A DNA stretch of 64,000 nucleotides from Heliocybe sulcata. Taxonomy: Eukaryota > Basidiomycota > Agaricomycetes > Gloeophyllales > Gloeophyllaceae. Location: positions 626,757 to 690,756 of the forward strand of contig ML213517.1 in NCBI GenBank assembly GCA_004369045.1. Reading direction: 5' to 3'. The translations under genes were made by a program, and so were the position numbers. The notes under the pieces are model-generated. The model did not search any database, was not told where the DNA came from, and saw only the letters and a program-made list of their open reading frames with translations. The stretch's first letter is position 1; every line of letters begins with the position of its first letter. Positions 1 to 64,000 of this stretch are shown here, piece after piece.

Positions 1-807
1 TCTCCGAGTCGCGCCACGATTGTGCTGCTGTGACACCACGCGCACGTGACCATCGTCACAGTTATCGTTAGTGTCCTGCTTTCTCCGGCCTGTGTTCCTT
101 TCCTCCGTGCGATACTTCCTCTACTTGCAGGCAAAATTCGTAAGATTTTATTCATAAAAATTATATGGAGTTTATTTGCTGAGATTGCGGTGTCAAACTC
201 TCATCAAAGCTATAAATCACGTCTGATATGTAGCTGGGCTTTGAAATTAATCAGTTGGTAAACTTTGGAGAGGGACAGAGTGTTGGACAATGTCAGATAA
301 ATTTTGGCCAAACTCAGGATATTTTTTAAGCTATTCATAGCAGAAGATGAGCAGAAGTAAATCACAATATCAACCAGACTTTTGCAGCCACCAGCACAGC
401 CACCAAAATATTATCTAATGAGCCCTTTGCGGCTGACTTGTTCTGCTACCCGGACACCCCGGAATTTCCATTTCCTGGATGTCCTCGTATACTGGCACTC
501 GTACAGCGTTCACTCAGAAGGATCGTCCGAGTTGCGAAGTCCACTACTACTGTGCATATAATATTTTGCTGGATACTATTCTTCTACGGAATGTGCGGAA
601 CAGCGTGGCTGATACAGTCGGTTATCCTGGACGTATTTGCCAAGCCTGGGTGTCGTCACTACTGCTCACCTGGTGGCACCCGCATAATTGTAGGGAATCC
701 ACGCGCCCGTTGTGCTATGGAGGTACCACAAGAATGTAGCCACTGTCCTATACTTCGCCTCGGGCGGCTTGCCGGAAGAACCGAAAACCTGGCTTCACAC
801 AACACCG
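1..807. other. Intergenic, no gene recognised
   Basis: Short open frames here overlap each other on different frames and show no recognisable family or codon consistency. The last part should hold the promoter of the transporter that starts at 882. Confidence 0.5.
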
Positions 808-815
808 TATAAAAA
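808..815 (+). promoter_or_regulatory. TATA box of the transporter gene
   Basis: TATAAAAA lies 74 bp before the ATG at 882. This is a normal distance for a fungal core promoter with a short leader. It is a motif match only; no transcription start is visible. Confidence 0.5.
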
Positions 816-881
816 TACATATGCCAATATGGACCGCGAGACAGCGGCGTCGCTCAGACGGGTCTCCTCTCAATTTACACC

Positions 882-3190
882 ATGTCGGTTCGCTCGGATA
901 ACTACGAAGACGCGTTCGCTAACAGGGAGAAGACTGGCGGCGTTCTGGATGTCGAAACAGTGGCTCAAGTACGAGAACGCGCTGCTCCGAAGGACGCCGG
1001 CGACGAGGTTTCCCCAGAAGAGCGCCGGCTGGTACGCAAGCTTGACCGCAGGATTCTGCCCTTTGCATGTCTCATGTACCTGTTCTCCTGTAAGTACGGA
1101 CAGTATCAGCGTCTCTGATGCCTCAGATGGCCAGATAATGTTTGAACGACCAGATCTCGACCGAACGAATCTGGGTAACGCCCGTCTACAAGGCTTACCC
1201 CAAGACACCTTACATGGCGACCCGACTGGCACCTTGTTCGACTGGGTCAACTCGGCTTTCTTCTTCTCATATGTACGTCCGTATTTCACGAGGATGTTTC
1301 CGCGTAAAGCTGATACACTTCTTGTTATACGATAGATCTTATGCCAGATTCCGGCGACTATCATCTCGAAGTTGTACCCTCCTCGAGTGTGGTTAGCATG
1401 TACCGCTATTGGGTGGGGGATATGCTCCACACTCATGGTACGGACGAGTTGCATTACTTAAGATAATGTCACTAATGGTTCAGTAGGCCGCCGGATATAA
1501 TCCTCAGGGACTGATCGTTGCGCGCATAGGTATGGGGTTCTTTGAAGCTGGATTCGGCCCCGGTATTCCGCTATATTTCTGTAGGCGAATATCCCAATGC
1601 TACTTCTCTTGCAATAATGACGTACGGAGTGCAGCCCTATTCTACACAAAAGAAGAGATGGGTCTAAGGATGGCGTACTGGTTTGGTTTCGCGGCTGTAG
1701 CAGGCGCGTTCGGTGGAGTGATCGCTTTCGGCATCCAACACGCACATGCAGCTATAGCCAACTGGAGGCTACTGTTCATCATTGAGGTTAGCAATGTCAC
1801 GCAGTGCTTGCGTTGTTTCAGCGCTGAGTGAGATGTATCAGGGTATCCCTTCCGTGTTGCTCGGGCTGGCAGCCATGTTCTTCCTTCCGGACCGCCCTGA
1901 AATGTCCAAGATATTCACGCCTGAAGAGCGGATATTAGCGGTGGAGAGAATGAACAGGGATGCCTCTGGTGACGTAGGGCTGACCTTAAACAAAAGTGCG
2001 TGGCGCGCTCTCTCGATATAATACCGGCCGACCCTGATCATAACGATGCTCACAGAGCACATCGTCATGGCTTTACGAGACTGGCGGGTAAATTGAGAAC
2101 AGATCTTGGGGTGGCATCTAGTAACCCACGCAACCACAGATCTATCTCGGAGGGGTCATTTACTTTGGCCTTAATTGCGCCCTTGCTGCCATCTCGGCGT
2201 TCCTGCCTACGATTATCAAGACATTCGGTTACAGTGAGTAGCTGAGAAACACGGCTATCAGTTCGTGAGACGTATACTGACGGCGTCCCTCCTAGCCAAT
2301 GCGAACGCGCAATTGCTAACAGTTCCTCCGTATGCGGTCGCAGCGGTGGTCTTGGCGCTTATGTCGTACAGTTCGGACCGGGTACAGAGCAGAGGACTCT
2401 TCATGTCGGTGGCGTGCGGTATCGGAGGCATTGGATACATGTGAGTCCGAACTGCCCCAACCTCATAAGGTTTCAGCCCTGATCTACCTAAAAATAGCTT
2501 GCTATTGACCGTCGCCAACAATGTGCATGTTCGATACTTTGCCTGTTTCTGTATCACCAGCGGGACCTACACGACGATCGGCATCATTATCGCCTGGTGT
2601 ACGTTCTGAGTTCTTCCCATCTGATGTTCTGGAACTGATCTTCCACACGCAGTCGCCCATAATCTGGGATCTGAGACGAAGAAAGCAACGGGCATCCCAA
2701 TGTTCATGGCCATTGGCCAATGCGGGAGCGTTCTGGGTTCCCATATTTATCCAACTACTGAAGGACCTCGATACATGTAAGGACTCGCGGGGACCTGTTC
2801 TGAACCCCTGAAACTGACTACTGCCGAATCTATAGCAAAGGATTTGCAAGTAAGGATCGCAGGTTCAGTATCAGGATGTCGTCCATAGGTACTAATGGCG
2901 ACTTTCAGTCACTTGTGCGTTAGAGTGGCTGTCTGCCGTCATTTGCATTGCGCTACACGTGCGTCTTCTCCATTCTTGACTGCTTTCTATCCTCGACAGT
3001 GCTGCGCCGTAGATTTCGTACAAGATGGAAAATCGTCGCCGAGATCGCGTGTACGGCAAGCCCACCCCAGATACAAAGATCGACACGACGGAATTGGCTG
3101 ACAAGGTACGTGCGCTTCTCGCGCATCATGGGCACACCGCTAAAACTTCTTCATTTTGGGAAGGCCCCCACCTTCCGGTACGTGCCGTAG
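882..3190 (+). CDS. MFS anion:cation symporter, Dal5/allantoate permease type
   Basis: This is a plasma-membrane transporter of the major facilitator superfamily. Members of the fungal Dal5/Tna1-like branch import organic anions such as allantoate, nicotinate or related acids; the substrate here is unknown. The gene has about ten exons. Visible family landmarks in order are: a soluble N-terminus ending in KLDRRILPF; LDRTNLGNARLQGLPQD (from about 1165) in the first TM region; GFFEAGFGPGIPLYF (1535-1580); FYTKEEMGLRMAYWFG; and FLPDRPE before the central loop. The last exon gives a C-terminal FRYVP, which is typical of the family. Several joins were checked: TCC T|AT at about 1165, PLYFS|LFYT at about 1580-1640, LLFIIE|GIPSV at about 1785-1845, and the final intron at about 3105-3160. 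All stay in frame, so the gene looks intact. The ATG at 882 follows a TATA box and opens the conserved N-terminal domain. A role in exporting or importing compounds for the nearby terpene genes is only a possibility. Confidence 0.88.
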
Positions 3191-3485
3191 CGTCAGGTGG
3201 GTTATAGTGGGTGCGCGTAGGTCCTTGACCATAGTTGACGAGCAAGCTTAGGGTCTCCATTAACTTCGAGCGGACCGTGCATGTATTACTAGTCAAACGT
3301 GCGAGAAGATATCAGAATGTGTACCAAGCTTCTTCAGGATCTGTGCTAACGCGCAGGATAAGTTACCGGCGTGCGAGGAAGCCCGAAACCCGACATATAA
3401 GATTGCCCCAGATGCCGTTTCAAACGTCTGATAAACCAAGCTATAATGTCACTAATTACGTCGGAAAGGCGTGCAACCGTCAAGC

Positions 3486-4809
3486 CTAATCCACACCTTG
3501 CACATGTTTCAGGACATCCTCAGCCACTGCCTTCGCTTGAGGGAGGTATTTGCTGTCATTGCTCCCGAGCCAGTCTTGAATGACCTGCGATACTATTTGT
3601 CCCTCCACCTTTGGTGAAGGTCGAAGATCGTCAGGGGCCTCTTCCCAAGCAACCTCCTGCTTGATTGGGACACGCGGGATCGCATTTCGGCCTCGGTCAC
3701 GGCTCGTATATCGCCACTTTATCATCTCGAAAAACTCTTTCCAGCCCCAGCCGAAGTTGCGCACTGTCAAATCTTGCACCAAGATGGCCACTTCTTCCGG
3801 CGATCCTAAATTGAAGCCGTCCAGGGCTGATTGGCCCAGACGTACTTCGTCTTGCAGTGCCCCGGCCATGCGATGAAGGCAGGCGGTATTAGCCCAGTTA
3901 TGGTTGACAGACAATGTTTCACTGCGGTTAAGCTATCAGATGCAGTCCGGCTATATACCTGAAATCGTACCCAAAGTTTTTGACCTGCAAGGAGGATGTT
4001 AATAGGAATAACATAGTAATATTAAAACGAACCTCATGGAGCCATCCAGACGGTACAAAAACGGCCTCGCCTGGGTACTGCCAAATAGTCAGCACCCGTT
4101 CCCTTGCATTTGTGATCCGCGGATATTGCGATTCTATCCCCGGCAAAAAGAGCCCAGCGGGCATGTCGCCAGTCGTTTCATCACGGACAAGATGCATGAA
4201 TTCCGGTGCTAAAAATCGCCACCGTTTTGTGCCAGCAAGAGAGCAGCTCCATGAATGGCTGCCATACACGTCACGATGGAAGTTTGTGTTGGAACCGTCC
4301 TGCCCGAGATAGACAAAACGAAAATCGTCGGCTCCTCTTGACTTAGAGATGGAATAGCTATTGAGCCAGTCGTCTGCGAAGATCTCTGGAGTCTGATGGG
4401 CAGCAGATTGTCCGGCGATACAGAAGTGAAAATCCTTTAGATACAGTTTGGCGTTAGGATTTTCGCGCCAGATGGTCGCGAATTCCGAGAAGAGCATGCG
4501 GTCTCGCCGCTGCCCTCCATACTCGTCCGTTTCTTCGCAGAATGCTACGTCCACTTGAGAATCTCGGAATGCCCGTTCGAGGCCGTCGATGTCCGGTGAG
4601 GGACCATCGTCTGTTTGTTTCAGCCACCGTTGAGAAGCGCCCCAAAGCGATAATTCAGGCATAGCAATCAAGCATGGCTTAAGAGGCAGCAGATAGCGAT
4701 CCAAGAATTCTTCGTAAGAAGGAGTAGCGGCAAGGTAATCGAGTGCTTGATCCCGACAGCGTTTTGAAGGTGGGGAGGTCTCCTCCATCTCGAAGGTCGA
4801 GTCTTGCAT
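3486..4809 (-). CDS. JmjC-domain oxygenase, JMJD4-like
   Basis: This is a 2-oxoglutarate and Fe(II)-dependent oxygenase of the JMJD4 group. Animal JMJD4 hydroxylates a lysine of translation termination factor eRF1; the same role here is inferred from similarity. The N-terminal part contains YEEFLDRYLLPLKPCLI, matching the family opening. The iron-binding HxD is in NTNFHRDVYGSHSWSC, and KRWRFLAPE follows. The distal region reads VFVPSGWLHE, then after an intron LNRSETLSVNHNW, which supplies the second histidine. I place the intron at 3933-4032 (100 bp); using the acceptor just before CTTAAC keeps the frame, while a nearer AG would give a stop. The exons are 3486-3932 and 4033-4809. I chose the Met at 4809 because the residues before it (frame open to 4968) are not conserved-looking; 4968 is the alternative start. 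The gene looks intact. Confidence 0.85.
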
Positions 4810-4968
4810 GGATTTTCGCCGGTGAAATGCAAATGTACCCCCGTTCTCAATTGATTGAGACAGAAAACTGTAGCAAGAGTACCAAGTTAAGGTATCTGCA
4901 GCTAAGTGAAGTATCTCGCCGATGGGAGAAACTCGTCTCGGTGAACCTACAAATAGACGCCGTGACAA

Positions 4969-7635
4969 ATGTTACACAATACGTACCATCACGCTCGCGC
5001 TTCTCGGGAATTCAGCTGTTCAGCTGAGCGCCTGTTTGGGCGCTTGGTTTTGCATTTTGTCCTCCTGCTGCATGACGACTCGGTGCGCTACCTTATGCGC
5101 ACGACTGATGCACCTCTCGAGTGCCTTGTGAGGATGGAGCTAGCTTGGATACTTGTCCTCCATGTGCTGGGCACTGCATTGAGAACAGGAAATATCGCGC
5201 ACGATGCGCGGGCACGTTCAGTGCTCCCAGAGGAACTCCCGACACAGAATCGACGGTTCCGGGCCTTCGAGCGTGGCTAGGTGTTTCTGTGACCCTGGTA
5301 CTGGTGAGAGTGCTGCGATCACCTCAGCAGTGCTTTGTTTTGACTCACTGATGCCAACTACCTCTGAGTACGGCAAAGCGGGAATACGGTACTTTTGACA
5401 TGACAGTTCAACAGCTTGTGCGTCAGGGAACCCGCTGGAACCCGCTGACGGCCAGACGGAACGGCATGCTACAGCATCCCGGCCTGATACTGCCTCGGTA
5501 CCGCGCTCTGCGATCTTACGGGTTGCCGTCGTTCCTAAACACCTCTGGGACTTAGATTGCCGGAGATACTGATTCGTGTTCGTGATCTCGCCTTTCCGGA
5601 CCGTGATCTCGCTCTCCTACTTCCGTACTTCACGCGTCGCCTTGCACACTGCTCATATCCTTCTGGCTACGTCACAGACGCGGCGTCAGTTCATGCATGT
5701 ATGAGATATCGGACTCCTGTAAGTTTTGCGCCATCGTGGCGGAGAAAATTCCTCTTACCATTCAGACCTCTCAAACAGAAGTGACGCACTCCACATGCTC
5801 TCTGGAGATCCTACCGCCCCTTACGGCGGAACATTTTCTCGCAGGCGTCTACCGTGGAAGGAACTTACCGGTGTTCGATATTTGCCTGCGATTTAATTTA
5901 CTCACAATAGCCTTTGACAGCGTCTGATCCGGCCAGGAGGACATCCGGTGCCTGAATGCGCGATGCTACGCCCCGCAGCAGCGTTTGACAATTTCTGGCT
6001 GTGGCTGGGAGATAGTGACGAGCATGAACCGTACTGTCGACACATCTTGATCAGGTACCATAGACAGCGCCATCAAGCGCGTCTCAGGGTCCTCAACCGC
6101 CCACATAGCTATTATTACTCAGTGGCATCTGGTATGCACCGTCGTGGTCTGACTGCTTATCACCACGGCCGTAGGCGGTCGGTTTAATCAGGTGTGTGTG
6201 ACTGTTGCTCATACTTCCGCAGAATTTGCATTCATCTGGAATTGTGTTGTTCCACCGGGGAAGCTTTGTTCAACTTTTGTGTCCCCGAGCGACAGCCATG
6301 GAACCCGGTCAAGTATGGCATATGATCAATGCCGAGGTACCTCCCTCATGAATCGAGAATATGAATATCAATTGTCTCACTTATTCTTTTGTCACCTAGC
6401 CGGACTCCCGTTTTATGGCGAACGGATGGTCTTGCCTACATCCCTCGATGTCCAACACTAATCCAAAGTGAATGGTACCTTCTGATTTATGCGAATACGG
6501 GAGTAGTCCCCTATTCATCCTTAATACGTCCAAATCATGTCTAAGCAAGGAAGAAAAACTCTTCGATAGTGGGGCCGGTCACACGTTTGGAAAAATGCAG
6601 GTACGTACTTGGATATCCTTTCTCCGCAGCAGATGATATATTCTGACAAGGTGCGCTCTGGAATAGCTACATACGGCTCCATTATCCAAGCTCCGGGTCA
6701 TGCAAACAGGGCGCGCCGGTTTCGCCCTCGATGCGGACATAGCTATGGACCTGTGCGCTGGCCATTTCATGATATGACTCCGAAGGAGCAGTACCACCGC
6801 GATGCCGACGGCGCTGACCAAGACCAACTCGGCTGTCTGGGTGACATCCCGACCCGGGCTCTGCACCTGGATATGCGACACGAACGACCGAACCCTTGGT
6901 GTGAGTGTTCGACGGGCGCCAATGCTCTGGTGCGTGGCCAAAACTTTCTCATTCGGTGAAGAAGCGTGCACACGGGGCGCGGGAAGAGGGCGCAGTGATG
7001 CGCTATAGCAGGCGGGACTGAATGGTTTCTATGCTGGTTCGGAGCCGCTAATGAGGATGCGTTATGACTGGTGGGAACTTCTCCTTATCCCGATCTAATC
7101 TTGAGTGAAAGTATTCTGGGTGTGACTTACGTCACCCCGTCAGCCACCAACCAAACAGGCCAAAACGCAATTTGTGGACGGAGGCATGTGTTTCGGAGGA
7201 TGATTTATCGTCGGGAAGTACTCTCTCCTTTAGCAGGACGAGGCTGAGCATGGCTATCAGAGGGGCTGCATTCCGCATGGATGCGTTGACGGCGCAGGAC
7301 AAAATTAACGTTGACAAGCGCCAGATTGAGATCTCGGTGAGGTGCGCAGAAGATCTAATCTTCATTACGACCAAAGACTTTCCGACCCTTCAGAGATGAA
7401 ACGCCATGATCTCTCAAAACAATGGCTGTCCCTGCGTTGGCCAATAATTTGGCATCGCTGGCATTCCCAGACGTCAAGTCATGCCGTTCCCAGTACCCAA
7501 ACATGGAGATATCGGAGCCCACGTAGTGGAAATCGAATCTTTGCCAGTTTCCACGCAAATCTCAGCGTTCTGTATTGGACCGGCAACACCGTCTTAGATG
7601 TGGATCTACATCCGCTTGTTTCGGCTCTCTGTCAG
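4969..7635. other. 2.7 kb without a supportable gene
   Basis: Many short open frames on both strands are interrupted and overlap each other. Two minus-strand stretches (6579-6971 and 7132-7374) contain hydrophobic runs and could be remnants of a membrane-protein gene. I could not join them into a plausible protein or recognise a family. A short direct duplication (GGAACCCGCT twice) lies at about 5426-5450. Confidence 0.4.
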
Positions 7636-7643
7636 TATAAAAG
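7636..7643 (+). promoter_or_regulatory. TATA box of sesquiterpene synthase 1
   Basis: TATAAAAG begins 119 bp before the ATG at 7755. The paralogous synthase on the other strand has the same eight bases 123 bp before its own ATG, which supports this being the real core promoter of both genes. Confidence 0.65.
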
Positions 7644-7754
7644 ATGAGTGACTTGACTGAGGGTCGAGCAGGGTCCCTTCCTTTACATTGCTTTCTTCTT
7701 TCTGCACCCGTCTTACACTAATAGGACCTTCCACTCGCTCTCTAATCCTCTATA

Positions 7755-8899
7755 ATGCAATCCTCTACTTCTAAGTCGACGCCTGCTCAGGCATCAGCCC
7801 CAACCAAGATCATCATGCCCGACTTGGTCTCGCACTGCGACTTCAAGCTTCGCGTCAACCGCCACCATAAGCAAGCTGCGGTGGCGTCTGAACGGTGGCT
7901 CTTCCGAGGCGACAACTTGACCGAAGAGGGTCGCACCGCTTTCCGTGGTCTCAAGGCTGGGTTACTCACGTCGATGTGCTACCCTGACGCAGCGTACCCT
8001 CAACTGAAAGTATGCTGCGACTACATGAATTACCTCTTTCATCTCGACAACATCACGGATGATATGGATAAGTCTGGGGCTCGGGGTGTACGGGATGAAG
8101 TGATGGGTGCACTCCGTCATCCTGAGTCGTTCCAGGTGTCCGCGAGGGTTGGAAAGATGACCAAAGAGTGAGCCTCTCCGGATATCGTTTGCTTGATGTC
8201 CTAAATTGACGTTCCTTCTCAGTTTCTGGAAGCGTTACATCCAGACGGGATCGAAGGGGGCTCAGAAACGCTTCATCGACACCTTCGACGCATTCTTTGG
8301 AGCGGTGTATCAACAAGCCATTGACCGCAAGGGCGGTGCCGTCCCCGACCTCGAGTCTTACATCACCCTTCGACGAGACACCAGTGGATGCAGGCCTTGC
8401 CATGCGCTCATCGAATACGCGAACAACTTGGATCTGCCTGACTACGTCATGGAGCACCCCATCATTCGCAGTCTCGAGGATGCTTCGAACGATTTGGTTA
8501 CATGGTCCAACGTAAGTGCATGTAATGCGTGACACTTGATGCCTCTTTACTGACTGGTCACAACAGGACGTCTTCTCTTACAACGTCGAGCAGGCCCGCG
8601 GTGACACCCACAATATGATCATCGTGGTCATGCGCGAGCAAGGCATGTCTCTCCAGGAGGCATTCGACTTTGTCGGAATGATGTGCAAGCAGTCCATTGA
8701 CCGCTTTGTCGCTGACCGGGATAACCTTCCTTCCTGGAGCCCGGAAATCGACCGTCAGGTTGACGTGTACGTCGACGGTCTGGCAAACTGGATCGTGGGC
8801 AGCTTGCACTGGACGTTCGAGTGCACAAGGTATTTCGGTAACAACGGCAAGGAGATCAAGGCCCACCGGACCATCACGCTCTTGCCCAAGCGCGCGTGA
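7755..8899 (+). CDS. Sesquiterpene synthase 1 (class I terpene cyclase)
   Basis: This enzyme should ionise farnesyl diphosphate with Mg2+ and cyclise it to a sesquiterpene in the cytosol. It has three exons, 7755-8167, 8223-8511 and 8567-8899, giving 344 residues, the usual length for basidiomycete enzymes. The splice joins are GA|T (MTKDFW) and SN|D. The aspartate-rich metal motif is DNITD in FHLDNITDDMD, with Asn in the second position. The second metal motif is complete: NDVFSYNVE (NDxxSxxxE). The conserved arginine-tyrosine pair near the end is in CTRYFG. No signal peptide or membrane segment is seen. A TATA box lies 119 bp upstream. The nearest neighbour is a convergent paralogue starting at 11047. 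The product cannot be told from the sequence. The motif context (EQARGDTHNMI) resembles the clade that includes protoilludene synthases, which is a weak inference. Confidence 0.93.
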
Positions 8900-9878
8900 T
8901 ATTCTTGCCACCTTTCTGTAGTGCTGAAACGGTACGCCATCATTCGCTTAAGCGCCTAGCCGTATGTTGAGTTGGCCATTCCTTGCAGATGCCCCACGTC
9001 TACGCCATCGTACCTTGGTTAATACACGGCTAGTGAGGCCGTGCTGCAAAAGTATCCCCGCCATGCCATAATTCGCACGCTGTCTGTATTCTATCGTCGC
9101 CCCTGCGCACCACTCACACTGTAGCATCACCGTATCTGGCATCTAGCCTACACGCTCATTTATTCGTTTTTCTATCGTAGCTATGCCTATCTTTCGTTCA
9201 CTTTAGAGCGTCATAGACGCACACATTCTCTACTTTACAGTTTACTGCTTAATCTAATTGCGTTTAGTGCGCGTATATGACTGTCTTTACATTAATGCAT
9301 TATTGTCGCGGGACTTAGACAACCCTTACGGTACCTGGGGCTCGTATGTAATTAGTACCCGTATGTCACCGCAGAAGCGTATTTATTTGATCGGAGTTGG
9401 AGGGAACCAGGTGTTCTCTTCATTCGAGTTTCATGCCGTATGTTAGCTCGGAACTAAGGAAGTTTGACGGACTTCTCGATTTCGCTCCGTTTTCCAGGGG
9501 ACGACATACGCCGGTAAATTAACAGCTCCAGCTGGTTGGTAACGCCATACTCCCTGATGTCGGAATATCGACTATACCGGTCATAGTCAGCATTAATAAG
9601 AATAAGCTGAAGGGTAGCCTCGGCGTTCGCGGGTAAGTAACTTTGAAGGAAACGTTGAAAGTAGCTCAAAGGTTGATACTGTTGATCGTTGGCAAAAGAA
9701 GTAAAAATAATGGACTCGATCGTATTAGCTTCGTACAGTAGGGCTATCGTAAATAAAGGACATTAGGTACGTACGTGGTCTAGGAGAAGATTATATAGAG
9801 TGATAAGTTTACAGACATCAGCAGATAAGTACTAAGTATGGAACGGTATGCAAGAAACCCCATTAGAAACCGCCGCCT
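8900..9878. other. Spacer between the two convergent synthase genes
   Basis: This 979-bp stretch lies between the two stop codons and must hold both terminators. The first part is CT/AT-rich; I saw no gene, tRNA or transposon end in it. Confidence 0.5.
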
Positions 9879-11047
9879 TTACTGGTATACCCGGGGAAGT
9901 AGTTCAACAATACGGGAAGCTTTGATTTCTTTCCCTTTATCGCCAAAGTACCGTCCAGAATCGAAGGACCAGTGCAAGCTACCAACAATCCAATCTGCCA
10001 AGCCTTGGACGTAGCGAGCCACGGCGTCGTCGATACCGGGACCCCACGAGGGTAGTTGAGCTCGGTCATCGATAAAGCGGTCAATCGACTGCCTGCACAT
10101 GGACCCAACGAAGTCCACAGCGTCCTGCAGCGACATCCGCTTTTGCTGCATGACGACGACGATCATGTTGTGCGTATCTCCGCGAGCCTGTTCGGCATTA
10201 TACGAGAATATATCCTACATAGCAATGAGAGAGACGTATGTGTCAGTTATCGGAAGTCCGAGTGGAGCAGAGACAACACGAGCACTCACGTTGGACCAGG
10301 TGACAAGGTCATTGGCGGCATCTCCCAAGCTTACCAGAAGCGGATGTTCCATGACTTCGTCTGGTATGGCGAGATGATTGGCATACTCGATGAGGGCCCA
10401 GCAGGGTCGGCAGCCACTGGTATCTCGCCGCATGATAATGTAGGACTCGAGATCGGGAATGCGACCTTTTTGACGATCGAGAGCTTGCTGAGTGACTGCC
10501 TTGAAGAAGGCGTCAAATGTTTTGATGAACCGGCTCTCGACGCCGAACGTAGCAGAGGCACTGAGCCGTACCCAAAAACTGAAGCAGCATTAGTCGTTGG
10601 ATTTTCGAGATGATATGGAACGCACTCTTTCGTCATTCTTCCGACTCTGGATGACGATTTATACATGTCGGGCTCTCGAAGGACACCGATAACTTCGTCT
10701 CGTAAAGACCATGTGCTCGAGTTCTTCATGTCGTCCATCAGGTCGTCCAGGTGAAAGAGATAATTCATGAAGTCGCAGCAAACCCGCAGTTCGTGATAGG
10801 GTGCGTGAGGATAGCATGTTGACGTCAGGGACCCAGCCTTCAGGGCAAGGAAGGCTGCACGCCTGTGCTTATTCAAATTGGCGCCCCGTAGGAACCACTC
10901 TTCGGATTCCTTGGAAGCGCGCGCGCAATGGTCGTTACTTCGGAGAGGGAAGTCGCAATGAGATACCAGATCAGGAAGGATGATTTTCGTAGGGCGATCG
11001 TCGTCAGAAAGCTGTCTTGAGCGTCGAGGGATACAGGAGAAATGCAT
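9879..11047 (-). CDS. Sesquiterpene synthase 2 (class I terpene cyclase)
   Basis: This is a paralogue of the synthase at 7755 and should also cyclise farnesyl diphosphate. The exons are 10626-11047, 10290-10578 and 9879-10214, giving 348 residues. Intron positions and phases match synthase 1 exactly (GA|T before FW, and SN|D), and exon 2 is 289 nt in both. The metal motifs are DDLMD in FHLDDLMDDM, the canonical form with a second Asp, and NDIFSYNAE. GRYFG supplies the Arg-Tyr pair. By eye the third exon is about two thirds identical to synthase 1. The N-terminus differs (an Arg-rich start against a Ser/Thr-rich one), and the segment after the first intron (VRLSASATFGVE against KRYIQTGSKGAQ) is very different. 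A TATAAAAG box lies upstream. The gene looks intact. Different residues around the first metal motif suggest that the two enzymes may not make the same product. Confidence 0.92.
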
Positions 11048-11162
11048 GGTGGGTGGGGGGATGGGAGGTGAATGAGACGGGAAAATATCGTTCAGCTATT
11101 GGGTCGGATAAAATAGCCAAAGAAATGACAGCCCGCTCGGACTCACATAACATGAGGCACCG

Positions 11163-11170
11163 CTTTTATA
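11163..11170 (-). promoter_or_regulatory. TATA box of sesquiterpene synthase 2
   Basis: On the minus strand this reads TATAAAAG and starts 123 bp before the ATG at 11047. It matches the box of synthase 1 in sequence and almost in distance. Confidence 0.6.
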
Positions 11171-13321
11171 CCTCTAATATGTGCCGAAACGCGCGGACCC
11201 TAGATTAAGATCTGTTACCGTCTAAACCGCTGTTTCGAGGAAGCGCGCGGCGAGAAGTTCATCGTACGGGCAATATAGGGACCCACTGCGCGAGATCGCC
11301 ACGGCTGAAGTGGACTGCTTGGGTCATCCGCCCACGGCTGCCCCGAGCCATCGTCCGAGGCTTCCATTGCAGTTAGGAAGCATCAGCACCGTTTGCCAGA
11401 AACACTCTTATGACTGTTCGTCCGACGAAGCGTTTACGTACATGTTCGGTCCGTGATCTATACTGCGTACGTTAGAAGCGCGTGTGATACGTACCGTGTA
11501 AGTATATTAACCAATGAGAGTGCTTAGCTTGTTCCAGAGGAATAAGTGGTCTTGACAAAGTCTAAACGAAGTGATGTGTGCATTGCATGAATTGCATGCA
11601 CCTAGTGGGCGAGCGAACGTGAGGTGGAAGCAAGTTCGACCGTGAGACTTACTTTAGAAGTTACTGGTTAGCCACGCCACCATCGAGGCAAATATCGCGA
11701 CCTGCACGAGGCCATAGCGCTTATAAGACTTGCAGTACGGAGCCTGTAGGACCGCGACTCGGACTGGTGATAATACAACTATAGGCCACTGAATCCTAGA
11801 GACTGTCGGAAGGCAACAGCAACGCCGGTACTGTAGCCGTTAGGCAACCGCATTAGCCTTGGATTGCTCCGAGGCGGGAGCAGTCGGATTGTTTTCCCAT
11901 CCTTGTAAACCCCTGAGAAACATGTACGACCGCAACAATCCTCGCGGTGACCCGCCACGTCCGATTATTAAAGGGACGCTCTCAGTATGAAAAGAGTACC
12001 TCCGGTCGACAGGGGCGTGGAAGCGCAGCAGGAACCATCATGCATCAGCACAGTATGTTGCCTCCATGCGTATCAGATAATGGAACGCTTGATATGTCTT
12101 AAACTGCGACATACCTTGACCTATCACTCTCCTGGAAGACCATGGGTGCTTTGTCTTGTCAGCCAGTGAGCATTGTAACCACAGAAAATGAGCGGTTGAC
12201 ACGGTGGAAGCGGATTCTCAGAACTGGATCATATACGCGTACCTTGAGTTGGAGAAAGGGAAGGGCATCTGCGACTTGCAAAGTTTAGTATACCCGTCTT
12301 CACGATCACTTAGAGAATGATGAGCCAGAACATACGCATCAGTGCTTCCTGCTAGCACCTCATTCATGCCAGATCATCGCAAAGAGTTCTATTGTCTTGC
12401 TGCGGCCCTATGTCCACCGTGGTTGATGAGTCCCGCAACAACCCGTGGCGCTAATGAAAGCTGGTTTATTAGAATAAATAAGGATCCCCGGGTAACGGTC
12501 CACCCGGAAAGCTCTGCATTCAACGCAGGTGGAGAGTAGAGGTCATTTCGATGACAGTTCCATGCATGGCCAGCAATGTAGGAGGCGGCAAGATAGATTC
12601 TGGAATATCTAGCGATGGCATCTTCGGGGTGCAACCCGACCTTAGATGGGCGACTGACGTCGCAGAGACCGTCCATCGTGGCATTGAAGGTGCTGCTATG
12701 ACATTTCATCCGAGTCGTCAGGAAAGCAGGGTAAGGCAACCAACAGATGGTCATCCATGATGAACAAGCCCCAACGACGAGGCGAGGCGCGTTAAGACTC
12801 TAGAATTTGCCCGTCGTTCATCCGAAGTCCCCATGGTTTCGGGAACCCACTGACACAGTGTATTCCTCCTGAACACTCCGGCGTGTGCGTCCAGGGATGA
12901 GAACGAGTTAATATCAGTAATAATGGCTCATTCCAAGCAAGGGCATGGTGACCGCAACAAGGAAAACCCGGGCGCTCTGTAAGCAGGGCAGTACCCCGCA
13001 GCAGCAAGGTGCCCAGCACCCCTCCTTCACGCGTAAGTTAGACTATCAAGCTGTGCGCTCAAAGGCAACTGAGGAGGACGACTTAGCTCCGCACAGCATA
13101 GTCGAGACCCACTGCTGAATCTCGCCGAAACGTTATCAGCCCGTCTCCGTGCGCGTGCTCTGAATAGTACGCCGTTCGCGCTATTCTTGCGATGATATGG
13201 AGCTATGGATACATCCCGAGGAGCGAATACAAGATCTACAGCTCCGGCTTGAAAACGCATGTTCAAAGGCGTGGCTAATAAACTCTCACCGCGTATACTA
13301 AGCATCCAGCAGGTCCCAACC
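11171..13321. other. 2.1 kb without a supportable gene
   Basis: Only short, mutually overlapping open frames are present. No domain, tRNA or clear repeat was recognised. The stretch from 11200 to 12000 is dense in stops on both strands. Confidence 0.45.
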
Positions 13322-14539
13322 CTAGTCAACGTCCTGGCTAAGCGACCCACTCGCCGGTTCTTCTTCCGACTTCACGAGCTCTATAGCGACACACCAGAAC
13401 ATCCTGCCCCAAGGCACGTCGTTTTTGCCGTCGGGGTCACCAGGCTTCCTGCGCTTGCAGCAGACGAACCGCACTTGCTGGCCGTCCCAGTAGCGCATCA
13501 GGTCGATGCTGATGCCGCCCGGGAGCTTCAGGGCTAGTGAGGGACTGAAGTCGAGATAGCCATAGCAGAAGTCCGTGGTGATGATGTCCTATTTCGATGC
13601 TGTCAGCCAGGTCAGTCCCGACTAATCCTATAGTGGGCTACCTCGGGACCGAACACAATCTCCTTCCTGCGATCGGCCTGCGCGAAGTAGGCTCGGCGCT
13701 CGTTGGCGTCCGCAAAGGAGAGCTTTGTCTCCTCCCTGTCCCCCTTCTTCGACCTCTTGGAAGCCTTGGATGCCGTAGACTTGACAGAGGCCAATGAGGA
13801 TGTGGACGTCGCAGCTTCCTTGGAAGAGTACGGTCCTCTGGCCCCAGACATAGCCAGTTGCAGGTGAGACGTATCATCCGCAATCGGACTGCTGGGAGGG
13901 AAGGGCGGCGGAGACTCGCGCGTGTGAACCAGATAAGGCATGGTTGAGATCAAAGGCGACAATGCCCATGGTTGGGTCTGAGATGTTAGATCATGTTCCA
14001 GAGTGGGATCGACGTATCTGGTGAACGAATCAGCTGAGATTGGTAAGAGAGAACCCAAGTCCATCCTGTCCAGATAGATCTACCGAAGCCGATACGCAAA
14101 CTTCGAAGCGGCTCGCTGTCGGACGATCAAGCTGGCAGGGACGGCATAATAAGAACAAGGTTTACTTCATGAGCTTGAGAGCGGCCCCAGATCCCCAAGG
14201 TAAGTTCAACGGATGGTCGAAAGTGTTCCCAAACAGAATATCGTCCGCAGACTGGGGTTCAATGAACCTTCCTGCCGTGCGTATCAGCACAGACCGAGGA
14301 TGCAGCGACCTTCACGCACCTTGGACCTGGATACTCCATGAAACGCTCTTCCGCTCTGGCTTGTGGAAGTACTCGTGCTCCAGCACTTTGCCCTCCGCGT
14401 CCGTGAAGTCCTTAATATACGCTAGGATTTTTCCTTCGAACGCCTCCGATACAATCTCTAGAGGTTTGTCGGAATTGACCTCTATGGGCTCCAGCTCGGA
14501 CAAAGTCGGTCCAGCCAAAAATCGAAGGCGAGGAGACAT
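13322..14539 (-). CDS. DUF1769-family protein
   Basis: This is a conserved fungal protein of unknown function. I read four exons: 14320-14539, 14166-14271, 13642-14017 and 13322-13588, giving 322 residues. All joins are in frame: QVQG|RF, LMK|YVDPT and GPE|DIITT. Family landmarks run in order: PRLRFLAGPTLSELEPIEV near the start; YIKDFTDAEGK; WSIQVQGRF; ADDILFGNTFD; LPWGSGAALKLMKY; DPTLEHDL; PWALSPLISTMPYL; DIITTDFCYGYLDF; PGGISIDLMRYWDGQQVRFV; and VPWGRMFWCVAIEL. Between the two conserved halves lies a Ser/Ala/Lys-rich linker (residues about 155-190, with KASKRSKKGDREE), which could be disordered or a nuclear targeting signal. I chose the Met at 14539 because it starts directly at the conserved MSPRLR; an upstream in-frame Met lies at 14575. 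No membrane segment is seen. Confidence 0.85.
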
Positions 14540-14919
14540 GGTGGTAGAGTGCAAAGCAGACAATTCAATATCCACCGCGACGAGCCCTCAGGACTCAGAA
14601 TCAGACTGCTACGTTTCAAGCAGCCAATGCACCTTGTAGCTGCCCGATGGATACCTGCTCGACACAAGTCTGTGCTTGAGAATGGTAATGACGAGTGGTA
14701 ATGGCGAGAGTGAGGGCCCTAGTGGGACTCGAGACTACGAGCGCCACCATGATATCATGTGCTATGCGAGCACGCCGTCAGTTCGTGACAATTGCACTCA
14801 GTCGTGCCAACAAACCTCCTCCCTATTCTGTCCACGAAAGGCTCCTGCGAATCGCTCCTCTTCGGAGGACAAAACCTGGCAAAATCTTGAAGTGTGGGCC
14901 GAACAAAGTCCTGAGCTAC

Positions 14920-14923
14920 AAAA
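14920..14923 (-). terminator. RNA polymerase III terminator of tRNA-Ser
   Basis: Four T residues on the minus strand begin 7 bases after the tRNA 3' end. A T4 run close to the gene is the usual Pol III stop signal. Confidence 0.6.
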
Positions 14924-14929
14924 CGTTAT

Positions 14930-15011
14930 CGACGGCGACAGGATTCGAACCTGTGCCCGCAGAGCGGAAGAGATTTCTAATCTCTCGCCTTAACCACTCG
15001 GCCACGCCGTC
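14930..15011 (-). tRNA. tRNA-Ser (anticodon AGA)
   Basis: The 82-nt gene folds as a class II tRNA. The acceptor stem is GACGGCG paired with CGCCGTC, and G is the discriminator base. The D-arm region reads GGCCGAGTGGTTAAGGC (A box). The anticodon stem AGAGA/TCTCT encloses the loop TTAGAAA, giving anticodon AGA. A long variable arm (CCGCTCTGCGG) is typical of serine tRNA. The T arm is ACAGG-TTCGAAT-CCTGT (B box). No intron is present. It reads UCU codons, with wobble after inosine formation at A34. Confidence 0.96.
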
Positions 15012-16323
15012 CTGAAGTTGATGATCTGTGAGATTTATATAGTGTTAACGCAAGCTCATTTTTACTGTGGCTTCCCTAAGCGCGTTCTCTGCTCCCGGCT
15101 TCCATCTCGGCTGCCTCCATCTCCTGGAGTCCTGCATCTCAATGTGCTGCGGAAAGCCTGCGGTTTATTACGGAGGCATTAAACATGGAATATCATATAG
15201 CGAAGCCAAAAGTTTTGGCTATATGTCACTGGGCTTATGGTGGATTGTTCAAAGACGAGAATTGGGATGGGATGGAGGAGGTCAGTATGTAAGAGGAATG
15301 AATTGGCCTTTCGGGCCTCGGGGCCCAAACGTGACTGGTGAGTCGCCGTCACCGTTTCAAATGCGCGAACTTACCGTTGTTCTCGACAACAGCATATGCG
15401 CTGTGCCAGGTCAAAATGAAGACTAGTTGGCACCATTGAATCCGTACGTTGGAAGAATGGTCTTCGAAACCAGGGGTCCTCTCTCAAAGAATAGATAATT
15501 CGTTTGACGGTCACCGTGCTTATGTGAATGCTAGGCGGAAGTTGCAGGAAGTATCCAGAGCTGCAATCCTGGAGTTCGCGTGGTCTATCTGGCATCCTAA
15601 TGTCGTCGAGGGAAGGTCTTTGCGTGGAAGGTAGGCAGCGCTTCAAAGCTCAGGAGCATGGCAGTATGACGACGACAGGGCACCTTGGTATTAATCGTCC
15701 TGTTGGAGTCACAATCAGCGTTAGCTACGAGAACTGCCATGACAAGCCATCTCCCTTGACACAGTCTCCATGCACTCAGACTTAGTCTGAGATCCGTGGA
15801 GGCTACGTCAAGGGAGACGCGCAGAGCACTGAACACTGCCGATTTGGGTCTCTGTTTGCGCAGAATCAACCAAGCCTTGATTCGCCATCGACCCTAGGAA
15901 CGGTCAGTCCACTTAGCGTATGTGGATGCGCTAAACCTAGCTCCATGCTAGGTCGCAACCGGACAAAGCTGAAACGTCCATCGAAGGTACAAGAAGTTCG
16001 CTCAGACGCAATGTGGATGGGCCAGACGAAGATGAGCCACCTGGACTTCAGTGCCGTTGGAAGGGTGATTGCATCAGCCTTGGTTAGTTCTGGAACCCCT
16101 ACTTGCTCACCTCACACTATCGCTGACAGCGCCCTCAGACCTTGACAGTGTTCCCCCTGAGATACGATAACGTGGAGTCCTAGTGCATGAAGGTGTCCGA
16201 GGATACAGATTCTCCCATGCCAGCTCGCAGGACTGTTGCCACCACCCTCATTCCGCAGTACGCAGTACGTCGCTGCATTCTTCATTGACTTCAGTCAGAC
16301 ATACACAAAGAAGACACACGTGC
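15012..16323. other. 1.3 kb without a supportable gene
   Basis: Open frames between 15067 and 16145 overlap on both strands and match nothing I recognise. The 3' part should carry the P450 promoter. Confidence 0.45.
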
Positions 16324-16332
16324 TATTTAAAT
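16324..16332 (+). promoter_or_regulatory. TATA-like box of the P450 gene
   Basis: TATTTAAAT lies 111 bp before the P450 ATG at 16435. It is an AT-rich core-promoter-like motif at a spacing close to those of the two terpene synthase genes. Confidence 0.4.
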
Positions 16333-16434
16333 CCCGAAGAGCGAGATAGAAGCCAGATAAGTGGTATTGATATCTCGCTTCTCTGACCACGGCTGCTCAG
16401 GCTCTCACTCCTGCGACCGCGATAGCTGCTTGTA

Positions 16435-18558
16435 ATGCTGACCTGGAAGGCGACCGATATACTTGTTGTGTTTCTGATAGTCCTTTCAGGTGCTGTCGCA
16501 GCACGTTATAGGTGGTCCTCAAGACGGAACCGAGGGAGACCGTATCCGCCTGGCCCACCTGCTTATCCGGTGGTAGGCAACATCGTCAAGATCCCGCCAA
16601 AGGGGCCCTGGTTGAAGTTCGCAGAGTATAAGAAGCGATACGGTGAGGTGCCTCTAATCATACTATCGTCCGAGTCTTGACGTTTCCTTTCTGGACTAAG
16701 GCGATCTTGTGTATTTCCAAGGATTGGGCAACTCGATACTAGTCCTCAATTCCGCAAAGGTTATCAATGACTTATTGGACAAGAGAGCCGACGTATACTC
16801 GCACCGTCCGGAACTCGTAGTCGCAGGTGAACTCATGAGGCTCGATCAGGTTTAGCGCGATTTACCCTATGTCCTGCAGAATGCTTACACAATCTCCAGG
16901 GAGTAGGTTCCCTCCCATATGGACGAGAGTGGCGCACACAGCGCAAGCTATGTGCCGTTGCATTGAGTGCTACTGCTGTAAAGCAGTATTATGGCGTGCA
17001 GGAGGATGCGGCCGCACTGCTAGCCAAGGCTTTAGTAACGTCCCCCGAGAGCTTCACAGGGCATGTCAGGCTGTACGTCGTCACCTATGCACTTCGAGAC
17101 CTACGGATCTTCTCTAAGGCAGGAGATCGTCCATATAGAGCAGCAGCTCGCATTGTTCTCACTGTCACGTACGGGATACCGGTCAAAAGTTTCGATGACG
17201 AGGTGTGTGGCCTATTCAATATCTGATATGATTGTTTGGTTACCTTCATTGGCAGTTGGTGAAGCTCGCCGAAGACACTATGGACGTCGTCACTGAAGCC
17301 CTCGTACCTGGCACGTTCCTCGTCGATTTCTTACCGTTTCGTAAGGTTCTCCGCATAGAGATCCCAATTCCCAATTTATTGTGACTTTCAGTGAAAATTC
17401 TGCCGTCATGGATGCCGTTTCATCAGTACGGAAGGCGAGGGAAAGCCCTACTCGACGAGCTCATGAATTCACCCTTTGAGCGGGTCAAACGAAATATGGT
17501 GAATCATCGTTGTGGATCATGCCTCACTGCGAAGTCATCAGCATGATCTAGGACTTGGGGGAAGCTCCACCTTCCTTGACGCAGCACCTGCTGGGCACCA
17601 AATTCGAGGGGATGTCCAATATCGAACATTCCATGAAATGGGCCACGGGGACTATGTACGGGGGTGAGAGCGAATTATGCAAGACATCCTGTGTCCGTGA
17701 ACTAATGATCATGCCGATTCTCGTAGCGGGTGGAGAGACGACATATGCAGTCGTTATGATATTCATTTTGGCAATGGCACTATATCCGGAGAAGCAGTGG
17801 AAAGCTCAGGAGGAGATTGATGCACTGTTGGGTGGCAATAGACTCCCTATTGTGGCGGACCGCGACCACTTGCCATACGTGTCTGCCCTGATAAAGGAGA
17901 CGATGAGGTGGTACCCGGTAGTGCCCTTGAGTCCGCAAGACCGCTTGGTTCCGTTTGACACGAATTGACTGCAGGTTATCTAGGTCTCCCTCGCATGACG
18001 GCCGAGGACGACGTATATGAAGGGTACTTCGTACCTAAAGGAACTATAGTAATGCCGAATGTCTGGTACGTGCTTGCATCATGAGTCCCTATGGTCGTGT
18101 AATATTTTCGTTCCTTAGGTCGGTGGCGTTTGAAAACAACGCCAAGTATCCTCCCGAGCAGTTCATTCCAGAACGCTTCCTGGACGAGCAAGTGTCTACG
18201 CCTGATCCCGCTTCTTGGTTATTCGGCTTTGGGCGTCGGTACGGCTCATATTGATACACCTTGATGCCGCTCATCTTTGCCCAGGATCTGTCCTGGGATA
18301 TTCCTGGCCGAGAACTCCGTCTTCGTTCTGATTGCCACTATCTTAACAGCCTTTGATATCAGCCCGCCACCTGACGGAGAGCTCAAGCCTGAATTCATTC
18401 TGAATCTCATCAGGTAAGCCCAGATTATGCATCCTGTGCGCGGTTACTCGTCTGATTGATATTCTAGCTATCCGAAGCCATATGATTGCCAAATTTTGCC
18501 TCGCTCGGATGCGGCAGTGAGACTAGTGGAGGCTCGGGCCTTACAATGCAACTTGTGA
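16435..18558 (+). CDS. Cytochrome P450 monooxygenase
   Basis: This is a haem-thiolate monooxygenase anchored in the ER by its N-terminus, working with a P450 reductase. Residues about 8-26 form a hydrophobic anchor ([17 protein letters not shown]), followed by the proline hinge [16 protein letters not shown] read about ten exons (first 16435-16642, second from 16701). Key motifs are complete. The I-helix oxygen-binding motif is AGGETT, formed across a splice join near 17725. The K-helix ExxR is ETMR (about 17900). The PERF motif is FIPERFL, and the haem-binding loop is FGFGRR|ICPG, joined across the intron at about 18239-18283. Every join I tried stays in frame, including CT|A GCA before [10 protein letters not shown], so the gene appears intact. 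The C-terminus is ALQCNL. The family looks like the fungal O-methylsterigmatocystin-oxidoreductase-like P450s common in agaricomycetes. Its place 5.4 kb from synthase 2 makes it a candidate for oxidising the terpene product, but that is inference. Confidence 0.88.
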
Positions 18559-18735
18559 GAATGGTAGTGTATGAACCCCTTGGGCTGCCAATGTGCGCGC
18601 ACACAGGACCATTTGATTCCATATCTTTCCGACAGTGTCTCCACTTCACGGTTCTTTCCACAGTGTAACAACAGTATTATTCAGGAGCAGTCCCCGTAGT
18701 ATATAAAGTACTTGCAATGATCCCTAGTCCAACAA

Positions 18736-20866
18736 TCAGGCCCGTCTGACGACACTGACGTGCACATCCCCCTCAGATTTACTTTTACGTCCGGCTGTCG
18801 CATCGAAGTGGCCGTCGCCGACCTTCTCCTGCTCTATAAGATGCAAGTCGGGGCCCTCGAACGATCTCCTGCCTTGCACGAGCCAGAAGCCGGCTGCGAT
18901 GAGCAGGATGAAGACGAGGATGCATGATGTGTAGTTCATGTTCTATGAGGAGTGGTAGTTAGACACGGTGCGAGGAGCGAGAGGAAGGGGAGCGGACGTA
19001 CAGAAGGGGTCACCGGGCTGACGGTCGGAATTAACATGGTCGCGCTGATAAACGTGAGGTATACCGATGCAGCGATGTTCGCAGGCCATCCCCAGCGGCC
19101 GAGCCTAGCATAGAGCGTGGTCAGACCTCAATCGAGCAAGATCAAGGCAATGGCTTACTTGAATGGCCTCGACTCATCCAACTTCCTTCCCTTAGCCATG
19201 AGCGCGGCGATGGGGAGCAGATACGCCAAGTCGAACCCAATCGTGGCGAGAGAAATGATGGTATAGAACAGCGTCGAGGAGCCGATATACAGGACCAGCA
19301 TGACAACCTCGATGAACGCCGAAACGATGAGCGCGTTCGTCGGCACCAAGCGCTGCTCGTTCACCCGCTTAAAGAAGCTCGGGAATGGGAACGCGCCGTC
19401 CCTCGCGAACGCGTACACGGTCCTTGACGTTGCCATGAGCATCGAGTTTAGCGCGAGCAGCGCGCACGTTGTAGGGAGGAGCGCGAGGAACACGCCCGCC
19501 GGTTTGTTGTTCGTGCTCAAGTAGGCGAGGGCGAGGAAGGGCGAGCCGATCTCGGACGCGAGAATCTCGTCGATGCGGGTGAGGCAGAAGAGGAGGGGGA
19601 TGATAACGACCAACCCCGAGAAGGCACCGGTGACAACGGTCACGATGAGAGCTTTGGGGACATTCTTGGCTGGCTCTGTCATTTCTTCCGACATCTGTGG
19701 CATATTAGGATCTGTGGGAGTATAGGGCAGGAGGGTCGGGACGTACATGCGTGACGGAGTCGTATCCGATCATGGTGTACGCGCTTTGGAGAAGACCGAG
19801 GATGAAGACGAGGGCATGTGATGACCATCCGGTGTTGTTAATGTCTGAATCAAGTCATGTTTGGGTTCTAACTCGTCAGGTGCACAGGAAGTAAATGTCT
19901 CACAGGCTGTGAATGCGAAGTCGGCGGTCTGTTTTGGGTGGACTGTCGCCAGCAGGGTGATAATGATGGCTAGAACACCAAGAATATTGTAGGCAACTAA
20001 TACATCGGACAGCGATGTCAGCAGGTTGCAGTCATCAACGTAGTGATTGTGACGTACGTAGGATAGTGTTAATCTTAGCGAGATGCTGGTTGGCAAAGAT
20101 GTTCGCCAGTACAGATATGGCGAGGAAGAAGAAGCAGATGAGGACGAGGTGCCAAGGCTGCGAAACGTAGTCTGGATGGTATAGCGATGCAGCGGCGGTG
20201 AATGTGAAGGCGGCTTGGAAGACTGCAGACGCTCCGAACGCCCACTGCCCAGCTGAATACGGACAGTCAATTCTGTGCTTGCAAACGAGAATGGTGGGCC
20301 GTACCAAGGTTCAGCCATCCCGTAACGTAGGACAACTCTCTCCTCCATCGCGGAGACGCCACGCGGAAGATCCAATAGGACGGACCGCCCGCTGAAGGGA
20401 AGGCAGAGCATAACTCTCCTAGGGACAGGGCGACGAAGATAGTAAAGGTGCAGACGATTATCCCTGAGTAATATCCGTCATAGGGATGGCCGTTGAGTCA
20501 TCAAACGGTATATACGTACATCCCCAGAAGAGTGCTTGTGGTCCTCCACTGTTGAGAGGTGCAACCAGGGTAAGATAGATGGCTGAAGGTGGTCTATGTT
20601 GATGATCATTAATGACCTTTGCAGTTGCAGTCTTGTACCACCCGAGACCTACGTCAAAGTCATATACCTACGATAGCGAGGTCAATACACGCAGGATAGT
20701 CACGAAGAAGCTGCATTACGCACCCCATCGCAGTCAAGGCAAGCAAGGAGAAATGTCTCCTGAACTCCTGCTTGTACCCCAAGCGCTCCGTCTCATCGGG
20801 CTCCTGACCAGGATACATCGAATCAAATATGTTCTTCTCGTTCGTAGATGAGGAGGCGTCGGTCAT
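18736..20866 (-). CDS. APC-superfamily amino acid/GABA permease
   Basis: This is a polytopic plasma or vacuolar membrane transporter of the amino acid-polyamine-choline superfamily, closest in style to fungal GABA/choline permeases (Uga4/Hnm1 type). The gene has many exons. The N-terminus (MTDASSSTNEKNIF...) is followed by ETERLGYKQEFRRHFSLLAL, the conserved start of this group. Next come AGGPSYWIFRVASPRW and SYVTGWLNLG (about 20280-20400), typical of TM3-TM4. The large exon at 19155-19748 carries MSEEMTEPAKNVPKAL, a hallmark loop, and ALNSMLMATSRTVYAFARDG with FKRVN, then several TM segments. The exon LGRWGWPANIAASVYLTF and a last exon with TM NYTSCILVFILLIAAGFWL complete it, ending in a charged cytosolic tail. 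The Met at 20866 or 20875 may be the start. Substrate specificity cannot be read from the sequence. Confidence 0.85.
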
Positions 20867-21183
20867 GTCGCACACCTAGGGTATCAGGAAAGATTGGAGA
20901 AGGTCGAGAGGACTCTGTGGCAATGGAGCCATCTCTTATACTTAGTTACATAGCTCGCGTGCACTACGATAGGCAGAACCGAAGGAAGCTGCAAGCGAAC
21001 GGAGCGGATTTTGCCCTCGGCTAGATAACGTTAATCCCGCACCCGGGATGCAGTGCAACCTCCGAGGCAAGGCACAATAGAACGTGCCTGCTACAGGGTA
21101 CCAACGGCTTTCTGATCGGCATTTTGGAATATGGACCACCAATTAATGCAACTTGCGCCGTCGTTTCATATTTGGCACAAGCT

Positions 21184-21625
21184 GGATACGGATTATATCT
21201 GTGGTAAAACCCGTAGCAGATGTCACTCTGATCCTCAGATGCTTCCAGCGGCCGATGGACTCCTAGTCAATCCTTAGCACGATTAGGGTTATAACAAGCA
21301 GAGAAATGATTATCGCATAAGGGCAAATCTTGAAGCTTGCGATACTGCGTTTTTTGCCTTGTCTTGCCAGGGCTCTTTTCTAGTGGATTTCAGCAAAACA
21401 TACATACGACGTCGACCTCCTGATTCTGAACTAGTCTTCGAAAGAGAGTGTATCTTCTACAGGGATCCCCAGTGGTTTTTTGGTTTAGCAGGTACCGTCG
21501 GCACCAGATGGAATAGCGGGATGCAGTACTTCAAGTTGCGCCTTTTGGCATGGCACAAGGCTCCCCGCTCGTGGTCGTTTAGGATACGGATCTGTGGTAA
21601 TTCCTGTAACAGATACGCTCTAATG
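21184..21625. repeat. Two diverged copies of a short element with internal inverted repeat
   Basis: Copy 1 (about 21184-21230) and copy 2 (about 21582-21625) share GGATACGGAT, then ATCTGTGGTAA, then CC(C/T)GTA(G/A)CAGAT and CTCT. In copy 2 the ends ATCTGT and ACAGAT form an inverted repeat, so the core is palindromic. Copy 1 has a small extra insertion and a few changes. It could be a decayed MITE-like element or a duplicated regulatory site. Confidence 0.45.
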
Positions 21626-21646
21626 CATATTTCTAATGCATATTTC
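21621..21646. repeat. 13-bp tandem duplication
   Basis: The unit TAATGCATATTTC occurs twice in direct succession, exactly repeated. It lies just after copy 2 of the neighbouring element. Confidence 0.8.
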
Positions 21647-22157
21647 AGGCTGAACACACAGAAGCAGATGCCCGATCGATCGATTCCATCTCGTTTACTC
21701 TCTCATGGGGCGTCCCTGTTTACAATTTGGACTGTACAGTGAAGTGCTCAGCCGCCCACGGTCGGAAGGTTAGAAGACATAGATTGGATGAGCATGGATC
21801 CTACATAAGTACGCAACTTGAACAACAGCAGACTGAAAACACTGGTATGGAGAACGAAACAAAGGTGCATAAATAAACACTAGAACAGGCCGGTAGGATA
21901 TCAATTACGAAGGGTAAGGTGAGCAGCGAAGCGACGCAAGGCTCATAAGATTCCGTGCCAAGAAGGTGGTGACGAAGAAAGCAGAGTACGCGCAATGTCC
22001 AAGTCCGATCAAACAAGCAACCCACGAAACGACAGGAAAAGGAGAGGATGCAACTTCAAGTCGCGAAAATGTTCACGGTAAACGTACACCAGGCTGGATC
22101 TGATACGGAAAAATATGAATGCATCATGCATAGCCTACCTCAGTCCCGCCTTCATGG

Positions 22158-23408
22158 TCATAAGAGGGACATGGCAAGGGCGACGCTGACGAGCGCTGCC
22201 GCCGCCGTTCCCGCCAAGTGCGTAGCACCGTTGACAGCCGCGACGTAGTCGGACCCACAACTGCCCCGCACAAACAATGCCGCCGCATCGTACGTCTGCT
22301 GCAACCCCGTCACGTTATCCGCCGCCTGGTCGTACATGCTCATCAGCGTCTGCGTGCAGGCGTCGCATGTCGGTGCGCTCGAGTTGGGCACCGTCATGCC
22401 TAGCGGGAGGTTGTAGAAATACAAGTCGGAGGGGTTCGTGTTGCGTATGGCGTCGATGAAGCAGTAGGCATTCGTAGCGGGGTCAGGCTGGCACGCCACA
22501 TCCCTCATAAGCTTGTACGCTTCGAGGCCTGCGACGGCTTGAGTGACAGCGGTGAAGCCGTTCGAAATCTCCTTGGAGCACTGCGACTTCATCTGGCTGA
22601 GGTACGACGCCATGGTCGCCACGCACGTGTCCTCATCTGTGCTGGTGTTACAGGTGCCCCAGATGATAGCGTTCATCTCGGTGAGGTTGCTCTGCGCCTC
22701 GCTAAAGGCATACGAGTTCTGCAGCAAAAGCGAGAAGGGCCGGCAGACGCGGAAGTCGTCCGCTTGCAGCATGGCGGTGAAGAACAGCTGGCAGCCCTGC
22801 GTTGAGAAGTTCTGCTCGAGCTTGTCGTAGGGCTGCGGGAAGGGCGTAGGAAGCATAGGCGGGTTGGAAGGGACCGTCGGCAAGCTCGTCGTGATGGCGC
22901 TCGCTGTCGGGGTGCCCGTGAAACTGGCGGAGAGCGAGCCTGTCACGGCGGACGACGGGACCGACGCCACTGTCGACGCACTCACGGATGCAAGCATCTG
23001 GTCCAAAGAGTCTGGCAGCGGCGCTCGCCGGTGCTTCGTCCGGTGCTCATGGAAATTCCAGTCGGTCAGGGAGGCCGCCCAGCTCTCGTAATCCGAAGCT
23101 CGATTCGTGGAGAGGATGTCGAGAGCGGCCGGGTGGGAGAGGAAGCGGGTGGAGGCAGTGATGAGGATGAGGACGGCAGGGACCAGGAGGATGGTCCATC
23201 GCGTGCGTCGGCCGCTTTGCAGCTTCGATTCATGGCTGCGCAAGGATGAAGTGCGCTGGTGAGAGTGAGGCGGCGGTGCTGGGGACGGCGACCGAGAGGG
23301 CGGACACGATGAGGGCACCGTCAGCGTGGAACGGTCTGAAGTAAGCGAGTCTGACGACTCCGAGGCCTTTTGTGCGAATGGGAGGGGCGAAGGGGGTGGC
23401 GTGAACAT
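22158..23408 (-). CDS. Single-exon membrane-anchored protein, DUF7729-like
   Basis: This 416-residue protein is of unknown function. Residues 1-68 are Ser/Pro-rich and probably cytosolic. Residues about 70-92 form one membrane segment (TILLVPAVLILITASTRFL). A Ser/Thr-rich stalk follows (about 140-195). The extracellular domain (about 200-390) carries regularly spaced cysteines: QGCQLFF, FRVCRPFSLLL, GTCNTSTDEDTC, SQCSKE, VACQPD, AYCFID, TCDACTQ and GSCGS, plus N-glycosylation sequons (for example NLT, NTS and NVT). The C-terminus is hydrophobic (GTAAAALVSVALAMSLL) and could be a GPI-attachment signal or a second TM. The cysteine-rich region with C..FSLLL..S..F resembles fungal proteins annotated as DUF7729; I give this from memory. 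No intron is needed, unlike in most neighbours. It probably acts at the cell surface. Confidence 0.75.
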   Translation of the reverse strand: MFTPPPSPLPFAQKASESSDSLTSDRSTLTVPSSCPPSRSPSPAPPPHSHQRTSSLRSHESKLQSGRRTRWTILLVPAVLILITASTRFLSHPAALDILSTNRASDYESWAASLTDWNFHEHRTKHRRAPLPDSLDQMLASVSASTVASVPSSAVTGSLSASFTGTPTASAITTSLPTVPSNPPMLPTPFPQPYDKLEQNFSTQGCQLFFTAMLQADDFRVCRPFSLLLQNSYAFSEAQSNLTEMNAIIWGTCNTSTDEDTCVATMASYLSQMKSQCSKEISNGFTAVTQAVAGLEAYKLMRDVACQPDPATNAYCFIDAIRNTNPSDLYFYNLPLGMTVPNSSAPTCDACTQTLMSMYDQAADNVTGLQQTYDAAALFVRGSCGSDYVAAVNGATHLAGTAAAALVSVALAMSLL

Positions 23409-25549
23409 GATGCGACGTGCGATAAAAGCGAGTGTACTGGGTAAACGAGTGGATGGGGTGCGTATCAGGAGCTCGAGAGCGAGCTACCTTTCTGGATTTA
23501 CACGAGATTTTGTTACACCAACTAACTGCGTGGGCAAACATAGCACTCACCGGCGATGACTGATGACAGATCTGCTATCGACGTAAGGACGCCAGATTTA
23601 ACTCTGTTGAAATAAGATGAAATTGCGTGCATAGTATCACAGACTAAAACTTACAGTCCGGATCGCAAGAACGCGTCGTCGTCGTCCTGGACGGTCAGCA
23701 AAGGCAGTCGCTGGCACCGAAAAGAGAGGGAATCTGACCCATTCCCCAGGGGTACTGGTTATAGCATCCAATAAACCTTGGCCGCCGCGTAGCCCGTTCC
23801 AGACCCTTCCGACATCACCAGCATCTCCGGTACCGCCGTCAAATATACCGCCGGTTCCTGGCTTTCGTGGGTAATCTCTTCTCATTGGGCGCCTTGCTGG
23901 TCGACGTCGGTGCAGCGCTGAGCGACGTTGAGGTGGCAGCGTTGAGCGGCGTGAATTGAGAGCGTCGTGACAAGCATGCCTCCGGCATATGCAGATGCGC
24001 GCGACAGCGAGGAGACACCATGGGCATTCTCATTTCTCAGGCTGTCTATGGCAACGTCAACGCTCCAGATCTCTATAACCTGATGAGTCGCAGTTCGAAC
24101 ACGAGAAACGCATCTAGAAAACATCCAGGCAAGACAACATCTCCAGCCCCAGATGTTCTGTAACCCCAATTCCTGCGATTCTGGAGTGTAGCTTGCGCGC
24201 CTGTCCATTTGTAGTGGGGAAGACCGGCTTGGATATGCACAGGTATGCAATCGATGGATGCAAGCAATGAGTAGAAGAATAAATCTTGAGTGTCTAACGA
24301 CGAGCACCAAGAAGTTCGAGGCGAAAGCCCTTGCGCCGCAGAGAGCTCGACTGGCTTTCTGAGAAATGAAGACGCCCTCTTACCCTCCTGGGTGAAGACA
24401 GGCGGGGTTTTAGTGGGTATAGGGTCGGTCGGTACTGCGCGAGGGGTAGGTTAGAAGGTAAATTCAGGCTTGGAGATTAACAGGCAGCGCAGTCTCAAGC
24501 ATGGCCAACTCAGAGTCCCACATTTTGTGCGTAACATTATTTTCCCTCGTGGTTCCTTTCTCTTTGTTCATTACTAGCGCCTCTCCGGAGGGTGCCCCAA
24601 CCAGCGGGCCTGCGAGTTCGACCTGTCGAACGTCAACGGCTGGGTCTACGATTAAACCCTGACTCAAACGCTCCTCCAAAAAGAAAATCACAGAACGATG
24701 GCAAACGGTGACAAGACCGTCATACCCAGTGAGTACTGATTCGCCAGATGTCAGTCTTGTTGCATGCTGGTGGATTAACATCATGCATACAATGGGGTCG
24801 CGGTGCATTGCTGTCATCGAGGGATTGAGGCGGCGAAGTGCTCCTCTTTAGTCTGAAACTTCGGTCTTATCACCAGCGAGCAGTTGCCAGGCTCAGAATT
24901 CTTCTCTGACGATGTCTCGGCTAGCAAAGGTACCCGCTCGAAATGGGCTGCTATGCTCCTACCTCTCTCTTGTAACTTCCCAAGACGACCCCATACTCAT
25001 CAGTTGGCAGCCTCGGCGTCACTCGTCTTTTGTCGTCCGCATTCTTCGACAGGACCCCTGGCGCCTTCTGAAACGCATACAATTCCGGGCGGGTTGTCAG
25101 TCGATTTTACCGCGCATACACGCAAGGCTCTCTTTGGCGAATACCCAGTCTCGTCGAATACACTGGGACACTGCGACTCTGATTCCTTCCTCGTGGCATG
25201 CTTCGCCGTGTACCGTTCATCATGGTGCCATCACGGCTGCGGCGTCGCAATGCTGACCGGACACCCAAGGCACGACCTGGACAAGCCGCCTGCCTCTAAC
25301 ACAGGATGAGAGCAGGTCAAAAGCGAGTAAGGGCAACGTGTCCATAATGCGAGACTATCTGATTCAGGTCATTGCCATGTCTCAGGTACATTGTGGCATT
25401 ATTCGACATGGGTGCGCATGTGACGGGCCACAGCTCCCTTCCTTCCATTTTAGATGCTGTACCTGGATCTTCTGTGGCCTTTGTGACTCTTTGCACCTTC
25501 CGCACTGCGTGCCACATACCACGGACCAAATCGTGCACCGCTACTGGCA
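23409..25549. other. 2.1 kb without a supportable gene
   Basis: Short frames on both strands (23637-25309) overlap each other and show no recognised domain. The end of this stretch forms the promoter region of the LRR-like gene. Confidence 0.45.
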
Positions 25550-25556
25550 TATAAGG
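25550..25556 (+). promoter_or_regulatory. TATA-like box of the LRR-like gene
   Basis: TATAAGG lies 88 bp before the ATG at 25638. It supports that ATG rather than the upstream in-frame ATG at 25338 as the start. Confidence 0.35.
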
Positions 25557-25637
25557 CCGCTCGAAGGTCGATGTGCTACAACGATTCCCGTCTCGTTCCA
25601 TCATCGTCTGCCTTTTCACATTTTTGGGACCGCTAGT

Positions 25638-26903
25638 ATGCCCACAGATGTGTCCTGCCACGAGCCTCATCCCACTTCCTTGGTATGTATCCTCTCGCAT
25701 ATATTAGACGAGGCGTCACTGACTGGCATCCAGCGGGAGCCTCAGGATGTAGCCTATATATACCAGCAGCTCCTGGAACGAGGCGGCACGCCGTTCTTGT
25801 CGTCCTCCGGCTGGCGAGACGCGGTATTCGACTTTAGCTGGACTGGGTCTCGCCAAGTCTTGAATATAACCCCGCTGGATCTCAGGGCCCTGAAGACGCT
25901 GACTCTCCGTCTAATCGATATCAGCATCGACGAGCTCAATGATCTGGCGTTTCTTGGTGACGTTCCTCCGCTAGACCGGTTCACTCTCTCAATCATTCCT
26001 CGACTCCGACGTGGCGGTTCGCTGAGGCTGCATGGGCAGTTGCAGCACCTCACGATATTGCAACTCAAGACGAGCCTGAGCTTCTCTTCCTGCGTGGATG
26101 CTTTGAATGGTTGCACGAAGCTGCGGGAGCTGATGCTCTATCTTGACCCCGATAGAACTACCGCTGAAGATACTTTCAACATCCGGACGGTTCTTCACCT
26201 GCCGCAGTTGACGAATCTGCAGCTAGCCGCTCCATACGTCGGCCATATATTGGATAGACTACGTCTTCCGGGCCTTTACGACCTTTTCGTGAGTGGCAAA
26301 GACCAGGATTCCTCCACCTCCGACCAGGAGAGCCAGTTTTTCCCTCTTGCGTCCTTCGTAGCGCGTTCGGGCTGCTCGCTGAGAAACCTCAGCCTATATT
26401 GCCTGTTCCACGTGGAAGGCCAACTTCTCGAGGCGCTTCGACTTTGCGATAGGCTGGAAACCCTGTTCGTCTCACATGCTCAACTGCACCTGTCGCCAGA
26501 GTTCTTCGACGCTCTTGCTCTCGCTCCAGCCTCCAGCCAAGGCCTATGCAGGAACCTCCAGCAACTGGAGATATCGGATTTCACGATCGACTCCCCGACC
26601 GCTTTGACGCGGATGCTCGAATCTCGCCGGGGTCATGCGATGACTCGTCTCAAATGGCTCTACTTGTCGCAATGCGTAAGGGGCCAGCTGCCTTGGATCT
26701 GGACACTGGACGATACTGGTCAGGCGATGGTCCTGCCTCTGGAGGCTTTGGTCGGGAAGTCCAGCAATATGAGGCGCCCGAGGTTTCGGTACCCGATATT
26801 TCCCATCGTACATAACCTTCCGGACGAGCTGGACGATTTTGAGGCATCCGAGGAGAGCGAGACTATTGATGAGGGCGAGCTGAGCGGTGCCGATTGGCTC
26901 TAG
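25638..26903 (+). CDS. LRR-like protein, probable F-box superfamily relative
   Basis: The protein is about 400-420 residues and leucine-rich, with irregular repeats such as LRALKTLTLRLIDISIDEL, LQHLTILQLKTSL, CTKLRELMLYLDP, LHLPQLTNLQLAAPYV, SLRNLSLYCLF, CDRLETLFVSHAQL and LQQLEISDF. This pattern is typical of the LRR half of agaricomycete F-box proteins, but I see no clear F-box at the N-terminus. The C-terminus is acidic (EASEESETIDEGEL). The frame is open upstream to 25338, but a TATA-like box at 25550 favours the Met at 25638. A GTATGT...CATCCAG segment at 25683-25733 is 51 nt, has good splice signals and keeps the frame, so it may be an intron that can be retained without frameshift. Function is unknown; substrate recognition in an SCF ubiquitin ligase would be the family-based guess. 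Confidence 0.65.
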   Translation: MPTDVSCHEPHPTSLVCILSHILDEASLTGIQREPQDVAYIYQQLLERGGTPFLSSSGWRDAVFDFSWTGSRQVLNITPLDLRALKTLTLRLIDISIDELNDLAFLGDVPPLDRFTLSIIPRLRRGGSLRLHGQLQHLTILQLKTSLSFSSCVDALNGCTKLRELMLYLDPDRTTAEDTFNIRTVLHLPQLTNLQLAAPYVGHILDRLRLPGLYDLFVSGKDQDSSTSDQESQFFPLASFVARSGCSLRNLSLYCLFHVEGQLLEALRLCDRLETLFVSHAQLHLSPEFFDALALAPASSQGLCRNLQQLEISDFTIDSPTALTRMLESRRGHAMTRLKWLYLSQCVRGQLPWIWTLDDTGQAMVLPLEALVGKSSNMRRPRFRYPIFPIVHNLPDELDDFEASEESETIDEGELSGADWL

Positions 26904-27537
26904 ATATCGCTTTGGTTGTAGAGGGTACCTGGTTCCTCTACTCGCACTCGAGGAAGGGGATGGAGTGCACCAGCTCGTGAAATGGCCCGGTTCTCTTCCT
27001 GGAGAGGAATATTTGTCGATGATATTTATCGTATACTATCATGCAGTGCGACTAAGCACCAGGTAATCTGATCTGTCGACTTAGAGAATTAACCGAATCC
27101 GGATGCCTTATGTACCGTTCATGGCAGCTGCAGCGTCGCCCTGGGGCCGCCTTTACCAGGGCCACGCGTGTCATGAAGCCGTCTAGTTCAAAGGCGCTAC
27201 TAGCTGATGCAGGTGGCTTCCCTTGAAGTCAGATCTCTTGCGTTGGTATCTCCTGCGTACGACAATCAGCTGTACAATCCGGTGGCAGGAGGACGAAGGG
27301 CGCGTTGTATGTAGTCGCAGAATTCCGCCTCTTACTATTCTGTTTCCCCTCAAGTCAAATTTAAATCTGTCAATATCCCAGGTTTAACATGACTACAAGA
27401 TCAGGAGACGTAGTTTCTGCAATGTCCCATTGAGCCTCTGCTTCGGGCTTGTGAGTTGGCGAATAGACCATTAATGACCACGGCGCGTTGTATTTATATC
27501 TTAAAAGCCCAGACAATCTGCGCTTACAGTATCCAAA
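26904..27537. other. Intergenic region, convergent ends
   Basis: This lies between the stop codons of the LRR-like gene and the FAD monooxygenase. No gene or repeat was recognised. Confidence 0.5.
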
Positions 27538-29524
27538 CTAATGCAACACGCCTTCCGTCTTCAGCCACTCCATCGCTTCCTGCAGGTCCTTCTCAAGATC
27601 ATGCTCCCATATCCACCTATACCGCTCATTCAAGTTCTCTCCCACCTTCTTCCAATCGTCGCCCATCGGAGACTCGAGGTCGTACACCTAACTCAGCGTC
27701 AGCACATGCACCCATGAAGCACAATAGGAGAAGTAACGTACCTCGCCGGACCTGAGCGCCCACACTTGCTGCTTTGCGGCGCGGGGCAGGCGGACCCTCT
27801 CATAGGCCTGCAAAAACTTCTCGATAGTCTCGTTCGTACATTCGGGCAGACGGAGGAGGGAAGCCAGGATGTACGCGTCTTCCGTCGCCTGGCCAGCGCC
27901 AGCGCCGTTATGCGGGAGACTAGCGTGCGCCTGGTCACCAACAATTAAAGATAAGAGAACGAATAGTCAGATGAGAGGACTGCGGGATAAATGGAGAACT
28001 CTGCTTACAGAGTCGCCTAACAGTGTCACTCGCCCCTTGGTCCAGGTTTCAAGTGGGACGAGCTCGTGGAGTGCCCACCTCTCGGGTTTCTCAACCAGCT
28101 AGGGGCACGTCAGCTGCCGTTTCCGCCCCAGATATTACACAGAAGGATGCGTACATCGAGGTACTCCAGGACGTCCTTGTCCCAGCCTTGGAAGTCTTTC
28201 TTCATCTCGTCTTTGCCTACTGGAACGACCCACTGGCCCCTGCGATGAAAGCATCAGCTCTCACAATATCACAACAGTAAAAGGAAGTATGAGTGGACTT
28301 ACTCCCACGTTCTTTCATCTGCGGGCTTCGAGTGGTCTGAGACGAACGCGACGAGATTGAGAATATTGCCTTGTTCGATCGGGAAAGTCAGGACGTGCTG
28401 CACAGTGCCGGGTCAGGAAAAGGGCACAGATGCATGACTGTCCTGCGAAAATGGCTCACCTTGTGCGGGCCCAACCACATCCGAGAAACCCTCGCAGTTT
28501 CACCTGTACGCTGAACGGCCTTGTCCATTGGCAGGAGACCGCGGTAGGCATATGTTCCTGTGATAGGGGACACGGGGTTAGGTATTGCATCATATAGAAG
28601 TGATGATAATGACCCGTATATCTGACTACGCCACCCAGACCCATACTACCGCGAACGGCACTCTTAACTCCGTCGCACCCAATACATACATCCACTTCCA
28701 ACGTCGTGCCCGTCGGATAGTCCGGGTGGGGTTGGTGCGGTGGGGAGGTATGGATCAGGACCTTGTTAGAGGGGAGGTTCTCGACCTAATGCCATACGTA
28801 AGGTTGCGTGTGTTGAGGTGAGATGGGAGCAAGAAGACGAACCTTAGTTATTCTGCTGGCAAAGTGCGTCGTGACTGTCTTTGGAAGGAGCGGGAGCAGG
28901 GATTCCAGGAGGCGTGCTCTATACCTCGGTTATGATTATCTGTAGCTTCGAGGAGGGGAAGTGGTACTTACCGATGTACTGTGCTCTGCCTACCCTTCCC
29001 AGTAACCTATTCGCATTATCTCAGTATCAGTGCCGGGACTGCGTAGAAGATACATGGGATACCTACCTCAGCGATAGTCTCCTGCGTATCCCACTTTGTG
29101 AAATGGAACCAGAGGCCATTCTTTTCCTCCATGGTGGCGACTCTCTCATAATTACCGAGTATCGGAGTATCAAGTGCGTTCGACAGAAGATGTAGAGCTT
29201 CTACGGAACTGCGACAGTCATACGAGACATCAGCCCTCCAGAGGAATATTTCATAGACATGTCAACTTACTTTGGTCCCAGCGCCACACCAGCACCGATC
29301 TCTGAGAATCTGAGATGAGACCTGTATCAGCAAGGCTCGCTCAGAGTGATAATGAAATATCAAACTCGCTTGGCAGCCTGCTCGAAAAGGTGGACTGTAT
29401 ACCCGATTCGGCCCAGCGCGATGGCAGTGACGACCCCGCCAATTCCACCGCCCACGAGACCGACCGTGATGGCGGATTTGGAGGTGTCGAGAGCATTCAA
29501 GTGCGTCTCCATAGAGTTGGCCAT
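27538..29524 (-). CDS. FAD-dependent monooxygenase, salicylate hydroxylase-like
   Basis: This is a flavoprotein hydroxylase of the PHBH-fold group, which uses NAD(P)H and O2 to hydroxylate aromatic or polyketide/terpenoid substrates. Reading the minus strand from the ATG at 29524, the N-terminal Rossmann motif is GLVGGGIGGVVTAIALG, followed by YTVHLFEQA. The middle exon carries the DG motif GCDGVKSAVRGSMGLGG (about 28650-28700). Then come TYAYRGLLPMDKAV, FPIEQGNILNLVAFVSD and GQWVVPVGKDEMKKDFQGWD. The second FAD motif is RVTLLGDS|AHASLPHNGAGAGQA, joined across an intron near 27940-28015, and EDAYILASLL follows. The last exon ends EWLKTEGVLH with a TAG at 27538. The gene has about nine short exons. 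All landmarks of a full-length enzyme (about 430 residues) are present in order, so it looks functional. A role in tailoring terpene or aromatic products is a reasonable but unproven idea. Confidence 0.87.
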
Positions 29525-29941
29525 GTGGTAGTAGGTGGTAGATATTCAAGATGTCGCCTCACGAAGTATGCGGTTCTGCTTGATTCGAGGACGCTTATAT
29601 ATCCCTGGCTGGGCAGCCCGCCCTCTCGGACAGGATGTTGTTGGATAACTCTTGCACGAAAGACTGATTATTCACTCTGCCTGTGCGATCGGGAGCTGCT
29701 TCTGCCTGTGCGATGCCAGCGGGGCTTCGGCATTGAGAAAGCTGAGGGTTCGGCACAGACAAGCCGAGCTATTCATGACAGAAGTGCGGGATTCGGCAGG
29801 AAAGCAATGATTCTTTCCATGAGTAAAAGAGGTATACTCCATGGTGCACTCAACGGTCGAAGCAAGGGTTCAGTGCAGATTGTGCAGACGGTTTTGGCTG
29901 GGAGAGTCGAAAGTCAGGTCAGGCAGGATGCAGGAAGGGAG
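29525..29941. other. Upstream region of the FAD monooxygenase
   Basis: This holds the promoter region of the monooxygenase. A plus-strand frame runs through (29315-30070) but is the shadow of that gene's first exons and then of a repeat. Confidence 0.4.
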
Positions 29942-30035
29942 GCAAGGCCTTACCACTTAACTGCCTTATTCGGAACTCGCGTGTTCTCCACGCGACGGCT
30001 CGGAAAGGTGCGAATCACACCATCGTGGCGCTGGC
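29942..30035 (+). repeat. Inverted repeat, left copy
   Basis: This roughly 90-bp segment matches, in inverse orientation, 32444-32540. Shared features are GGCCTTACCACTTAAC, TGCCTTATTCGGAAC, the hairpin CGCGTG-TTCTC-CACGCG, and GGAAAGGTGCGAATCAC. Only a few bases differ. It could be the end of a DNA transposon of about 2.6 kb, or simply an inverted pair of one dispersed repeat. Confidence 0.7.
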
Positions 30036-30272
30036 CACTCGAAATTTTGCTAAGTCCCCGTTCTGCATAGGTGAGTCGTTTGGAGTCATTAGAGTGTGTC
30101 AAAAGACTGCCTGAGAACTGGCGCGCATCGGCTGCAATAGTACTAGTGCTGCACTAGTAGTATATATTACAATGATATTATATTGGTACACCATGCGACC
30201 ATGATAGTATACAACTAAAGAGAAGACAAATATGATATACTCAAATCCCCGACAACATGCCCAGTCAATGAC
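30036..30272. other. AT-rich intergenic stretch
   Basis: It contains TA-rich runs (for example around 30160-30180) and no gene. Base composition is clearly lower in GC than in the flanking genes. Confidence 0.4.
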
Positions 30273-30293
30273 CCAGTACTCAGTACTCAGTAC
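30273..30293. repeat. 7-bp microsatellite, 3 units
   Basis: CAGTACT is repeated three times in a row. Confidence 0.8.
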
Positions 30294-31220
30294 TCAAATA
30301 CTTGGGAAGCTCCGACTGCCGTCGGTAACTGGCCCCTCCTTTAAGTTAAATTAATTTTAAACACACTACATGAGCTCAACAAGACTTTGATACAAGCGAT
30401 GTTCAATGCCAAAGGCCCAAACAGCACTTCTTAGTGGATTGTCTAGCCTTACTCCCTGCTTGGTGACACTCAGTGAGCCGGAGATTGAATCTGACGCCCA
30501 ATGGCAAATCCCGAACATGTGGTGGGAGGTAGGAATGCCCGTCTTATAACCATCTTTGCTACCCTGTGCATCTCATATGTACCTAAAAATGATCTTTGAA
30601 AGGTATACACGCAATATATGATGATTTTGCAATTTTGTTTGCCTTCTTTTAGCCCAGTGGAGGACATACACTCGTCGACGTCGTGCACGACAACGACAAC
30701 GAGATACCGATTGCACCGCTCGGCGTTTGCGCCGCACGTAACTTAATTTGGATCAGACGTGCATCATTGGGTTACCGGGCAATACTCTATACAGGCTATA
30801 AGGTCGTTGACCCGGCTGGGGATTCAGCTAGGGTAGATGATTAAGGTTCTTGAGCTTTACTATATACTGTGGGAATGGGACCCTAGTCTCCAGTATAGTT
30901 ATACTCGAATTTGGTGTCACTTGGGTGTAATGAGCAGGGTTCAAACCCTCTGTGATACTGAGCGGGATTTCATTGAGCTACTATGTGAACCGCCCGGTCA
31001 TAGTCCAGGAAAAACAATCGATACATCACCACATGATGCATGATAGGCAGATGGCGTAGTCCGACAGTTTCTAAACTTCGAATTGGATTGTTTAAAGGCT
31101 CTTACGAGCCGACTCCGATTTTTCATTCCTTCCCTTCCTTTTTTCACATCTCAGTGATTATTGTTCCCTGATTATATTATGAACCAGAAGGAATTAATTT
31201 GGCAAATGCACGCGTGATGG
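30294..31220. other. Intergenic, repeat-rich, no gene
   Basis: No open frame looks like a gene. A palindromic GGGTTCAAACCC near 30938 resembles a Pol III B box, but there is no tRNA fold or A box around it. Confidence 0.4.
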
Positions 31221-31492
31221 TGGGTCAAAAAGTGTGCCGGAAGTCGAGGGCGGAGAGCCCTTCCAAAAGGAGGAGCATAACAGAGGACTGGAGTCTGGAC
31301 ACTTGGTTTTGGTATGAGAGTATGCTCTCGCTCCATGCAGGCAACTACTACATTAATGCTTTCCATTAATGCTTTCACTGGCCGAAGAAACTGCGCCACT
31401 GTGAGCAAATACGAGCAAAATCGGCAAAAGCCGGTTGGTCGAAAAGTGAGCCATAATGCGGGTTTTGAGAACCCCTCCAAAAGGAGGGGCAT
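31221..31492. repeat. Two direct copies of a short hairpin element
   Basis: Copy 1 (about 31221-31278) and copy 2 (about 31435-31492) both start with a GGTC(A/G)AAAA(A)GTG-like stretch and end with CCC(T/C)TCCAAAAGGAGG(A/G)GCAT. The last part is a hairpin with AAAA in the loop. They are 214 bp apart and moderately diverged. Confidence 0.5.
31351..31376. repeat. 13-bp tandem duplication
   Basis: CATTAATGCTTTC occurs twice without spacer, lying between the two hairpin copies. Confidence 0.8.
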
Positions 31493-31591
31493 GCATGACT
31501 TAAATGTCCGCCCTTGTGCACGGAAGAGGGACTTCACAAAAATTTCGAGTGGTCAGCGCGACGATGGGCACGATAATGATACCACTGCACT

Positions 31592-31836
31592 AAAATAAAA
31601 AGAAAAAGAAAAAGAAAAAAGGAAAAAGGGGATTGGCTCAAAGAGCCATGTGGCATATCCGGATGTAGTCCACTGCGACTGGTAGTGTTCAGTACCTCGC
31701 CTTCGAGCTCGCAATACCATGGTATTTTAAGGAACTCAGAATCTATATGATCAAGGCATTCCATAATTCTTAATTTCCATTTTTTTCTCCCGGTCTTCGA
31801 CCGGGCAACAGACCAGTGCCCAAGCTTCACAGAAGC
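31592..31836 (+). repeat. Repeat module A: A-rich tract plus hairpin
   Basis: The module starts with an A/G-rich tract of AAAAAG units (31592-31627), then GGGGATTGGCTC with GAGCC shortly after. It runs to a T-rich stretch and the hairpin CCCGGTC-TTC-GACCGGG (31789-31805). It is cut by the assembly gap. Modules B and C have the same order of parts. Confidence 0.6.
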
Positions 31837-32081
31837 NNNNNNNNNNNNNNNNNNNNNNNNNNNNNNNNNNNNNNNNNNNNNNNNNNNNNNNNNNNNNNNN
31901 NNNNNNNNNNNNNNNNNNNNNNNNNNNNNNNNNNNNNNNNNNNNNNNNNNNNNNNNNNNNNNNNNNNNNNNNNNNNNNNNNNNNNNNNNNNNNNNNNNNN
32001 NNNNNNNNNNNNNNNNNNNNNNNNNNNNNNNNNNNNNNNNNNNNNNNNNNNNNNNNNNNNNNNNNNNNNNNNNNNNNNNNN
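31837..32081. other. Assembly gap (245 N)
   Basis: All bases are N. The gap directly follows repeat module A, so a collapsed or unresolved repeat is the likely cause. Confidence 0.99.
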
Positions 32082-32443
32082 AACACTATACCAATTTTTT
32101 TCTCGTTTTATTAAGAGGTGTAACTCGTCCTATGGATCACCTATGATATTGAGCGGAGTACGAACTATCCAAGTCAGTTCGGCAAAATCCGCCGTGCTCC
32201 AGCAACGTTGTCGCTCTTACAGCAACGGTATGCACACGCTAACCAGCTGAAGGTTACGGAATGTAATATAGCCCTTGCCATATCTTATTTTATAGGTCCT
32301 TTAGGTCTTTTTAACAGTTTCCACGTTCTGTAAGCTCTGTGCAAGGTGGTTTCCGCGTCGCCACTAGCCACGTGAACCTTCCTATTCTGGATTGAAACTC
32401 CGCTCAATATCATTATCAATATCATGCCTGGGAGTGAGTAACG

Positions 32444-32540
32444 CCCCCGACGATGGCGTGATTCGCACCTTTCCGGGTTGTCGCGTGGAAAACACGCGGG
32501 TTCCGAATAAGGCAGTTAAGTGGTAAGGCCTTACCTCCGG
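32444..32540 (-). repeat. Inverted repeat, right copy
   Basis: This is the partner of 29942-30035 in reverse orientation. The hairpin here is CGCGTG-TTTTC-CACGCG. On its inner side it continues into a stretch with GAGTGAGTAACGCCCCC and a CCGCTCAATATC motif, which the left copy lacks. Confidence 0.7.
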
Positions 32541-32873
32541 CAGGAAGACTACAGAGATAATATTACTATATAAAGACGTAGTTTGTTCGTGCTTTCCCGG
32601 TGGCATAACGACATGATCTGACACGCGGCATCCCCAGCTTCTCATCGATGCAGCAGCTACGTGTACATGATTGTCTGAGAGTACTGCTGCTGCTTAAGCA
32701 AATATGTAGCTGAAGAGCTCATATTATTAATGGCGCTCTCTGGATTAATTAGCTTAAGCGAAATCGCATGAACTTCATCCGAGGTTAGGGTCCGGCAACC
32801 GGCCGGCATGCTCTCACCTCCGCTCACTTACTCAGTCCACACTACCAAGGTCGCCGACCTGCCTCCTTTCGCC

Positions 32874-33421
32874 ATGTACAAATCGACACTGTGCAGCATC
32901 TCCAGGCGACACCTGTCTCGCTCAACCAGGACTTTGACCACCTCCGTTCCTCTCCGAGCCGATCCCTGGGTTCTCCCAAACACTCCCGAGCACATCAAGC
33001 AAACCCAATCTCCCTCCGATGCCGCAGAGTCTCCCGCGCTGTCCATGTTTCCTCCCATCCCTCGCGACGGCGAGAGCCCAGAGAAGACCAGGAGTCGTCT
33101 TTTGTACCAGGTGCGGAAGCGGGGGACACTCGAGACGGACCTCCTCTTGAGTACGTTTGCGACAAGAGAGGTGTTGGACAGCATGAGCGTGGAAGAATTG
33201 GACGAATTCGATAAGGTGCGCCGGCTTCGAGGATGCGTGTGGCTCTTCTCTTAGCTCAGTGGTGCTTGAAGATACTGAACGAGCCTGACTGGGATATCTA
33301 TTACTGGTCCACGGAGAAGCGCACCCCACCGCCTCGGTGGCAAAATAGCAGAATACTGGAGAAGCTGCGCAAGCACGCAAAAAACGAAGGAAAGGAAGTA
33401 CGCAGAATGCCGGACTTGTGA
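32874..33421 (+). CDS. SDH5: Succinate dehydrogenase assembly factor 2 (SDHAF2/Sdh5)
   Basis: This mitochondrial matrix protein promotes covalent attachment of FAD to the flavoprotein subunit of succinate dehydrogenase (complex II). There are two exons, 32874-33215 and 33272-33421, with a 56-bp intron; the join reads [11 protein letters not shown]. The N-terminus [21 protein letters not shown] is rich in Arg and Ser and lacks acidic residues, as expected for a mitochondrial presequence. The family core is complete: [19 protein letters not shown], then [19 protein letters not shown], and [10 protein letters not shown]. The C-terminus ends [11 protein letters not shown]. An in-frame ATG at 32808 would add 22 residues without presequence character, so I prefer 32874. 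The gene sits alone inside a repeat island but shows no damage. Confidence 0.92.
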
Positions 33422-33596
33422 CTATAGGCTGCGTCGTGGTCTTCTGTATGCTTCCTGATATAATACTGTACGATATTCAAATCATCGGACAGCTGCCAAA
33501 CCGCTTGTGTTCTTATTCCGCCGGCTCGCGCTCGACTTCGGCGAGCTGCTGTCTTTATTTGCCTCATAGTCAACAGGTGCGCGTCACTTTGGAGGT

Positions 33597-33654
33597 CATG
33601 AATACGCTCTTTATTGCAATATAAGCATGAATACGCTTTTTATTGCATTATAAG
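33597..33654. repeat. 29-bp tandem duplication
   Basis: Two adjacent copies (33597-33625 and 33626-33654) start CATGAATACGCT and end TTATAAG or ATATAAG; they differ at a few positions. It lies 175 bp after the SDHAF2 stop. Confidence 0.8.
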
Positions 33655-33973
33655 CAAGGCATGCTTCCCGTGACGGTAGCGTCAGCGGACGATTTTAGTG
33701 ATAGGTTGCTAGAATATTCAGTCAGCGCGATGGGACATTGCGCACTACTTCATGACTTTTCACAGATCTTTCTTTCAGGATTGTTACCAGGTAATAAGAA
33801 AGCATCAATTGTTCTTCCATGTTTTCTTCCAGGCATGTCTGTTCTGTGTGGCCGTGGCTCGTCGCGTGGAAATACGTCACGTGCTATCCTCCCACATACG
33901 TTTTGCACTTATTTTTGGCAAGAGGCGTGTATTGCGGCACGATAATGGGCTCGATAATGGTAGATCTGCATGG

Positions 33974-34176
33974 AATAAAAAAAGAAAAAGAAAAGAAAAA
34001 GAAAAAGAAAAGAGAAAAATCGGGGAAGGTATGCTATGCATTTATGGCGCGTCTATGTCCGACCTGTGTTTGCCAAGAATTCAGTATTTTTTCTTCCCGG
34101 CCTACGGCCGGCGACCATCTGCAACACTATTGAGACCCCGCTCAGTATCTGGTAAATTGAAACTCCGCTCATTATC
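33974..34176 (+). repeat. Repeat module B: A-rich tract, hairpin, paired motif
   Basis: An AAAAAG-type tract (about 33974-34018) ends in ATCGGGG. Then comes a T-rich run and the hairpin CCGGCC-TAC-GGCCGG (34097-34111). CCGCTCAGTATC and CCGCTCATTATC follow at 34138 and 34165. The same parts in the same order occur in module C. Confidence 0.7.
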
Positions 34177-34710
34177 TGAGACCTCTGGTCGAGCACTTGT
34201 TTTGGTTACAAAAATACTGGGACTTTTTTCAGACCTTTATAAGTGTTACTAGGTTGTTTGAGCGCGTCTATAGTATTTCACGATGTGTTTCAGCTTAATA
34301 GCATTTTGCATGCTCTACACTACTCCTATCGGGATTTGCCGAGCATCCACCCATATTCAGACTCCGGTATCATCGAAAGCGATCTTGTTCTCCTGCAGCG
34401 GCAGGCATGAAGCGCATCTGCCAGCTAATTGAGGCATAAAAGTTAGTAAGTATGTCTAGGTGTCAAAATGCTGGCCAGAGTGGCTTACGAGTGCTGAAAT
34501 AAATCAGAAATCGATGCAGTGGCTCGTGACCCTCTTTTGTACTTGATTGATGTTGTAGTAGCGTAAGAGAAGGCAGTAAATCTACTACCTACCTTTATAC
34601 CAATATTAATCTCACTTTCACAAGCATCTACAGTTCTCCAGTCCATCCAGAATCCTGATAGCCGACATACCAGAGTCAGAGATGTTCAGCCACTCAAGCT
34701 CAAGCCTGTG
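34177..34710. other. Intergenic between repeat modules B and C
   Basis: No gene is seen; stops are frequent in all frames. Confidence 0.4.
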
Positions 34711-34775
34711 GGAATACTTACGTAACTCCGCTCATTATCATAATCATTATCATGCAGAGCCACAAGTAACCTCCC
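34711..34775 (+). repeat. Related unit around the motif, first copy
   Basis: GAATACTTACGTAACTCCGC here is matched by GAATGCTTATGTAACTCCGC at about 35551. Both continue with the CTCATTATC motif and ATNATC runs and end near a CCCC. The copies are about 840 bp apart, one before and one after module C. Confidence 0.6.
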
Positions 34776-34793
34776 CGATAATGACTAAGATGT

Positions 34794-35022
34794 GAAAAAA
34801 GAAAAGAAAAGAAAAAGAAAAAGAAAAATCGGGGTCGGCTCGTAAGAGCCATTTGGACAATTCCATCCTCGACCTAACGACCGCCTGGGTACGCTATGTC
34901 AAGTAAGATGCTATGCGCACCGTAGGGTATTTGGTTTGATTTTTTCTTCCGGCCTACGGCCGGGGGTAGCTCAATTCGAACCCCGCTCAGTATCAGGGAA
35001 GGTTCGAACCCCGCTCATTATC
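34794..35022 (+). repeat. Repeat module C: A-rich tract, hairpin, paired motif
   Basis: An AAAAAG-type tract (34794-34829) ends in ATCGGGG, followed by GGCTCGTAAGAGCC (a small hairpin also seen in degraded form in module A). A T-rich run leads to the hairpin CCGGCC-TAC-GGCCGG (34949-34963). The paired motifs are at 34983 and 35011, each preceded by TTCGAACC. Confidence 0.7.
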
Positions 35023-35677
35023 CGAGAGTAGCGCTGCACGTATACACCCACTATGAATTAACATAAAAAACTTGGAGACTTGATTGGCTACATTTTAGAC
35101 GATTTATGAGTGCATATGGGATGCGTAATATAGCCAGGATTGTTGCGAGGCAGCATTTCTATCTCTCGCCACATGGTCGGCATTTGCCGTTCAGTACCAG
35201 AATCAATCTCCGACTCACCGTGATCATCAGACTGGGAGAGGTTTGCATAATCCGGTTGGAAGTGCCATTTGGCAGCGCACATAAGCTAACATTAGAGACT
35301 AACAGTAGAAAAGAAGCTGATGCAACAAGCTCTAGTTGTACTGATGATTTGTTGCATCAAAAATGCTGATACAGTGCTCGGGCGTACTGATGTACTCGAC
35401 GTACGGCGGTCCTTACTACCTGGCGGTTTTAGCTATCACCAGTTATCCTTGCAACTAACACCCTATGCTAAGGATACTTGGCTTCAGGAACTGACTACGA
35501 AGAGCTGTTTATTCTGCAGCCACAAAATACGCCACACGCAGGTCCTGAGAATGCTTATGTAACTCCGCTCATTATCATTATCCTACACCGCAGTGAGTAG
35601 CGCCCCTGTATTGCTAGCACCGCCACACAAAGTACCTTCAGCCGGAAACTCGGAAGTGCTTTTGACCATATATATGC
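35023..35677. other. Intergenic, upstream of the EngB-type gene
   Basis: Apart from the motif copy at 35565, no feature is recognised. It must hold the promoter of the gene at 35678. Confidence 0.4.
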
Positions 35678-36569
35678 ATGCTGAGGGCAGCATTTCAAAC
35701 TACACTCGTATCTCTACCGGCATGGGGGCGTAGAGCGAATTCGACAGTCTCCAGCGTGTTTGCGCATCAAACAGCTGACATTGTCGGGTCCGCATACACC
35801 TTGGAAGACATCCCACCGTTACACGGTTTACCGGAGGTACGCGGTATTGTTAGAATCCCAGAGTCTTTGGTTGACATCTCTCGATAAAGGTCGCGGTGAC
35901 TGGTGAGCATCTCCCATGCGCTACGTGTGCTTAGGATTCATGAACTCGGTTAGGGCGCGCGAACGTTGGCAAATCGACGTTACTAAATGCTGTAATGGGC
36001 AGAAACGGGCTGGTGCGGACGAGCAAAAAGGCCGTAGGTTGATGACATTCTCTGCTTTACGACCCCACTGACCGGATGCCCAGGGCCACACGCGTTCCTT
36101 GAACTTTTATCGAGTCGGGCCGGGCACAGGGAACCTCATCCTCGTGGATGCACCAGGATACGGTAGGCGCGGACGCGCAGAATGGGGCAAGTTATGGGAC
36201 CATTACGTTCAGACGCGTGCGCAGTGAGTTTGCCGGTTTCCTCAGGCTCGCCGGCTGATCACCTGTCCCAGGCTGCGCCGCGTCTACTGCCTTATCAATG
36301 CCAGCCATGGAGTCGAAGAAGTTGACAAGGTCGTGCTGTCCGACTTGCATGAGACTTGCATGAAGACCGGCGGTACACAGTTGACGTTTCAGGCCATTTT
36401 GACCAAGGTTGACTTGCTCCCGACCGGAAAGCTACGCCAGGAGCTTGCGAAGATTAGGAAGGACGTGCGGGATGTGGCGCCGACATGCCTGCCTCCGCTC
36501 ATTACTGGGAAAGAGCGATTTGGAGTTGACGAGGTCCGCAAGTCAATCGTCGAGGCGTGTGGGGTCTAA
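35678..36569 (+). CDS. EngB/YihA-type GTPase, probably mitochondrial
   Basis: This P-loop GTPase of the TrmE-Era-EngA-EngB-Septin group should act in ribosome assembly, here probably of mitochondrial ribosomes. Five exons give 229 residues: 35678-35836, 35890-35902, 35954-36033, 36084-36223 and 36272-36569. The second exon is only 13 nt and encodes VAVTG; with it the sequence reads LPE|VAVTG|RANVGKSTLLNAV, forming the G1 loop GRANVGKST. Without it the frame breaks. The switch region is KKAGHTRSLNFYRVG (G2/G3 area), then DAPGYG (G3), and TKVDLL (G4). The C-terminal part ends SIVEACGV. The N-terminus (MLRAAFQTTLVSLPAWGRRAN) is Arg-containing and free of acids, like a mitochondrial presequence. 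The gene looks intact. Confidence 0.88.
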
Positions 36570-37044
36570 GTGGCCGGACAATGAGCACGGCTGTCTCATA
36601 GGACACCGTGTGTAACGATTGGTTGGATTTGATACCCTGGTTTGGGTTGACTAAGCCGGGTATCGTTACGCTTACTAACTTGCACTTTGTTAGTTGTTTA
36701 CTACCGAGTGTCACGAGCACTCGCTTTGCTGTCTATTTATGCAAGCGCCCTGCAAGATTAAATGGATCTGCAGATTACCCGCCGCTGATCCGTGGGGATT
36801 GGATTGTCGGTAGCGAAAGAAGCGCGACGGGTTCTTGCCCAGGAAGGCTCGGGACTTATACCACCTCAACCTCAACCGTATTTGGAAATTCCGGCGGAGG
36901 TCGTCCCACCCTTCGAGCTGCTCACCCAACGCCCATACTCCTGCATAGAGGCGATAGACTCAGCATGGTTTCGCAAGCTGCAAAGCGGAGTACGATATGT
37001 TCAGGTTATAAGGCCCGCTCGTCTGTACAGACCGTTCAACCAAC
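36570..37044. other. Intergenic, upstream of the O-methyltransferase
   Basis: No gene is recognised. A TATAAGG at 37007 lies only 38 bp from the next ATG. Confidence 0.45.
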
Positions 37045-38980
37045 ATGGGTAACGCTTCCCCTCCGAGTATCAGCGACTTGCGAAAGCTCGTCAATATCAT
37101 CTCGAACAGCGTCGACAAGATCGAGGAAGGTTATACCGCTCATGCGGCGCCCCTCCCGACTCTTGCCACCACTGAGCCGACTTTGTCGTCTGTTGCTTTC
37201 GAGCCAGATGTTCTGAAAGCGACAGCAGCGCTCACGGCGGCTTGCACACAGCTCCAGCACACTGTCCAGCCACAGACGACGCAGATATTTCACTGCGCCA
37301 CTGGGGTACGTACATGCGGGACTGCTGTTGCGGTTAATAGTATTAACGAATGCCTGCTTGACTTCCACAGCACTTTCTGTCGTCTTCTATGAGTGTGGCC
37401 ATTCAGGCGCATGTAACGGAGGCCCTGCGCTCTGCGGGAGACAAGGGCCTTCATGTGCGCGACATTGCAAAGTATAGCAACGTGCATCCGGAGAAACTGG
37501 GTAAGTTGCCCATTCACGCTGTTAACTTTGCATAGGACTTGAGGGAAACGTGCGCCCTTGCAGCTCGTTGCTTACGCATGCTTGCCACCCACTACATCTT
37601 CCGCGAGGTCGCTCCGGATGTATTCGCGAATAACAGGTAAGAGAGCGGTTTTATATTTATTTATTTCTGGACTTTATTAACTATCCGGTTAGGCTCAGTG
37701 TCCAGTTAGACACAGGCAAGGACGCTGAACTGCTCCGGACTCAAGAGTAAGCTCCCTTCATCAAGTCAGCTCCTTCCTACTAAATGCTACTCCATCTAGG
37801 CCTCATGAGTGGTTCGAAGGCACCAACGGCCGAGCAGCCATCTGCTACTACATGTAAGTCCCCAACCACTTTGTTATTCCGTCTGTACTCAGGCCACCCT
37901 TCCCTCATCAGCACCGGCTTCCAATACGACGTCGCTGGGAAGCTCCCCGAGACCATTTTGGACCCTGCCACCGCCGACTCCTCCTCCATCACAGACGCCG
38001 CCGTCACCCGCGTCACAGGCGAGAAGCGCGGGATGTTCGAATGGCTCATGCAGCCAGAGCAGACAAAGTACCGCTCCGTGTTCAACAACGCCATGGTAGG
38101 CGTGGAGATGTATAACTTCCCTGGATTCGTCTTGCATGGTCAGTCACGTATCAATGTACTGGTTTCCGCAGAATTCTGAGACATTGCAGATGAGATCGGA
38201 TGGGAGACTCTGCCGAAGGGCAGCGTCGTCGTCGACGTCGCTGGGGGCGTCGGCACGCACAGTCTCATCGTCGCCAGAGCACATCCGCACCTCCGTGTCG
38301 TAGTGGAAGATCTACCCGCCACTATCGACCAGGCAAAAGCTGTGAGTCTGAGTCTAGCTTGCCCAACACCATGCTCTGATTTATACCACGTCTCCGTCCA
38401 GTACTGGAACCTGCATCTGCCCGAGGCCGTATCAGACGGAAGAGTCGACTTTACAGAATACGACTTCTTCCAACCCAACCCCATTAAAGGCGCTGCGGTC
38501 TACTTCTGCCGCCAAACAATGTGCGCATCGCTCTCCTCGTCCCTCGCATATCCTACTGACCCGCTCCAGACACAACTGGCCCGACAAAGAAGCAATCCAA
38601 ATCCTTCGCCAAATGAGCGACGCCGCAGACGCTCACAGCCGCATCGTCATCACCGGCCACGTCATCCTCTTCGCCTGCCCCGAAGCCAAATCCTCCGAAT
38701 GGTCCGTCCCGCCCGCCCCAGAACCCTTGCTCGCGAACTACGGCGCCGCAAGCCGAACCGCCTACGTCACAGACATGATCATGATGGGGACATTCCACTC
38801 CGTGAGTGCTATACACCTCGTTTCATCGCGAACACCCGTAGCGAATACCATTTATTGCAGGGACAACGGACCGGGGAGCAGTACGCGGGCCTCATAAGGC
38901 AGGCGGGTCTCAAAATCGACAAGATAGTCGGGGACTACGAGAACGGCGGGCTCCTGCACATCTTATGCTCGAAGGCTTGA
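37045..38980 (+). CDS. SAM-dependent O-methyltransferase (COMT-like, family 2)
   Basis: The enzyme transfers a methyl group from S-adenosylmethionine to a hydroxyl of a small molecule. The multi-exon gene starts MGNASPPSISDLRKLVNII. The dimerisation/winged-helix half reads HVTEALRSAGDKGLHVRDIA, then LARCLRMLATHYIFREV. The substrate region GMFEWLMQPEQTKYRSVFNNAMVG precedes the SAM motif I GSVVVDVAGGVGTHSL and VVEDLPATIDQAKA. The catalytic histidine is in RQTIHNWPDKEA, formed across an intron (AT|A CAC). The end reads RTGEQYAGLIRQAGLKIDKI and LLHILCSKA. All joins examined keep the frame. The family is common in fungal secondary metabolism and in methylation of phenols; the substrate is unknown. 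It lies next to the EngB gene and is convergent with the aldolase gene. Confidence 0.88.
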
Positions 38981-39327
38981 CTTTGTTGGGTCTTGTGGTA
39001 CGAATATATAATTTAACTCGGTTGCGAGGCTCTTTATACAGAGTTCGATTCAATCAGATTGGACTTAGTGTCATCATCCATTGTAGGGAATACTGCGCAC
39101 AGATTCACAGAATACTTCACCCTAGTTATGTAACCACAGCGTGTCCGATTGTTGAGGTGGACAGTCGTCGCCCGTCCTCTCAGCATTAATGGACACGCGC
39201 TTTGACATTCAAGTTGCTATCTCGCGCGAAGGGCCAGGCAGCCAGATATGTCAAAGAAACTGTATAGGTAACGATATACAATACATCGATCTTACAAAAG
39301 GTTGCTTGATGTTTGTTTACTCGGTAC

Positions 39328-41159
39328 TTACAGCCGGTCTAGCGCATGCCATGATTAGTTTCGGGATAAGATGACGCCACAGGATTCGATACTCACTGAC
39401 GTTGCCAAGGTCCGTGCAGGCCACCTTGACACGCTCAACAAGAGTCTTCTCACCCTCGCGAACCCAGATACGAGGGTCGTACCACTAATGCAACGTTGTC
39501 AGCGTTCCACGACAAGCATAACATTGCAGTATGAGCGTACCTTCTTGTTGGGCTTGTCAGCGCCGTCGGGGTTGCCGACCTGGGACATGAGGTAGTCCTT
39601 CTTGTTCAGGACGAAGTCTCTAATACCCTGGAGGTAGGCGAACTGCGTGTCTACGCATCGCACTCTCATGAGTAGCCATTCAGCGATTGCAAAGAATGGT
39701 CTTACCCGTGTCAACGTTCATCTTGACAACACCGTTGGTGACGGCGGTGCGGATCTCGTCTTTCGTGGACCCAGATCCACCATGGAAGACAAGGTAAAGA
39801 GGCTGATCCGTCTTTCCACCGACCTTCTCCTTCGCGAACGCCTGGTGCTTGCCGAGCAACTCGGGGTGCAGCTTGACGTTTCCAGGCTTGTATACACCGT
39901 GCACGTTGCCGAACGCCGCGGCGATGCTGAAGTTGGGTCCAACCTTGCTCAGGGCGTCGTACACGTCCCAGATGTCCTCGGGCTGCGTGTACAGCTTCGA
40001 GTTGTCGACACCCGTGTTGTCGACGCCGTCCTCTTCACCGCCGGTGATACCGATCTCCATCTCGAGCCAGAGTCCGATGGGCGCCATGCGTTTGAAGTAC
40101 TGGACGCATGTTGCTATATTCTGGTCCTTGGGCTCCTCGGAGAGATCGAGCATGTGAGAGGAGAAGAGGGGCTCGCCGTGCGCCTTGAAGTACTCCTCGT
40201 CAGCCTTGAGCATACCGTCAAACCAGGGTAGGAGCTTGTGGGCGCAATGGTCGGAGTGCATCACTACAGGGCTGGGGATGATATTAGTTAGCGCCCCTCC
40301 CGCGTATATGCGCACGCTAGAGTACTCACACACCGTACTCCTTCGCAACTGTCCGTACATGGAGAGCAGCAGCGATGGCACCGGTTATCGAGGCTTGCTG
40401 CTTGTCGTTGGCGAGCCCCTTGCCTGCGAAGTAGGCACTTCCACCTTGCGAGACTTGGATAATGATGGGAGACTTGATGTCACTGCGACAGAACGTGAGT
40501 GAATGTTGAATTTGCGAAGTGTAAAGGAGCAAGCAAGGCAGATATGGCCGAGTCCGGGAAAACTTCGGGGATCGTGAGGAGTGCAAGTTCATCAGCCTCC
40601 GGTATTCAACAAATTCCGTTCTGTCCGACAACGTATCCGACTACCAAGCGTACCAGAATTGGACGTCTGCGTACGCCAATAGAAAAAAAGTATCCGCGCG
40701 AGCAGCCCGCTCACAAAAGCAGACGCTGCATTCCGTAGAGACCCGAAAGTTATAGCAAGTCACTCACCGAGCAGCCTCAAGGACAGCGTTCACTGTCGAG
40801 GACGACGTGCAGTTCTACGCAATGAATAATAAGTGGAGATCAAAGGCAGTATGTTCAGAATACTTACAATAGCCTAGATTTCCAATGTAGCCGCAACGCG
40901 CCGCGCTTGTCAGACTGAGTATTCTGACTGAGGCCCAATCGTACGTACGGGGATAGCAAACTGCCATTGGTATAGACATCAGCATGATAGAACAGTGCCA
41001 TCAAGATGAAAGACTCACCTTGTTCTGCTTAGCGTAATCGAACAACTTGCGGACGTTTTCGCCAGTCAAGACTCCAGCCTGTGGATCTCCATTGGAACCC
41101 CTGTATCATTGAAGTACCTTACTAGGTTCACTCACGGGAACAACGTCGAGAACGCCCAT
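39328..41159 (-). CDS. FBA1: Fructose-bisphosphate aldolase, class II
   Basis: This zinc-dependent glycolytic enzyme splits fructose 1,6-bisphosphate into DHAP and glyceraldehyde 3-phosphate in the cytosol. The start MGVLDVVP is at 41159. Exon 1 is 24 nt (41136-41159) and exon 2 is 41019-41078. A 12-nt exon follows (40949-40960, encoding FAIP), then a 6-nt exon (40868-40873, encoding AI), and then NCTSSSTVNAVLEAAR. All have phase 0 borders and GT..AG introns. Zinc-binding and catalytic segments are HSDHCAHK and FGNVHGVY, and the phosphate-binding loop is GGSGST with KMNVDTG. The C-terminus is formed by an 11-nt last exon (39328-39338): GTC A|AC CGG CTG TAA gives LGNVNRL, matching the family end. 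The enzyme looks complete and is surely the housekeeping copy. Confidence 0.95.
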
Positions 41160-41599
41160 TTTACGTGCTGTATTGGTCGAGGTGGTGATGGTAAGTATGC
41201 AAGGCGGATGAGATGGAATGGTCGGACTTAAGAACAAATCGATAGCGGAGGGCGTGGGCTGCTATTTCCGTGTCGGGATAGACCGGACTGTCCTGTGGGC
41301 TCTGGCCGCGGGCCCTAGGCGTCCAGCCTCAACAACTAATGGACGAGCATACACCCAGAACCTATTTGGCACAAGGGTACGAAAGGTACGAAATGCAAGC
41401 GTATGATATTCATTTCGGCGAACGAGCGGTGGATAGTAGTGCTACAGGACCATTATGATAAGGTCTAGTTTGTGGTCGCTGGTCGTGATATTCTAGGTTC
41501 TATGAAACAGAAGCGAAATGAGGCAGAAGACGAGGTCAATCGCCTGTTCTTGTGATTGGTGAAGTGCCGCAGCTCTCCGTCGTTCCGGTATCGGGATCT

Positions 41600-41972
41600 C
41601 TAGGAGGGGTTCCCTGCTTCTTCCCGACGCTGCCACGAAACCAAGCGTCAGCTCGTCGTGCTCAGACCACCCATCATAAACTATACGATAACTCACCAAG
41701 TTCGCGTTGAAGTCGGGCTTCAAATCAGGATCCCTCCAGCTCAGGTGACACCCGATCCAGGAGAGCGGGTACTCCCGAGTGTCCGGAGAGTCACTGCGAT
41801 GCCGCACAAAATATGCAGCGGTCGCTGAAGCAGCAGCCAGCGCTGTGGCACCGAAGAGCTGATAAAGAAAGGACAGTAAGGCATCGATCGTCAATTGCCC
41901 AAGAGAATGTAGACGTACCATGTTACCCTTCGGCTTCCTGGTCAACAGGTTCGAGTTTGTCGTGATTCCCAT
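41600..41972 (-). CDS. Small predicted membrane protein, 81 residues
   Basis: Three exons (41919-41972, 41697-41858 and 41600-41629) give 81 residues with in-frame joins: GNM|LFGAT and NANL|RREEAG. The N-terminus MGITTNSNLLTRKPKGNM is basic. One membrane segment follows (LFGATALAAASATAAYFV), then a short soluble tail with WIGCHLSWRDPDLKPDF. The size, a single TM and the basic start are like small subunits or assembly proteins of mitochondrial membranes, but I do not recognise the family. Reading through the introns would give a longer frame of 159 residues, which lacks the splice logic and looks less natural. Confidence 0.5.
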
Positions 41973-41976
41973 GGTC

Positions 41977-42004
41977 GTCTATGGTCTATAGTCTATAGTC
42001 TAAA
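41977..42004. repeat. 7-bp microsatellite, 4 units
   Basis: GTCTATG, GTCTATA, GTCTATA and GTCTAAA lie in a row, four bases before the start codon of the small membrane protein (minus strand), so they would sit in its 5' leader. Confidence 0.75.
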
Positions 42005-43815
42005 AGGGAAGAACGAGTCGTTTGTGAAAGAAAACCGCCGACGTTTGTGCGACCTATATATTGCGAGGTACCACCATTGCTGACGTCATCTTTGAAATTT
42101 CTCGGACACCTCCTTCGCGCGTATGAGATGCTCCGAGCGCCCAATGCCGATGGAGGGCGCTGGAGGCTGCTGGAGGAAGCGGAAGGAAAAGAACACTGGC
42201 TCGGGGCGTCATTCGGTAACACGAAGCTGATCTGACCTCACACTGGTCATTCCGTGAGGTCAGGGAGGTGATACCATGGTGCAGAAGAGAAGGGTGCTTT
42301 AATTGACCCTCGCGTTCGTTTCTGCTTCCGCCATGTCGATCGGACCTTCGTCAGGGCCGGGACGAGGAATGAATTGAGCAATCGAAAATGCAATGGTGAG
42401 TCAAGACGAATGAAATATTTCGCAATAAACGAAGCAGCTAAAGCGGCTGGAACGAGTCATAAATCTAGTACAGCTGCATAGCATGCGAATTCGCTTGACG
42501 GGCGAGTCTTCCCATAAGACCGTAATCGTTACGCATGCAGAGGCGCGTTCGACGATGTAAAGCTGTTGACGGGCTGAGAAGCTCGGCCCTGGAGATCCGA
42601 TAGCTTGTCTAAGCAATGACTGGCACCACCATCAAGCCAAGTACATTGCGACAGACGTCAGATATCTTGTCAGACGAAACTCCACAGATGGACTTACCTC
42701 CAGACAGGTCCCCGAGTAGCCGGGCGCTATAATACAGGTAGCTTCGACCTCGCGCTATCTTAGCGTGCGAGCTCTCTGGATGGCGAAGTAGGATGTCATG
42801 CAAAACGTTGCACAGGCAGGGATACAGTTTTTCAATGATACGAGCGGTCGAATACTTGTCGCGTACCACAGAGCAACACGATGGATGCTGCAGAGTGGTC
42901 GTGATTGGCGACTCACAGCTCGGTGGAAGGCGGCTCGTCGCGTTTACAAACAAATACAATCCGACCAGCTTCGATCTTGCGTGCTAGTGCAAAGAATGTT
43001 TGCACTATAGGAAGCTGCGTAGCATGCCTGCCTGTTATCGCCCAAAGCTCTCGATCTTTGCGAAAACGAGATACGGCCATCGGTCGTCACCGGCGAGATG
43101 GCGCCAGAGCCAAGGTCAAGCTCGCACAATTTCTTCAGGCGCGAGGACATCTCCTGCCTCGACGGCTTCGTCTGTCGATCCCCAGGACCCCTTATAGAGC
43201 GTGAAGTGCATATTCCCGAGAAGTGCATGAATAAGCGGCAGGTCCAAGTTTTGGAAGTTGCGACGAAGTCGCGTAGCAGCGTGACCTGGTGATCTAGGGT
43301 AAACATGTATTTACAAGGATGGCTTTATCACCTGACGTCTGCCATCGACAAGTACTTCGGAGATCCTGTGTTTGCAGGAGACACAATGGAGGCGAGAGAG
43401 CTGCGTTTTGCCTTGAAGAACCTTTGGTAGAATGCCCTCCTGATAGAGCCCGATGTGGTTTCCTCCGTACGATGTTTGGCGCCCATTTGCTCTTCAGAGC
43501 GTGTCAAACCAAGTAGCAGGACCGGTCCGCTCCTGGAGCAGCCAAGAATGGAGATGGTTGCTGCTAGATTTCTGATCGTATAAGCAAAGAATTGCCTGAA
43601 CAGAAGTGTGCCGTATGCAAGCAGATGCACGACCCACGGAAGAGAGCTCGAGGTGTGAATTGATCCGAAGGTGGTATTGCTGCCGGATGTGGCGCAGACA
43701 GCGCGTCTTTCCTGCTCCTTTCTGTCAGTGGTCTAGCAATTTTACAATATCAAGGCAATCTGTTTGGCGTTGAAGAGGACTCTGGCCAAGTCGTCCGAGG
43801 TTAGCTGGAGCGGTC
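42005..43815. other. 1.8 kb with a possible minus-strand gene or remnant
   Basis: Between 42700 and 43630 the minus strand has gene-like stretches, for example LIHALLGNMHFTLYKGSWGS with VEAGDVLAPEEIV (about 43130-43250) and FALARKIEAGRIVFVCKRD (about 42930-42990), followed by a good GTGAGT donor. Stops separate other pieces, and I could neither recognise the family nor build a whole protein. It may be an unknown multi-exon gene or a decayed one. The part nearest 43816 also serves as the promoter of the next gene. Confidence 0.35.
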
Positions 43816-46800
43816 ATGGCGCCAACCCGCGTTTTCGGGTCTGAAGAGTCTGCTCTGGACATCGAAGACGATGTCACTTCTCCAAACGCACCTGGCTCTC
43901 GTCGCGGACTGGGCAGATTCTCTCCTTCCTTCAACAGAACGCTTCGACACAGGCCTAGTATCCTCTCAAGAATGAGTTTCGGCGGTTCCAGGACTGGAGA
44001 TGAGGAGAACGGAGAGGAGATAGTGGCGGACAAGCCCCTCATCCCGAGTGCCCTGCAGCAGCCAGGGGAGGTGGACGTTACGCCGCTACCCGTGCTATCC
44101 ATGATTGTACTATCAATAGTGAGTCTGCTGTACTTAGGAGGTAGCGGCCAATTGAGAGCGTTGTTAGGCTATGCTGGGAGAGTTCTTGTCTGCGAACGTA
44201 TCAGCCCCATTCCTCTTGTTTATGGTCAAGGGTACGCTGTCTGCAGAGCCGTTACATATCTTTGGTTTAGTGATCCCACGAACCAGGATTCGGTCAGTTC
44301 AGTGATGATGCTGACAACGGTTTCTGGACCGGTATACTTGGTGAGGTCACTCAACGTAAGCTCTCGGGCTCTTGTTAACATGCCCCTCAGCATCCTCCTT
44401 CTTTTTGACACAGTTCTTGACGTCCTTGCTATGGGTAAGATCTCGCGTCTCACTTCAGTTCACTCGTAAATATTCTCGCAGGCTACTGTCGCGGAGAAAC
44501 ACGGTCAACGCGCTGTATTATGTGTCTCCCTCCTTGGTACTGCCTTCACCTGCTGCCTCTTTGGAACATCCAAAAGCCTCCAGCAAGCCATCTGTATTCG
44601 CCTACTACAAGGCATTTTCGCAGGCGCAATCGGCGTGGCTCGTGGATGCGTCACCTTTGTCACGAATCCTAGCAATGAAGGAAGAGCTTATGCCATTCTG
44701 GGGTAATATAAGATTTATTCTTTGGTTGCAGCGATTAAATTGACATACGCGATAGCTTCTGCTGGGGTTTCGGAGGTGTGGCTGGGGCTATCATTGGTGG
44801 AAGCTGTAAGTCATGGCTGTACATCGGTCACATTCTACTGACGCAGCGCTGAAGTTGAGAATCCCGCGAAGAAATGGCCAGGAGTCTTCAAAGACGTACC
44901 TCTTTTTATCGAATACCCTTATCTCTTGCCTTGCGCAGTTGCGTCATGTATCACGTTTACTGGTGAGTGCAACGACTCTTTAGAGTTATTACATGGCGTA
45001 GAATAATCCCTCTCCACCAGGTGCTATTCTATCTCTGTTCTTGGGCTACGACGGTGGTCCACGGTCGGGCGCGATCCAGCTCCCTCCAGAAAAAGACAAC
45101 CATCCACCTATTCCTGAACTCGACGAGGATGGCTCCATGACTCCGCCTGTATTTGCCGAGGATGAACCAGAACCACGCACGATTGTTGGTTCTATCAGTA
45201 AGGGCGTTGGACGGAAGCTTTCAGGCTACTTTGCGCGGCATACGCCTGACGCCTATGCAAGTGAGACTTCGCCACTCACAAGGGAGGAGTCAGTGCCTCT
45301 GGCTGAGTCTCAGCAGCGGACTATCAAGTCCAGGCAGTTCTCTCGCACGAGCAGGGCGGATGCGTCGGCGTATGGCTATGGGACGAGCTACCGCAGTCGA
45401 GTCGGGACCTCGATGTCCATTGGGATCGGTGCGAGGAGAGGCAGCGCGGCAAGTGCTTCCAGAAGACGGCTTTACAGCACTGTCGATCCTGGCCGCGCCT
45501 CTGTTGTGGATCCGGACCTCAACTTTGCTCAGAGGATACTGCTGGCCAATGAGAACGCTGTGACGAATATTGCGGATTTGTGGGTTGCGGCGGCTATGAA
45601 TGTCGATAACGAGGAAGTCTTTGAATCGGACGAGGAGTCTGATGATGGGGACGATGCTGAGACCCTTCATGGTGCTGAGGCGACTGAAGGAGAGCCATCG
45701 ACATCTGTGCCGACAACATCTATGCGAAGGGGTCGGAGGCCGTCGCGGAGTGGGTCGAATACGGGACGCAAGTCATCTATCTATGGCCGTCCGTCAACGT
45801 CAGTAACACGTCCACACCTGTCTCCGAGGACCTCTTCCAACTCGAGGAGCCGTCACTTCACCCCCACGCACCAATCTCTCGCGGCCCTTGGCAGTCCGTT
45901 GGAAGAAGGCGCCACGATCGCAGCTCGTCGCATGTCCAACGTTCCTACTATCTTTTCGCATACCGGTGTGAGGACTCCTTCGGCGGTACTGGACGCGCAG
46001 TCCCTTCTTTCTCCTCCAGAGGAGGCCGCCCCTGGGGACACTCTTGCGCCGATTTTGGAGTCTCGGCGGGCTTCGATTGCTCAGGTCGAAGCGCAGGCTG
46101 AACCACAGCCGTCGCTGTTTTGGCAGCTTCCTCTTATTATTATTGTGCAATACGGGTTACTTGCTTTGCACACGACGACGCATGATCAAGTTTTCTATCT
46201 TTATCTCGTAACGTAAGAAACAGTCCTTCGACCGACTCTAAAGGCGTCACTGACGAGTCTACAGGGATTATGAGGGCGGAGGGCTTAACCTCAATGCCTC
46301 TCACTTCTCTCAACTCAGTGAGTTCGGCACTTCGATCGGACGCCCATCGCTCACACTTTTGCAGTCGCGCTTATGTGTCTGGCTCAAATTGCCTATCAGT
46401 TTTATTTATACCCGTAAGTCTTTCCCTCTAACCAATGCTTGCGCTGTGGTGCTGACAGTATCTGCTCTCTGTAGAAACATCGGGTGAGTAGTAGTGGGAG
46501 CTCGTATTGGACTGATGCAGATCTAATGTGGCCCTAAGACCTCCGCGAGGTCGATTTTCGCATCTAGCAATGTTCAGGATTGGGTCGCTTCTATACATAC
46601 CCGCATACTTGAGCGTCGTGCTATACCGTATACCGTTTGCCAGCGCCGCTGATGAGGGTAACTTGGTATTGATGACCGGTGAGTGGTCTCGTTTGCTGTA
46701 GAGTATAACCATATGCTGAAACTTCTTGTAGCTTTGGCGCTTAGCACGTAAGCAGTCTGCTTTCGCGCTGTCAAAGTATCCGGTGCTGACTCTTCTTCAC

Positions 46801-47175
46801 AGTGCTTTGAGATTCTGCGGAATTACTTTCTCCTACACAGCTGTGTCGATCCTGCTTAATTACAGTGCGTGTTTCCGCTTCCTATGTCTGTCTATGTCCC
46901 TAATGGAGAACACTCAGTGTCTCCCCCTCATGTTGTTGGCCTCGCCAACGGCATTGCGCAGAGTATTGTTAGTCTGGCTCGGTTCATGGGTCCCATCCTC
47001 GGTGGTGTGGTCAGTAGTTTCTCTTCCTGCCGTATTACCGCTCAGATTGACAACGGTTTGTCACTAGCTATGGTCTACTAGCGTCGCCAAAGATCCCTCG
47101 GGGTATCCCCTAGGATTCTTGGCTTGTGCGGGCATCTGTGCTTTTGCAGTTGCTCACTCATTCTTCATCCGTTGA
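43816..47175 (+). CDS. MFS transporter, ZIFL-like (drug/zinc-facilitator branch), long central loop
   Basis: This is a polytopic membrane transporter. The N-terminal cytosolic part (about 95 residues) is Ser/Arg-rich. TM1 reads AMLGEFLSANVSAPFLLFMV. The next region is FFLTQFLTSLLW and, across an intron, the loop with GTSKSLQQAICIRLLQG, then FAGAIGVARGCVTFVTNPSN, the antiporter-like motif of this branch. FCWGFGGVAGAIIGG and FIEYPYLLPCAVASCITFTG lead to the central loop. That loop (about 45050-46110, some 350 residues) is Ser/Arg/Glu-rich with many SR/RS and SP sites and an acidic patch (SDEESDDGDDAETL), far longer than usual. TM7 (LPLIIIVQYGLLALHTTTHD) and the rest follow in short exons, with PPHVVGLANGIAQSIVSLARFMGP near the end, finishing AVAHSFFIR. 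Substrate is unknown; relatives handle zinc, phytosiderophore-like ligands or drugs. It appears intact. Confidence 0.85.
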
Positions 47176-48083
47176 TTTCTTCTCGATATCCGATTTTCTT
47201 GCACTTCGGTGGTATTTGTGTACCACCCTGGCCTCAGTTTTGTCGCGTGAAGGTGCCGACTCGTTTATCTTGCCTCTATACCTTTCCAGGCTCTCTGTCT
47301 TGCCACTCATTGTAAATTGTAGATACACCCAGCTACGAAGCAAGCCCCGGAATATAGACCTGTAGCGTTTGTCTCTTCTGTGTTTCCCGTACCCAGCGGT
47401 CACCGGTCAGGATAAACCCGTGCGTGGAAAAGACGAAGATTATCTCAAGCATCTCTCAAATGATGTAGCAGTACCGCAAAACCAGATAAATGTCAACGAA
47501 GCGTGAGTGTGGTCGACTACGCACAAATTAACATGTACGTACACAGTCCGTGAACGTTTACGCAAGACCGTCGTAGGTTGGAGATGACGGGAATTGTGAT
47601 ATGAATGAATGATGTCAAGTTATCCAATTTATAACTCAAGGAGCCAGCGCTGAAAATAACTTGACCTTTTCAAACCTGGACCGGGTGCAATCCAGAAGAT
47701 GACATGCTCGCAGCATCTATACTGCCAACAGTAATTCTTCTTACGACGTCTGGGTTTTTTGGCTGAGGTCTCCTGCGGCCGCTAGGTTGAGGTTAGTTGT
47801 GCTCCATGGGCGGACGCGACATTGACATAAATCAGAAAGGCAGGAGAGGCAGGAGGATTGCCAGGATTGCCTTCGGCTTAACCACGGAAGACGCCGGCCC
47901 TTCTATGACGTGACTTCTACTGTTTCCGTGTGGCCACGACGCCACACCTCGGCTAGTGATACCCTTGATGCCTAGTCGCACGGGCTGGAGCACCAAGTGC
48001 TCTTGAGAGCAGCTATGCTTGTCCATATATATGTCTAACCGCTTAACTTGCTAACGTATTCTCTAATTCTCCGCCTCGCAACC
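47176..48083. other. Intergenic, between two plus-strand genes
   Basis: No gene is recognised. It holds the 3' end of the transporter and the promoter of the hydrolase. Confidence 0.5.
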
Positions 48084-50360
48084 ATGGGTGTTCTCTACGA
48101 TGCTACCCCAGTCTACGAGTATCAGAAGGACATGCCCTGGTCGCATGAACCCTTGAAGGCCATCTACGTCGTACAGCGCCTGTTCACGACCCTTCTGCTC
48201 GTTCCGATATGGGTGATGTACTACCTTGTTATGCCCAGGTCCTACCGACCCAGACCCTCATGGTCGATACGCATGATCGTTTGTGTCAAGTTCATGAAGC
48301 GGCTGCACAAAGTCACGGAGGTGGCTGGTGTGACATGGGGGACGAGGAATCCAGAAGGCGAAGAGACGGGAAAGCTGAAGGAGACCAGGTTCGAATGGGT
48401 AGATCCTTTACCCATAGAGCTGCAAACAGGTATAGTGAGAGACCCGAACGTCAAGTGCAAACGGGTAGGGTGTTTCGTCTGGCCCAAGGAACGCGTCTCT
48501 CCGCCGAATGTTATCCAGCGTTCTACGAGTCCGCCGGAGAAGTCCAAGAGCTCTCGAGTTAAAGTCGAGGTGAACTCAGCTCAGTCGTCGCCAGATCCCA
48601 ACCGTCTAGGGCCTGATCTTCGACCTGTGCTCAGCGACGACACCTCCGGCTCTCCTCCTGTTATCGGTATATTCCTACATGGAGGCGGATATTGCCACAT
48701 GTCGGCACACGAGTCTTCAGGAACGTCCAGAATCCCTAGACGTCTGATAGAGGTGAGTAAGATAGTCCTCGAAATCTGGATTGACCAGGGCTGAAATATG
48801 TGACAGAACAAAATCTTCACAGCAATCTACTGTAAGTCTTGGTCGTGCTAACGGTAGGTAGCCATCTAATACATACACCTACAGCTGTAGAATATCGCCT
48901 GCTCCAATTCGCTCCGGTTCCTGGTGCAATTCAAGATGCAGCTGCCGTCTATACTCACGTCGTCCTCAATATCCTCGGCGCCTCGAAAGACATCGACGGT
49001 ATCTATCGTTATCCCGGGTCATCCCCGCCACCACCGTCTCCGGATCCATCTCTTCCCTCAAACTCCACTTCGTCGGAGAAGGAGGCAAGGCGACCGCGTG
49101 TGGTCTTAATTGGTGACTCGGCTGGTGGCAATTTGATTCTCGGCGTCGCGCGGTGGATCAGGGATGAGGCTGTCTTGCCTATGCCCGATGGCATGCTCTT
49201 GTTGTCGGTGAGTACCTCTGGGTTGGTCCTGTGTATATTTTGCATGGACTCACAAGACTTCCTGCATACAAGCCATCTTGCGATCCATGTAAGTTGCACA
49301 TCCCACCGTTCTATTACTCTATGCAGAGTCTGACTATTTCTCAGCGCATGCGTTCCCGGCGGCTCCTTCATCGTACATCCCTCGTCCGCACGAACGAACC
49401 GACTACCTCGTCGACACACCCGAGCCCCGAGCCCTCCTTCAGAAGACATTCATAGGTCAGTCGCTCTCACCGCGTTACTTCTCCTCTACTAACAATCCTG
49501 CAGGACATCACCCAGTCGAAACCATCCACTCTCCCTACATCTCCCCCGCGTCGCCCCGCGTCCTCCGCGCGTACGGCCATTCGGTCGAATGGGAAGGAGA
49601 AGGCGGGCAATATGGGCCTATCCAGCTCAAGGCCATGGAAGCCGCGGAGGGCAACATCGGTCTTATGACGGGTGTGCCGTTGCCCGCGACTGTAGGGCCC
49701 AACGCGGGCGGCACTGACCTGAGCCGAACGGGCCCGGAGGACTGCGCGCATCAGAGCATTGAAGCGGCTAGCGCTACGACAGTAATGGACGGGAGGTCCG
49801 GTCTCACTGGCGCTACTATTGCCAGTGCAGGCAGTCGGTCGACGGGGAGCGGGTCTGGGGGGATTGTGAGCGTTACGTCTGGCATTGGGGTGCAGCGCAA
49901 CGGAGCTCCAGGCAGTGGGCATTTGAGTTTAGTGATGGAGGCACCCGAGCCCATGCACACATCGGACGCGGGTGTACCCGGGACACCGCCCGGGGAGGAT
50001 ATCACCCAGTTGTATCTGAATCCCGCACCTGTCAATCCTGCGCATCGGTCCTCGCTTTTCAAGGACTTCCCGCCGTCCTTTGTGATGATGGGAGATGCGG
50101 AGAGATTGGAGCGGGAAGTTGGACTTCTGGTCAGGTACGATGACTCTTGGATTTCAAGGTACAGTGAACAATGTCGGCTAACCGCTCTTCTGGATGATAG
50201 GGCGATGCAGGCAGATGGGGTGCATGTCAAGCTGCATATTGTCAAGGACGGTGTGCATGACTGTTTGATGTTGAAGTGGTGGGATGAGAAAGAGAGGCAG
50301 AAGGTTTGGGATGGGATAGCTCAATGGGTGCAGAGTTGTGTCATTATGAGGAACTGCTGA
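48084..50360 (+). CDS. Membrane-anchored alpha/beta hydrolase, HSL type
   Basis: This is an esterase/lipase-like enzyme of the hormone-sensitive lipase branch (alpha/beta hydrolase fold-3). The start MGVLYDATPVYEYQKDMPW is followed by one membrane segment (FTTLLLVPIWVMYYLVM, about residues 33-49), so the catalytic part probably faces the ER lumen or cytosol from the membrane. The oxyanion motif is FLHGGGYCH (about 48680), then VEYRLLQFAPVPGAIQDA, and the nucleophile elbow GDSAGGN (about 49112). A Ser/Pro/acidic linker separates HGGG from EYRL, and a long Gly/Ser/Thr-rich insertion (about 49640-49960) sits before FPPSFVMMGDAERLEREV. The catalytic His lies in GVHDCLML. The short exon at 49272-49287 joins through the acceptor before CGCATG (PSCDP|SHAFP); using an earlier AG would create a stop. 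The protein is longer than typical HSL esterases because of the insertions. Confidence 0.85.
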
Positions 50361-50661
50361 CCAAGTAGCCGTCTTGCTTACTGAGGACTTGAATGTTGCC
50401 TATGGAGGAACATTCTTGGAGGGACACTGTATTATACTCTGATTGTACGATTAGTGACTCGCCTGTGAGATATAAAACAACGGTACTCACCTTGCGCGCT
50501 TAAACTCAATATCTAAAGGAGGCGATATTGCCAGCGAATCCAGTCACTTCTCGGTGTGATCTACATATCCAAGCCGACCCCCCAGGGTAGCAATACATTA
50601 TCACGAGTAAGTAATGTACACTAGTCTAAAGCATATACAAGCATCGCACAAACCAGCCGAC
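50361..50661. other. Short convergent intergenic region
   Basis: Terminators of the hydrolase (+) and the glycosyltransferase (-) must lie here. Nothing else is seen. Confidence 0.45.
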
Positions 50662-52317
50662 TCACGACTCCTCTATATCGTCCTCACCCCTCCTTCCCAG
50701 CACCCTATCGTACTTCCTCAACACCAACCTATCCACCCATCCATCCTTCGGGAACTGCTTCTCCCACCGATTATGCAGGTGCACGCCAAACACCATCCCG
50801 AGCACCCTGTCTAAATCCCCGCCTGGCTCGGTGGACCACCGGCGGCCAGAATCGACACGACCGCTTCGCCTTGACAGGGGTTTGGTAGCGCTTTCATTTT
50901 CATCTGAATCCCGTTTATTCGAGGAGAGGATAGAGGGGAGGATACTACGCCGAGAGGAGGGGATGTCAGGGATGAAGGGGTCTGGGAGGCGGTTGTCGAG
51001 TCTGCAGGAGGCACCATCAATGAAGCACCAGGGAAGGATACGGAAGGGGGGAATAGAGAGGTGAAGGAGGGTGCGGTATGCCTAGACTATGTCAGTACAT
51101 ACGCGGTAAATAGGATTAGAAGGTATATGCGTACCTTAAGATACAATAGTGAACCCCAGTCCGTCGAGGCAGGCGTAGGAGCGGGTGATATTTTCATGAT
51201 TTCAAACATGAGACACAGATATGGGGAGTGCTTATGGAAAGAGAGGAGAGCTCCGTTGAAGGGCTGGAGTGGCTTGTCTTTGTTGATATCAACGTCATAT
51301 ATCTGAAGAATACATGGCGGAGTACGCACCGTAGCAATCCCATTGAATGACGAACTCGTGCTCCCAAAGAGGGTCCAAACTCCTTGTTAGCAGCATGTCC
51401 ATGTCTACCCAGATACCTCCATCGTTCCACACGACAAGTAGACGGATGAGGTCTCCGTCCACCCACGCCTTCTTGTCGTTGACGCCGCTCCCACTGACAT
51501 AGTCCGTCCCCTCCAGGGGCGTGCCCTTCGCCAGATCCGGGATGTTGACCACCCTCAACTCAAAGGATTCGGGATATCGTGAAAGGAAGTTCGACAGGAT
51601 GGGGTTGGGTAGTAGGTCCCCATTGGACCATAGGATGAGCTTGGACGCGGATCGAGGCTGAGTCGCGAAGAACGACCGGAGCATGTGCGCTTGGCGGTCA
51701 CCGAACGGCGTGAGGTCTGTCCGCCAATAGGTATGGTATACCTTCCGTTCTGTTACCTCCGTATATGTGTCCGTCGGACCCAGCCCTAAGCCTCCCTTCC
51801 CAAGCGTCCCCGCGAACTCATAACAATCCCTTCCTAGCTGCATCCCCGTGCCGCTCTGTACCTCCCATCGTCTTTTTCCGTACAAGCCCTCAGTTATGTT
51901 GTACGATGGTGACAGTCCTGAAGTGAAGCATTTTGGCGGGGCTCCTTTCGAGAGCTCGTACCATGATGGTGTAGAACTTTCACTCAGCCACCACGGACCC
52001 TCCACCTCAGGCGTAATATGCTGCCGTATCCATTCTCTCGAGTGGAACTGGATCTCGATGTACGGCTGGTATACGGTCAGGCCGAAAATGACAATGACGG
52101 CAGCCAGAGCAATGACAGTGACCAGCCATAGTGGCCGGACGCGCAAAGCTGACTTGAGCGTCCGACTTGAACGTGACCACCTGGGTCGAGGAGCAGTCCG
52201 AGAGGGCGATGGTGAGCGCGGTGGTGGCCAAACGACATGAGAGGATACAGGTGAGCGTCGCCTAGCGGACGAAGGAGAGAAATCGTACATTGGGAGGTGG
52301 AGGTCAGGGCGAGACAT
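50662..52317 (-). CDS. Type II membrane glycosyltransferase with DXD motif (GT32-like)
   Basis: This is a probable Golgi enzyme adding sugars to proteins or lipids. Exons 51330-52317, 51135-51277 and 50662-51080 give 515 residues, with joins WDCY|DKPLQPFNG and LYLK|AYRTLL in frame. The N-terminus is Ser/Pro/Arg-rich and cytosolic. One membrane anchor follows (LWLVTVIALAAVIVIFGLTV, about residues 63-82). The luminal part has VYHTYWRTDL and KLILWSNGDLL, then DLIRLLVVWNDGGIWVDMDM with the metal and nucleotide-sugar binding DMD, as in the Gly_transf_sug (DXD) domain. PFNGALLSFHKHSP and a basic C-terminal tail follow. I start at MSRPDLHL (52317); an ATG 15 bp earlier is also in frame. Donor sugar and acceptor cannot be told. 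It looks intact. Confidence 0.85.
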
Positions 52318-52885
52318 GGTGCCCGCTGGCAATTCTTCGTAACTTCAGTAATATGCGACAACTTCTCAACACCACGACATAGAACAAGCTGGCGTACAGG
52401 AATACCCTGAATATTCAGGGAGTAGAGGAACGGGGACTATATATGTTGAGCAACATTGCATGATCCGGCGCCAACATCATGATCAAAGTACGGCATGAGG
52501 CTATACGGCAGACGGGCTGTATATAGTCGATGCAACGTACATCCACTACATAAACGAGAACGCTGTCTGTCTTACGCCGCTCATCCACATCCACCAACGT
52601 TGCCACCACACCCAGCTTGGCGAACTGACACAACAGGAAGGGCCACGAGAAAAGAGGGGGGGAGAGTTTGTATGCTACATCGCAGACTTGACCAGAGAAC
52701 ATCAGAGATGAACTGCAACAGAGATGAAGACGCGAGCGGGATAGAAGGGAGAAAAGAATACAATAGATATGTAACAAGAAAACCCTTGCCTGATGGGACG
52801 AAATTCCAAGTCAAATGCAATGTCTCCGGTCGGTGAAACGCGGCCGCCACCAGTCAACGCTCCTGCACTGCCGGACCGAGACTCT
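52318..52885. other. Intergenic, glycosyltransferase promoter and helicase 3' end
   Basis: No gene is supported. Overlapping frames on both strands are shadows. Confidence 0.45.
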
Positions 52886-54577
52886 TCAACGGGGGACAGC
52901 AACGCCGCCACGGTAACCTGCAGGGGTCGGCACTTGTCCAGCCGGGTAAGCCCGCTGCTGCTGCGGCGCCGATCCTGCACCATTAGGCCTGGCCTGCTGC
53001 GACTGAGCGGCGTTGCTCTGATATAAGACCTGGCTAGGAGCAGGGGACTGCTGAGGCGGCCGTGCGGGGCCCTGTTGCACTGCCTGCGGTCTGGGCTGCT
53101 GAGCCTGTTGCTGCTGCCCATTCGCACTGCTCTTCTGGTTCTGCTCGGAACCGTCTGCACTTGCGCCAGGAGCAACATAAAGCCTCTTATCGATGCTCGG
53201 AGGTATAGGCTGGATCTCCGTGCCGAGCTCCTGTTCAATCTTATACAGACTGAACCGGTCCTCATACGTGACCAAGTTGATGGCAAGACCTAAGTGGCCG
53301 AAGCGCCCAGAGCGACCGATACGGTGGAGATAGGTCTCCGAATTCTTCGGGAAGTCGAAGTTGATGACGACGTTAACTGCCTGGATGTCGATGCCGCGGG
53401 TGAGCAGGTCCGAGCAGACGAGGTTGCGGCAGACGCCGTTGCGGAAGTCGTGGAAGACACGGTTACGATGCGACTGCAGCATCTTTGCGTGGGAGTAGAA
53501 ACATGAATAGCCGAGCTCAGTGATCTTCTTGGCGAGTAGCTCGACGCGATTGGTAGAATTACAGAAGATGATGGATTGGTTGATTTGCAGCTGAGGATAC
53601 CACGGATGTCAACCGAGCTCGAGATGTTGTAGAAGTCCGCATACCTTGGAGAAGAGCGTATTGAGACAGTGTACCTTCTGCCGTTCCTCGACATAGGCAT
53701 AATATTGAGTAACACCTCGAAGGGTCAGTTCGTCCATTAAGTTTATCTCGTACGGGGATGACATGTGTTTATCCTGAAGCAGCTCAGTGTATGAAGCAAA
53801 AGGGACAACTAGAGGTCCTTACCTTGAAGTCCTTCACAATCAGTGGGAATGTTGCACTGAAGAGCATAACTTGGCGCTCCTTCGACAGGTATGATAGCAG
53901 CTGCTCAACGACAGGCGTGAATTCCGGCGAAAGCAGCTTATCAGCTTCGTCCATAACAAATACAGGACATTCGCTCAAGTCTGCAACGCCCTTCCCAGCG
54001 AGATCCAGCACCCGCCCTGGTGTCCCGACCAGCACGTGCACGACTTCTGACAACCGCATAATATCATCCTTGAGCGTCGTACCGCCAGTCGTCACCATCA
54101 CCTGCACACCCATGTGCTTCCCGAGTATCTTGCACACCTGACTCGTCTGCAGCGCGAGCTCTCGCGTGGGGACGAGCAGCAGGGCCTGGATCTTGTTCTT
54201 GTTCACGTCAATTTGCTGTAGGGAGGGGATGACGAAGGCGGCGGTCTTGCCGGTGCCGTTCTTCGCGCGCGCGAGGACATCGCGTTTCGTGAGGGCGACG
54301 GGAATGGCTTCTTCTTGGATGGGGGAGGGCCGCTCGAACCCGGCTTCGAAGATGCCCATGAGCAGCTCGCGCCGCAGGTACATGTCTTCAAATTCGAGGC
54401 CTTTGGTGGCGGTAACATCTTCGGTCTGGGGACGAGAGTCTTTTGGAGGTGGGCGGAGGCCTGCTTTCCAGTCGTTGGCTGTAGAGTTCGGGCTACGTAA
54501 TACCGTCACGAGGAGTGAATTCAAAAAAATACGGGTACTGACGAAGCAGATGAGGATGGGCGGGATTGCTGGGCCAT
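52886..54577 (-). CDS. DHH1: DEAD-box RNA helicase DHH1/DDX6
   Basis: This conserved helicase promotes mRNA decapping and translational repression in P-bodies. The start [12 protein letters not shown] is at 54577. The first donor must be GTCAGT, which gives [17 protein letters not shown] in frame. All helicase motifs are present: Q motif [13 protein letters not shown]; motif I AKNGTGKT; Ia PTRELALQ; Ib TPGR; II DEAD; III SAT; IV IIFCNS; V TRGID; and [10 protein letters not shown]. An exon with [20 protein letters not shown] bridges the two RecA domains. The C-terminal tail (about residues 410-500) is Gln/Pro/Ala-rich and ends YRGGVAVPR, as expected for a fungal DHH1 with a low-complexity tail. 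The gene has few, short introns and is intact. Confidence 0.95.
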
Positions 54578-55520
54578 ATTGTAGCAGTTCTAGCGCGCTA
54601 TGATGAGGCGAAGGACTTCTGTTCGATTCGATGTACAGGGCGCGTCGCGAGAAAGTGACAGAAGTTCCTTCTGAACTGGATGGGTTGGCAGAGGACGATA
54701 GGCAGGGATAACTTGTAAGTTTTGGCTCGAAAATGTATACGGCGAGCTCGTTGTTGCGAGTGTTGGCGGCAATAGAGCAGAGGTGTTGTTTCGGGCAGAG
54801 TTTCGGGCAGAGATAGTTACAGAACTCGTATGCCCTGGGTAGTTCTAAAGAGGAGGGACTGGATGGGAGTCTGGTCGTGCGACAGACGATGGCCATCTGG
54901 CGTTGTTCAATCTCCGCTCGTACCTGGAGTCCTCGACCTTCACTGGAAATTTAAAGCCGATTCCTTTTGCATGATTTCAACATATCAAGCTTTATGCTTC
55001 ATTGTCCTAGTTTCTGGATGGACCTGTGAATTAGCAAGCTCCGTAATACCCTACTGCTCATTATATAAATAAGTATGAAAGATTGTTACCACCTCTGCAA
55101 GGGACCGGGTAAAGCCGAGCGGACCGCGACTCTCCGCATCTAACATTTAGGACCAGAAGGTACGACATGAATCGGGTTTGTTGCACTTACGACCAAACAG
55201 CGCATTATGCACATGATTATTCGCCGGTATCCTCCAGAGAAGCTCAGATGACCCAAGAGTCTACAGAGAAAATGGGAACAAAAAGCAAACATCACCGTAA
55301 AGTCAATTCATTTGTCGCTGCGCGTCTGCCATGCAAATTCGTGTCTGCGAAATGCTTCTATGACACGCATGATCTCCGCGCTGAGAACAAGGACCTTTGG
55401 GAACAGACTTTCAAAGGCGCGAGAGACTGCCTGCGGGTTGTTGATTGTCGGCCTTCTCAATGACACCGTCGCAGTCCGCGATCAAGCGCTGGAAGTTCCG
55501 AAGCCAAGGTGCTTCAGTGT
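54578..55520. other. Intergenic, DHH1 promoter side
   Basis: No gene is recognised. A plus-strand frame at 55167-55463 is open but has no family match. Confidence 0.4.
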
Positions 55521-56794
55521 TTATGCATTATGAGTAGCTCCAGCACATGGAGCCTTGGGCATTCGCGTGCCAGGGTGGCTAAACTCTGTAACACTGGAAG
55601 TGCCATCGTCGTGACATGCCAGTAAGTGATTGAGAGTCTCCAGATTCTTCCAACATGGAGCTGGCCAGCGATGAGATATCTTCATGTTCCAGAAACAGAA
55701 AAATGCGCGCAAACTCCAAGTAAAGCAAACGCCATTCAGCCAGATCACGGAGGAAGGAAAGGAGCGACTTGGCTCCATATAATAATCCGCCATCGGATGA
55801 TACCAGGAAGTGCACCTCCAATCTCTGCAGACGCGGAAACTTGAAAGCTCGGAAGAGTGCTACGTAGCAGCCCATCGCTTTCATCCGAATTTCGGCTCTA
55901 ATAGACTTGAGACGCGGTGCTGTCAGCGCCTCGAATAACTGCGAGACGTTTGACATAGGACCCTTGACATCGATCTCCTGGAGGTTGCTGAAACAACACT
56001 CCCGTTTGAACCCGTACAGACCGTTCACCTTGATGGCGAGTTTGACGAGATGATACGAGGAGGCAAGTCGCATGCATTCATCCGAATTCAGGGGAGACTG
56101 CTATCCATAAACGTTGTCTTCCAGGATATTCACCGCGGCGATGGTGAGTTCTTCAGGTTCCCGATGGCCCCTAGACGGTGAACGCTGACGTCGCCGTCAA
56201 TAGTCAGGCTCTTCAACGAGGGTGATCGTCTGGCGAGGGCACACATGAAGACAGAACGGCCTGGTAGCTGTCGGCACACCAGTCTTCGTGTACTTTCATG
56301 TCGATGTCGATGTCAATTCCTCTCAAGCCAGGCACCAAGAAGACAACAGGATCGGCTGTGAACGCCCTCGACGACCTATATAGCAGGACACGAAGGTGGG
56401 GTAGCAGGTTGAAGGATTTCACGGACCCGCGACAACGCTAAGTCATCGATGGCATCTGTCTGCAGGTCATGATCCAGTGCGGGGACACGGCATGCATGCA
56501 TCCGGAATTGCGATAGCTCGCCGACATGAAGCTCCAGCATCTCCTCGGGATGCATGCAAGGTCCCACAAGCAAGCTCGTATACATAGATGACTGATACCT
56601 GAGCCTCGAAACATATGGAGGAAGTCGAGAAGCGGCTCCTGTGAGATCGGTTTGCACCATAGACGTCCAACACAGAAGAACAATGTCCAACAGGCGCAAG
56701 AGGCCGCCGCAGTGTCGTTGAAGGCATTGTCGGCCTCACCCAAAAAACAGAAGATCTCCAGGAGAACGTCTTGATGAGTGACAGGGGAATGCAT
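55521..56794 (-). pseudogene. Broken F-box/LRR gene
   Basis: The 5' end reads VTHQDVLLEIFCFLGEADN followed by AAASCACWTLFFCVGRLW, an F-box-like start as in agaricomycete F-box genes. Downstream, LRR-like stretches follow, such as NLLPHLRVLLYRSS and GLRGIDIDIDMKVHEDW. The fullest piece (55579-56073) has SNLQEIDVKGPMSNVSQLFE, APRLKSIRAEIRMK and FPRLQRLEVHFLV. The pieces lie in different frames: one shift is needed near 56155 between SVHRLGAIGNLKN and LTIAAVNILEDN, and a TAG at 56101-56103 stops the frame just before the 55579-56073 piece. No intron with good signals removes these. I therefore call it a pseudogene; an unusual intron set is the alternative. Confidence 0.6.
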
Positions 56795-57125
56795 ACCAGC
56801 TGAAGCGTCCTAATGTTGACTTGTACTGAGGCTCAGCCAACTGAGAGGAGTGGCCGTCTGGAAGAAGTGAGTCTGTAGTGGCGGCCTTAGATGCTGTGCT
56901 AGTACGAGTTGCGTAGGAAGGCATCTCTGTAGTGGCCAAAGTGCCTCTTGCGCTAAGTGCCGCTGCGTGCGTCGCTCTAATCTGCAGCACATAGTCTACA
57001 GCACTTCAAATTTTGACGGACAATGTTGCAGCACCGTCGGCTTGACCTCTTGAAGTCTGAAGGTCGTTGCCTCGTATCAGGTTACGAAGAATATGCCGGG
57101 AAAGCCCTCCAGCTGCACCCCTCCT
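56795..57125. other. Short intergenic region
   Basis: No gene or repeat is recognised between the broken F-box gene and the membrane-protein gene. Confidence 0.4.
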
Positions 57126-59472
57126 TCACGTGCTTGATGACATCGACTGCTCGTCTGAATCCTTGACAACAGCCGAACCCGTGTCGGCAGCGTTCATAGA
57201 AGGTTCATAGAAGGCACAGCAAACACTACCATGCAGTCCTTCATCCGCCCTTTCCGCTGCGCTCTTTACAGGAGCTTGGAAGAGCGCTGCGTACTCAGAG
57301 GAACAATCATGATGGAGAGCAGCCGGAGTAGGGAAGATTGCCAGACGAAGGTGATCCACTGCAGTTTTCAGAATCCCGAATCGCTTCTGGTAGAGCTTTT
57401 GCGTGGCCATACCTCGGCGATGGAAACGCCATGCTGCCGATAAAAGGTGTCGGCCGACCGGACGTTGTGAGTATAACCTGAGTAATGTCAAATCCCTGGA
57501 TGCGTCTGACCAAAGTCATGGCCCTGGGACTGTAGAGGAGCCTACGAACACGAGGCTATCAGGGGAAGCCCCTGGTCCAAGACGAAAGCCCTCCACTCAT
57601 GCGGACACATGCCTAGAGATGCAATTGCCAAGACGGAACAGTATACAAGAAATCCGCCCACACCTTTCCGTGATACAAGTGACGGTCCAGTCCCAGCCCG
57701 GATGAGAACAACGACATGCACTCCTGCCAGCTGTGCACATACCCCATCGCAAACCCGCCAATACCAGTGGGAAAAGGCCAGTATCGAAGCCGCTAGCCTG
57801 ACGAGAAGCCAACTTTCCCAGCACCTTTCAAATTCACCCAACCAATCCTTTCTCGACATGTGCTCGAACGCAAACAGACGCCCAAGGCAAGATACGAGAT
57901 TCCTCCAGACCCGGTATCGCAATGACGTCGCCTCTGAGTACGGATCGGAGAATGCAAGTGTGCAGACTCGAAGCACCTCCTCTAGACCGGAAGCCCTGTG
58001 GTCTCGCCAATGAGCCAGAACCGCCGTCATACTTAGTGTCGCAGAGGAAGACTGGGCCACGATAAGATAGTGAGCAAAATCTCCCTGCAAGCTCGGCGGC
58101 ACAAATGGCGCACTGAGAGCTATGGCAAGCTTGAGCTTCTATCGCCCCTTGTCTGAATAGCAACCGTCACACGTCCGGGTATTAACCGTTTCTATTGTCC
58201 TGCCTACCAGAAGGTCTGAATCAGAGGCCTAAGCATCTCGTGGAGCAATCCTTGACCGAGAAGCCTGTTAAAGCCGACCCTAGTCCAAAGCAGTCTTAAT
58301 TAGCTAGCAGCATGTACGCACCGGGAGTCTAAAATACATCGACTCGGAGACGTCTGATAGCGTTCCGTTCGCCGCAGCATTCCTTCTTCTATCAGCGCCC
58401 AGGGCGCATATAGGGAGGTCAAGGCATCCAGTGCAGAAGCTATTGGGAAGGTCGCCCAGGCGCAGCGAGAAGCATATTGCCAGTAATCGCACAGTGTATT
58501 GACAGAACTAGACCAGGATACAGCGTGACAGTGAACATCTCTTGTCAACGGCTTCAGTGCATGCATTCCGCACAGCGTACATTGAGTCGGCCACACCGGA
58601 TGCCGAAGGAAGGAAGGCGTCCGCGAGCCGCAAGCCTCGAGCTTCGGAGCCATCGAGAAATACACCCGGCGTCCACACCGGAGCGTATATGCGAGTCGAA
58701 ACACCAAGTCGACCTTGCGAAGCTCCTGCAGGGAAGCCCCACTCATCCCTGCGTACGGGTATATACCAAAGATCGTGCCCAAACGTCCATACGCGCCTAA
58801 GAACCCTAGCACGCCCAGTGAAACAGGAGCAACTCGCGCTAGACCCACCGGGCACAGATAGAGCCACTAGTAAACCTCAGATAGCCTCGTTCCTCATTCA
58901 CCGGGAAGATCGGCAGAGGTGCGGCCAGGCAAGGAGCGCTTTCACTACTCGAACGAGCCCGGGATCGTGGTGCTGCTGCGCTGGATCGATGACGCCCTCG
59001 GCCGTACTTCTCCTGTGCACAACACGGATAGCCGAGATGATACAGAGCCAATGAACGGCCAAATTCCTGTGGTGGTCGCTCTTCGACAAATCGGAGAGTG
59101 CGCGCTGAGAACGTCCAGGCATTGATTCTGGTTCCTGTTCACGAGTGTCGCCGAGATTCTAGCACGATAGTGAAAGAGACTGTTCAGGAGATATTATCCG
59201 CGGTACTTCTCCGTTCACCTCCATTAGCGAACGAGATCTGAAAAACAGCTCAATAGCTATACGAGATCTGGAGACGACCTCATGTATATACGCAGCCAGC
59301 CCAACGAGAACGAGGACAAGTAGCCACTCCGGCGCCCTGCCGTGAAGGTGATAAGAACGCCCATGCTTCGTGCGCGAATACAAGCAGTAAATGGGCCGTG
59401 GCGGCAAAGCTACGATAGAAGAACCAACGCAGGGCAGGTCGTCCTGACGTCGTCCGCCGGCGTGAAGACATC
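57126..59472 (-). CDS. Unrecognised multi-exon membrane protein
   Basis: Several long minus-strand stretches look like exons of one protein. From 5' to 3' they are: WLLVLVLVGLAAYIHEVVSR (about 59270-59330); LAVHWLCIISAIRVVHRRST (about 58995-59055); the 58300-58848 stretch with GFLGAYGRLGTIFGIYPYAG, LVFRLAYTLRCGRRVYFSMA and ALDALTSLYAPWALIEEGML, ending at a good GTGCGT donor; the 57542-58150 stretch starting KLKLAIALSAPFVP and containing DFAHYLIVAQSSS, LVRLAASILAFSHWYWRV and GFLVYCSVLAIASLG; and a last soluble part ending in DEQSMSSST with a stop at 57126. There are probably five or more hydrophobic segments and a Ser-rich tail. I do not recognise the family. I could not fix every exon border, so the limits are approximate and decay in places cannot be excluded. 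Confidence 0.45.
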
Positions 59473-62400
59473 GGACCTCATTGCACCTCTGCGCCTACGT
59501 CCATGCATGGGGGTGTTACACAGACGAACTGATTCCGAGATTCCTGACCGCGTAGGCGCACGATGCGGGTAAACCGATAACAGCGGACGCAATTCACTCG
59601 CCTTCCAGATCGATATTGCCACTGATTTGATTCCGTTCCTTCGCTGCGTAGACCCCCCGGGTGGTGATTGTCAGCAATCTCCGTCAATATTGCATCCGGT
59701 GCGAGGGCGCTCGAGTCCCTCCTTCGTCCTGGCTGACTGTCAAACTCGGCCCCCTTCCCCAATTCACTCTACAAAAATACACTCCAAGGTTAGCTTTGCT
59801 AGAACAAGAACAAGGCCAAGGTCACCAGCCAAGGAAGCGTCCCACACGCCCCCTTCTCCCGTCCGGAATCCCGCTCCCTGGTGGGACCTTCGACCCCGAG
59901 GTCTTCTCGCCACCAGTTTCCCCGCATGACGAGAGCGCATACACGCACCCCCAAGCGCCAACTACCAGGCCCGATCTCCCCTATCATACCCCCGTTCCTG
60001 CGCACTCAAACCAGCACGCTCGATCTCACCCTTCCTCTCGCCCATCAATTACATACAGCCCAAGACCACCACGCGCGGAAAGAACCAAACCACTCACCGA
60101 CCTTAATCCAATCTCAGGGGGGTCACGAAGCGCCCAAGCCTCTCGGACTGATAGTTGCTAGCTGCCAGATGCTGCGCGCTCGTAACAGTTCCCTTTCAAC
60201 TGCACCCGCTGGTTTATGACATTGTACGCCAGACAGTTGCGGGGTTGTGGCGCAGCAGGGTGTGACCAGAAGACAAAAGTCGCTGGTGGGCGCCGATAAG
60301 TCCACGTCGCTCGGGACCGAGCCTCGACCCCAGCCCAGACCCATCACTCCAACTCTCACTCCACATTTCCCTGCCCATGCGATCGACCACCGAAGACGTT
60401 CTCCACACCCCACCCGAACGAAGACAGGATTAGATTAATGGTCTATATATTCTAGGCAGTAGAGACGAAACAGTGAACTTGAGAGCGACAAGGGGAATTC
60501 AGTGTGGGCTTGTGATACAGTGGGTCCGGTGGTGAGGTTGATGGGACGATGCAAAGAGGTGACCATGTTGAACGAAACCGAAAAGAAAAACTGGAACCAG
60601 AGAAGACGAAAAAATCCATAGCACAAACGACGGCTGGGTCACCGTTGCCCCCCTCCATCCGGAGATCCAGCCCTCCACCCTTCTCCCTCCTCCTTCCGAC
60701 ATTGACATAGACAAACACCCTCGACGTTTCTTCTTCTTCTTTTCCTCCCCTCGCTCCAGGACGTGGCCTTCGTGTTTACATGCGCGCTTGGTAGCGAGTG
60801 GTACAGTGACAACGATGCAGTGGACAGTAGGATTACGCGTGGCAGTAGAGTTGGTTCGCAGCGGTTGACGGCGCATATATGCAGGGTGGGCACGGCGGCT
60901 AGGAGCGTACGTGGTAGCGGCAGTCGTCAGCGACGACGGGGACAATCTGGCTTGACAAGCCCGACAGCCCGGCAGTAGTGCTATCTGCGCGCGATGTAGC
61001 GCCAGTACTGCGGATTTGGCGGCTCAGAGCCCATTCTCGAGTCATCTGTGTCGGGCGGGTCAATCAACCGGCAAGAAAAGCAAGACGACAAAACTCACGG
61101 GCTTGGATGCACTCCCATACATCGACGCATCGCACGCGCGGGTTCCACACAGAGCACTGGCTGAATAGACCCCAATGCAAATTCGGCTCCCAGATTCTTG
61201 TTGCATTTCCGACGGTGGTGGGGCGAAGGACGGCGTCGGTGGCCATGGGCGTTGGTTGCGTCTGAGCCATGGTAGGTGTTGTCGATGAGACAGATATAGC
61301 GTGGAGGCCTGCCTCGGCAACGGTGAAAAGTAAGAGACCTGAAAAAACTGCGGGACAGGCTTTAATATGGGTAGCCAGGGGCAGAATTGGGACTGGGCAC
61401 GGGCATGGCAGCTTATAAGCCCGTGGACGAAGGCGGTAGGGACCCCGATGGGATCTGTGACTGCTTTCGAGCTGCTTTGTCATCACCGTGGAGACCAACC
61501 ATTTCAGGCAGGAGCGCCCCAGCAACTTCCACGATCATTCTGGACAAATCGAAAGGTGATGCTGTGACGTCGTCGCGTCCTCGGCTTTTACGGATCCCCT
61601 GCGCTCGCTGTCCTATGAAAAGCCCGGGCGTGTCTTTGCAGCAGACAGCAGCCACGCCGCGCTACCCTGACTGGTCAGAGTCTGAAACGCCTGCCACTTT
61701 CACCGAGTGAGGGTGCTGTGCGCTGATTTGATACATGTTATCCCCAGCTCGCCGCTGGCCTGGCCAGGTGATTGCGCCCCATAACGCGTAAGCCCTCCGA
61801 CGGAAATCCAATCGCCCGGTGTCTGCTCGCAATTGGTGGGCCGCAAGCGCATGCGATCATCGAATCGCAGTTGGGGTCCAATGGCGCAAACTCCAGACCG
61901 CAGTCTCCTCGCAACCGCACCTCCGGGCCAAACCTTCCCCCGGCAGTTCCCATTGGCCTCGGCGCCCCGGCAGGCATGTCCATATTTGGTAAGGACGCAG
62001 TGATGTCACATTATCTGGGGTATCTCCTCCCGCCATCGCTCTGGCCTATGGGAGTTCCCGGTCCATTGCCAACGTCACAGACCTTCTGCCTTGCGCATGA
62101 ACTTCGGAGAACAGGCTGGGACGAGCACCCATAGTCGCCTCCAAGATCCGCGCCGCCGTTCCAGAAAACAGAGGCTGGAGGCTACTCAACCACTCGTTGA
62201 TGTCGGGCCCCCAACTCGCCGAGAAGTACCCCGGGCGGTACCCGAAGATTGCGAGCCACGGCCGCGGTTTGTCACGCGACTGGTAGCGTGGCCGTGATCG
62301 GTTGCAAAGTGGCCTTTTGTGGGACTCGGATGACGATCTTATCGATGAATATAAGGATGCTCCACGCACGAGATGGCGGGTTTATCTGCACCTATCACTC

Positions 62401-62797
62401 CAATACAAACTCCCTTGGACCACACAGATCCTTCCGCGTCCAGACCCGCCGTAAACCTACTCCTCCTGTCCCGCCATCCGTGCTGTCGACCAATCCCAGT
62501 GGGCCTGCTGCCGACCATAGCCGCGCTCGGACACAACACGCTTCATCTCATGCCGTACGCCCTGTCCCGTATTCACCCTGCACTCGTCTTTCAAACCGCT
62601 CCCGACACTCGCCGCGTCCTTACACGTACAGCACCTCTCCGATCGGCGTTTCGCATCCTCGCTGCCTGTGGGCGCCAAATTCCCATCATGACCCTATTGT
62701 TCTAGCCAGTCTCCGCGCAAAAACACCCGTACTGCACTTCGGCATCCAAATTGCATCTACCGTTGTGAGCAAGGCTGTCCCCGGCCCAGACCCGCCC
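59473..62797. other. 3.3 kb pyrimidine- and proline-codon-rich DNA, no gene
   Basis: Many frames are open on both strands at once and give Pro/Arg/Ser-rich translations, as expected from GC- and CT-rich DNA without coding function. No domain, TM protein or RNA gene was recognised. Confidence 0.4.
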
Positions 62798-62915
62798 TGT
62801 GCAAGATCGGGTCAGACCGCAGGCTCTGTTATCAGGCCAACTGCGCGATATTCAAGCGGACGTGTTGTGCAAGATCGGGTCAGACCGCAGGCTCTGTTAT
62901 CAGGCCAACTGCGCT
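62798..62915. repeat. Direct duplication, about 50 bp, 68 bp apart
   Basis: TGTGCAAGATCGGGTCAGAC and the following 30 bases up to CAGGCCAACTGCGC occur at 62798-62847 and again at 62866-62915 with no difference seen. The duplicated unit including spacer is 68 bp. The identity points to a recent tandem duplication. Confidence 0.9.
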
Positions 62916-64000
62916 CTTGATATTCAAAGTCGCGCAGCACTCAGCAACGATATCTCCGCTGTGCGCACGCCAGATGCGCACACCCCGAGGCCGCCGTCTC
63001 CAGGCACATCTGACCTTTTCTGACCATACACTTCGTATCGATTTGGAGCCAACTCATTCGCAGGCTTTCCTCCCCCCTCTCCAATCCGGACTACAAGAGG
63101 TACATACGCAGGACAAACCCACCCACGCGTCCTCCCATGACCCCATCCCCTCCATCCTATCCAAGTATACGCTCCACTCACCTGCTCCTCGCTCCCTTCC
63201 AAATACGAAGGGCCTTCGAGATTTACGCTACGGCCTTCGCACCCCCAGACGGACACCCTCCTTCCAAATCCGCCCTGTCCTCTCGGTAATCTGGGGCCTC
63301 CGGCCAAGATGGCTAGGTCCGAGATGCCTTTGTCACGGTATCAATTCAAGAGCCAACTTATAATTAAACTTGGATCTTGCTGGGAGTCGTGTGCACGAGA
63401 TTAGCTAGGGCGCTCCCAGGATGGTCCGTGATGGCTCCGCCGCGCTCGTTTAAGCAGGCCTGCCAAAACCAAAAATCGCAACTCGGAAGCGCACGTGAGG
63501 AGGAGTGGGACGTAAGGGGTAGATTTGTATTTTGCTCACCGCCGGCAAGTCCCAGTGAAGACCATGTGTGCGGACGTCGATCTTACTTCGGGGTTGTGAA
63601 CAGTGAAAGTGAAAGTGAAAGTGAGCGGGTACCTTCTCTACTATATAGCAGTGGTGTAAACTGCTCACACGACCGTAATGTATAATCTCTCAGGCATCAC
63701 GCCGCGCACCCATGGGAAGGGTCAGCAGTCGTCGACTCCATTTCCGCGTATACACTGACCACGTCGATCTTTCCCCATTACGAGACCCCGGGGCAAGGTT
63801 GAATGTATTGGATCATACCCTTCCTGCCTATATCCGGTGCGGCGAGGCGTCAGCAGACCCACATCGGTGGTATTGGCGGGTCTAGGATAAGTTACGCTCT
63901 TATTGGCAGCGCATGTCCTCTGCCGTGGACCAATACGTCTCTCCTGAGTACGCCTTGATATGTCACGGCTGGCCGTAATAATGACATATCGAGAGCGCTC
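62916..64000. other. End of window, no gene recognised
   Basis: Frames are short and overlap on both strands. A GAAAGT microsatellite lies at 63603-63623. Confidence 0.4.
63603..63623. repeat. 6-bp microsatellite
   Basis: GTGAAA repeats about three and a half times. Confidence 0.75.

Follow-up and report, generated by a model that had tools for sequence, protein, structure and literature searches.

The stretch of Heliocybe sulcata DNA analysed here (64,000 nucleotides, referred to below as the window; C15:626757-690756 in a genome of 31.6 Mb and 51 contigs) includes two complete sesquiterpene synthase genes, designated A and B. As described in the first-pass annotation, the two genes are convergent, their stop codons lying 979 bp apart (9879-8899-1). 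Each spliced model reads as an uninterrupted frame up to its terminal stop, and GT-AG borders are found at all four introns. The window also has 245 N, visible as X in frames at ~31.8-32.1 kb, a possible gap. The layout of the pair is as follows:

7755..8899, + strand: sesquiterpene synthase A, exons 7755-8167, 8223-8511 and 8567-8899, 344 aa (spliced model)
8900..9878, no strand: intergenic region between the stop codons of A and B, 979 bp
9879..11047, - strand: sesquiterpene synthase B, exons 11047-10626, 10578-10290 and 10214-9879, 348 aa (spliced model)

The products of A and B match PF19086 at 190.0 bits (E 5.1e-56) and 193.8 bits (E 3.6e-57), respectively, against a curated cut-off of 23.7. 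A search of the PDB with A gave Copu9 (7ofl) as the best match (E 1.5e-124), followed by AcCop4 and protoilludene synthase; the nearest relatives detected were enzymes of basidiomycetes. Both proteins share 54% identity with Copu9 (A 185/340, B 179/332), 38-39% with AcCop4 and 35-36% with protoilludene synthase, and the order of identities for B (Copu9 54%, AcCop4 38%, protoilludene synthase 35%) matches the top PDB ranking of A. The metal-binding motifs were located at the following positions:

8046..8060, + strand: Asp-rich motif of A, DNITD (aa 98-102), opposite DDWLD in the alignment with Copu9
8567..8590, + strand: NSE motif NDVFSYNVE of A, with the codon for its initial N at the end of exon 2 (8509-8511)
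10733..10747, - strand: Asp-rich motif of B, DDLMD (aa 101-105), from the alignment with Copu9
10191..10214, - strand: NSE motif NDIFSYNAE of B, with the codon for its initial N at the end of exon 2 (10292-10290)

The class I motifs D(D/E/N)xx(D/E) and NDxxSxxxE are thus present in both A and B, together with a WxxxxxRY motif (WTFECTRY in A and WSFDSGRY in B) and the clade I signature DTSGC, which was found in 95% of clade 1 sequences (Hage et al., PMC10210940).

Copu9, a (+)-delta-cadinol synthase (PMC9018054), and Copu5, which makes the same product, are both enzymes of Coniophora puteana and have in common with A and B the PF19086 domain and all 12 of the pocket residues listed for Copu9 (Ringel et al., PMC9018054). 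Copu9 also shares with them the NSE motif, the RY pair and DTSGC, but motif I reads DDWLD in Copu9 and DDWSD in Copu5 as against DNITD and DDLMD in A and B, whose product is predicted only. Further Copu9 residues identical in both A and B are T73, C76, R190, D191, T192, P197, N228 and S314, of which T73, C76, T192, P197, N228 and S314 were mutated in PMC9018054, as well as N235, S239, E243, R323 and Y324. R188 and R223, as printed in that paper, were left out of the comparison because they do not fit the numbering used (188 is V). A further synthase of this genome, C3_120k (L004; motifs DNISD and NDIFSYNVE), has 11 of the 12 pocket residues, indicating that pocket identity is not a strict test for a delta-cadinol synthase. 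Its motifs equal those of Cop3, listed with alpha-muurolene first, and of CpSTS3, listed with delta-cadinol first (PMC10608071), and pocket identity would not, by itself, fix the product of A or B.

The first-pass annotation had pointed to differences between A and B in the first metal motif and in the segment just after intron 1, and had suggested that the pair may have split into two products. Both differences were found. DNITD in A stands against DDLMD in B, and A has N where Copu9 has D100. Across 172 characterised mushroom synthases, motif I has been described as D(D/E/N)xx(D/E) (PMC10608071); by our own count it starts with DN in 18 of the 172 rows of Table 2 of that paper, including active germacrene A, alpha-muurolene and delta-cadinol synthases, and DDLMD appears there once, in SiTPS. 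As DNxxD occurs in active characterised enzymes, the difference in motif I does not alone imply different products. The clade I synthases Cop3, BvCS, Agr3 and CpSTS3, compared by motif only, have a motif I like that of A, and the NSE motif of BvCS (NDVFSYNVE) is the same as that of A. The motif I filter printed in PMC10210940, (D/N)DXX(D/E) or DDXXXE, would in that form pass over A, Cop3 and other DNxxD enzymes. In a literature search at keyword level, no paper treating DNxxD in fungal terpene synthases was found.

In the segment after intron 1 (Copu9 140-156), A and B agree at 6 of 17 positions, compared with 217/344 overall. Conservation of this segment in the family is average (0.54 vs 0.54 overall, 12 rows), and none of the 12 published Copu9 pocket residues falls within it. 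With all 12 pocket residues shared by A and B, and motif I within the characterised range in each, the sequence gives no pointer to a split into two products.

The shared intron layout, which had been read as a sign of duplication, was also recovered, with intron 1 in phase 2, intron 2 in phase 0 and a middle exon of 289 nt in both genes. However, phase-2 and phase-0 introns flank the middle exon in all 13 synthase models of the genome that span both introns, and this exon is 289 nt long in 10 of the 13 (283, 265 and 265 nt in the remaining three). These traits therefore belong to the family rather than to the pair and are weakened as evidence for a duplication, and the case of A and B shows that intron layout and exon length are a poor guide to recent duplication in PF19086 synthases. 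The census covered PF19086 places only, as distinct from PF06330 (trichodiene-type, clade IV) synthases; there are 23 such places, representing 14 genes or fragments, all modelled and one of them (L022) a fragment.

A and B share 63% identity over their full length (217/344) and 65% locally (213/327), and each is 50% identical to C3_120k, compared with 54% to Copu9. The phylogenies did not place them in distant clades. They were sisters with support of 95/95 in an 18-row tree that also held 11 other synthase models of this genome and 5 PDB chains, and with support of 90/91 in a reduced tree of 11 rows. This grouping makes a local inverted duplication, as first proposed, the simplest reading, though sampling outside this genome is thin: the trees hold one clade I sequence from elsewhere, and a closer relative of A or B could split the pair. 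A and B grouped with Copu9 and C3_120k, apart from clades II and III, with support of 99/98 in the 11-row tree and of 85/95 in the 18-row tree, which includes a degenerate gene on C9; in this grouping Copu9 was the single clade I reference, and the clades sampled were I to III.

The duplication is old, as fourfold sites at identical residues are randomised, with 25 of 97 agreeing between A and B against 27.5% expected from composition. Codon positions 1, 2 and 3 are 72%, 80% and 39% identical, respectively, and the far greater likeness of the first two indicates purifying selection on the protein sequence. A search of the A/B region for inverted repeats found none better than 76%; those that remain (72-76%) lie inside coding exons or span the exon 2 donor site. 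Recent gene conversion was considered and rejected, as third-position identity in 40-codon blocks was 0.23-0.55 and no block was near-identical.

Of basidiomycete synthase genes, 25.4% have been reported as tandem copies, and for 85% of these the tandem stays within a single clade (PMC10210940). A and B resemble these tandem genes in that the second copy lies within four genes and belongs to the same clade; the pair is convergent, and the tandem definition of that paper, as given, makes no distinction of orientation. A scenario in which the inverted duplication arose recently within this lineage, retained its promoter and diverged to two dissimilar products would agree with the sister relationship, the common TATA position and upstream element described below, the difference in motif I and the divergent segment after intron 1. 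It is nevertheless unlikely, as the synonymous sites are randomised, the introns and exon 2 length are family-wide, all 12 pocket residues are identical and tandem synthases mostly stay within one clade.

That one copy of the pair is silent or catalytically dead despite its intact frame is also improbable. Odd copies do occur in this genome, and elsewhere, among 6 C. puteana candidates carrying the two motifs, only 2 proved functional (PMC9018054), and the clade I synthase Omp2 is listed without a product (PMC10608071). Both A and B, however, retain their splice sites, the RY pair and the metal ligands, the second Asp being replaced by N in A, and divergence at third positions is far above that at positions 1 and 2. 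The odd copies are L002 (C9:509597-510091, - strand) and L022 (C6:944858-945046, - strand). L002 is clade-I-like, but its model is without the entire Asp-rich motif and has TDIFSYSTD in place of the NSE motif and WY in place of RY, so it is dead, mis-modelled or non-canonical. L022 is a synthase fragment with an in-frame stop.

Two further groups of synthase genes were observed in the genome. Three genes (L012, L013 and L008) lie head to tail on the + strand at 98-103 kb of C35; exon 1 of the middle model is interrupted by an in-frame stop. Sequences upstream of the first and third genes align well (score 58, 0/300 shuffles as good), unlike those of A and B, suggesting that this array is younger. 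A second facing pair, L003 (C12, 59.9 kb, + strand) and L007 (70.1 kb, - strand), has the clade 2 motif LRRENS with the genes 9-10 kb apart, and its members are not sisters, as C12_59k groups with AcCop4.

The reading we prefer, to which we give a probability of about 0.75, is that A and B are functional class I, clade I synthases derived from an old local inverted duplication, with products predicted from sequence to be cadinanes or muurolanes. Each enzyme would bind three Mg2+ via D(D/N)xxD and the NSE motif, ionise (2E,6E)-FPP and bring about a 1,10 ring closure to the germacradienyl cation, and the end product would be an alcohol or olefin with a cadinane/muurolane skeleton, similar to delta-cadinol or alpha-muurolene. 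Reaction and product are proposed here from the clade motif DTSGC and the pocket identity with Copu9. A and B probably yield products with a common skeleton, and the difference between them may be confined to stereochemistry or by-products. LmSTC1, another clade 1 enzyme, makes delta-cadinol (PMC10210940); the same study found clade 1 in Polyporales not to be monophyletic and urged caution on its chemistry (Hage et al.).

A close parallel is provided by GME3634 and GME3638 of Lignosus rhinocerotis, clustered synthases assigned to clade I by the authors that are 57.2% identical and yield alpha-cadinol and (+)-torreyol; homologous pairs have been reported from T. versicolor, T. cinnabarina and D. 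squalens (PMC5468996). Table 1 of PMC10608071 places Copu5 and GME3638 in clade IV, which for GME3638 conflicts with PMC5468996. Like the Lignosus genes, A and B are two genomically clustered clade I synthases, but they are 63-65% identical and their products are predicted only. A and B could thus be the local version of a conserved polypore pair that made isomeric cadinols ancestrally, for example with A forming delta-cadinol and B alpha- or T-cadinol. Besides the published clustering, isomeric products and homologous pairs in three polypores, an NSE motif ending in NAE, as in B, occurs in just 4 of the 172 rows of Table 2 of PMC10608071 (GME3634, AcTPS5, GS02363 and GL26009), and that of A ends in NVE, as in GME3638 and BvCS. 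However, NAE is a cue of a single residue, NVE is common, and GL26009, with NAE, is listed with muurolenes (PMC10608071). In a pair of the GME3634/GME3638 type, one member would belong to subclade Ia and the other to Ib, and A and B were sisters in both trees. As A and B are also more alike than the published pair and group together relative to Copu9, we regard descent from such an ancestral pair as a tentative alternative, less probable than the local duplication preferred here. Other related cases are CubG1 and CubG2, adjacent, near-identical clade IV synthases (PMC13096983), and another torreyol-making Lignosus synthase (PMC12864622). A keyword-level search of the literature found no paper on convergently arranged mushroom sesquiterpene synthases.

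The upstream regions of A and B were also examined. The sequence TATAAAAG was present ~120 bp before each ATG, as initially noted, and a 15-bp element with the common pattern TCCGCNNGTTTCGGC was found further upstream, on the same strand relative to each gene:

7611..7625, + strand: shared element of A, TCCGCTTGTTTCGGC, starting 25 bp upstream of the TATA box
7636..7643, + strand: TATA box of A, TATAAAAG, at -119 from the ATG
11163..11170, - strand: TATA box of B, TATAAAAG, at -123 from the ATG
11183..11197, - strand: shared element of B, TCCGCGCGTTTCGGC, starting 27 bp upstream of the TATA box

There are two copies of TATAAAAG in the window, both before A and B, and 566 in the genome. As at least two copies arose in 20 of 100 shuffles, the count alone is unremarkable and its weight rests on position. 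Of the 12 other synthase models, 4 likewise have TATAAAA/T no more than 350 bp from their start.

The claim that the duplication kept its promoter may hold for the TATA box and the 15-bp element, both present at A and B, but not for the remainder. Between TATA box and ATG, no alignment of A and B above chance was found (1475/2000 shuffles as good), and the upstream 300 bp showed no similarity above chance (32/300 shuffles as good). Whole-promoter similarity was rejected, as the local score over 600 bp was 21 against a shuffled mean of 19.9 and that over 300 bp was also near chance. Anchored on the TATA box, the score for A and B was reached by 5/2000 shuffles within 40 bp, 10/2000 within 60 bp, 35/2000 within 100 bp and 54/500 within 200 bp. 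At the same distances, 0, 3, 8 and 46 of 435 background TATAAAAG pairs scored as well, as did 1, 1, 3 and 4 of 60 comparisons of A or B with background sites, the background set being the first 30 of the 566 sites, all on contig C1.

The evidence for TCCGCNNGTTTCGGC as a real promoter feature is suggestive only, coming from the 40-bp comparisons and from the same strand and nearly equal spacing at A and B. Exact copies were absent from the rest of the 31.6-Mb genome, but the pattern was derived from these two sites, and its reversed control had one exact match. When up to one mismatch was allowed, the pattern had 40 sites in the genome, 38 of them in addition to these two, and its reversed control had 59; a genome-wide regulon was rejected on this count. 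Given these counts, and the ease with which equal scores arise within 200 bp of the TATA box, the shared element is somewhat more probably a chance match, with A and B regulated independently.

The element reads CCG-N7-CGG, which we take to be the shape of Zn2Cys6 sites. A local Zn2Cys6 regulator was considered and rejected, as none of the 20 PF00172 matches listed was on the contig of the window. It is a long shot that TCCGCNNGTTTCGGC and TATAAAAG form a private promoter module, possibly bound by a Zn2Cys6 regulator at CCG-N7-CGG, that selection has preserved before both synthases while neutral similarity was erased; the pair would then be a co-regulated two-enzyme unit making a fixed blend of stereoisomeric cadinols. 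No paper on Zn2Cys6 everted repeats in terpene promoters was found at keyword level.

Three neighbouring genes were noted:

3931-4971, - strand: JmjC/cupin gene (Pfam)
about 16435-18558, + strand: intact-looking cytochrome P450, read by eye, with PF00067 on 17552-17965
19158-19769, - strand: amino-acid permease (Pfam)

The P450, a candidate oxidiser of the A/B product, is separated from B by a Duc1-domain gene and a tRNA-Ser, its start lying 5.4 kb past that of B; no copy of the shared element with up to 3 mismatches was found near the P450 start. A terpene cluster around A and B was rejected on these grounds, and the evidence for a biosynthetic cluster is weak. The Pfam search covered 20 of the window's 146 long frames, so further enzymes may have escaped it, and P450 counts are lower bounds, from 92 of 262 candidates scored.

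As clade I cadinol synthases that occur in pairs and form isomeric products have already been published, A and B are a true but ordinary pair. They add one adjacent clade I pair to the published pattern and provide two well-defined candidates for cadinol-type synthases. If the shared element is functional, the pair would also offer a handle on the regulation of mushroom terpene genes.
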